A stretch of DNA of 35,119 nt from a virus, in IMG/VR virus record IMGVR_UViG_3300009068_000096, positions 1 through 35,119 of that record; one strand, given 5' to 3'. Position numbers and translations under genes: made by a program. How positions within the stretch are numbered: the stretch's first letter is position 1; each line of letters begins with the position of its first letter. Shown in pieces: positions 1 to 35,119 of the stretch. Under the pieces are notes generated by a model. That model was not told where the DNA came from and made no database searches. It saw nothing but the letters and a program-made list of their open reading frames with translations.

Positions 1-3000
1 ACCCCCTTGGCTTTAAACGAATAAGCATAATCACCCAACGCCCTTTCAAAGCAAAGGAAGCGCAGTTGCTCATCGTTCATTTTCTTATGCTGCCCTTTTT
101 CCCTAAACTGTTTAAACAAGCCCTTGGCTTTCTGGGTAACCCATGAAGCAGCCTGTATCTGTCTGGGAGGGACATTGACCTTGCTGGCAAGTAACCTGAC
201 CATCTTCTCAGCAAGTTCATACTGAGCATCTGTCGGGGCATCTCTGTTGAACAGCATCCGAGTCATGTGCAGGTCGATAGTAGAGCGGCCTGAGTCCTTG
301 CCTTCCATTGCCTCCATCAGGTTCAAATAGAAGGTATTGGTTTTACGGCCTTCCCAATCAATACCAAAGTTCAAAAGATCGGATATCCTTTTATTCTTTT
401 GCTCCGTTGCCACCTTGATTGGCTTACCTTCGGCGGCTTGTTTCCAAGCGTTATACGTCATGGTGAAGTTAGCTTTGACTTCAGTAGCCGCCGATGTAAT
501 GGCAATGATCTGGAAGAACTTCTCAGCCAAGACTTTGTCTTGATTGAAGACATCAAGCACTGCCTTGGCAGACTTCTCATACCACTCGGCACCTTGGATG
601 CCATCATCCGCATACTGCTGGAGCTTTTTAACCCCAGCACGAACGTCAGCAAGGGTCTTACCGCTGGTCAGACCTGCAATACGATTGCCTATGTTCTTAA
701 CGATATCCTCAAGCTCTTTCTCGTAGATACGGACGCCCTTTAAATCAAAGGGTCGTTTGTCGCCGGAGTCATCTATGTTTAAGGAAAAGCGGGGAGCTTC
801 ACCAGTTTCCACACCCTCATAGCGCGGAGCATTGCCTTCAGGCGCAGCCCGAGTCGGGCGCATCTGACCCATCTCTACCCGTTTAAACACTTGATCAGCG
901 GTCTGGAAGCCAAGCCCTGAGAATTGATTGCCAAGGGACTCAAGGAAAGCTTTGATCTTGGCAAATATCCGACTTAGCATCCCGGGCGGAGTGCCGTTGG
1001 CGTTGAAGTATTTAAACGCATCAGCAATGGCTTCTTCGGTGATGTAGCTGTCGAAACCTTCCAAGTTGCCCTTGTCCTGTAGGTAGATCGCCTTGTAAGC
1101 CTCGTAAAGGCTTTTGCCATCTTGGGTATTGCGGTTCTTGATAAAGCGGTTAATCCAGTCCTTCTTGGCTGTGGATTCAAGAAGCTTCCATTCCTGATCC
1201 GTGAAAGCACCCAGTTCCTTCAAGGCATGGATCGTTTCGTGACGCAGGGTTGCCATCGGATTGGGGGCTGACAACGCAATTGCAATCAGGTTCTGAGCGT
1301 AGTAACCATCCCCAGAACCCTGTGCGCTCTCGATAGAGTCCATGATCCGCAGACCCGTTCCTTCTAGTCCTACCTGCTTCATAAAAGGCAGAAGGGTTTG
1401 ACGAAGGGATTCTTTGGCGGCTATGGCTTCCTGCGTTGGGACACTAGTTGGCGCGGCATCAACTGTTTCTTCTGCCTGTTCCAGTGTCGGAAAATAATAA
1501 AGCGGCTTACCGTTCTGAAAGACTGTAAACCCTTCGTCAGAAGATTTTGCTGGCCTAACCAGCAAAGGCGCAGTGAAAGATGTCTTCTTGGCGGTCAGTT
1601 CTTCAATGCTCTTTTGGATCGCAAGGTTGTCTTGGGCTACCTGTTGAGACAGGGTTGCATATTCAGGGGTATTGGCCTGACCCTCTGCCTCCATGCTTTC
1701 CACAGACAGATTGTTCTGGTCAGTCTTCGCCTGAAGCCCTTTGACCTCCTTGTCGATACCCTTAATCCCGTCCTTCCTAATCTCAGCCAGACGCTGGGCC
1801 TTTTGATCCACCTCGTCCATAGACATGGGCTTGGGCGACAGGACGGTATCCCCGGAGACAATATCAAACCCCTGCTGTTTAAACAGCCCTTGCTTGATGT
1901 CATAACCGGGCGGATACCCGGCATTGTTCCTCAAAGTGGTTATTTCAACAGGGACGACAGAGGCTTTATTCGCCTCTTCAGCGTTTAAACGCTCTGCTGC
2001 TTTGTCAGCAATTGCTTGTTCAGTCGTCCGAAACAGGGTGGTTCCATCCGCATTTTTGACATCAAAGAACGGGCTTATGTGAGCTTTTATGTCCCCATTA
2101 TCTGTGGCCTGTTTGACGTAGGAGCTGATCTCTGCTTCATCTTGGATACCGGCAGTCTTGAAGATGTCGGCAATCTTTTGGGCATCAGATATCCCAGCCT
2201 CTGGAATGTTTGCGCGAAGCTGCTCAATTGCGCTCCTATACTTGTCAGGATCGATCTGGGGCGCTTCTGGGACTATGGGTGAGGGTTGGGTAGCCTGAAC
2301 CGGTTGCGGGGCTTCTTGGGGCGCTCTAAGCCCTCCAGCCACGCCGCCAAAGCCAGCGCCACCAATTGCCGCCATACCTGCCGTAGCGCCCAAGCCTTGG
2401 GTCAGTTCCTGCTCTGGGCTGACCTGTCGCATCGCCACGTTCTGGGCGAACTTACCGCCCGTTTCTTCAGCCACTTCACTGGTCGCTTCGCCCAAAGCGC
2501 CTTTTGCAGCGCCTAGCAAACGACCTGTGGTGCCGGGAACCCCAGCAAAAGATTCTTCCAGAGTCTTGGCTCCGGGCAGTTTCTGGGCTAACAGGGAAAT
2601 TATTGCGCCTGAAGCACCTGAAGCACGGGCTAGGTTTAAAGCTTGGCTCTTAGCTTCTTCTTGCGGAGTGCCTTTATCCACCAAGGTTTTATAGACGTTC
2701 TCATATGTGCCTGTCCCAATGTCCGCGCCTTGTTGAACCGCACCTGCACCAATAGCCGCACGAGTTCCTGTTGTGCCAGCCGCTTGAGCGGCTTCTTCCG
2801 CAGCAAGACCAGCACCCAGCCCTTTACCCATTGTTAAGGCTTTACCCACCTTGGCAGCGCCAAATGGGACAATCATCTGAGGAGCTTGTTCAGCAAGGAA
2901 ACTGGTTAACAGAGCGGGGTCTTTGATGGTTTCACCGGCAGCAGTCTTAAAGGCTTCCCATTGCCCTTTCTTTTCTGCCTCTTGAATCCTTTGTGAGCGT

Positions 3001-3332
3001 TGAGCTTCCCGCTGTTTCAACGCTTCAGATTTCATCTCTTCGCCGGATTTGGCAATGCTTTTACCAAGGCCAAGTAGTCCGGTGTCTTCAAAATTACCAG
3101 TAGCTAACCCATAAAGCTGTCCCGGCAATTGAACCAAAGAACCAACGCCAGATGTGATGCCAGCACCGATATCTTTGGCAGCTTCACCAAAAGTTCTTTC
3201 TAGCGGAGCGTCTGGTTGTTTATTTGCAAAAGATGATGAAATTAAATTTTGAGCATCTTCTGGGCTTAATCCGGCAGGAACTTCAAATCGAGCAACCCTG
3301 CCATCTGGCATCTCGAAACGGGCTATAGGCAT
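1..3332 (-). CDS. Very large polyvalent-type virion protein with zincin (HExxH) domain, C-terminus outside window
   Basis: An open frame of 1110 codons starts at ATG 3332, whose A is the last base of the previous gene's TAA, and runs off the left edge without a stop. The N-terminal 350 or so residues are Ala/Gly-rich and helical with hydrophobic stretches, as in proteins ejected with phage DNA. A Gln/Lys-rich coiled-coil-like part follows. HETIH lies at residues 698-702 (bases 1227-1241), preceded by an LR pair and followed by an EEAIADAF segment about 70 residues on, the pattern of gluzincin-like peptidases in phage polyvalent proteins. The last 250 residues form another helical domain (a WYEKSAKAV region, then an ITSAATEVKANF region) that I cannot name. 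Known: such multi-domain proteins are usually packaged and injected. Inferred: it is an ejected protein that acts in the host early in infection. The substrate is unknown. Confidence 0.8.
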   Translation of the reverse strand, partial: MPIARFEMPDGRVARFEVPAGLSPEDAQNLISSSFANKQPDAPLERTFGEAAKDIGAGITSGVGSLVQLPGQLYGLATGNFEDTGLLGLGKSIAKSGEEMKSEALKQREAQRSQRIQEAEKKGQWEAFKTAAGETIKDPALLTSFLAEQAPQMIVPFGAAKVGKALTMGKGLGAGLAAEEAAQAAGTTGTRAAIGAGAVQQGADIGTGTYENVYKTLVDKGTPQEEAKSQALNLARASGASGAIISLLAQKLPGAKTLEESFAGVPGTTGRLLGAAKGALGEATSEVAEETGGKFAQNVAMRQVSPEQELTQGLGATAGMAAIGGAGFGGVAGGLRAPQEAPQPVQATQPSPIVPEAPQIDPDKYRSAIEQLRANIPEAGISDAQKIADIFKTAGIQDEAEISSYVKQATDNGDIKAHISPFFDVKNADGTTLFRTTEQAIADKAAERLNAEEANKASVVPVEITTLRNNAGYPPGYDIKQGLFKQQGFDIVSGDTVLSPKPMSMDEVDQKAQRLAEIRKDGIKGIDKEVKGLQAKTDQNNLSVESMEAEGQANTPEYATLSQQVAQDNLAIQKSIEELTAKKTSFTAPLLVRPAKSSDEGFTVFQNGKPLYYFPTLEQAEETVDAAPTSVPTQEAIAAKESLRQTLLPFMKQVGLEGTGLRIMDSIESAQGSGDGYYAQNLIAIALSAPNPMATLRHETIHALKELGAFTDQEWKLLESTAKKDWINRFIKNRNTQDGKSLYEAYKAIYLQDKGNLEGFDSYITEEAIADAFKYFNANGTPPGMLSRIFAKIKAFLESLGNQFSGLGFQTADQVFKRVEMGQMRPTRAAPEGNAPRYEGVETGEAPRFSLNIDDSGDKRPFDLKGVRIYEKELEDIVKNIGNRIAGLTSGKTLADVRAGVKKLQQYADDGIQGAEWYEKSAKAVLDVFNQDKVLAEKFFQIIAITSAATEVKANFTMTYNAWKQAAEGKPIKVATEQKNKRISDLLNFGIDWEGRKTNTFYLNLMEAMEGKDSGRSTIDLHMTRMLFNRDAPTDAQYELAEKMVRLLASKVNVPPRQIQAASWVTQKAKGLFKQFREKGQHKKMNDEQLRFLCFERALGDYAYSFKAKG

Positions 3333-5074
3333 TATTCATATCCCAAAAATTTCGGAGCTTTCGCATTAGAGGTTTGCGGAACGGCAGAAGTTAAACCTCG
3401 CATTTCACTAAGTTGTTTTTTAGCACTTTCTACTTGAGCCGCTATAGCTGGGTCTTTTTTAGCGGCAGACGTATTCGACATTATAAAGTTATTTAAATCC
3501 TCCGCTTTATTTGCATCATATTTAGGCGCTGGTTTTTTGCCAGCAGGATACATATCCGCATAAACTTCGGCAAAAGTTTTCCCCGTTGATGACGCAAGTT
3601 TTTCAATAAGCTGAACCTCTGCGGCAGGTAGTTTTGCTAGCGCCGCCCTTGCAGCATTATCTGAAGCATGAATCCTTTCCATTGACTTCATCTTCTCACG
3701 TTCCGTCTTTGTCTGTTCTTGGGTATTGAACAGATGCGCTCCGGTCTTCAGGTATTCTTCACGGGCCTTCACAGCCTCTTGATAAGCCTTGCTGCCAACG
3801 CCATAGAGCTTCTCTTTCAAAGCAATGTCGCGGTTGTAATCTTCTTCACTCATGCCCTTAAGGACGCCCAAGTTCTCTGCTTGTTTGGCAGCATGTGAGG
3901 CCTCCAGACCGCGAAGCTTTGCGCCACCAGCGACACCCTCAGATATCCAGTTACTACCACCACGCACACCACCCATAGCACCCTGTGCCATAGCACTGAG
4001 ACGATCAGACCAATCCAGTGGGGCGTTCTGTTTCTCAAGGGCGGCCCTCAATGCGTCAGAGTCTTTCTTGCGCTGATCCACAAGACCTTGATCTTGTGGA
4101 ACCATCCGCTGGTATTCTTCAAGAGCAGCCTTTTTAGCGTCAGCAGGATTAGCTTTAATGCTGGCTGTAAGCTCCGATTGAAGCAAAGAGCCAAGACCTT
4201 GAGGTTCGTTACTTACATTTTGAAGCGTAGCGGCAGGACGCGTAGCAACAGGACGTTGAGCAGCAGGAGCAGCAGGACGTTGTGCCGGAGGTCTTTGTTC
4301 ACCTTCGCCAATACCAAACCTATCGTTTAACGGTTCGGTTGCCACAGCCGGTTGATTTACTGCGGCAGGTTTGGCGGCAGCTTTAGGATCATAGCCTTTC
4401 AAATACTCATAAGCGTTTTTTAACGCAGCAACTTTAGATTCAGATAACTGCCTCTCTTCTGGCGTTGCGCTTTCAAAATAACCCAAACCTTGCTTTTGCA
4501 TTGCTTGACGCAATTCAATCAAATCTTGATTGCGCTTGTTAATTGCTTTGCCTTCTTCTTCTTTGGCAAGGCGATCCAATCGGAATTGAGATTTAGCTTC
4601 ACCACCCTCATCAAACGCAACAATCCCACCAGAAGCCATTGCTTCAGGTTGAGCAGCTTGATTAGCACCGGGAGCGGAGGCTATGCCACCAGCCATAGGA
4701 GAGGGTTGTGGAGCTGCCTTTTGAACGCCACCTGAAAGCTTTTCTGTCAAAGTTTTCTGGATTTCGTCCATTGCGCCTTTTTCAACGCCTTCTTCCATCT
4801 GCTGGACTACAGTCTTCTTGTCTTCCCCAGAGGCGGCTTGTTGCTGCGCCATCTTCAACTCAAGGTCTCTCTTGGCAGCATCCTGAAGCTTTTTAACCCT
4901 TGCCATTGCAAGAGCTTTAAGCAGGTCAGGAGGAAGCCCACCCTGCGGCGTGGGTTGCGGTTTTTGAGCGCCCCCTTGTGGCATTGGCGGAGTTTGCGGA
5001 GCGCCGCCTAGCGTTGGACTACCACCCATACCACCCGTGAGTGAGGCAATACCTTGATTGGGTTGACCGTTCAT
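3332..5074 (-). CDS. Probable internal/ejected virion protein, Gly/Pro/Gln-rich
   Basis: This is a 580-residue protein. Its first 50 residues are low-complexity Gly/Pro/Gln (repeated PQGG). A charged helical stretch follows at about 50-120. A MASGGIVAFDEGG motif lies at 146-158. After an Ala/Pro/Arg-rich linker come long helices with many Lys, Glu and Ala residues. No signal peptide or catalytic motif is visible. The start ATG 5074 has AAGGA a few bases upstream. It lies between the 751-aa and the large zincin protein with tight spacing. The Gly-Gly motif is shared with other proteins of this cluster. Composition and position suggest a protein of the internal or ejection group of a podovirus-like virion; there is no direct proof of function. 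Confidence 0.72.
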   Translation of the reverse strand: MNGQPNQGIASLTGGMGGSPTLGGAPQTPPMPQGGAQKPQPTPQGGLPPDLLKALAMARVKKLQDAAKRDLELKMAQQQAASGEDKKTVVQQMEEGVEKGAMDEIQKTLTEKLSGGVQKAAPQPSPMAGGIASAPGANQAAQPEAMASGGIVAFDEGGEAKSQFRLDRLAKEEEGKAINKRNQDLIELRQAMQKQGLGYFESATPEERQLSESKVAALKNAYEYLKGYDPKAAAKPAAVNQPAVATEPLNDRFGIGEGEQRPPAQRPAAPAAQRPVATRPAATLQNVSNEPQGLGSLLQSELTASIKANPADAKKAALEEYQRMVPQDQGLVDQRKKDSDALRAALEKQNAPLDWSDRLSAMAQGAMGGVRGGSNWISEGVAGGAKLRGLEASHAAKQAENLGVLKGMSEEDYNRDIALKEKLYGVGSKAYQEAVKAREEYLKTGAHLFNTQEQTKTEREKMKSMERIHASDNAARAALAKLPAAEVQLIEKLASSTGKTFAEVYADMYPAGKKPAPKYDANKAEDLNNFIMSNTSAAKKDPAIAAQVESAKKQLSEMRGLTSAVPQTSNAKAPKFLGYE

Positions 5075-5083
5075 AGTGGTTCC

Positions 5084-7339
5084 TTATTTCTTAACAGTAG
5101 TAACGGAGGCAGTATCGGGGAATAATAGTTTATACAGATCAGTCATATTACTTGCCCCACCAAGCAGTGACGCAAGGGCGCTAGGCTGTTGATAGTTGTT
5201 AGACTGCGCTTGAACCGGAAGACCTTCTAGCAATGCTTTCTGGAATTCAATCTTCTTATACGGGTCTTTTTTCTCTTCCTCAAACTGCGCTTTGTCTGCG
5301 GTAATACCTTCTTGCTCAATAGCGCGTTGCTGACCCCCAAGATCAGCCTGTTTCTGCAAGGCTTGGAGACCGTAGGCGTTAGTGTCTCTCTGTGACTCAA
5401 GACCTCTGTTTTGCTCCGTATTGAACTGACCCATAGCTTTGTCAAAAGCCGTTTGGTAGCCCTTGCCTAACTCTGCATTTTGTTGTGTTTGCAGGTTACG
5501 GTTGGATTCGCTCTCCAACAAAGCTTGACGAGAACCACCGAACCCCCCTGCCTGAGTTAATTTAGCCATGTTGGGCTGTAGGTTTAACTGAGACTGACGG
5601 CGCATCTCTTCCATCTGCGGGTTAAGGGCAGCGGAGAGGTAGGGATTCATGTAGTTCTGTGCTTGGTCAGCCGTGAAGGTCTGCGGAGTGAATGCACCCA
5701 TCTGTGAGGTAGGCACGTTTAAACCAGCAGAGGCATCAAAAGCAGCGGTTTGACCAGCAGATTGACCCGCAGTCAAAGGGCCACCGTAAGCCTGATACGG
5801 AGCAGCAGCAAGTGCTTGGCCTTTACCCAGCATACCCGTGACGTAATCACCCGCCCAGTTTGATAAGTTGGATTCCGCGCCAATAGCATTAGCAGGGGGT
5901 GTAACACCGCCTGTGAGGAAATGCTTAACATCGCCTCCACCGGCATAGCCCACCAAACCACCCGGAAGAAACTTATTGGGGTTGATCTGCTTGCCTTGTT
6001 TCTTTGTGCCAGTACGAGCTTTACGGATTTTGTCCATCATGCTGTAAAGGCGTTCTGCCCCAGCATCGGAGTTCCCGTTACCAAGATGGCTAACCACGTC
6101 AGCCGGAATAACAAATTCACCGTGACTCAATCTAGCCTCCTGATTTCCCTCAATATTTGCAGGTAGTTTATCAGCCATTCCATCCGTCGGGCCAGACAAA
6201 TAGTTCCCGCGTTTAAGGGCAGTTATGCCACCACCGGAAGCGTAATTATCTTCATAGGTTATTGGTTGTGCGTTGGGATTGGGCGTCCGTTTAGAGGCAT
6301 CAAATAAACTACTCAAAAAATTAGAAGAATTTCCTTTTCTATAAACCGGATCATCTATAGCAATCATACCCGGATTTGGATTCTGAGCGGTCGGACTGTC
6401 GTATTTACCCGGCGCAGCGGGTTGAGCCACAGTTTGATTTGCCGGAGTTATAGAACCAATACCACCCGATTGAGCATTTATATCTGTAGGGGCAGATTCT
6501 TTGTTTAGAGGCATCTTCCAGCCATCATCTGTTGATGTTATTACATTTTTTGCGTCTGTTAACGAAGCCAACCCCTTCATTGTCGGTGCAAGACGATCAA
6601 TCACAGAAGAAGCAGGGGCGGCGTAAGGCTTTGAAACCATAGAATCTGGAATCACTTTCCCTTCTGGACTTTTTTGTATTTTCTGCATAGCTGGATTAGC
6701 CGCGTTTAAAGCAGCAAGACCTGTGGCTTGTTCACCGGCAGCAGTTTGAGCGGCAGCAGCGGCGGCAGGATCGGCGTATTTCATGTCCGTAAGGTAGCGT
6801 TGTCCTGAACTACCCGGACGGCGGGTAGGGTCATAGGCTCCCGGAACTTGCTGTTGAACAGCATTAAGGGTTGGTATCTTGCCTTGATAGCCAGTAATTG
6901 GCGCTGGCTTGTCTTTGTTCAAAAGGCTGGTAGCCAAACCTCCAAGGCCACCACCCACAGCCATTAATTTTTTCCAGTCAGTTGAGCCATCCTTAGTAAA
7001 TGCGCTTTTAAGAGACTCCCATGCTTTCTCTGGTAGGCTTTTTTGAAGTGCAGCCAAATCTATTGCGGCTTTACCTTCGGCGCTTGCTACAGTAACCCAT
7101 TTGCCGGTATTCAGGTCTTTTATGTAACCTTCTTTTTCAGCGTTTGGATCAGTGTCTTCTGGCGTATCAACAACTGGCAACCCGGTATCAGGGTCTATAG
7201 GAGTAGTTAGATCATCAGGACGAGTGGGATCAACAGGTTGAGTAATATCTGGAGGCACAGTATCAACAGGTTTTTCTATTATTGGAAGCGTTTCATCAAC
7301 TTCATCGTAATATTCGCCGGTTTCTTCATTGATAGCCAT
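5084..7339 (-). CDS. Probable ejection/internal virion protein with GEFVIPADVV motif
   Basis: There are two adjacent ATG codons (7342 and 7339). I prefer 7339 because AAGGAG stands six bases upstream of it and only three from the other. The product is about 751 residues. It has an acidic Pro/Asp/Thr-rich N-terminus, then YASGGG near residue 367 and a conserved-looking block GEFVIPADVVSHLGNG around 407-422, followed by a basic linker. The C-terminal third is a long Gln/Ala/Glu-rich helical region that begins with a YMNPYL segment and contains GGFGGSR. I recall the YMNPYL-type helical region and the GEFVIPADVV block from virion proteins of other phages, which supports a structural or DNA-ejection role. 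No enzyme motif is visible. It is preceded and followed directly by other large virion-type genes. Confidence 0.75.
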   Translation of the reverse strand: MAINEETGEYYDEVDETLPIIEKPVDTVPPDITQPVDPTRPDDLTTPIDPDTGLPVVDTPEDTDPNAEKEGYIKDLNTGKWVTVASAEGKAAIDLAALQKSLPEKAWESLKSAFTKDGSTDWKKLMAVGGGLGGLATSLLNKDKPAPITGYQGKIPTLNAVQQQVPGAYDPTRRPGSSGQRYLTDMKYADPAAAAAAQTAAGEQATGLAALNAANPAMQKIQKSPEGKVIPDSMVSKPYAAPASSVIDRLAPTMKGLASLTDAKNVITSTDDGWKMPLNKESAPTDINAQSGGIGSITPANQTVAQPAAPGKYDSPTAQNPNPGMIAIDDPVYRKGNSSNFLSSLFDASKRTPNPNAQPITYEDNYASGGGITALKRGNYLSGPTDGMADKLPANIEGNQEARLSHGEFVIPADVVSHLGNGNSDAGAERLYSMMDKIRKARTGTKKQGKQINPNKFLPGGLVGYAGGGDVKHFLTGGVTPPANAIGAESNLSNWAGDYVTGMLGKGQALAAAPYQAYGGPLTAGQSAGQTAAFDASAGLNVPTSQMGAFTPQTFTADQAQNYMNPYLSAALNPQMEEMRRQSQLNLQPNMAKLTQAGGFGGSRQALLESESNRNLQTQQNAELGKGYQTAFDKAMGQFNTEQNRGLESQRDTNAYGLQALQKQADLGGQQRAIEQEGITADKAQFEEEKKDPYKKIEFQKALLEGLPVQAQSNNYQQPSALASLLGGASNMTDLYKLLFPDTASVTTVKK

Positions 7340-7341
7340 CA

Positions 7342-9630
7342 TTAACTCCTTAACATCTTAATCAGTTCATCGTTTATAGAATACACACTACCACCAGCAG
7401 CGTATGGCGCATCCCAGCTAAAAGCATTTTTTGATCTAACAAGAGGAGTCGGCTCCTCCTTTTGCGGCGCTTGTTCTTGGCCCAGCAAAAGCCCCATTAA
7501 GAGCGAGTTTTGCTGGTTCTGTTGAGTTTGAGCAGCAGCAATAGCTGGGTCAACGGCTGGTATGGCTGGAACCAATGGCTTAACTGGAACCACAGGCTTA
7601 ACCGGAACCACAGGCTTAACAGGTTTAACGGGCTTAACAGGATTAACGGGTAGCGTTGGACTGACCACAGGATTGGTCACATCATCTATCGGCATACAAG
7701 CGTTGTCCGCAAAGCTCCAAAGCATCCCCGGCCCACAGTCAGGCTCCTCTTCGTCTTCGTCACTGACGCACATATTACCGTTCCAGTGCCAACCTTCTGG
7801 GCAGGTAGTGTCTAATTCGTCGTCATCGTCATCGTCCTCGTCAACAATAACAGGATTTGTAATGACAGGTTCTTCTTCGTCGTCCTCGTCTTCCTCGTCG
7901 TCCTCGTCAACAATAACAGGATTTGTAATGACAGGTTCTTCTATGATAGGTGGTTCTATATCTAAGATAGGTTCTTTTACGATAGGTTCTTCGTCGTTTA
8001 TGATAGGTGGTTCTATATCTAAGATAGGTTCTTCTATGATAGGTTTCGGTAATGGCAATGGTTCTTCTATAGGTTTTGGGTCTGGCTTAACTTCAGGCGT
8101 TGGTTCTACAGGATTGTTTACAACCACAGGTTGATTTGTGTTGGGGTCTACATAGGTAGAAGTGCCATCGCCGTTATCAATAACCACCGGAGGTGGCGTA
8201 GGAACACCGCCCTGATCTGGCGCAGGAGTTAATGTGGTTTCTGGAGTGGTAGGTACAACAGTTGTTTCATTGGTTACTGGGTCTGTAGACGTTGTAGTGC
8301 CGTCATCATGCGTTACCACTATTGGAACGGGGGTTACGGGAGCTTCAGTTGTTGCGGTATTGACTGGGGTTTCTTCAACCGGAGGAACGTATACAGGAGG
8401 CTGTGGAACTTCACCTTGATCCGGTGCGGGAGTTAAGGGAGTTTCCGCAGCTACCGTAGCGGCAGCGGCTTCGTCATCCGTTACCACACCCGATGCGGCT
8501 TCTGTAGCTGTTTTACTACCTGAGTTGATTGCCTTCATTGCGGCTGAAGTAAACAGCTTTGCTGGGTCAACTTCGCCGGTCGTTATAGCTTGGTTAATGG
8601 CTTGAGTGATAGTCGGCATCATTGACGCCGGAATGTCGAGGTCTTTAAAGACGCCCGATAATTCTTTGTTAACTTCACCAGATACCGCACCAGCCAAAAG
8701 AGCTTCTGGACTTATAGTTCCGTTCTTTACCAGTTGAGTAACTGCTTTTGATACTGTATTTGAAATGTCACTACCAATGCCAGCATCAGTCAAAGACTGA
8801 GCAATTCCACCGCCCAGCATAGAGAACGCGCCACCTGTAATTGTACCTATACCGCCTTTAATGGCAGCGTCAAAGGGGTCTTGCCCAGACAGAGCAGCGT
8901 TTAAACCTGATGTCAGAGCGTTCTTGCCAGCAGCGCCAGCAGCGTCAGTGATGCCTTTTATTACATCGGTGGGTAATCCTTCTAAAGCAGTGCCAATTGC
9001 TGCATTTATGCCCCCAGCCGCATCCGCTAAACCTAGCCCAGCACTTGCGGCATCAGATATCGCGCCCATCATTGGGCCACCAATAGCCGACATCATTAAC
9101 TTAAGTGGGACTCCGGCATCCAGCATTTTGTTTATAAAATCGCCACCGCTTCCATACGACCCAAGTCCAGAATTTTTAAAATACTCTTGAGTTACTGCAT
9201 TGTGAACATTTGCGGGAAGAACATAGCCGTATTCAGGGTCATACTTTGGTTTAATGCCATATTTATTCAGAACATCGGTATAACCCTTACGGTCTAGAGA
9301 CTGTCCAATTTGAAAATCGCCAGACGGGGTCGTGCCACCTACATTGCTTGAACCCCAAGAATCACCAGATTCATCCCCAGACAATTTATATTCATCTGGA
9401 ACATAGCCTTGAGAACCAAAAATATTTTTACCAGACTGGTCTGCTGCGTTCATGTAATCCCACGAACTATCCGTAGGAGTCATTTTGTAAGTAAAACCGT
9501 TCTCGCTATCGCCTTGCCTTTGGTTGTTAAATATCTGTCCCGTAGAAGTATCAACAAACGCCTCTACTTTTTCCGTTCCATTTTCACTGTCGGATTTACG
9601 GTCATATTGTGGTTGTCTGACTAATGCCAT
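7342..9630 (-). CDS. Large tail/virion-associated protein with acidic, Cys-pair and Pro-Val-Lys regions
   Basis: The frame is open from 9672, but ATG 9630 is the better start. GGGAG precedes it, it lies one base after the upstream stop, and the extra 14 residues look like noise. The 762-residue product has an N-terminal domain with Gly/Ala-rich hydrophobic helices (about residues 170-330), then a Pro/Thr-rich linker and repeats built on EEPILDIEPPI and EEPVITNPVIVDEDD with nearly pure Asp/Glu runs. Two Cys pairs follow (CPEGWHWNGNMC and CGPGMLWSFADNAC), then repeated Pro-Val-Lys triplets. A C-terminal AAGGS sequence resembles the Gly-Gly motif of its neighbours. The linker and Cys pairs suggest an extended exposed virion component. 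The family is not recognised. Confidence 0.75.
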   Translation of the reverse strand: MALVRQPQYDRKSDSENGTEKVEAFVDTSTGQIFNNQRQGDSENGFTYKMTPTDSSWDYMNAADQSGKNIFGSQGYVPDEYKLSGDESGDSWGSSNVGGTTPSGDFQIGQSLDRKGYTDVLNKYGIKPKYDPEYGYVLPANVHNAVTQEYFKNSGLGSYGSGGDFINKMLDAGVPLKLMMSAIGGPMMGAISDAASAGLGLADAAGGINAAIGTALEGLPTDVIKGITDAAGAAGKNALTSGLNAALSGQDPFDAAIKGGIGTITGGAFSMLGGGIAQSLTDAGIGSDISNTVSKAVTQLVKNGTISPEALLAGAVSGEVNKELSGVFKDLDIPASMMPTITQAINQAITTGEVDPAKLFTSAAMKAINSGSKTATEAASGVVTDDEAAAATVAAETPLTPAPDQGEVPQPPVYVPPVEETPVNTATTEAPVTPVPIVVTHDDGTTTSTDPVTNETTVVPTTPETTLTPAPDQGGVPTPPPVVIDNGDGTSTYVDPNTNQPVVVNNPVEPTPEVKPDPKPIEEPLPLPKPIIEEPILDIEPPIINDEEPIVKEPILDIEPPIIEEPVITNPVIVDEDDEEDEDDEEEPVITNPVIVDEDDDDDDELDTTCPEGWHWNGNMCVSDEDEEEPDCGPGMLWSFADNACMPIDDVTNPVVSPTLPVNPVKPVKPVKPVVPVKPVVPVKPLVPAIPAVDPAIAAAQTQQNQQNSLLMGLLLGQEQAPQKEEPTPLVRSKNAFSWDAPYAAGGSVYSINDELIKMLRS
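7832..7942. repeat. 45-bp direct repeat inside the acidic region
   Basis: Positions 7832-7876 and 7898-7942 are identical over 45 bases. They encode copies of the EEPVITNPVIVDEDD unit in the 762-aa protein. The perfect identity suggests a recent duplication or gene-conversion hot spot. Confidence 0.8.
7943..8033. repeat. 34-bp direct repeat inside the Ile/Pro linker
   Basis: Positions 7943-7976 and 8000-8033 are identical over 34 bases and encode the EEPILDIEPPI-type unit (one copy reads KEPILDIEPPI). They lie beside the acidic repeat in the same gene. Confidence 0.8.
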
Positions 9631-9631
9631 C

Positions 9632-10282
9632 TCAAGCTCCCGGCAATGCTGAAACAAAGGACAATGTAGCAATCACAGAGGCTGTGGTTGGGCGGGTGGG
9701 GGTAACTCCGGCAGCGTAGTATTGAAGGGAGACTTGGGCATCATCCGTAGACCACCACAACTCTACATACTGGCTTGCTTGTAGCTCAACAAAGTAGTTC
9801 CAAGCTGCAATGGTATGCCCGTTTACACCGCCATGCTTATTAGGCACCGAAACAAGACTGTTAGACCCAACCACATCTGCGCCGTTTACACGCATCCAGA
9901 CACTTGCATCATGTAGTTGGGTATCGGCGTTCTCAAACTGACCAGACCATTGCAGGTTATAGATACCTGCTGTAGTTACCGTTATTCTAGAGTTACTCAC
10001 CACAGACACAGCATTAGAATAGTCTGTGACGTTAAACGTCATTGCGGTTGCTGTGTTTACTGTGGCGGTCTGGTCAACCCCGGACTGAAAAGCGCCATGA
10101 GGGAACTGAATATTAGCCCCGCCGTTGACGCTCAGTATGGCGTTTAAACCATTGCACAGCCTATTAAAGAACAAACGAAGCACGTTGTTAGTCTGATCTT
10201 GGTAAGCACGAGCGTAGTCATCCGTTGCTTGTGGAAGGGCGGGAGGGTCTACCTTGCGGATGTAGTTAGTGGTTGTGGTCAT
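9632..10282 (-). CDS. C1q/jelly-roll-like virion adhesin
   Basis: This 216-residue protein has a short helical N-terminus and then an all-beta domain of about 130 residues. The features YNLQWSGQFEN, VWMRVNGADVVGS, WNYFVELQASQYVELWW and a terminal aromatic/hydrophobic strand are typical of the C1q/TNF-like trimeric jelly roll found in phage tail proteins. Known: such domains trimerise and often bind surface glycans. Inferred: it is a receptor-binding or fibre-tip component. The start overlaps the end of the gp10-like gene by four bases (ATGA), indicating translational coupling. It contains a GTTTAAAC site at 10142-10149, coded as part of Gly-Leu-Asn. Confidence 0.72.
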   Translation of the reverse strand: MTTTTNYIRKVDPPALPQATDDYARAYQDQTNNVLRLFFNRLCNGLNAILSVNGGANIQFPHGAFQSGVDQTATVNTATAMTFNVTDYSNAVSVVSNSRITVTTAGIYNLQWSGQFENADTQLHDASVWMRVNGADVVGSNSLVSVPNKHGGVNGHTIAAWNYFVELQASQYVELWWSTDDAQVSLQYYAAGVTPTRPTTASVIATLSFVSALPGA

Positions 10283-12375
10283 CTGCGACCATCTTGCCTG
10301 ATATCAAGTCTAGGAGAACCCAACTGCCATTGCACACCCAGAGCCGTTGACCGCACCTCCATCACCAACTGCCTACCTCTGACGCGGGTATTAATCTGAC
10401 CAGTGAATTCCTCAATTGGCAAGATCGCTGTCCGAGTCACAGCCGCCGCCCCACTAGGGGTCGTAGAACCGCCCACAGAAACTGGACTGTTATAGCCAGA
10501 ACCTGAGTTCTGTAACGGCTTGAGATACATTGTCACACTGGGAGAGGCGGCTGTAGACCCACTGAACGTGATATCAGGTAACACACGCCAGACAAAGCCA
10601 AACTTATATCCGTCATCAATATCAAACTCAGCGGACGAGATATATGATTCTATGGCTACCGGCGTCCCAGTGGTGTCGTCATCCAGACCTAATTCGTGGT
10701 CTACCAAGTTTTTGTCATAGGTAGCAGCCAGCGGGTAATTCCGAATCCCCGAGTCTAACCAAGCAGTCCTACCCATCGTGCCGTAATACCACGCCCCAGC
10801 ACCTTGGTTTTCAACATAGTTATAAATCACATAACGGTCTACAACAGTCGAGCCTAACGAACAGTAAAACCACCAAATCTCATTAAACCCCTCGTTAGTG
10901 GACGCAAAAACTTGAGCATACTGAGCCTTGTCAATATCTTCAAATATAAACCGTAGCAAATCACAGTTAAGCGTCTGGCTGCGTCCGTCGTATTTGTAGA
11001 ACTTATCTACCCCCATCCAGTAAGACACACCGTTAGCATAAGCCACTGCATTAGGCCCAGCAATGGAGATGTTATCCGCCATAAGCTGCGTTCCCCAGAT
11101 CACGGGTGGGCCAAGATATTGGAGGGAATACAAGGCAGAATCAGTCCAGACCAAAATCTCCTGACGAGACTGATTGGTAGCAACGATTTTAGAACCATGC
11201 GATAACCGAACATCCCCTGCCTGATTGGTTGGGTCTGGAGTCCAATCGGTAAAAGATTCTTGGTCTGACCACCGAATAAGCAAGGGGTCTTGAATGGTAC
11301 TACCAAGCTCATTAGCGCCCATACAAAACACAAACCTGCTTGTATCGGAAATTAACAGGCAGTTCTGGTATATAGGTACGTCTGAGGCACCACTAATAGA
11401 AACAATATTTATACCGCGTGGTGATATGGAATGCACACCAGACTGACTGCCGCTGGTATTGATAGCGGCCCCGCCTACGGTAAGAGCTAGGCTAAAGGTC
11501 GTTCCGGTAGTCCGTACGTAGTAGACAGTTCCAACTAGCAATCCAGTCGGCAAAGCCCCTGTAGTTGTAAGAGTAATGGCTGTGTTAATTGGTAAGCTAA
11601 TGGTAGAAGTAACGACACCGGGGGTAGCAATTGTGACGGTAAACGTCTTTGGCAAGGTGCCTATCGTTGCATTCCAGTAGTAGATGCCGCCGCCCCTTGG
11701 CCCGTAGATCAAGTCCTGACCAAAGTTTGCTTGGTTCCATATGCGGATAGGTTCAGTTGAGGAAGTCCCATTGCCCCATGTTCCGGTATTCCACCCGCCA
11801 GCGCCCCAACCAACCAGCGCAGTAGCTATCTCTGGGCCTACATCAATGGTTGAAACCGCATATACAGTGCCTCCACCCGCCGCAACAGTAGAAGTTGCAT
11901 TAGAACTTGCGGTGATAGTGTATGTAGCACCGCTGACATAGGTAATCTGATACTCACCAGATATGGTCAAACCACCCACAGCAGTGCCGCCAGTGAAGGT
12001 CACGAAGTTACCGTTAGAACCACCAGCGCCAGTTACAGTTACGATGGGGGAACCGCTAACAGTAGCAAAAGGATTTGTCAGGGTAACAACAGTTTGATTT
12101 GGGGTAACGTCGTCGTATGAACCACCTTGGGTGATATAGAATTTAAGGTTGGTACCAACGCCGGTTAATCTAACTGCACCCAGTGTTATCCATGCCCACA
12201 ACGAACGACATATACCTAAAAAAGTATTGGTAGAAATACGGCTCCAACCACCGATCTTCTCAGGTGTGCCTTGGCGAAAACGAACCTTGTCGGATTCATA
12301 CCAGCCGTTCTCGTTGGTATAGCGAGTGTTCTCTCTATTGACCCCACTTTTAAGTTTTAGTTTTTGTAACGGCAT
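10279..12375 (-). CDS. P22 gp10-like tail/DNA-stabilisation protein with two inserted beta domains
   Basis: This is a 698-residue beta-rich protein. The N-terminus (GWYESDKVRFRQGTPEKIGG) and the central region (LIRWSDQES, ILVWTDSALYSLQYLG, YANGVSYWMGVDKFYKYDG, YVIYNY) resemble the propeller-like tail-closure proteins related to P22 gp10, which plug and stabilise packaged DNA below the portal. Two Gly/Thr-rich beta segments (about residues 100-175 and 241-318) look inserted; the second interrupts a strand context between IYYWN and RGINIV. Both resemble adhesion-like domains found in other tail proteins. It follows the lysozyme gene with a one-base gap. The assignment rests on pattern recognition; a general tail-hub protein is the alternative. 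Confidence 0.65.
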   Translation of the reverse strand: MPLQKLKLKSGVNRENTRYTNENGWYESDKVRFRQGTPEKIGGWSRISTNTFLGICRSLWAWITLGAVRLTGVGTNLKFYITQGGSYDDVTPNQTVVTLTNPFATVSGSPIVTVTGAGGSNGNFVTFTGGTAVGGLTISGEYQITYVSGATYTITASSNATSTVAAGGGTVYAVSTIDVGPEIATALVGWGAGGWNTGTWGNGTSSTEPIRIWNQANFGQDLIYGPRGGGIYYWNATIGTLPKTFTVTIATPGVVTSTISLPINTAITLTTTGALPTGLLVGTVYYVRTTGTTFSLALTVGGAAINTSGSQSGVHSISPRGINIVSISGASDVPIYQNCLLISDTSRFVFCMGANELGSTIQDPLLIRWSDQESFTDWTPDPTNQAGDVRLSHGSKIVATNQSRQEILVWTDSALYSLQYLGPPVIWGTQLMADNISIAGPNAVAYANGVSYWMGVDKFYKYDGRSQTLNCDLLRFIFEDIDKAQYAQVFASTNEGFNEIWWFYCSLGSTVVDRYVIYNYVENQGAGAWYYGTMGRTAWLDSGIRNYPLAATYDKNLVDHELGLDDDTTGTPVAIESYISSAEFDIDDGYKFGFVWRVLPDITFSGSTAASPSVTMYLKPLQNSGSGYNSPVSVGGSTTPSGAAAVTRTAILPIEEFTGQINTRVRGRQLVMEVRSTALGVQWQLGSPRLDIRQDGRR

Positions 12376-12376
12376 C

Positions 12377-12823
12377 TTATGCCCCTAAATATACGGCACG
12401 TTCGTCTTTTCGACGGTTTACCAGCCCCTGAAAGACTTTACCCCCTGCCTTGGTATACAGCAAAAAACCGTCCGCAGCACCTTCAAACTCACCCCGATTG
12501 TGCTTCATGCGGATGCTGGCTCGCTGGAGTCCACCTGCCCCTAAATTAAACGCAAAGGAGACAAGTGCATCAAAGCGAGGCTGAGTAAGATTAACAGGAC
12601 ATAATCTGCATACCCAAGACTCAAAACGAACAAGGTCTTTTTTAAGAAGCGCATGAACTTCCTCCAGTGTAAGGGTCTTGCTCCATTCGTCAGGTAACGA
12701 CTTCCCATCGCCAATCAGATGCCCGACACCCACCGTCCAGAGGCCAATGCAGTCCTGATAGGGCTTACGACGCACCCCCTCATGGTGACACAACATCTCA
12801 ATGGCTTTGTCGGAGACGTTCAT
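12377..12823 (-). CDS. Endolysin, GH24 phage-type lysozyme (muramidase)
   Basis: This 148-residue protein hydrolyses the beta-1,4 bond between N-acetylmuramic acid and N-acetylglucosamine to release progeny. The catalytic triad is visible with exactly the T4 lysozyme spacing: Glu15 (in HHEG), Asp24 (in YQD) and Thr30 (in LWTVGVGH). The later segments LVSFAFNLG and GLVNRRKDERAVYL are also typical of the family, and the length is normal. No signal peptide or N-terminal membrane anchor is visible, so it should depend on the holin to reach the peptidoglycan. The ATG overlaps the end of the 3-TM holin gene by four bases. Confidence 0.95.
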   Translation of the reverse strand: MNVSDKAIEMLCHHEGVRRKPYQDCIGLWTVGVGHLIGDGKSLPDEWSKTLTLEEVHALLKKDLVRFESWVCRLCPVNLTQPRFDALVSFAFNLGAGGLQRASIRMKHNRGEFEGAADGFLLYTKAGGKVFQGLVNRRKDERAVYLGA

Positions 12824-13326
12824 TTCTTGCTGAAAGCCTGTGTTCCGAACCAGAACGAAACAATGGATGCCCAGATAGTCTGGGTATCGTCATCCCACAA
12901 CTGATCCAGCGCCACGTTGAATTCTACGCCGGTCTTGAATGCGTAGATAAATCCAAACACCTCCACAAACACAAACATAATAAACATGCCGTAGGTGATG
13001 GCAGGACGCACCATAGCCCTTGCATTGATCACCCAAGTGCTTGCCCCCTGACCTATGGCTATGTCGTGCGCGTAGAGGCTTTGGCGCTCTTCCAATGCGG
13101 CGTGTGTGTTAGCTACGTCCGCGTTGATCTGGAGTTGCTCAGTTTGGATATGCTCAATGCGTTCCTGAACCTCCAACCCTGCCCTCTTGAGCGTTAGTTC
13201 ACGTTCCGTTTGCATTTGAGCCAACGTGACTTCATGCTTCTTGTCAGCACGATCCTGAAAGAAATCCAACAGCTTTGGCACACCACCGGATAGGAAAGAG
13301 ATAACCGTAGTGAGGAGAGTAAACAT
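12820..13326 (-). CDS. Holin, 3-TM (gene-transfer-agent release) type
   Basis: This is a 168-residue protein. It has a hydrophobic N-terminus (LLTTVISFLSGGV), a long charged coiled coil (about 25-90, Lys/Glu/Gln-rich), then a WVINARAMVRPAITYGMFIMFVFVEVFG-type segment and a C-terminal hydrophobic WASIVSFWFG stretch. This layout, with the Arg-Pro before the second membrane helix, matches the family known as holins of 3 TMs. It would permeabilise the inner membrane for the adjacent lysozyme. The start is coupled to the preceding 51-aa gene by TAATG, and the end overlaps the lysozyme start. Confidence 0.85.
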   Translation of the reverse strand: MFTLLTTVISFLSGGVPKLLDFFQDRADKKHEVTLAQMQTERELTLKRAGLEVQERIEHIQTEQLQINADVANTHAALEERQSLYAHDIAIGQGASTWVINARAMVRPAITYGMFIMFVFVEVFGFIYAFKTGVEFNVALDQLWDDDTQTIWASIVSFWFGTQAFSKK

Positions 13327-13481
13327 TATTTATCACCCCTTTTGTTCCAAAGCTCAAACAGCGTTTTGATCTTTTCTTCAATTACAGCTACACGCAGGTC
13401 GATCTTGGACAGCACAATGATGAGCGTGATTAGGGCAAGCAGGATGGGCCAAGCCTTCACCAGCATATCAAACGTGTCCAT
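13326..13481 (-). CDS. Small single-TM membrane protein of the lysis cassette
   Basis: This short frame codes for 51 residues. It has a hydrophobic helix (WPILLALITLIIVLS, about 11-25) and then a charged amphipathic tail (KIDLRVAVIEEKIKTLFELWNKRGDK). Its TAA shares one base with the holin ATG, and its own ATG starts directly after the stop of the 56-aa gene upstream. Size, topology and position suggest a holin, antiholin or spanin-like accessory. No lipobox or signal peptidase site is visible. The function is inferred from context only. Confidence 0.75.
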   Translation of the reverse strand: MDTFDMLVKAWPILLALITLIIVLSKIDLRVAVIEEKIKTLFELWNKRGDK

Positions 13482-13652
13482 CTACCCCGCCTTTGTCACA
13501 AGATGCAGCAGTAACATAATGATGGCACCCGCCGCCGTCAGGCCAACGGCTTCAATGCGCTTTAAACGGGCGTTGATGCTCTCATACCGCAATTCGCAAA
13601 CAGCTTCATGCGTGTTCACGCGGCCCTCAATTTCTGTGACAGATGCCATCAT
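13482..13652 (-). CDS. Small membrane protein of the lysis cassette (TM hairpin-less, C-terminal helix)
   Basis: This short frame codes for 56 residues. A charged amphipathic N-terminal half (EIEGRVNTHEAVCELRYESINARLKRIEA) is followed by a C-terminal hydrophobic helix (VGLTAAGAIIMLLLHLV). The arrangement is the mirror of its 51-aa neighbour and resembles the small hemolysin-XhlA-like proteins (coiled coil plus one membrane helix) found beside lysozymes. The stop TAG abuts the next ATG. Two successive ATG codons (13652, 13649) are possible starts. Assignment to the lysis cassette comes from position and topology. Confidence 0.72.
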   Translation of the reverse strand: MMASVTEIEGRVNTHEAVCELRYESINARLKRIEAVGLTAAGAIIMLLLHLVTKAG

Positions 13653-13660
13653 GTTAATCC

Positions 13661-13825
13661 TTACGCGGCTTCGATTACGGTTTCATCTTTGGGCTGCTCG
13701 ACTTGCGGCTGCGCTTGGCTTTGAACCTTGACGATCAACGGAAAGCAGCCTGATTTCGACGGTAATTCACCAAGCATGTTCAAGATGAATTGCACTTCGT
13801 TCTGTTCCAGTTCCAGCTTAATCAT
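13661..13825 (-). CDS. Small hypothetical protein, Gln/Glu-rich tail
   Basis: This short frame codes for 54 residues and begins KLELEQNEVQFILNMLGELP. It continues with a hydrophobic strand, CFPLIVKV, and ends in a Gln/Pro/Glu-rich tail. The N-terminal pattern is common in small phage proteins that lie between tail-fibre and lysis genes, but I do not know a function. There is no transmembrane segment. The ATG shares one base with the stop of the 60-aa holin-like gene (TAATG), so the two are translationally coupled. Confidence 0.7.
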   Translation of the reverse strand: MIKLELEQNEVQFILNMLGELPSKSGCFPLIVKVQSQAQPQVEQPKDETVIEAA

Positions 13826-14007
13826 TACTTATCCCCTATGGGTTGAGTTGTGAGTAGACGCAAAATAACGATGCCCACCGAGATCGTAATCCCGACAAAC
13901 ATCTGTGCTACCGGCGTCATCGGCAGCAAACCTATATAGCCCTGAACGATGGACAAGACTGCAATAACAATCGCATACCAGACGGTTTTAGACTTGAGCA
14001 GGTTCAT
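13825..14007 (-). CDS. Holin-like two-TM membrane protein
   Basis: A 60-residue protein with two hydrophobic helices (VWYAIVIAVLSIVQGYIGLL and MFVGITISVGIVILRLL), a short loop with Pro, and a polar C-terminus. It resembles small class II holin-like proteins. Its start overlaps the tail-fibre stop by four bases (ATGA) and its stop overlaps the following start. With the 3-TM holin downstream, this would be a second membrane-active component, perhaps an antiholin or pinholin. The exact role cannot be read from the sequence. Confidence 0.75.
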   Translation of the reverse strand: MNLLKSKTVWYAIVIAVLSIVQGYIGLLPMTPVAQMFVGITISVGIVILRLLTTQPIGDK

Positions 14008-16700
14008 TTAGCCTCCAGTGCGGTGATGCGGGTTGTCAGCGCGGTGATGATGGCTTGTTGTTCTTGGATGGCTTTTACCAAACGGGCTTCTGTTTTGCTC
14101 CACCCAGTAATAGACATAATTTTTTCAGACGAATCATCTGTAGAAATTACATCTGGGTAAACCTGTTGAATTTCTTGTGCAATAAAGCCAATTTGATGCC
14201 CACCGCCATAAGACTCAAGGTAATCAAACTCTACCGGACGCAATGCCATGATGTTAGCAAGCTGTGAAGGCAACTCAGCGATGTTTTCTTTTACCCGTTG
14301 GTCAGATGTTGAGCCAAATGCCGCCGTGTTTGCGCCGTTGGCTGTAATCTTTCCGCAGTTTGCCCCACCATTATTGATTTGAAACTGAATAAAGTTTTGC
14401 GATGTGGTTGAGTCGTTGTCAAACTTGGTTATCAGAATTGCTTGAAATGCTGTATCGCCAGATGTGCCAGTTGTACCAATTGCACTTTGTGATGCAGAAC
14501 TTGTTTTTAAAGCTAATTTATATGATGTTCCACTCGTAGTCCCCACCAGCAAGTTACCGCTGGAGTCGAGAATCATGTTTCTTGCTGGAGAGGCAGTTCC
14601 ATTAGCTTTTGTGAAAAAATTAAGAGACCCGCCTCGTTGGTTCGCTGTTGCGCCTTCTGAATTGGCTTCAATCAAAGCAACAGTTTTATGATTTGTAGTA
14701 TTGGTACTATAAGAAAACAACAACGCCCCAAGAGCTGCCGAACTAGAATCGGCTACAGCCGCATCAGTTTCAATTTGACCTCTTGTTGATGCGTTAGCAA
14801 CTGTTAAATATGTTCCAGCCCTCCAATTTTGTACTTGAGGCGAACTCGTCCCAATCCCCACGTCGCCACTGTTTGGTTGTAACAAAAGAGGAATATAAGC
14901 TGTTCCATATTTTGCTGCGTTTATATATGCCGATCCATTAGTTCCAAGAGTAGTGTCAATTCCCATACTCAAAACTATATTGGAGTTAGCAGAATTTATT
15001 ATGCTAAAATTTCCATAGTTGCCGGTATAAACCTGTGTTACATCTCGCACATCCAGTTTAGCACTCGGACTACTAGCCCCAATCCCCAAGTTGCCGGAGG
15101 AGTCGAGGGTCATTGCTTGGGTGAAGGTGACTGGGTTACCTGCTGTGCCTGATGCCGCAATATTAAATTGAAATGCACCGCTTGCCAAAGCAAGTTCAAG
15201 AGCCGTACCCGTGGTCAAATAAGTGCGACCTGATGTACCGTATATATAGTTGTTCCCATAATAAGTTCCACCATTTCCGCTGGAAATTGACCAAATTGAA
15301 CCAGTTGAACCCAGTTGAAATCCTTTAAATGTAGATGACCAAGCACTAGGCGTAACCCCCAGACCCAAGTTGCCGGAGGAGTCGAGGACTAATTGATTTG
15401 CAGCAGCAACTTCGTTATAGATGCTTAAATTGCCTTGCTGACCAGACGCACCCTCAGTTTCATAGATGTTCCAATGTTGTGTTCCAGCGTAGTTATTAAA
15501 CCGTAGGCCACCTGTTGCACCATTGCCAGCAGCGATGATGACGCTTGCATTGTTGTCCGAACTGCTGACAGTAAGAGACTTTACTCCAGAGGCAGCGCCT
15601 ATTGTTGCATTCCCCGTCGCACTCAGCGTCGTAACGCTCGCCGCCGCTGGTGTGGTCGCTCCGAGGACTCCGTTGATGCCGCCAGTAGTGAACGTGGCGA
15701 CAACAGTCGAATTAACCCCAATAACAACGCCGTCTGTTGTGTCGGTGGTGATAACCCCATAATTGCCGTAACCACCATTAACGAAGTCATTACCCGCAGC
15801 GCGGGATTTCCCGACAATCAACTGCCCAACAGTTGTTTTTAGCTTTACGGCGGCACCATATGCCACTGTCGATGCTTCAAACGTCACGTTCTGCGCTGCT
15901 GATGGAACCGTCGCACTCAGCGTCGTAAACGAACCCGCCAGCGGAGTTGTCGTGCCAATGATGACGTTATTAAGCTGATTGCCGCCACCTGCTACTGTGC
16001 CGCCAAGGGTGAATGCTGGTATGGTTCCCGCACTAGACGGGCTACCCAATGCCCCGCCGTTGACTACAAACGCGCCAGCAGAGCCTGTATTGACTCCAAG
16101 AGCAGTAACGACACCTGTGCCTGTGGTTGTGGTGCTTGGAGCCGCGCCAGCCCCGCCTCCTAAAACCAATGCGCTGGCTGCTAATGCTGCGGAAGATACC
16201 AATGTGCCTGTAGCGGTATAGGCTAGAACACCACCAGATGTGCCTGATGCCAAGCCTGTGCCGCCGTTAGCTACGGGAACAATCCCAGTAGTGGAGGTCA
16301 CTGATACCGTTACAAAATCAACACCGTTCCAAACTACAAGAGCTGCGGTTCCCGCAACGATAGTTACGCCTGTGGTTGGGCCAACCCCGACAATCTTGAT
16401 GCTTTGGGAACTGCTGGTTTTGTTGATGACAATGTAGGGTTTGCTTTGAGCAGGAGCCGTGATAGTTCTTGTTGCGGTTCCACCGGCAGTCCACAGGATA
16501 ACGGCTTGACGCGCTTGGTTAGCTGAAAGCGTCGTTGTGGTAAGCGTTACGTCCGCGTCTGAACTAAGAGTGGTAGTTCCGGCAATTGCTGTGTCCAGCA
16601 GGTTTGTCAGGGAGGCATTTACAACGTCACCCCAAGTGCCGCTTAGTTCACCGGTAACCGGAAGGGCTAGTCCAAGAAGCGTAGTTGAGGCAGTCGTCAT
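14004..16700 (-). CDS. Tail fibre with C-terminal S74 intramolecular chaperone/autoprotease
   Basis: This is an 898-residue, Ser/Thr/Gly/Ala-rich fibre. The N-terminus (LLGLALPVTGELSGTWGDVVN) resembles phage fibre heads that attach to the virion. The middle has repeated shaft elements such as TTLSATGNATIGAA and LDSSGNLGLG / LDSSGNLGIG / LDSSGNLLVG. The last 100 residues form the S74 domain: SDQRVK begins at Ser799 with Lys804 five residues on, the catalytic Ser-Lys spacing of endosialidase-type chaperones, followed by LRPVEFDYL and GFIAQEIQQVYPDVI. Known: the domain trimerises the fibre and then cleaves itself off before the Ser. The final segment is a coiled coil. A long fibre ahead of the lysis genes fits host recognition. 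Confidence 0.9.
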   Translation of the reverse strand: MTTASTTLLGLALPVTGELSGTWGDVVNASLTNLLDTAIAGTTTLSSDADVTLTTTTLSANQARQAVILWTAGGTATRTITAPAQSKPYIVINKTSSSQSIKIVGVGPTTGVTIVAGTAALVVWNGVDFVTVSVTSTTGIVPVANGGTGLASGTSGGVLAYTATGTLVSSAALAASALVLGGGAGAAPSTTTTGTGVVTALGVNTGSAGAFVVNGGALGSPSSAGTIPAFTLGGTVAGGGNQLNNVIIGTTTPLAGSFTTLSATVPSAAQNVTFEASTVAYGAAVKLKTTVGQLIVGKSRAAGNDFVNGGYGNYGVITTDTTDGVVIGVNSTVVATFTTGGINGVLGATTPAAASVTTLSATGNATIGAASGVKSLTVSSSDNNASVIIAAGNGATGGLRFNNYAGTQHWNIYETEGASGQQGNLSIYNEVAAANQLVLDSSGNLGLGVTPSAWSSTFKGFQLGSTGSIWSISSGNGGTYYGNNYIYGTSGRTYLTTGTALELALASGAFQFNIAASGTAGNPVTFTQAMTLDSSGNLGIGASSPSAKLDVRDVTQVYTGNYGNFSIINSANSNIVLSMGIDTTLGTNGSAYINAAKYGTAYIPLLLQPNSGDVGIGTSSPQVQNWRAGTYLTVANASTRGQIETDAAVADSSSAALGALLFSYSTNTTNHKTVALIEANSEGATANQRGGSLNFFTKANGTASPARNMILDSSGNLLVGTTSGTSYKLALKTSSASQSAIGTTGTSGDTAFQAILITKFDNDSTTSQNFIQFQINNGGANCGKITANGANTAAFGSTSDQRVKENIAELPSQLANIMALRPVEFDYLESYGGGHQIGFIAQEIQQVYPDVISTDDSSEKIMSITGWSKTEARLVKAIQEQQAIITALTTRITALEAK

Positions 16701-16712
16701 AATGATTCCTTA

Positions 16713-17609
16713 CTAAATAGTTTGTATTTCTTCCCAAACAGGGGTTTGTTCTGTTTCTACAGCGCCCCAAACTGGGACTTGAACCGTTGTTATTGAAGAC
16801 CAATTAGGCGTTTGCGTATTCGTTATTGTAGTCCAGCCAGCCGTTTGTGAATCAGTAATCGGTGACCAATTTGGGTTTTGAACTGTGTTAATAAGTGTCC
16901 AATAAACCGCTATTGAATCCCCGACATACCCCGCTGCCGCGTTTCCAGTAAGTGCAAAAGATGTTGCTGCGCGAGAAACTGTGCCTACCAACCCCGCTGA
17001 ATCTACCCCGGTTAGGGCTATTGTCCTGCTCTGAACTACTGTGCCAACAGCACCGTTTGCTTGATTTGACGGCAGCGGGACAATAACTTGAGCCACTACA
17101 CCAGCCGCATCAACCCCTGTTACGTCTACCGCCCTGCTTTGAACAACCGTTCCAACTACACCAGATGCTGCGTTTCCAGTTAAGGCTAACGATGCCCCGC
17201 CGTGCGTTACCGTTCCTACATCACCACTAGCCACATCCCCCGTTAACGCAAAACTCCTTGCTCCCAGAGCTACCGATCCAACCGCTCCAGTTGCTGCGTT
17301 ACCGGTTAAAGCTGCTTCTTTGCTATGGACTACCGTTCCAACTGCGCCACTTGCAACAACCCCGGTCAAGGCTATGGTCAGGCTTGGCGTTACCGAACCT
17401 ACCGAACCTGTTGCTACATCACCTGCTTCTTCGTCTGTAACGCTGGATATTACAGTTCCTACCGTCCCTGCTGCGCTGACTCCGGTTAAAGCTATGGTCT
17501 TACTTACTCCAACCGTGCCTACATTACCCGCTCCTTCTACGCCGGTTAGACTGAGGGTGCCGCTCCAACCATTAGCACCCCATGTGCTATCCCCCCAGCC
17601 TAAAGACAT
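16713..17609 (-). CDS. Virion repeat protein: 20-residue Gly/Val repeats and 11-residue Trp repeats
   Basis: The 298-residue product begins MSLGWGDSTWGANGW. About eleven copies of a 20-residue unit with consensus ALTGxxAxGxVGTV follow, one of them shortened. The C-terminus has five 11-residue units, each beginning with Trp and carrying a Q-T-P/V core (for example WTTITNTQTPN), and ends WEEIQTI. No enzyme motif is visible. The repeats suggest an extended beta-structured spike or fibre segment. It lies between a beta-rich virion protein and the S74 fibre, so a tail-surface role is likely. The family is not recognised by name. Confidence 0.78.
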   Translation of the reverse strand: MSLGWGDSTWGANGWSGTLSLTGVEGAGNVGTVGVSKTIALTGVSAAGTVGTVISSVTDEEAGDVATGSVGSVTPSLTIALTGVVASGAVGTVVHSKEAALTGNAATGAVGSVALGARSFALTGDVASGDVGTVTHGGASLALTGNAASGVVGTVVQSRAVDVTGVDAAGVVAQVIVPLPSNQANGAVGTVVQSRTIALTGVDSAGLVGTVSRAATSFALTGNAAAGYVGDSIAVYWTLINTVQNPNWSPITDSQTAGWTTITNTQTPNWSSITTVQVPVWGAVETEQTPVWEEIQTI

Positions 17610-17618
17610 AGCTCACCC

Positions 17619-18092
17619 TTAAGTAGTGGACAAGCGTATGAGAGCAGTCGTTGTCGTGTTTGAAGGCATAGTCAAAGTGAACGTGCCAGCAGTAATCGTT
17701 TGTGACCCGAACGTGTGGACAGAGACAGCCTTGTTGGACTGAGTGCTGTTGTAGATCAACACCGTATCAAAAGCGGTTGTCAAAGTCACGGTCGTGTAAA
17801 CAATAGATGCTGAAGGCGTCCAATAGCCCACACCCGCCGTAGACGAAGAATTAGTCGAGGTAGGAGCCGTCGCATTAGTAACTGTTACGCCACCCGCTGT
17901 ATAACCAGTGCCTGAAACTTCTCCAGTAGCTGAATATGCCGTAGTGGATGCGTTGTAAGTGGCTGACGCTAGATACAGCGCAGCTTTAACGGTGTCCGTG
18001 GTTGGCGAAGTTAAACTGCCACGAGAAACAATCGTTGAGGTTCCAAACTGGTGCTGACCGAGCATCAGTTCACCGAGAAACGAAGTACACAT
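17619..18092 (-). CDS. Beta-rich virion protein, paralogue of the 18806-19216 product
   Basis: The product from the first canonical start (ATG 18092) is 157 residues. It is Thr/Ser-rich and aligns with the 136-aa product at 18806-19216 through ALYL, TGYTAGG, TNAT, KAVSV and a TFTLTMPSNTTTTALIR-type end, so the two are paralogues. The ATG has no ribosome binding site. An AAGGA stands six bases before an ATC at 18110, and the codons from there (IANTQSMCTSF) continue the similarity to the paralogue and to phage proteins I know that begin M-A-x-T-x-x-MCTSF. Initiation at AUC is therefore possible. The role is probably a tail or decoration protein. Confidence 0.8.
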   Translation of the reverse strand: MCTSFLGELMLGQHQFGTSTIVSRGSLTSPTTDTVKAALYLASATYNASTTAYSATGEVSGTGYTAGGVTVTNATAPTSTNSSSTAGVGYWTPSASIVYTTVTLTTAFDTVLIYNSTQSNKAVSVHTFGSQTITAGTFTLTMPSNTTTTALIRLSTT

Positions 18093-18128
18093 ACTTTGAG
18101 TGTTTGCGATGATAGTTCCTTTTTTGGG

Positions 18129-18599
18129 CTACGCCCAATTTAAATTTTTTGCTTTGTGCGATTGATTTCCACTTCGAATAAAACTTATGTGTCCTTGAGA
18201 AACGCCAAGCGAAGCAGCAATTTCTCGCTGTAATCCCTGCGCTGTTTTTGCAAATTCAACTTGATCGTTTGTTAGTTTAGCTCGACCATGTGATTCACCA
18301 AAGCAAACACGCATTTTTCTTTTTGCATCTTGCATATTTTCTGCTCTTGTTCCAAGATTTAAATGTTCTGGGTTTACACAAGAAGGATTATCACAAGAGT
18401 GCATTACATCTCTTTTATCTAACGCACCAACAAAAAGTCTATAGGAAACACGATGCGCTAGCTCGTTTCTTTTAGGGGTTCTAAAAAATCCATACCCGTT
18501 TTTCATGCAATAGGCTTCCCACAGCCAGCAGCCGTTCTCCGCCTTATGCACTTTGGACATAAAACGCTCGGTTTCTGACATCCGTGGTTTACCAGCCAA
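18129..18599 (-). CDS. HNH homing endonuclease (HNH_3 type) with C-terminal helix-turn-helix
   Basis: The start is TTG 18599, chosen because AGGAG lies at good spacing; the first ATG, seven codons in, has none. The product is 156 residues. Its segment GCWLWEAYCMKNGYGFF, the AHR at 48-50 and HSCDNPSCVNPEHL at 67-80 give the beta-beta-alpha metal HNH motif. The tail (LTNDQVEFAKTAQGLQREIAASLGVSQGHISFI) is a helix-turn-helix that would position the nuclease on DNA. Known: such free-standing genes spread by cutting phages that lack them. It sits among virion genes between the two paralogues, typical of a selfish insertion. Confidence 0.9.
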   Translation of the reverse strand: MAGKPRMSETERFMSKVHKAENGCWLWEAYCMKNGYGFFRTPKRNELAHRVSYRLFVGALDKRDVMHSCDNPSCVNPEHLNLGTRAENMQDAKRKMRVCFGESHGRAKLTNDQVEFAKTAQGLQREIAASLGVSQGHISFIRSGNQSHKAKNLNWA

Positions 18600-18608
18600 T
18601 TTAAACTC

Positions 18609-18803
18609 CTATCCTATTGATGCGGTTTCGCCACCAGCGAAGGTCGGCATTTTCTTTAGCGTCACATGAGCCGAACGATGCACGAGTTCACCCTCAAGCC
18701 AATACTCGACCCATGTAGTGGATTCATTATCATTATCAACAGAACCTTCCCTCTTCTCCAGCAAGGAATCGTCCATCTCGCCTTTTGTGGTAGTGACTAG
18801 CAT
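18609..18803 (-). CDS. Small conserved phage protein of unknown function
   Basis: The 64-residue product starts MLVTTTKGEMDDSLLEKREG and contains WVEYWLEGELVHRSAHVTLKK. The sequence is well ordered and has no membrane segment. I recall very similar short proteins from other phages in the same place, next to adaptor and decoration genes, but no function. The start ATG has GGATAT about six bases upstream. It separates the two beta-rich paralogues together with the HNH gene. Conservation and position argue for a real gene. Confidence 0.75.
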   Translation of the reverse strand: MLVTTTKGEMDDSLLEKREGSVDNDNESTTWVEYWLEGELVHRSAHVTLKKMPTFAGGETASIG

Positions 18804-18805
18804 GT

Positions 18806-19216
18806 CTATATCCTAATGAGCGCAGAAGTGTAAGTGTTTGCTGGCATCTGAACAGTGAATGTATTAACCGAAGTCTTATCAGCGCCAAAGTTTATAACTG
18901 CCACGGACTTGTTTGCTTTTGAGTAGTTGTATATCAACCCACCTCGTGCCGTCAAAACACCTGCCCACGCAGCATCATCGAAGTCTATATATACCGTTGT
19001 GCCGTAGGTCAGGACGGTAGCGTTGGTCAAAACAATCCCACCAGCCGTGTAACCTGTGCCTGTAGTCTCACCATTAGTCGTGTAAACAGTGGTATCTGCA
19101 TCCAGATTGGCGGTAGACAAATACAACGCCAGCTTCATTGTGTCTGTGGTGAAGTCGTGGACAGCAAGGGGTAACTGTCCCTTGAAGCTAGTAGTCAGTG
19201 TTTGGACGATAGACAT
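18806..19216 (-). CDS. Beta-rich virion protein, paralogue of the 17619-18092 product
   Basis: This is a 136-residue, Thr-rich beta protein starting MSIVQTLTTSFKGQL. Shared with its paralogue are the ALYLS segment, TGYTAGGIVLTNAT, the KSVAVINFG segment and the MPANTYTSALIR end. It begins with TAATG coupling to the upstream adaptor gene. Such proteins occur beside adaptor proteins in podovirus-like phages, where I expect a tail-nozzle, fibre-attachment or decoration role. No catalytic motif is visible. Confidence 0.8.
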   Translation of the reverse strand: MSIVQTLTTSFKGQLPLAVHDFTTDTMKLALYLSTANLDADTTVYTTNGETTGTGYTAGGIVLTNATVLTYGTTVYIDFDDAAWAGVLTARGGLIYNYSKANKSVAVINFGADKTSVNTFTVQMPANTYTSALIRI

Positions 19217-19869
19217 TAGGCAACCTTATTCCTGACCTGACCAGAACGATAAGCATCCTGACGCTGTTTACCATCCCCGAGGTTTTTCAGCATCTTCAAC
19301 GAAATTACATACATGCTCTCATAGTTTGCAATAACGTCCGCTTCGCCCTTCATAAACCGGATAGCCTCAATCAGTGCGCCATTAAGCAGCGCCGAATCAA
19401 AGTTGTCTCCAAGCCAAGTCGTGCCAGCGGTGACAATGGACTCGGGGTAATAGTAGTAATGCAGCTCTGCGTTATAGGTAGCATCCGGTGTTGGGCCAAC
19501 AATCAGAGTCAACTCAGTAACGTCATTAGAAGCTGGGCCAAATATCGCGTAATACTTGGGCAACCCTGTTCCACCGGTAGAGCCGGGGAAAGCTTCACGC
19601 ATGAAGTTCACATCTTTGTTGATGAGGTAGGTGTAGTCCCCACTGGTCGGAAAGACTGCCAACGAATAGACGGACAGAAAATCTGTCGGGGTTGCCAGAT
19701 ATTTGTTCCCGCTAGTCAACGTCCCAGTGACATTCTTACGCAGATTGGCAATCTGAACAGTGTTATAAATCTTCTGTTCTGCCTGTTGCGTGAACATGGC
19801 AAGTTGATCCGCTGTGAACGTATTCTCAGTGATGTCTTGAATATTGGTGCAGAGACTTGCGTAGTTCAT
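19216..19869 (-). CDS. Head-tail adaptor (SU10-type phage adaptor)
   Basis: This 217-residue protein starts MNYASLCTNIQDITEN. The first 50 residues (FTADQLAMFTQQAEQKIYNTV), the LATPTDFLSVYSLAV strand and the later helices (LLNGALIEAIRFMKGEADVIANYESMY) match the phage adaptor fold known from SU10-like and tail-tubular-A-like proteins. Known: twelve copies sit between portal and tail nozzle. The tail ends in basic residues. It is followed by TAATG coupling to the beta-rich gene and preceded by a 55-aa gene. I am fairly sure of the adaptor class but not of the exact subfamily. Confidence 0.8.
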   Translation of the reverse strand: MNYASLCTNIQDITENTFTADQLAMFTQQAEQKIYNTVQIANLRKNVTGTLTSGNKYLATPTDFLSVYSLAVFPTSGDYTYLINKDVNFMREAFPGSTGGTGLPKYYAIFGPASNDVTELTLIVGPTPDATYNAELHYYYYPESIVTAGTTWLGDNFDSALLNGALIEAIRFMKGEADVIANYESMYVISLKMLKNLGDGKQRQDAYRSGQVRNKVA

Positions 19870-19879
19870 AAACTACTCC

Positions 19880-20047
19880 CTAACCCATTGGGCCACGAGC
19901 CATTTTACCCTTGGTTTGGGCTTTACCACCACGGACTAAAATTCCGCCCGAAGCCATACCGTGCAGCTTCTTTTCATGCCCTTTAACCTCTTTGTCAGCA
20001 ATCTTTTTGACCTGCTTGACATCACCACCAGACAGATATTTCTTCAT
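19880..20047 (-). CDS. Small basic Gly-rich phage protein
   Basis: A frame of 55 residues fills the gap between two clear genes. It reads MKKYLSGGDVKQVKKIADKE and then a Lys/His/Gly-rich end with MASGGILVRGGKAQTKG and ARGPMG. AAGGAG lies directly upstream of ATG 20047, and the stop lies 11 bases before the adaptor start. The ASGGI/RGG signature recurs in the Met/Lys-rich protein and in the ejection-type proteins of this window. It is probably a small virion or packaging protein; its function is unknown. Confidence 0.75.
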   Translation of the reverse strand: MKKYLSGGDVKQVKKIADKEVKGHEKKLHGMASGGILVRGGKAQTKGKMARGPMG

Positions 20048-20056
20048 AATAGCTCC

Positions 20057-20446
20057 TTAAGTTGTCACTACTGTTACGGTGCCTAACTGTATATCCAACG
20101 TCAAATAGTTGGGGGTCAGCCCTGCGTCATTTAGGGAAGCCCCGCCAATCGGGTTCCAGCCCCACTGAATCTGCCTACTACCATCTCCCAGAGACCCGTT
20201 TGCAAGCACTCCAGAGGTCTGATAGGTCGTGTCTGTCCGTGGATTTCTCAGGGCTTGAGGGTCATCGACCGGATACATGCCCAACTGCAACTGTGGTTGA
20301 TCTGGTTCAAAACATTCTTGGCAGACTAATATATTAATATTTTTAGTCTTAATAATCAAAGTTTTAAGGTCTCTAAGGCGATATCTAAACCCGCAACGGT
20401 CACATATCGCAATAGCATTTTTACCTGAAGCGTATCTATTCCCCAT
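20057..20446 (-). CDS. Zinc-ribbon virion-associated protein
   Basis: This 129-residue protein has a four-Cys zinc ribbon (CDRC at about residues 15-18 and CQEC at about 38-41) in its first 50 residues. A Pro/Asp/Asn-rich segment and a short beta C-terminus (LTLDIQLGTVTVVTT) follow. Small zinc-ribbon proteins of this kind are common between adaptor genes in phages, but I know no proven role. Its first ten bases overlap the end of the LAGLIDADG gene. AGGGCAATAC just upstream gives a weak ribosome binding site. Confidence 0.72.
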   Translation of the reverse strand: MGNRYASGKNAIAICDRCGFRYRLRDLKTLIIKTKNINILVCQECFEPDQPQLQLGMYPVDDPQALRNPRTDTTYQTSGVLANGSLGDGSRQIQWGWNPIGGASLNDAGLTPNYLTLDIQLGTVTVVTT

Positions 20447-20927
20447 GTATTGCCCTTGCTGGCAACGCCGGGGTTTTCATGCTTGACCTGATGTCCTGTA
20501 ACATACTACGTAAAGCAACTCGCGAAGCCATTACTTCATCTGGAATTGGATTATCCAATCTTCCGTACTTTTTGCCGTTGGCGGAAAACATTTGATATTT
20601 AAGCGCCGCAGCAATTTGTTCTTTTTTTACTACTGAATACGGTTGTATTTCTTTTAAAAAAGCCAACGCTTCTTCATTTCTTGAAACCCAACGATGCTGC
20701 ACAGACCATCTACGACCATTAGGGGTGCGGGAATTTGATGTGCTAATTGAGCCACCAAAATTTTCTAAAAAAAGTTGTAAACAAGGAAGGCTGGTTTGCG
20801 TTACATTGGCATGTAAACTTGTCCTAAAACCGTGACGGCAACGCGCCTCCTTGGACATTTCTACCATTACACAGCCTTCGCCGTCAAAAAAACCAGCAGC
20901 CCAAGCGAGGAAGAGTTGATCTTTCAT
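20436..20927 (-). CDS. LAGLIDADG-type homing endonuclease
   Basis: The product is 163 residues with one LAGLIDADG motif at residues 7-18 (LAWAAGFFDGEG) whose acidic residues are Asp15 and Glu17. A basic beta region and a hydrophobic helix (EALAFLKEIQPYSVVKKEQ) follow, typical of a single-motif enzyme that works as a dimer. ATG 20927 lies in TAATG coupling with the preceding adaptor-like gene, and the 3' end overlaps the zinc-ribbon gene, so insertion left both neighbours intact. Known role: DNA cleavage that spreads its own gene. Confidence 0.9.
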   Translation of the reverse strand: MKDQLFLAWAAGFFDGEGCVMVEMSKEARCRHGFRTSLHANVTQTSLPCLQLFLENFGGSISTSNSRTPNGRRWSVQHRWVSRNEEALAFLKEIQPYSVVKKEQIAAALKYQMFSANGKKYGRLDNPIPDEVMASRVALRSMLQDIRSSMKTPALPARAIHGE

Positions 20928-21856
20928 TACCCGCCGCCGCTAATATACATCCGACGCGGGACAAACCGAATCGCTGCCTTTTCCCTGTCCTCACCCGCCG
21001 CAAGGTCAAACTGCTCGTTATATACCTGTTTGAGCATATCCAGACGAGGCGCTAAATCCGGCACTTTCATGGCAATGTAGTAAGCCAAGCCAGCCACAAC
21101 ACAAGGCAGGAACCGGAAGTTCATGTCCGCAGTCTGCACCCCAGCCCCAGCATCTTGTATCCGACGCATCCGCCAGTAGATAAACTGATAGGTCTGGGTG
21201 TTGTCCGGTGTCAGCCAAACGGTAATCGCCGGTAGATTCGGGTTGTAAATAGCCGTTCCGGTGGTGTGCGCGGCTGCTGTGGTGCCGTTCTGCGCCCTGA
21301 AAACACCGCCCAAGGTGTTACCACTCAGGTAGCCGTAGTAAATGTCCTCAGAATCGATCCTGATGAACCCAGCACCGGGAAGCCCCACAACCGTAGACAG
21401 CGTAATGGTCGTGGTTGTGGCGGTGATTGTTCCACTCAATGTGGAGTTGGTTGGAGACAGAACGCCAGACAACCTCTGGACAAAGACTTGAATCGGTCTG
21501 CCTTGAGCCAGCTTGTTAGGGATTGTTGCGTAGGTCGGCATACTGATGCGCGTGATGGACAGGTCAGACTGAGTAGACGCCGTGTTACTACCGGTGCGGA
21601 TCACATGATCCATCAGATCAATCGTGTCCAAGGGCAGAGCATAGGTGTTTAAACCTGCTGTCAGGGTTAGCGCACCCTGATCTATTGTCCACATATTGAT
21701 GCCACGGTTCTGCCACTCGATGGTCATCAAGTTCATGGAACGACGAGCTGTCCGAAGATCGTAACCCGTCCGCATTTCCTGCCCAGCGCGTTCCCATGCC
21801 TCTTCAGCAATTTCTGCAAAGTCGAGGGTAAACCCAGTTGAGCCGGAAGTTGTCAT
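20927..21856 (-). CDS. Structural protein, probable head-tail connector or tail adaptor
   Basis: This is a 309-residue protein. The N-terminus (DFAEIAEEAWERAGQEMRTG, then ARRSMNLMTIEWQNRGINMW) is a helical pattern I know from connector and adaptor proteins of podovirus-like phages. The middle contains beta strands with a Thr/Ile-rich insert (TATTTTITLSTVVG), and the C-terminal part (FRFLPCVVAGLAYYIAMKVP) is again helical. ATG 21856 has TAATG-type contact with the DUF-like small gene upstream. It could be the gp4-like tail accessory factor or a second adaptor; the data do not decide. Confidence 0.72.
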   Translation of the reverse strand: MTTSGSTGFTLDFAEIAEEAWERAGQEMRTGYDLRTARRSMNLMTIEWQNRGINMWTIDQGALTLTAGLNTYALPLDTIDLMDHVIRTGSNTASTQSDLSITRISMPTYATIPNKLAQGRPIQVFVQRLSGVLSPTNSTLSGTITATTTTITLSTVVGLPGAGFIRIDSEDIYYGYLSGNTLGGVFRAQNGTTAAAHTTGTAIYNPNLPAITVWLTPDNTQTYQFIYWRMRRIQDAGAGVQTADMNFRFLPCVVAGLAYYIAMKVPDLAPRLDMLKQVYNEQFDLAAGEDREKAAIRFVPRRMYISGGG

Positions 21857-22089
21857 TATCTATATCCTGCGGTTTTTCTAGCGATGCTCTTGGGTTGGGC
21901 TACAAACTGCTTACCTGCTGCCTTACCTGCACGTTTAGCCCTCGTTGTTGCCGCGTATTCCTGCGGACTGAGGGATTTTATAGCTGCTTCAGGCAGATAT
22001 CGCTCACCTGTCTTTGACGAGGGCTTACCTGACTTAGTACGCCATTTCTGGGCAGTCCAGTCTTTGAGCGATTGCTGCGGGGCTTTCAC
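21856..22089 (-). CDS. Small basic conserved phage protein (SLKDW / KSGKPSSKTGERYLP type)
   Basis: The 77-residue product starts at GTG 22089, whose last bases overlap the stop of the 38-aa gene (GTGA). It reads MKAPQQSLKDWTAQKW and contains GKPSSKTGERYLPEAA, a Lys/Ala/Gly-rich stretch and a basic end (KSIARKTAGYR). I recognise it as a conserved small phage protein of unknown function. It is highly basic and has no membrane segment. It lies in a run of similar small basic genes, where nucleic-acid contact or a minor virion role is possible. Confidence 0.75.
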   Translation of the reverse strand: MKAPQQSLKDWTAQKWRTKSGKPSSKTGERYLPEAAIKSLSPQEYAATTRAKRAGKAAGKQFVAQPKSIARKTAGYR

Positions 22090-22202
22090 TTTTTTGCGTC
22101 CTCTTTTTCAAGTAATTCAGCGTTTATTTCTTCGTCAGTCACTGCGTCACAATCACATTGACCAGCTTCTTCAAGCAGACAATCTTTGGTATGTTCAATC
22201 AC
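22086..22202 (-). CDS. Small acidic Cys-containing protein (38 aa)
   Basis: A short frame starts at GTG 22202. An excellent GGAGGAGG Shine-Dalgarno sequence (22208-22215) stands five bases before it. The product begins with VIEHTKDCLLEEAGQCDCDA and ends in a Glu/Lys-rich helix. Cys8, Cys17 and Cys19 might bind a metal. The frame overlaps the genes on both sides, which is the rule in this operon. The product has no known family, so its reality rests on the strong binding site and tight packing. Confidence 0.62.
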   Translation of the reverse strand: MIEHTKDCLLEEAGQCDCDAVTDEEINAELLEKEDAKK

Positions 22203-22470
22203 GGTATCCTCCTCCAGCGGCTTTATAGCGTTTAGCCATTAATTGCGCTTTTCTCGCGCTCCATTTTCCAGCGCCGGTACCTTGAACCGCAGCAGCTTTG
22301 ACGCTATTGAAGATGCTTTTACGAAGCCCCGGCTTGGTGTAGTTACCCGCAGCATTAACCCCGCCGCCAGACGCATACTGGGTGAAATCAGTATTGTCGC
22401 GTCTGGCTTTGCGCTTACCTGTAGGCATTTTGTTGGGGTTCATATCCCCCATCCCACGGGAGGCTCTCAT
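22195..22470 (-). CDS. Small basic Gly-rich phage protein (GNYTKPxLR / WSARKAQ family)
   Basis: This 91-residue protein contains YASGGGVNAAGNYTKPGLRK and ends WSARKAQLMAKRYKAAGGGYRD, a pattern I know from small proteins in phage virion clusters. It is strongly basic and carries the Gly-Gly motif that recurs in this region. The start ATG 22470 shares a base with the stop of the Met/Lys-rich gene (TAATG). Its last Gly codons double as the ribosome binding site of the following 38-aa gene. The role is unknown. Confidence 0.78.
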   Translation of the reverse strand: MRASRGMGDMNPNKMPTGKRKARRDNTDFTQYASGGGVNAAGNYTKPGLRKSIFNSVKAAAVQGTGAGKWSARKAQLMAKRYKAAGGGYRD

Positions 22471-23891
22471 TAGCAGCGAGTCTTACCACGTTGAGCGATA
22501 CCGTCAGCACGGCGTGAAGCAGAGCTAACAGAACCACCGGTAGCCATACGCACCATTGTGCCTTTGGTTTTTCCATGAGACTCAATGCCGCCGCCTTTGG
22601 CATAGCTGGACATTCCACCCATATTCATTTTCTTCATAAACATAGGTTTGCCATCTTTCATGGGCATACCACCTTTTTTCATACCCATCATTTCCGCTTT
22701 TTCATGTTTCATCATGGATGCCGGAGCGCCCTTTTTCTTCATGAACGCCATTTCTTTGCCAACCATTGCTTTAGACTCTTTCATCATGCCCCCATCTCCA
22801 AAACGACGTTTTTTGATTGTTCCACCTTTTTTGTAACTAAGGTCTGTCCCAACATCCATGTCACGCGCTTCTTTTTTCATAAAGTTAGCATTCTTCAAAC
22901 GCTCATAAGCCGCATTAGCTTTATCTGTGTCACGATCAGAAGACCTAGCAGATGAACGAGCCGCGCCAGAGTCACCACGAGGCGCTGGCAATTGACGGCT
23001 TGCAGGAATGTATTCTCCGGCTTTAGACTCAGTAAGAAGCTTTGTTTTAGGCCCAGCAAGTTCTCCAGCCCTATACGTCTTTAATCCTTTATTTGCAGCA
23101 CTAGCAGCTTTAAGCCCCGCACCTACTCCCAAAGGCATAAGCGTCATAGCTACATCACCAAACTTTTCAGCATTTTCTGCTTTTTGTTCATCTGTAAGTT
23201 TAGAAGCATATCGACCACGACTTGCCATCCCAGTGGCTGCGCCGCCTCCAGTTTCACCAAACCTTCCTTTATCTGCTCTTTGGTTGGTTGTTTCGTCACT
23301 GTATCCCATGCGTTTTTTTGCAGGAGTTTCTTGAGCCGACGGAGCCGGATACCGTCTACGCAACCGTTCACCTTCATCACCATAATCAACAATGGCTTTA
23401 GGTTTGCGAACCGGTGCGGTAGCAACAGGTTTTCCACGCCCACCACTTGCTTCAGGAAGATCATCGCTATAATATTTATTTACCGTGGCTGGTGCATCCG
23501 GTTTAGCATCTTCTTTTGCGTCAAAATCAATGTTGCCAAGATCACTTGGTGCGCGAGTAAAACTAGCAGCCTTATCCGGCACAGCTTTTTTCATACGAGC
23601 TATGATATATGGATCGGTGCGATCCGCTCCACCAAGGTATTTTTCTTGTTCCTCTGAATACTGCTGCGCGGGGATATCCGCCGGATCAGGCATCCGATAA
23701 CCACCCTCAGTATCTCCACCCATAGCAAAACGTCGTTTCTTCATCATGCCACCTTTATTAAAAGTTTTACCTTTGTCAGCAGCATTGAAGTCTTTGCCAA
23801 CAGATTGAGATACCCCAACTTTCTTGGCGAATGAGGGGCTATGAGCTATTGCTGCCATGAAACGATGTTGCTTTGCTGATGTAGAAGGCAT
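22470..23891 (-). CDS. Met/Lys/Gly-rich virion-associated protein
   Basis: I place the start at ATG 23891: TAGGGA precedes it, and MPSTSAKQHRFMAAIAHSPS is the usual N-terminus of this phage family, whereas an upstream GTG at 23912 only arises from the endonuclease junction. The product is 473 residues: a conserved N-terminus, a KGGMMKKRRF motif, a long charged middle and a second copy of that motif (KGGTIKKRRFGDGG). A C-terminal block extremely rich in Met, Lys and Gly follows, ending SSASRRADGIAQRGKTRC. No enzyme domain is visible. The composition suggests a nucleic-acid-binding or internal virion protein. Confidence 0.78.
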   Translation of the reverse strand: MPSTSAKQHRFMAAIAHSPSFAKKVGVSQSVGKDFNAADKGKTFNKGGMMKKRRFAMGGDTEGGYRMPDPADIPAQQYSEEQEKYLGGADRTDPYIIARMKKAVPDKAASFTRAPSDLGNIDFDAKEDAKPDAPATVNKYYSDDLPEASGGRGKPVATAPVRKPKAIVDYGDEGERLRRRYPAPSAQETPAKKRMGYSDETTNQRADKGRFGETGGGAATGMASRGRYASKLTDEQKAENAEKFGDVAMTLMPLGVGAGLKAASAANKGLKTYRAGELAGPKTKLLTESKAGEYIPASRQLPAPRGDSGAARSSARSSDRDTDKANAAYERLKNANFMKKEARDMDVGTDLSYKKGGTIKKRRFGDGGMMKESKAMVGKEMAFMKKKGAPASMMKHEKAEMMGMKKGGMPMKDGKPMFMKKMNMGGMSSYAKGGGIESHGKTKGTMVRMATGGSVSSASRRADGIAQRGKTRC

Positions 23892-23899
23892 TTTATTCC

Positions 23900-24328
23900 C
23901 TAACACTTCCACGCTTTTAGCGATTTATCTAAGTATTCTTCCCATTTGGGACTGTTGCATGAAGCGTATAAATACTGTGCAGCAAATTCTAAAAGAGTTG
24001 GGTCGTCTCTAAAATGTCCAAGCCCACGGTTGCAATGATTGCAAAGCATACCTCTTACCTGTCCAGTAACGTGATCATGATCAACCACTAATTTGTCTTG
24101 AACGCCACAAATAACACATTTTGTTACGGTTAATTTTAAATCCGCTAGGGCTTCATCAGTAATTGCATTGCGGTACATTCCACGGCAGTTGGCGTTACGA
24201 TACTCATTTCGACAGCCACGACACCAACTATCAAATCCAGACTTTGTTTTGTTATGCAATGGGAAATTAACCGCATCAAGCGGTTTTATTTCTTTACAAC
24301 GAGTGCAAGATTTTGTTAGCAGTTCCAT
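23900..24328 (-). CDS. Endonuclease VII-type HNH nuclease, likely mobile
   Basis: This 142-residue protein resembles the recombination endonuclease VII family. It has four Cys pairs (C8/C11, C36/C39, C71/C74, C96/C99), the DHDH core at 83-86 (LVVDHDHVTG), GMLCNHCNRGLG and a helical FRDDPTLLEFAAQYL end. The family cuts branched DNA in T4, but many free-standing copies act as homing nucleases. Its ATG lies inside the last codons of the upstream gene, and its own C-terminus SLKAWKC copies that gene's SLKAWNC. Imperfect 24-bp repeats (24316-24339, 23900-23923) therefore bracket it. Confidence 0.9.
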   Translation of the reverse strand: MELLTKSCTRCKEIKPLDAVNFPLHNKTKSGFDSWCRGCRNEYRNANCRGMYRNAITDEALADLKLTVTKCVICGVQDKLVVDHDHVTGQVRGMLCNHCNRGLGHFRDDPTLLEFAAQYLYASCNSPKWEEYLDKSLKAWKC

Positions 24329-24339
24329 GCTTTTAACGA
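23900..24339. repeat. Imperfect 24-bp direct repeats bracketing the endonuclease VII gene
   Basis: Positions 24316-24339 and 23900-23923 match in 19 of 24 bases and encode SLKAWNC-stop and SLKAWKC-stop. One ends the upstream gene and the other ends the endonuclease, so the mobile gene carries a copy of its neighbour's terminal codons. Confidence 0.75.
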
Positions 24340-24570
24340 TAACGCTTTACGTGTGGGTTTACCATTTGGCTTCTTCATCGGCCCCTCCATCCCTGTCATC
24401 CTCGCACAAAAAGACTTCCTCCTGCCAGCGTCTTTTTCTGTTTTTGGATGGGGAGCAGGTGGTTTCAAACCGGGTTTGCCGGGGTTGGCTGCGTTGTATG
24501 ACGCCCTCCCCTTCGCGTTCAAACCACCTTTGGGGTTTTTGCCTTCTTTTCTTGTCCATGCTGCGCTCAT
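24316..24570 (-). CDS. Small basic conserved phage protein (RKSFCARM / RKALSLKAWNC type)
   Basis: This 84-residue protein begins MSAAWTRKEGKNPKGGLNAK. It contains GRASYNAANPGKPGLKPP and the highly conserved-looking RKSFCARMTGMEGPM and RKALSLKAWNC end. I recognise the pattern as a small basic family found beside virion genes in many phages (possibly DUF6321; the name is from memory). A conserved Cys-containing core and basic charge suggest binding to DNA or RNA. The stop TAA overlaps the endonuclease VII start. The C-terminal eight codons are the part duplicated at the other end of that gene. Confidence 0.8.
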   Translation of the reverse strand: MSAAWTRKEGKNPKGGLNAKGRASYNAANPGKPGLKPPAPHPKTEKDAGRRKSFCARMTGMEGPMKKPNGKPTRKALSLKAWNC

Positions 24571-24571
24571 C

Positions 24572-24760
24572 CTAAACCTCTTGGTAGGTTGTCATTGGGT
24601 AGATGGATTCCGTATCTTCTGTGGCATTGCACTTATCGCACACATGAACAAACGGTTTGGCTTTGTATTTGATGCTGAACTTATGCTGAAACTCACCACC
24701 GCAATCACACATCAAGCGGTTTACAACCCATGTAACCGGCACTGTCTTTATGCTGCTCAT
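24572..24760 (-). CDS. Small zinc-ribbon protein
   Basis: The 62-residue product has a CDC pair at about residues 18-20 and a CDKC pair at about 41-44, enough for a four-Cys zinc ribbon, within a basic/aromatic context (FQHKFSIKYKAKPFVHVC). Its ATG overlaps the stop of the glycosyltransferase-like gene (ATGA). It has no membrane segment. Such tiny zinc ribbons are common in phage operons, with unknown partners. The next gene begins two bases after its stop. Confidence 0.7.
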   Translation of the reverse strand: MSSIKTVPVTWVVNRLMCDCGGEFQHKFSIKYKAKPFVHVCDKCNATEDTESIYPMTTYQEV

Positions 24761-25509
24761 GCTGCATCACTCATGGTCTGCTGCGAGATCATCGACGGGT
24801 ATAAGACATCATTACCAAAATCGCTCTTATGCTCAACCACGCCCATGTGACCCAGCTTGATAGTCGGGTCTATCCACACCTCAAACCCAGCTTCCCGCGC
24901 ACGATCACAGAAGAGGAAGTCCTCGCCAATCATGCCTTCAGGGGTGACCAAGAAGTCAAAAAAGCTGTAGAGCATCTGCGGACTGTTGGTGTCCATGTGT
25001 TTCCACTCAGGATGCTGTTCAGCCAGCGTGGTAAAGACTTTTTTCTGGATCATCATAAAGCCAGTGGCTACGCGATATGCCCTGACCAGACCATCTTCAT
25101 CCATCGTGATGGTGCCGTGAGTGCCGTTGATTCCATTGCCACCGTCAATCGACAGGATGTAGGTCTTGCTTTCTTTACGGGCTACATAAGCACCAGCAAC
25201 AACGCCACGATCTTGATTCCACGCCATCAACCGAATCACTGACTCAGGCTCAAACGTCATGTCTGCATCAATGAACATCAAGTGATCACAATCAGACTCC
25301 AAGAACTGCTTGGCAATGACGTTACGCGCACGAGAAACAACAGAACAACCACAGATGCTGTTGACCTGTATATCAATCCCATGCTGCAACACCATTTGAC
25401 TGAGTTTCATAAGAGACACAGCCATGCTTACTGTTACTTTGTAGTCATACGCCGGAAGTCCTATCATCAACTTCTTACCGGCGAGATTAAAGCCTTTGTT
25501 AGAGGTCAT
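24757..25509 (-). CDS. Glycosyltransferase family 2-like (GT-A) protein
   Basis: This 250-residue protein has a GT-A-like core. It starts KKLMIGLPAYDYKVTVSMAVS, has SRARNVIAKQFLESDCDHLMFIDADMTFEP with a DAD metal motif at residues 81-83, then GVVAGAYVARK and a FLFCDRAREAGFEVWIDP segment. These match family 2 transferases that use nucleotide-diphosphate sugars; the acceptor is unknown. It is embedded in the virion operon and ends with an ATGA overlap. Possible roles are glycosylation of capsid or tail proteins, or change of the host surface. Confidence 0.82.
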   Translation of the reverse strand: MTSNKGFNLAGKKLMIGLPAYDYKVTVSMAVSLMKLSQMVLQHGIDIQVNSICGCSVVSRARNVIAKQFLESDCDHLMFIDADMTFEPESVIRLMAWNQDRGVVAGAYVARKESKTYILSIDGGNGINGTHGTITMDEDGLVRAYRVATGFMMIQKKVFTTLAEQHPEWKHMDTNSPQMLYSFFDFLVTPEGMIGEDFLFCDRAREAGFEVWIDPTIKLGHMGVVEHKSDFGNDVLYPSMISQQTMSDAA

Positions 25510-25512
25510 TAT

Positions 25513-25812
25513 TTACCCGTAAATTATAGTTGCGGAACCAAGGTTTGATACCGTTCCATACACGGCAGTTTGGAACAGCAGCCCCTGTCCCGGCATCAAC
25601 ATATAGGTTGGCTGAGTGGCAGAAGCAACGGTGTTGACGGTAAGTTTAATGGAACTACTTGCCCCGCCATCCCTAAGAACAAGACTACCCGCTGAAGCAC
25701 CGGGAACGATGTAGATTGATTTAATCCTACAACGACCAATATTATTAGTGGCTTGGTCAGTAAATTGACCACTGGCGGTTATAGGTATACTGGCTAGAAC
25801 GTCTGTTTGCAT
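25513..25812 (-). CDS. Small beta-rich structural protein
   Basis: This 99-residue protein begins MQTDVLASIPITASGQFTDQ. Its alternating hydrophobic pattern (IKSIYIVPGASAGSLVLRDGG, then SSIKLTVNTV) suggests a small beta sandwich. No cysteines cluster and there is no transmembrane helix. It follows another beta-rich protein and a hairpin (25837-25852), and has AGGAGATTAACC just before the ATG. A capsid decoration or minor head protein is likely from position; it is not confirmed. Confidence 0.7.
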   Translation of the reverse strand: MQTDVLASIPITASGQFTDQATNNIGRCRIKSIYIVPGASAGSLVLRDGGASSSIKLTVNTVASATQPTYMLMPGQGLLFQTAVYGTVSNLGSATIIYG

Positions 25813-25836
25813 GGTTAATCTCCTAGTGTGTTAACG

Positions 25837-25852
25837 GGGGGCCGTAGCCCCC
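25837..25852 (-). terminator. Stable GC hairpin with UACG tetraloop
   Basis: On the minus strand GGGGGC, TACG and GCCCCC make a six-base GC stem with a cUACGg loop, an ultrastable UNCG tetraloop. It begins six bases after the stop of the 171-aa gene. There is no T run, so it may stop or pause transcription or protect the mRNA 3' end. Confidence 0.55.
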
Positions 25853-25858
25853 AGAAGA

Positions 25859-26374
25859 TTAGCTAAACGGCGTAACAACAGTGCCAGAACCCACAAACGA
25901 CCCGTGAATAACCATATATTTACCGGCAGTGTAAGGCATCAAACTCAGGCGGCTACCAGCGGCAGCGCCGCCCGAAGTCGTTGAATTCAACGTGATGACC
26001 GTTCCAGCCGTTGAGTTAAATGATTGTGAAGTTGTTCCGGCAACTGAAATTTGACCCGTATAAACGTCCGAGCCAGAGGTAGTAATAGTTTCAGCAGTCG
26101 CGCCAGCCGAAGCTGCGGTAAAGATGAACGTGAAAATAGCGCCAATGTTATTCAGCGTATTTGGATCAGAGCCGGGGCCAGAGGTCGCAGGGTTTGCCGA
26201 AGCATTAACTGCCGGAAGGATAATCGCGCAAGTCGCCGGAACCAGCAGAATCCGTCCAGCGTGAGCGGCAACGGTGAGGGTTGCGGTAGCGCCGAGAGTA
26301 ATTGTATTACCCGGCCCTTGAGTATAGAAGCCGTTTAGCGAACGTACCGGCCCTTGAAATGTGGTCAAAGCCAT
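25859..26374 (-). CDS. Beta-rich structural protein downstream of the capsid gene
   Basis: The 171-residue product begins MALTTFQGPVRSLNGFYTQG and is rich in Ala, Gly, Thr and Ser. The first third contains the strands TATLTVAAHAGRILLVP and CAIILPAV, and the middle has FTFIFTAASAGATAETITT. AGGAGATTCAC provides a strong binding site before ATG 26374. It lies just after the major capsid gene and its hairpin, so a capsid decoration or head-completion role is inferred. No family name is certain. Confidence 0.7.
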   Translation of the reverse strand: MALTTFQGPVRSLNGFYTQGPGNTITLGATATLTVAAHAGRILLVPATCAIILPAVNASANPATSGPGSDPNTLNNIGAIFTFIFTAASAGATAETITTSGSDVYTGQISVAGTTSQSFNSTAGTVITLNSTTSGGAAAGSRLSLMPYTAGKYMVIHGSFVGSGTVVTPFS

Positions 26375-26467
26375 GTGAATCTCCTGTGTTGTAGCACTAA
26401 CTCACGCTGTCTCTACAAAGTCTGCTGGGGCAGTCTGCGTAAGTAAAAATCCCAGTAAGGTGAAGCA

Positions 26468-26489
26468 GGAGGGGCGTTTAAACCCCTCC
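26468..26489 (-). terminator. Strong hairpin after major capsid gene, GTTTAAAC in loop
   Basis: The minus strand has GGAGGGG, an eight-base loop TTTAAACG and CCCCTCC, a perfect 7-bp GC stem 19 bases after the capsid stop. T-rich sequence (ATTTTTACTT) follows only about 17 bases later. It could reduce readthrough from the abundant capsid gene or stabilise its mRNA. Confidence 0.55.
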
Positions 26490-26507
26490 CTTGAATCATA
26501 CTACATA

Positions 26508-27416
26508 TTACGAACCAGACGAACCGAAGATACCCAGCGGGTCGCTAACGCCGAAGCTGTAACGCTCACGGCTCTTATAGCGGCTGTTGCCGGTGTCGAA
26601 GTCTGCATCCATGCTGTTAGCCAGCGGCATACGAACGAAGTGCTTCAGGCCGTTCGGAACGTCCGTCGTCAGGAACCAACCATTGGTGTCCGTCAGATAG
26701 TGGTTAACACAAAAGCCTCCGCCAATTGAACTCATTGACTTCAGCGCGTTAATGTCGTTGTCAGCCGTACCAACACGACCCGGCGTCTTCAGCAGACGCT
26801 CTGACACAAACATCAACGACGGTGGGACAACCAATTTAACTGGTTTGGCGGCGATCAGCAGACCGCGCTCATCCGTCCAACCAGCGATCTGAACAACAGC
26901 GGCCTCAAGCGAGGTCTCATTCAGGTCAACTTGGGTCGAAGGAGTGTTGGAGTTAACGCCACCAGAAACCAGCGGGTGAGAGGTGCTGCACAGAACCACA
27001 CCGTCACCGTAGGTCGGGCCACCGGTAAATGCGTTGTTCAAGATTGCAGCAGCTTTAACCTGCTTGGTATACGCCATAGCACGAGCAAGTGCCTTCGTGT
27101 AGCGGCTCGAAAGACTGTCATACAAGTTGTCTTCGATAGCCTCTTCAGTCAGCGAAAAGCCCATAGCAATGGTTTCGTGCTGGTAACGAGCCGTCCAAGC
27201 TTCTTGTGCATTGTCGTAAGCGATGGCAGAACCTTCGCCTTTGACCGGAGCAGCGGAGAAACCAGACAGTTTCGTCTCTTCTTCGAACGAACGCTCAGAG
27301 GTTTCAGTTTCAAAAATCTCTTTGTGTTCTTCGCCATACTTTTTATACTCAAGACCAAACAAGGCGTTCAGGCCGGGAAGGAGTTCTTTGAGTAGTTGTG
27401 CGCGTGAAATAGCCAT
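26508..27416 (-). CDS. Major capsid protein (HK97-fold, probable)
   Basis: This 302-residue protein begins MAISRAQLLKELLPGLNALF. A Glu-rich E-loop region (EIFETETSERSFEEETKLSG) follows, then GFSLTEEAIEDNLYDSLSSRYTKA, the central LNNAFTGGPTYGDGVVLCSTSHP, a KLVVPPSLMFVSERLLK region and a C-terminal RYSFGVSDPLGIFGSSGS. These resemble HK97-type capsid proteins of marine and freshwater phages. Position after scaffold and portal and a perfect AGGAG binding site support it. A strong hairpin lies 19 bases after its stop. Confidence 0.85.
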   Translation of the reverse strand: MAISRAQLLKELLPGLNALFGLEYKKYGEEHKEIFETETSERSFEEETKLSGFSAAPVKGEGSAIAYDNAQEAWTARYQHETIAMGFSLTEEAIEDNLYDSLSSRYTKALARAMAYTKQVKAAAILNNAFTGGPTYGDGVVLCSTSHPLVSGGVNSNTPSTQVDLNETSLEAAVVQIAGWTDERGLLIAAKPVKLVVPPSLMFVSERLLKTPGRVGTADNDINALKSMSSIGGGFCVNHYLTDTNGWFLTTDVPNGLKHFVRMPLANSMDADFDTGNSRYKSRERYSFGVSDPLGIFGSSGS

Positions 27417-27427
27417 TATTTATTCTC

Positions 27428-28042
27428 CTAGACGCCGGTTGCAAGGCGATATTGATGAATGCCTTGGTTCCACGACACCAGAACTTCGACAAAGGAACCG
27501 GTCGCTGGGGCGGTATCAGGCACAACGTCCACAACCTTACACGGGATTGCTGCCGTGGTTGCGGTGCTGTTAAGGACACAATGTGCGCTGTTGCCGGTGG
27601 TGGTGCTACCAGCGTTAACAACCAGCGAAGTATTCCCGCCAACCAGATTTGCACGAGTAGCTTGAGCAACAGTGGTAGTGCCGGAAACAATCGCGGTCTT
27701 CATCACCAGATCGGGATCATCCGCAACATACGCGGTGATAGCCGACGCGGTGTCCGGGGTACCGGTCGTCAGGGCGGGGTAATATTGCCCATAAACGCGC
27801 TGACCCAATGAGTTGATGTAGCTGCAACCCATAAAGATACCAACGACGTTAACGGTAGTAGCGGTCAGCACAGCCGTAGTGATACAGCCGTTGGAAGACA
27901 TCAGAACAACGTCACCAAAGTAAATGCTGGTGCCGTGCGCCGTTTGGATCGGAATTTGCCGGGTTGAGCCAGCAAAGACTTGTCCGCCCAGCAGATTGAC
28001 GGGGATTAGCCCGTACGGTGCTGAAACAGTAGGATAAGCCAT
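27428..28042 (-). CDS. Head decoration or structural protein
   Basis: This is a 204-residue protein starting MAYPTVSAPYGLIPVNLLGG. It is Thr/Ala/Val-rich, and its beta pattern (GTSIYFGDVVLMSSNGCIT and later PCKVVDVVPDTAPATGSFVEVLVSWN) occurs in virion proteins I know from pelagic and freshwater phages. Length and composition fit a head decoration or structural protein. It lies between the 149-aa protein and the major capsid gene, with AGGAG upstream of the start. No enzymatic motif is visible. Confidence 0.75.
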   Translation of the reverse strand: MAYPTVSAPYGLIPVNLLGGQVFAGSTRQIPIQTAHGTSIYFGDVVLMSSNGCITTAVLTATTVNVVGIFMGCSYINSLGQRVYGQYYPALTTGTPDTASAITAYVADDPDLVMKTAIVSGTTTVAQATRANLVGGNTSLVVNAGSTTTGNSAHCVLNSTATTAAIPCKVVDVVPDTAPATGSFVEVLVSWNQGIHQYRLATGV

Positions 28043-28057
28043 TTAAAACTCCTAAGA

Positions 28058-28507
28058 TTAAGCTCCGGTGCCAAAAGTAACTTTAGTCCGGTGGTCTTTG
28101 AAAAGTGGCATCCGTGGATCGTTTTCCCGCATAAGGTTGTTATCCACAGACTGCATTTGTTTATCCGTTTGATCTTTGAAATACGCTCTCCGATCATCCG
28201 TTATTTCCGTTGGCATCTTGCAAAGCATGAGGCCACCTATCACGACGTTGTCCTTAAACCGTTCGTTCTCAACAGCCGACAGGAAAATCTCGGGGTGATC
28301 TACAGCTTTAACAGGCTCCCAACCTTCACGAAGCTTAAGGGAAACATTCATGGGGTCAGCTTCACCACGGGTACTTAGGCGCACCCAGCGAAAGTCATAT
28401 CCGGCCTCGGGGTTGGGACTAGGCAATACATCTGGCTTAATCCAACTACGTTTCCGCTCTGTCTTTTCACGGGTCTCTAATTCACGAGCAACTCTGTTCT
28501 CAGCCAT
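28058..28507 (-). CDS. Conserved head-region phage protein of unknown function
   Basis: The 149-residue product begins MAENRVARELETREKTERKR, a basic helical region. A compact part follows (YDFRWVRLSTRGEADPMNVS, then VIGGLMLCKMPTEI), and the protein ends with a charged FKDHRTKVTFGTGA. It overlaps the end of the scaffold gene by eight bases. Such a protein between scaffold and capsid genes is common in related phages, where I would expect a head-assembly role. No known fold is recognised. Confidence 0.72.
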   Translation of the reverse strand: MAENRVARELETREKTERKRSWIKPDVLPSPNPEAGYDFRWVRLSTRGEADPMNVSLKLREGWEPVKAVDHPEIFLSAVENERFKDNVVIGGLMLCKMPTEITDDRRAYFKDQTDKQMQSVDNNLMRENDPRMPLFKDHRTKVTFGTGA

Positions 28508-29498
28508 TTTGTTTCCTCATATCTTCAGCAACCTGTTTGGCGTAAAGTTCCAACGGAAGTCCCAACCGTTTAGCTAGGGCAACTTGTGTCTTCGTCAGCG
28601 TGATTTTTCTGGGCGCAACGCTGCGGGTTACAGGTGCCACTACGTTATTTCTACGACGCGGTTCCGCTGGTTCATCTGCTCCCTCAAAATTATCGGGGAA
28701 GACTTGGTGCATACGAGAGTTGATCTTCTCGTAGTATTCGTCAGATTGAGGGCTGACGCCCTGTTTCACCAGTTTCTGGTGCAACCCCAAGGCAAAACTT
28801 GTCATCTCATCATCAGGCCCAAACCACGGATTGTTTTGTTGCCAATCCAAAGCCTTTGAATCTACGACCGCTTGTGGGGCGTTTAAACGAGCTTCTACAT
28901 TACTCTCAGGTTCTTGTAAAGAGGGTAAAGTAAAATTATTTATCTTGTCCGCTTTGATCTTGGCGGAAGTGAATTCTTCCTGCGCCTTAATAATAGCGTC
29001 TGGATCACCCGCTTCATAAGCTTGTTTATAGCGATATTTAGCTACATTAATTTCGCCCGTTACTTCCTTTTTAGCTTGCTCAAGAAGAACTTTTTGATTC
29101 TCGTTAACAGCGCCTTTAAGCTGTTTATTCTCTTCGACAAGCTGTTGAGCAATCCGTAGGGCTTCTTCTTTCTCCCTCTGGGCTGACTCTGCAAGGCGAC
29201 GCTGGTCGTGGAATCCTTTGCTGAAGTGTTTAAGGCGTTTGCGGGTTTTCTCCGAGTAACTCTCAAGCTCTTCGTCGGTGATTTCATCGGGTTGTTTAGA
29301 CTGCTTTTTGCCTTGATCTTCCTTGGGGGTGTCATCAATCACCTCAATTTCGACTTTAGGTTCTTTGGCGGGTTCTTCCGTTTGTGTGGAAGCCAAGCCT
29401 TCAACGACGATTTGAATACTATCTTCGCCCTCCACAGCCGGTTGATTCTCTGGTTTTTCGGGGTCTGGAAACTCAAACTCTACTTTTTCAAAAGCCAT
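28500..29498 (-). CDS. Scaffolding protein
   Basis: This 332-residue protein is strongly charged. An acidic N-terminus (EFPDPEKPENQPAVEGEDS) and a Lys/Glu helical region are followed by a long coiled coil (about 90-170, with EEALRIAQQLVEENKQL). The C-terminal part contains an Arg/Pro/Val stretch (PRRRNNVVAPVTRSV) and a helical capsid-binding end. Scaffold proteins assemble the procapsid and are then lost. Position between co-chaperonin and capsid genes fits. The binding site before ATG 29498 is AAGGAG. Confidence 0.82.
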   Translation of the reverse strand: MAFEKVEFEFPDPEKPENQPAVEGEDSIQIVVEGLASTQTEEPAKEPKVEIEVIDDTPKEDQGKKQSKQPDEITDEELESYSEKTRKRLKHFSKGFHDQRRLAESAQREKEEALRIAQQLVEENKQLKGAVNENQKVLLEQAKKEVTGEINVAKYRYKQAYEAGDPDAIIKAQEEFTSAKIKADKINNFTLPSLQEPESNVEARLNAPQAVVDSKALDWQQNNPWFGPDDEMTSFALGLHQKLVKQGVSPQSDEYYEKINSRMHQVFPDNFEGADEPAEPRRRNNVVAPVTRSVAPRKITLTKTQVALAKRLGLPLELYAKQVAEDMRKQNG

Positions 29499-29508
29499 AT
29501 AAAACTCC

Positions 29509-29880
29509 TTATGCGCGGGTTACGCCACGCGGGTCGGCTACGATGGCATCAATGCTGTCATCATTCATCAGGCGGTATTCCACCCCATCTACCTTGAAGC
29601 GCGTTCCAGAATTTGCCCGAAACAGCACGTAATCCCCTGCTTTACACCACGGGCCTGTTGGATAACGCTCTGCATCAGCATAGGCTTGTGCGCCCATATC
29701 CAAGACCAAACCGACAACCGTCATCAGCTTTTCCTCAAATACAGTCTTGTCTGCCTTGATAATTCCCACTTCACTGAAGGTTTCTTCCACCTGCGGTAGC
29801 GCGATCAGCAACTTGTAACCAACTGGTTTTGGTAGTTGTTGTTCCAATTCGTCGTCGGTTATAGCGATTTGTTCAGTCAT
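29509..29880 (-). CDS. GroES-like co-chaperonin
   Basis: The frame is open from 29949, but ATG 29880 lies inside the preceding stop context (ATGACTGA) and gives the family-like N-terminus. The product is 123 residues. GYKLLIALPQVEETFSEVGI and the mobile-loop-like TVFEEK region are followed by VVGLVLDMGAQAY, then a WCKAGDYVLFRANSGTRFKVDGVEY core, matching the GroES barrel. It is longer than bacterial GroES (about 97) by an acidic N-terminus. T4 gp31 and related phage proteins help host GroEL fold the capsid protein. It sits beside scaffold and capsid genes, in accord with that role. Confidence 0.85.
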   Translation of the reverse strand: MTEQIAITDDELEQQLPKPVGYKLLIALPQVEETFSEVGIIKADKTVFEEKLMTVVGLVLDMGAQAYADAERYPTGPWCKAGDYVLFRANSGTRFKVDGVEYRLMNDDSIDAIVADPRGVTRA

Positions 29881-30070
29881 CTTCTTCATCCATTTGAGAA
29901 CGCGAAAGGTCTTTAGTTGATTGGACAGCCAGTCGTAGACCCCGGACACGACCCGCTACCTCACGATATTCGGCGTAGTCTTTAGCTCCACCGTTTATCA
30001 AGAAGTCCGCAGAGGAAGCAATGTCTTCCTCGAATTTTTCTATCAGCACATCAAAGACGGTTTTTGCCAC
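29873..30070 (-). CDS. Small hypothetical helical protein
   Basis: The 65-residue product reads MAKTVFDVLIEKFEEDIASS and continues with a Tyr/Arg/Ala helical stretch, ending in SQMDEEDD. It is predicted to be helical and acidic at the C-terminus and has no known motif. It starts three bases after the portal stop and overlaps the GroES-like start. Small proteins of this type between portal and scaffold exist in many phages. No function is assigned. Confidence 0.7.
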   Translation of the reverse strand: MAKTVFDVLIEKFEEDIASSADFLINGGAKDYAEYREVAGRVRGLRLAVQSTKDLSRSQMDEEDD

Positions 30071-30073
30071 TGA

Positions 30074-32548
30074 TTAATCCTTTTCTACCTTGGGTTTGGA
30101 TGTCTCATGCAAGAGCTTCATAGCTTCCAACTTCAACTTGCTCTTAACCTGTTCTGCCTGTGATTGTGAACGGGCTTCGCTTTGGCGCTCTTGTGATTGA
30201 ACGCGAGAATCACTCTGCTGCTGTTGTGATTGAACTCTTGTAGTTTCTTTTTGCAAATCAACTTGAACGCGCTCTTTATCCAACTGCAACTTAGCTGCCG
30301 CGATCTGTGCATCTGACTGGTCTTTCTGCGTCTTCCTTTGCACTTCGGATTGTTGAATCTGCACCTTGGCTTGCTCAAGCTGAAACATCGGGTCTTGGGC
30401 TTGTTGTTGTGCTTGTTGTTGTGCTGCTTGTTGTTGATGGGCTTGCGTCAACTGCTTACCTGCTTCTGCTACCAACCCAGCCAGCAACACTTCAACTTCC
30501 TCTGGCAACGGCGCATCGGGTGCGGGTAGCGGTGCGCCAAGCTTCTCTTCAATCTGTTTGCGGTAGCTAAAGGCCAGATGCTCTGCAATGTGCGCTTGAG
30601 ATGACGCCATGATCTGCTGTGCCATCGGGTTCTGACCAATAGTCTGGGCAATCATCGGGTCTTGCATGAAGCTGCTGTGCGTAGCGATGTGTGCGTCGTG
30701 GTCTTGGTAGATAAACGCTTTGACAGGTTTTCCAACCAGTATTGCCATGTTCTCAGAAACAGGATCACGCGGTTTCTGATCTTCGCTTGTCGGCACAATC
30801 TTGTCCGCGTTCCTTATTCCAAGAACTTCAATCATCTGCCTGTGTAGGTATGGCAGGTCATATATCTGCGGTGCTTGTGTTGCCATCTGAAATACCGCTT
30901 GATACTGCACCACCCGTTGCGCCATTGTGCTGCTGTTAGGATCACTGACCGGTATGACATCAACCATTGCGTAGTCGGCCTTACGAGCGCGAGAAACACC
31001 TGTCTCCGGCTCATACTGATATTCCTCCGGCGCAAAGTCAGAGATGATGCCTTTGAGCAGTTTAAACTCCTGCTTCATGGCGAAGTGAACCCGAGCCTGA
31101 ACAGCAGCCATCGGTTTTAGAGTTCTTTCTAACAGGGCCAGAGTCGTTCCAACCGGAGCCTGTGCGCTCATGTCGGAGATGTTCATATCACTAATCGCCC
31201 CAAGACGACGACCCTCGTCCGTGATCTTGTCCAGCAAACTCATCAAAACTTGTGACGGCTCCTTATACGGGAGCGTCATAATGTTGTCTTTAATGGCTCC
31301 ACTTGGAACGTCCACATCCCTGAACTCGCCCGGAGCAATCGGTGTATCGTCACCCTTTACACGAAGACCCCTTGATTTCAATCCACCCGGCAAGTTTGAT
31401 AAAGTCCCCGAATCGACTAATTGCCTGATGATTGCTGTTCCTGCCCGAGCATATCCGCCAATAATATGAATTAACCCCAAACCGTAGAACCCAAATCCCG
31501 GTACATATACATAATGCACAAAGTGGTTGCGCTTTAATTTCAAAGTGTCATCCGGTTCCCAATTACGCCGGATAGCTAAAACCTCCCCAGTGCCTTTCTC
31601 TATAGTCACGACATAAGGCTTGGCAAGCTCCATGTCCTCGTCTTTGCTCTCTTCGTCAATCCCCGGCAAACAGCAATCAACGTGGATTTCATATAGGGTG
31701 TAGCGATCATCATTTGACAGGGTGTATCCACCCTCTGAGGCTTTCTTCTTCTCAATGTCACTGAAAAACGTCTGTGGTTCGCCCAACTCAACATCTCTGT
31801 AAAAACCGCTGACCTGAAGCTCTTTAACTTCATTCTTGGTCTTCCGCATGATGTGTGTGACGCGTTCAGCCATCTCAATATGAGATGCACCATAAGGCAC
31901 AATCACATCTTCCGCTGGGACGTAAATAGATACTTGACGATCAAGAGTGGGGTCGTAGTAGACCTTCTTAAAAGCGGAGCCAGCCAGACCAAGGCTGTAG
32001 AGCATTCGCTCATGCTCACTGCGATACTCAATCATTCTTTCAGTTAACTGATAATTCATGTCCTCGCTCACGCGAAGCGAAGCTTCTTCTTTCTCTTTGG
32101 TGACCCTGCCTAGAATCTTGGTCTTTACCGGCCCAGAAGCCGGAAACGTCTCGCTCATGGTCTCAGCTTGGAACCGGATGGCTGCTTCTGCCAACACGGT
32201 GGAATACACGCCACAAGCCCCGTCCCACGGCTGGGTTCTTTCCTCATACTTAAACCCTACGACCTCTAACCCTTTGGCAAAGGTATCTGCCCATTCTTTC
32301 CGAGCGTTTAGGTCAGCATCAATCTCTTCAATTAAATCACTGGCAAATGTGGATAATTCGCTTGAATTCATTGTGTCAGCGATATTCTCGTCAAACTCGC
32401 TTTCATCTTCTTCGGAGTTTGGAATTAACGTGATTTCAACGCTGCCGTCGTCCAGTGTGACCATCTCGGGATTAACGATATCAATCTGAAGACCTTCTTC
32501 AGTCGTTTCTTCCAACCCCTGCGGTGCCTGATATAAACTTTTATCCAT
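30074..32548 (-). CDS. Portal protein with Gln-rich C-terminal coiled coil
   Basis: I set the start at ATG 32548, preceded by AAGGATTGATC; an in-frame TTG at 32554 is poorer. The product is 824 residues. It has an acidic N-terminal tail, then WADTFAKGLEVVGFKYEERTQ, LAEAAIRFQAETMSETFP, LGLAGSAFKKVYYDP and RNHFVHYVYVPGFGFYGLG motifs typical of podovirus-type portals. The last 150 residues are very Gln/Lys/Glu-rich (QQQAAQQQAQQQAQ), a long helical tail similar to the barrel region of large portals. Twelve copies form the DNA channel at a capsid vertex. It lies directly after the large terminase. Confidence 0.88.
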   Translation of the reverse strand: MDKSLYQAPQGLEETTEEGLQIDIVNPEMVTLDDGSVEITLIPNSEEDESEFDENIADTMNSSELSTFASDLIEEIDADLNARKEWADTFAKGLEVVGFKYEERTQPWDGACGVYSTVLAEAAIRFQAETMSETFPASGPVKTKILGRVTKEKEEASLRVSEDMNYQLTERMIEYRSEHERMLYSLGLAGSAFKKVYYDPTLDRQVSIYVPAEDVIVPYGASHIEMAERVTHIMRKTKNEVKELQVSGFYRDVELGEPQTFFSDIEKKKASEGGYTLSNDDRYTLYEIHVDCCLPGIDEESKDEDMELAKPYVVTIEKGTGEVLAIRRNWEPDDTLKLKRNHFVHYVYVPGFGFYGLGLIHIIGGYARAGTAIIRQLVDSGTLSNLPGGLKSRGLRVKGDDTPIAPGEFRDVDVPSGAIKDNIMTLPYKEPSQVLMSLLDKITDEGRRLGAISDMNISDMSAQAPVGTTLALLERTLKPMAAVQARVHFAMKQEFKLLKGIISDFAPEEYQYEPETGVSRARKADYAMVDVIPVSDPNSSTMAQRVVQYQAVFQMATQAPQIYDLPYLHRQMIEVLGIRNADKIVPTSEDQKPRDPVSENMAILVGKPVKAFIYQDHDAHIATHSSFMQDPMIAQTIGQNPMAQQIMASSQAHIAEHLAFSYRKQIEEKLGAPLPAPDAPLPEEVEVLLAGLVAEAGKQLTQAHQQQAAQQQAQQQAQDPMFQLEQAKVQIQQSEVQRKTQKDQSDAQIAAAKLQLDKERVQVDLQKETTRVQSQQQQSDSRVQSQERQSEARSQSQAEQVKSKLKLEAMKLLHETSKPKVEKD

Positions 32549-32557
32549 GATCAATCC

Positions 32558-34066
32558 TTAATAATATGCTTGACGCCGCTTTGATTTGAAATACTTCGTT
32601 TCTTCAGGCTCATCGGACAAAGACCTAATAAAACCACCCTGTCTAAAGCGCAAAAGAGCTTGGGTGGTTGAGTCAACAAGGTCGTCATGATCCCCATGAG
32701 GGAAAGATGCACACTCCTCAACCACTTCTTCTGCCCATCGAGTAGGGGGTGCCCATACCAAACCTGAAGCAAACATATCTGATACCGCGTTTACACGGGC
32801 TATCTTATCCGAACCCTTGCCCGGGGTGTATTCGGACATTGGAATGCCCATTTTTCGCATCTCATAGATCAAAGGAGCGCCAGCCGCCTTCTTTTCCACG
32901 ATCAATGTGTCTGGATTCCACTGCTTCCACAGCTCATAAGCTGCCTTTTTGAGGTCTGGGAACTCAATTCGCTCTTTAAAGGCGTCTAAAAGGATGATAT
33001 TCGCCAATTCTTTGCCGTTATCATCCTCCTGATAGAAGATTCCCCATGTGGTGCAAGCACTAAAATCGGCTCTGTTGTGTTTTTCAAAGGCGGTATCCCA
33101 AGATTGGATGATGTAGCTGCATTTGGGGGCGTAATCATTGTCCCAAACCTTCCACATATCCCTCTTGATGATCGCCCCTTCTTCAGAGGTCGGGTTCTGC
33201 TGATACTGGGCTTGCCATTTCGCTACAGGCAGCTCTGCCCTGATCGCTTCAAGCTCTTCTTTAGCCCAAAACTCAGGCCATAAAGGGGTTCCAGATGGCA
33301 TCAGGGCTGGAAACTCTATGACTTCCCAATCATCGCCGCCTCTAGCGGCGGAATGCTCAAGGATATGCCCTGTTAAATCTCGCTTTGCCCATCGGGTCAT
33401 AACAAGAACAATGGCCCCTCCCGGTTGCAACCTCTGCCTTGGGCCTGATGAATACCATTCAAAGACTTTGTCATACACATCAGGGCTATTCTGCATAGCC
33501 TCCTGCTCACTGTGTGGATCGTCAATGATTAATAGATCAGCACCCTTGCCCGTCACAGCTCCGCCAACGCCAATAGCGAAGTAATCCCCGCCAGCATGGG
33601 TATTCCACCGTCCTGCTGCCTTTGAATCTGCGGATAACTTGGTCGGAAAGACATCCTGATAATCCTGCGAACTCACCAAGTTTCTAACCTTCCGTCCAAA
33701 GCCAACCGCTAACTCGGCTGTGTGCGCGGTCTGAATAACCTTCTTCTCGGGAAACTTACCCAGAAACCATGCCGGTAACAGGTATGAAGCAAACTCAGAC
33801 TTGGTATGTCTGGGCGGCATGTTGATGATTAATCGCTTTAATTCGCCACTGGCAACACGCTCAAAAGCGTTTGCCATGATCTGATGGTGCTTACCCGGTA
33901 TAAAGGCTGCCCACATATCCTTAACGAAAGCCATGAAGTTATCCTGATTCATGGCTTTCTTATGCAGCTTGAAGAGCTGCCTTATCTTCTCTACCTGTTT
34001 TGACTTAGGCGGAAGAACAGTCAACAACTGACTGTATTTTCCAAGTTCTTCTCTGGAAAGAATCAC
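32558..34066 (-). CDS. terL: Terminase large subunit (ATPase and nuclease)
   Basis: The start is GTG 34066, overlapping the stop of the winged-helix gene (GTGA). The product is 502 residues, the usual size. The ATPase domain has a Walker-A-like MPPRHTKS around residues 83-90, Walker B LLIIDDPH at 178-185 and a coupling motif with VMTRW near 222. The RNase H-like nuclease domain has WDTAF with Asp324, IVEKKAAGAP near 389-397 and a PHGDHDDLVDS segment at 456-466 for metal binding. It pumps DNA into the head and cuts it, working with the small subunit and the portal. Confidence 0.95.
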   Translation of the reverse strand: MILSREELGKYSQLLTVLPPKSKQVEKIRQLFKLHKKAMNQDNFMAFVKDMWAAFIPGKHHQIMANAFERVASGELKRLIINMPPRHTKSEFASYLLPAWFLGKFPEKKVIQTAHTAELAVGFGRKVRNLVSSQDYQDVFPTKLSADSKAAGRWNTHAGGDYFAIGVGGAVTGKGADLLIIDDPHSEQEAMQNSPDVYDKVFEWYSSGPRQRLQPGGAIVLVMTRWAKRDLTGHILEHSAARGGDDWEVIEFPALMPSGTPLWPEFWAKEELEAIRAELPVAKWQAQYQQNPTSEEGAIIKRDMWKVWDNDYAPKCSYIIQSWDTAFEKHNRADFSACTTWGIFYQEDDNGKELANIILLDAFKERIEFPDLKKAAYELWKQWNPDTLIVEKKAAGAPLIYEMRKMGIPMSEYTPGKGSDKIARVNAVSDMFASGLVWAPPTRWAEEVVEECASFPHGDHDDLVDSTTQALLRFRQGGFIRSLSDEPEETKYFKSKRRQAYY

Positions 34067-34293
34067 AAGGCAGCAATGTTCTGCACAGAGCGGTCAGCAA
34101 TCTGAACGCTTCTGAACTTATGACTCCGCAAAGACAACATGCCTTCCCGTCTCAGCTTATGCACCATCCGGTGAATATTGCTCCGAGCCTTCATGCCAAG
34201 ACCCTTTGCAATATCCGCATATGAAGGCGGGAACCCGTGAATCTTCACGTAAGCTCGGATGAAGTCGTAAACCTGCGTCTGCTTGTTTGTCAT
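34063..34293 (-). CDS. LexA-type winged-helix DNA-binding protein without peptidase domain
   Basis: This 76-residue protein begins MTNKQTQVYDFIRAYVKIHG and continues FPPSYADIAKGLGMKARSNI and HRMVHKLRREGML. These are the three helices and wing of the LexA N-terminal DNA-binding domain. The S24 self-cleavage domain is absent, so it cannot undergo RecA-stimulated autoproteolysis. Three palindromes stand 13-61 bases upstream of its start. It is the first gene after the control region and leads the terminase-portal operon. It probably controls its own promoter and perhaps late transcription. Confidence 0.85.
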   Translation of the reverse strand: MTNKQTQVYDFIRAYVKIHGFPPSYADIAKGLGMKARSNIHRMVHKLRREGMLSLRSHKFRSVQIADRSVQNIAAL

Positions 34294-34305
34294 TCAGTCT
34301 GCCCT

Positions 34306-34354
34306 GTTTAAACTGCGAACGTTCGCACTCTACCTCGTTAAGCGTTTAAACGCT
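34306..34354. promoter_or_regulatory. Cluster of three palindromes, operator candidate
   Basis: GTTTAAAC (34306-34313), TGCGAACGTTCGCA (34314-34327) and AGCGTTTAAACGCT (34341-34354) are all perfect palindromes. They lie in the leader of the LexA-like gene, downstream of the promoter candidate. Proximity suggests autoregulation. The GAAC/GTTC half-sites recall Gram-positive LexA boxes, but the spacing differs. Confidence 0.5.
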
Positions 34355-34368
34355 AATTGTTTTTTAAA

Positions 34369-34396
34369 TATATATACGGCAAAACATATTTTTCAA
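34369..34396 (-). promoter_or_regulatory. Sigma70-like promoter candidate for the terminase/capsid operon
   Basis: On the minus strand TTGAAA (34396-34391) is followed after 16 bases by TATATA (34374-34369), or after 18 bases by TATATT. Transcription would start near 34361 and run left through the operator-like palindromes into the winged-helix gene. The boxes are good matches, but AT-rich DNA gives such matches easily. Confidence 0.4.
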
Positions 34397-34404
34397 ATAT
34401 ATAT

Positions 34405-34441
34405 ACCCCCGGGGGTGGGGAAGGGAGAGAGAAGGGGGGGG
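34405..34441 (+). other. GC palindrome and G-quadruplex motif 1
   Basis: The 12-base palindrome ACCCCCGGGGGT is followed by a plus-strand G-rich run (34411-34441) with four G tracts (5, 4, 3 and 8) and loops of 1, 2 and 8 bases. It is a borderline G-quadruplex motif next to AT-rich repeats. Confidence 0.5.
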
Positions 34442-34515
34442 TGTTTTTTAAATCGATGGGATTGGACGAGTGGATACGAGCGTAAGGCGTGAGGCGTAGG
34501 AGGTAACGCAAATCT

Positions 34516-34537
34516 GGGGGGTGGGGCGTGGGTGGGG
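34516..34537 (+). other. G-quadruplex motif 2
   Basis: The plus strand has four G tracts of 6, 4, 3 and 4 with loops T, CGT and T, a canonical intramolecular G-quadruplex pattern. The minus-strand RNA would be C-rich here, so any structure would form in DNA or in a plus-strand transcript. Confidence 0.6.
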
Positions 34538-34650
34538 CATCGCCATAGCGCCTCTAGGAACGGCTGCGCGGTGCGTCTGGCGCTGTGCGTCAGAGGGATG
34601 CGCGTCTTACAACGTATCACGCGCCTGTTTACCCCTGAAATCATAGGGAA

Positions 34651-34667
34651 GAGCCTAGATTAGGCTC
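34651..34667 (-). terminator. Inverted repeat after small terminase, possible terminator
   Basis: GAGCCTA and TAGGCTC form a perfect 7-bp stem with a 3-base loop, 25 bases after the terminase small subunit stop. The following minus-strand bases (TTCCCTATGATTT) are only weakly T-rich, so termination is uncertain. Confidence 0.4.
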
Positions 34668-34692
34668 CTCCGCACTTTCTGCAATGCCCTGA

Positions 34693-35119
34693 TTATTGGA
34701 CGCTTTCATGGGCGTCATAGGACGTTTCTCCCAGCAAATGCAGGGAAGACTCCAGCTCTGCCTTGAGTTTCTCCGTGGATATCTCCTCGACCTTGCTCTC
34801 GACCTTGTCTGTAAACATCCCGACTGCTCTGCCCATAAGCTCCAGCGCCTTGAGCTTCGCGCTGTCCTGTTTCGCGCTGTCGGCGTGTTTCTTCAGCTCT
34901 CCCATGACGTATCGACGGGTAGCGATTGCGTCATCCACAATATTTTCTGCGACACTGCTCCAGACGTCCTCGGTGAGAGCTTGTATGCGTACGTCTCGCA
35001 TCAACCTATTCGCCCCCGTAATAATCAGGTGTTCTTTCCTGTCTCCTACGTTATACGCAGTGCGATACGCCTCCCTTGGACTCTTACCTTGTGCTACCAG
35101 TGACGCGAAACATCTCATC
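34693..35119 (-). CDS. terS: Terminase small subunit, N-terminus cut by window edge
   Basis: The frame is open to the right edge. An ATG at 35118 is probably internal, since family members usually have a few residues before the FASLVAQGKSPREAYRTAYN helix-turn-helix-like region. Residues continue with a RLMRDVRIQALTEDV helix, then a Lys/Ala/Glu oligomerisation region (KQDSAKLKALELMGRAVGMF) and an acidic C-terminus. Small subunits bind the packaging site and load the large subunit. It is followed by a 400-base control region rather than directly by the large subunit, which is unusual. Confidence 0.8.
   Translation of the reverse strand, partial: MRCFASLVAQGKSPREAYRTAYNVGDRKEHLIITGANRLMRDVRIQALTEDVWSSVAENIVDDAIATRRYVMGELKKHADSAKQDSAKLKALELMGRAVGMFTDKVESKVEEISTEKLKAELESSLHLLGETSYDAHESVQ

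Follow-up and report, generated by a model that had tools for sequence, protein, structure and literature searches.

An endonuclease VII-type gene of tailed phages as a probable homing-type mobile gene replacing the 3' end of DUF6321

The mobile ORFs (mORFs) of fungal mitochondria are the closest known analogue of the phage locus described here. In these systems, a foreign C-terminus arrives together with an endonuclease ORF, and the native one, the C*-terminus, ends up downstream of it and is more similar to uninserted relatives than the imported end is (Beaudet et al, 2013; PMC3630166). The cases comprise atp6, atp9, cox2 and nad3 of Glomus, and atp6 of Allomyces, which that article cites and reviews (Beaudet et al, 2013; PMC3630166). 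In phages, F-CphI of cyanophage S-PM2 is a biochemically proven homing endonuclease of the DHHRN family with an endonuclease VII (EndoVII) motif, which cuts psbA at an intron insertion site; no gene-end replacement is reported there (PMC6083498). The Seg and Mob free-standing homing endonucleases of T4 are encoded by ORFs that overlap the upstream gene by 1-24 bp and co-convert flanking markers; they lie between genes and cleave at distances of hundreds to thousands of bp, and they are not described as bringing along a substitute 3' end and displacing the original one (PMC2988022). Insertions of homing nucleases can also split phage genes, as do mobE in nrdA of Aeh1 and mobA in gene 60 of T4, each of which divides the protein into two chains (PMC2988022), and free-standing homing nucleases of phages have been found at recombination boundaries as well (PMC10448857). 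Among open-licence papers, none was found that describes a phage gene whose end is replaced and its original end displaced, and none that reports on DUF6321.

We propose that an EndoVII gene of tailed phages is probably a homing-type mobile gene that replaces the 3' end of DUF6321 and leaves the displaced resident end behind the nuclease. As in the fungal mORFs, an imported C-terminus accompanies an endonuclease ORF and the native end lies downstream. Unlike them, the enzyme belongs to the EndoVII/DHHRN group and not to the mitochondrial LAGLIDADG or GIY-YIG families, its start codon lies inside the last codons of the target, and its ORF often terminates in the displaced end and its stop; given the different enzyme families, common descent is not expected. 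With F-CphI the locus shares a free-standing, phage-encoded enzyme with the EndoVII catalytic motif, and with Seg and Mob a free-standing nuclease gene beside a conserved gene, an overlap and co-conversion of the flanks. Like mobE and mobA, the nuclease gene sits inside a coding region, whereas DUF6321 stays one intact ORF whose end is replaced. If this reading is true, the end-replacement strategy of fungal mitochondrial mobile ORFs would also operate in bacteriophages, with an unrelated nuclease family, and it would explain how a nuclease gene gets into a coding gene with no need of an intron, an intein or a split protein.

The window, a virus record of 35,119 bases, encodes terminase, portal, head and tail genes. 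Its positions 1-3331 hold no long minus-strand ORF, unlike the densely coding minus strand elsewhere in the record. The three genes of interest lie on the minus strand, and a 60-kb IMG/VR contig (L082) carries all of them at 100% identity. The DUF6321 gene (24316..24570, 84 aa; PF19846, E 2.8e-25), which would be the invaded target, has a 3' part of type A (GPMKKPNGKPTRKALSLKAWNC) and is found intact and nuclease-free in many relatives. The EndoVII-type nuclease gene, the putative mobile gene (23900..24328, 142 aa; PF02945, E 1.4e-17; phrog_2633, endonuclease VII), overlaps its 3' end by 13 nt (24316..24328, an offset of -12). It is followed by a gene of 473 aa from the ATG at 23891 (22470..23891, MPSTSAKQHRFM...).

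The DUF6321 product ends in KALSLKAWNC and the nuclease in YLDKSLKAWKC, and the corresponding DNA segments form a repeat. Copy 1 (24316..24339, TCGTTAAAAGCATGGAACTGCTAA) comprises the last 8 DUF6321 codons, stop included, and holds within its Ala-Trp codons the ATG of the nuclease (24328-24326). Copy 2 (23900..23923, TCGCTAAAAGCGTGGAAGTGTTAG) is a DUF6321-like end in frame at the C-terminus of the nuclease (SLKAWKC and stop, with a K before). The copies are identical at 19 of 24 nt, four of the five differences are synonymous, and the only one that changes a residue is AAC/AAG (N/K). At least 19 matches to copy 1 were obtained in 8 of 200,000 random 24-mers from the same record, and the match in copy 2 falls in frame and exactly on the nuclease stop codon. 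Both the repeat and the position of the nuclease ATG within its first copy had been described in an earlier note on this DNA and are borne out.

The locus was compared with relatives gathered by scans of viral contigs, 332 distinct viral loci in all. In the nuclease-free locus L043, DUF6321 ends in NKSLRAWKC and the window's downstream gene follows at once; along 147 nt, the two versions of that gene agree at 84% of positions, in register with the L043 DUF6321 stop. Copy 2 and the next gene of the window are thus the counterparts of the DUF6321 end and the next gene in L043. Copy 2 is accordingly best read, leaning on such relatives, as an eroded displaced resident end, KSLKAWKC and stop. Over its 24 nt, it matches type A ends at a mean of 17.4 positions and NKSL ends at 15.4, only the Lys at -8 favouring an NKSL origin, and this 8-codon remnant taken alone is ambiguous, fitting type A or NKSL.

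The nuclease keeps the full DHHRN and zinc motif (C71xxC74, D83, H84, H86, R92, C96xxC99 and N100), with a D-to-R spacing of 9 and a D-to-N spacing of 17, the same as for D101, H102, R110 and N118 of F-CphI. The restriction enzyme Hpy99I is the nearest solved structure and the only sequence match in the PDB. Site-specific cleavage of alleles without the nuclease is predicted, with the NKSL allele as the predicted substrate. Nearly every relative of the nuclease lies directly after DUF6321 with the same -12 overlap. Of 138 nuclease-bearing genes, 124 have ATG as the start codon in the overlap, and the corresponding triplet is ATG in 46 of 126 nuclease-free NKSL genes, an excess which argues that the imported end supplies the start codon. 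Outside these loci, a scan of cellular genomes returned a single match, 37% identical, and the best EndoVII match among the phage isolates listed was 48% identical, with no obvious DUF6321 gene among its annotated neighbours. A distant EndoVII homologue (~32% identity) lies ~60 nt past the stop of an NKSL DUF6321 gene in L175, the end of which is not replaced; here the same spot may have been invaded independently.

The exchange can be seen directly in near-isogenic pairs. Upstream, the 5' part of DUF6321 included, L141, which bears the nuclease, and L169, which lacks it, agree at 98.1% (2070 nt) and 97.2% (1097 nt), and downstream they agree at 94.5% (199 nt). Between these flanks, the 3' ends of their DUF6321 genes agree at only 65%, and L141 alone has the nuclease. 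The pairs L149/L211 and L316/L425 show the same pattern at 89-93% identity, and L283/L415 and L300/L194 show it at lower identity; the direction, gain or precise loss, is not readable from any single pair. In the near-isogenic pairs, the right breakpoint always falls at the last codons and stop, whereas the left one shifts, from right after FCARM in L141 to more upstream positions in L149 and L316; such variation is what co-conversion would give. The locus is thus polymorphic for the nuclease at a single site, with flanks that are co-converted, as for homing endonucleases, and the sporadic presence of the gene at one insertion site, with absence there in near-identical phages, does not fit a Holliday-junction resolvase like T4 endonuclease VII that a phage lineage keeps as a core gene. 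A separate difference within the same pair is the 718-bp segment L141:3181-3898, missing from the otherwise 97-98% identical L169; it holds an ORF that resembles another HNH-type nuclease (VVDHIVPLRS...), possibly a second mobile nuclease nearby.

The position of the junction can be narrowed with the help of four loci, L027, L321, L330 and L383, which retain complete remnants of 27 codons behind the nuclease. Homology of these remnants to nuclease-free genes starts at, or a few nt before, MSG-MKKKL, just past FCAR, where the left breakpoint of L141/L169 also lies. These breakpoints suggest that the insertion or cut point is likely to lie ~85-95 nt upstream of the stop, at FCAR-MSGM, and not in the 24-bp repeat, so that the proposal of the earlier note that the repeats point to the probable cleavage site is not retained. 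Short repeats such as that of the window would then be eroded remnants. The homologous position in the window is at codons R57-M61 (FCAR-MTGM, 24388..24402, minus strand), as placed from these four loci and L141/L169, and by comparison with the other loci, the stretch from 24316 to ~24390 would be the replacement end brought with the nuclease.

The 3' ends of DUF6321 fall into type A (PTRKALSLKAWNC), type B with NKSL, type B with NKAL/NLAL, and type C (SRL..AR..W.C), and their distribution follows the nuclease. NKSL ends occur in 148 nuclease-free and 2 nuclease-bearing loci, NKAL/NLAL ends in 34 nuclease-bearing and no nuclease-free ones; the counts for nuclease-bearing and nuclease-free loci are 76 and 37 for type A, and 27 and 3 for type C. 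Even a scan with an NKAL query, which favours NKAL, still returned 78 nuclease-free NKSL loci and only 2 nuclease-bearing NKAL loci. Where the 5' parts of DUF6321 are near-identical, the end type differs in 9 of 11 pairs discordant for the nuclease and in none of 35 concordant pairs (Fisher p 5e-8, the pairs being not all independent). It could be supposed that the 3' end of DUF6321 is a general hotspot for phage recombinases, with the EndoVII gene a passenger and not the cause, and the end type does change 30 times on the nuclease tree. In addition, other end swaps exist: in the nuclease-free L061, L067, L074, L075 and L078, DUF6321 runs into GKTKGRMV-type tails, which resemble the C-terminus of other proteins in those phages, where other kinds of C-terminal shuffling thus seem to occur. 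We nevertheless regard a hotspot as unlikely, since the end type is constant in 20 of 20 pairs of nuclease-free close neighbours by their 5' parts, swaps track the presence of the nuclease, and the enzyme retains every catalytic residue. The end and the nuclease are not inseparable, as the nucleases of L141 and L149 are 96% identical yet stand behind different end types. As a test of co-travel, the windowed correlation between DUF6321 and nuclease distances was weak: for type A it climbs slightly on approaching the 3' end (rho ~0.3 to 0.5, control 0.37), and no 3' rise was found for NKAL.

Nuclease presence is scattered: a tree built from the 5' part of DUF6321 (165 columns, unrooted) requires 45 changes, at least 19 of them forced by supported branches, as against 97 with shuffled labels. 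A reading in which the nuclease-bearing state is ancestral, and NKSL genes arose when the DUF6321 body recombined with the remnant downstream and so excised the nuclease, would turn gain into loss. Losses do occur: in L014 and L015, an L111-like nuclease has been cut by an internal deletion to ~28 nt at each end, and as their DUF6321 is identical to that of L111 at 247 of 252 nt, this is clearly a recent loss event; L012 compared with L089 even resembles an excision product, with a type A body and last nucleotides like copy 2. Against loss as the general direction, NKSL ends dominate and are the pool from which the remnants come, and precise excision needs long remnants, which are rare. Furthermore, the deletion of L014/L015 excepted, a search of 188 downstream stretches from nuclease-free loci found no nuclease remnant of this kind; for the NKSL genes, this speaks for gain and against excision, and we give ancestral presence with excision a low probability.

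A profile scan detected a remnant of a DUF6321 end in 36 of 139 nuclease-bearing loci, 126 control windows supplying the threshold, their 99th percentile; 35 of the scores exceed the control maximum, and the other 103 loci have no remnant above the threshold. Remnants take the form of a full 27-codon piece, an in-frame C-terminal extension, an out-of-frame stretch, or the last codons and stop only. In 19 loci they lie in frame at the nuclease stop, and elsewhere they overlap the nuclease out of frame or sit downstream of it, a variety which indicates a scar in the DNA rather than a tag on the protein. The C-termini of the nucleases are correspondingly variable, and the nearest relatives of the window's enzyme (L083-L088, 87-92% identical) have no in-frame SLKAWKC; a DUF6321-like end (SLRAWKC or LRAWNC, and stop) is present in another frame in L083, L084, L085, L087 and L090, and EPSGLEMLG is such a stretch read one base off.

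The long remnants are of NKSL type (L027, L321, L330, L383, L105, L133/L135/L139/L144, L254, L089 and L392), and in the same genomes the end before the nuclease is of type A, C or NKAL/NLAL. The tail is thus not a copy of the neighbour's end. The displaced ends resemble uninserted relatives more than the imported end, by allele type, and the arrangement typical of mORFs, an imported end before the nuclease and the native end behind it, is found in L027, L321, L330, L383, L105, L254 and the L133 group. These loci also bear on local duplication, in which, after insertion, a copy of the DUF6321 end of the same genome would have replaced the 3' end of the nuclease or become fused to it. In the window, the agreement at 19 of 24 nt would suit such a copy, and copy 2 matches type A as well as it does any NKSL end. 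At the level of the family, duplication is refuted by the different allele types of the two copies: copy 2 is NKSL and copy 1 type A, NLAL or C in L089, L105, L133/L135/L139/L144 and L254, the complete remnants span 27 codons of an allele unlike copy 1, and the sequence past copy 2 is continuous with the resident locus. We consider duplication improbable; for the window, whose own 24 nt would allow it, this judgement leans on the relatives. The earlier note had proposed that a mobile gene invades the 3' end of a gene and rebuilds it; the insertion is upheld by the near-isogenic pairs and the continuity with L043, as are the rebuilt upstream gene and the kept overlap. The view of the nuclease tail as a copy of the neighbour's last codons describes the similarity well but has to be given up as an account of the origin. 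Uninserted relatives keep one copy of the end, and neither uninserted junctions lacking it nor nuclease homologues elsewhere with the same C-terminus were found.

A functional C-terminal peptide, in which the W-x-C tail is a selected motif common to DUF6321 and the nuclease (e.g. a virion-targeting or partner-binding tag), is very improbable and was dropped, for although Cys is the last residue in 61 of the 140 nuclease ORFs tallied, the 19 in-frame cases end in a DUF6321-like tail and DUF6321 is the C-terminal domain of several large phage proteins, the tail is out of frame in L083, L085, L087, L090, L153, L156 and L392, is a separate downstream piece in L321 and L330, and is lacking from many close nucleases. 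Since the closest kin of the window's enzyme, 88-92% identical, carry it out of frame, the tail is dispensable to the nuclease.

We therefore return to a homing-type gene that replaces the end of its target. The comparison of loci, as an argument from sequence, demonstrates nuclease-coupled end replacement, displaced remnants, exact downstream continuity, scattered presence and occasional loss, from which we infer cleavage and homing by the nuclease. The travelling unit would consist of a replacement DUF6321 3' end, with the start codon of the nuclease, the nuclease ORF and often a remnant of a displaced end. A nuclease-free resident would have an NKSL-type 3' end that extends ~28 codons past FCAR, and the nuclease may cut it near FCAR-MSGM. 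Repair from a nuclease-bearing genome would then copy in the imported end and the nuclease, as the breakpoints suggest, joining the resident 5' part to the imported end, so that DUF6321 would stay intact and be followed by a nuclease with an overlapping start. The resident's own end, which the comparison places behind the nuclease, would erode there; often it would supply the nuclease stop codon, as in the 19 in-frame cases, and the remnant may provide homology on the right-hand side when the unit is next transferred. The imported end, which differs from NKSL throughout the interval, is presumed to resist the nuclease. It can tentatively be hypothesised, with less confidence than the replacement itself, that this is a selfish family of phage nucleases that spreads by 3'-end replacement of one host gene, the imported end restoring the gene and giving a start and immunity, and the displaced end giving a stop and a homology arm. 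Such a scheme would provide a precise candidate target (FCAR-MSGM in NKSL-type DUF6321) along with natural candidates for resistant and sensitive alleles, and would account for the erratic C-termini in annotations of phage EndoVII and for the hybrid 3' ends of DUF6321.

Two further observations concern the ends themselves. The nuclease-bearing NKAL/NLAL ends differ recurrently from NKSL, with GM changed to GH or GA, KKKL to KKKN, and NKSL to NKAL or NLAL, as if these changes were selected for resistance to the nuclease. A Shine-Dalgarno cause for the Ser-to-Ala change was considered and rejected as not general, the anti-SD energies being stronger in C and NKAL and weak in A. Finally, the ATG of the displaced end overlaps the nuclease stop (ATGA) in L027 and L383, and the end reads there as an ORF of 27 aa.
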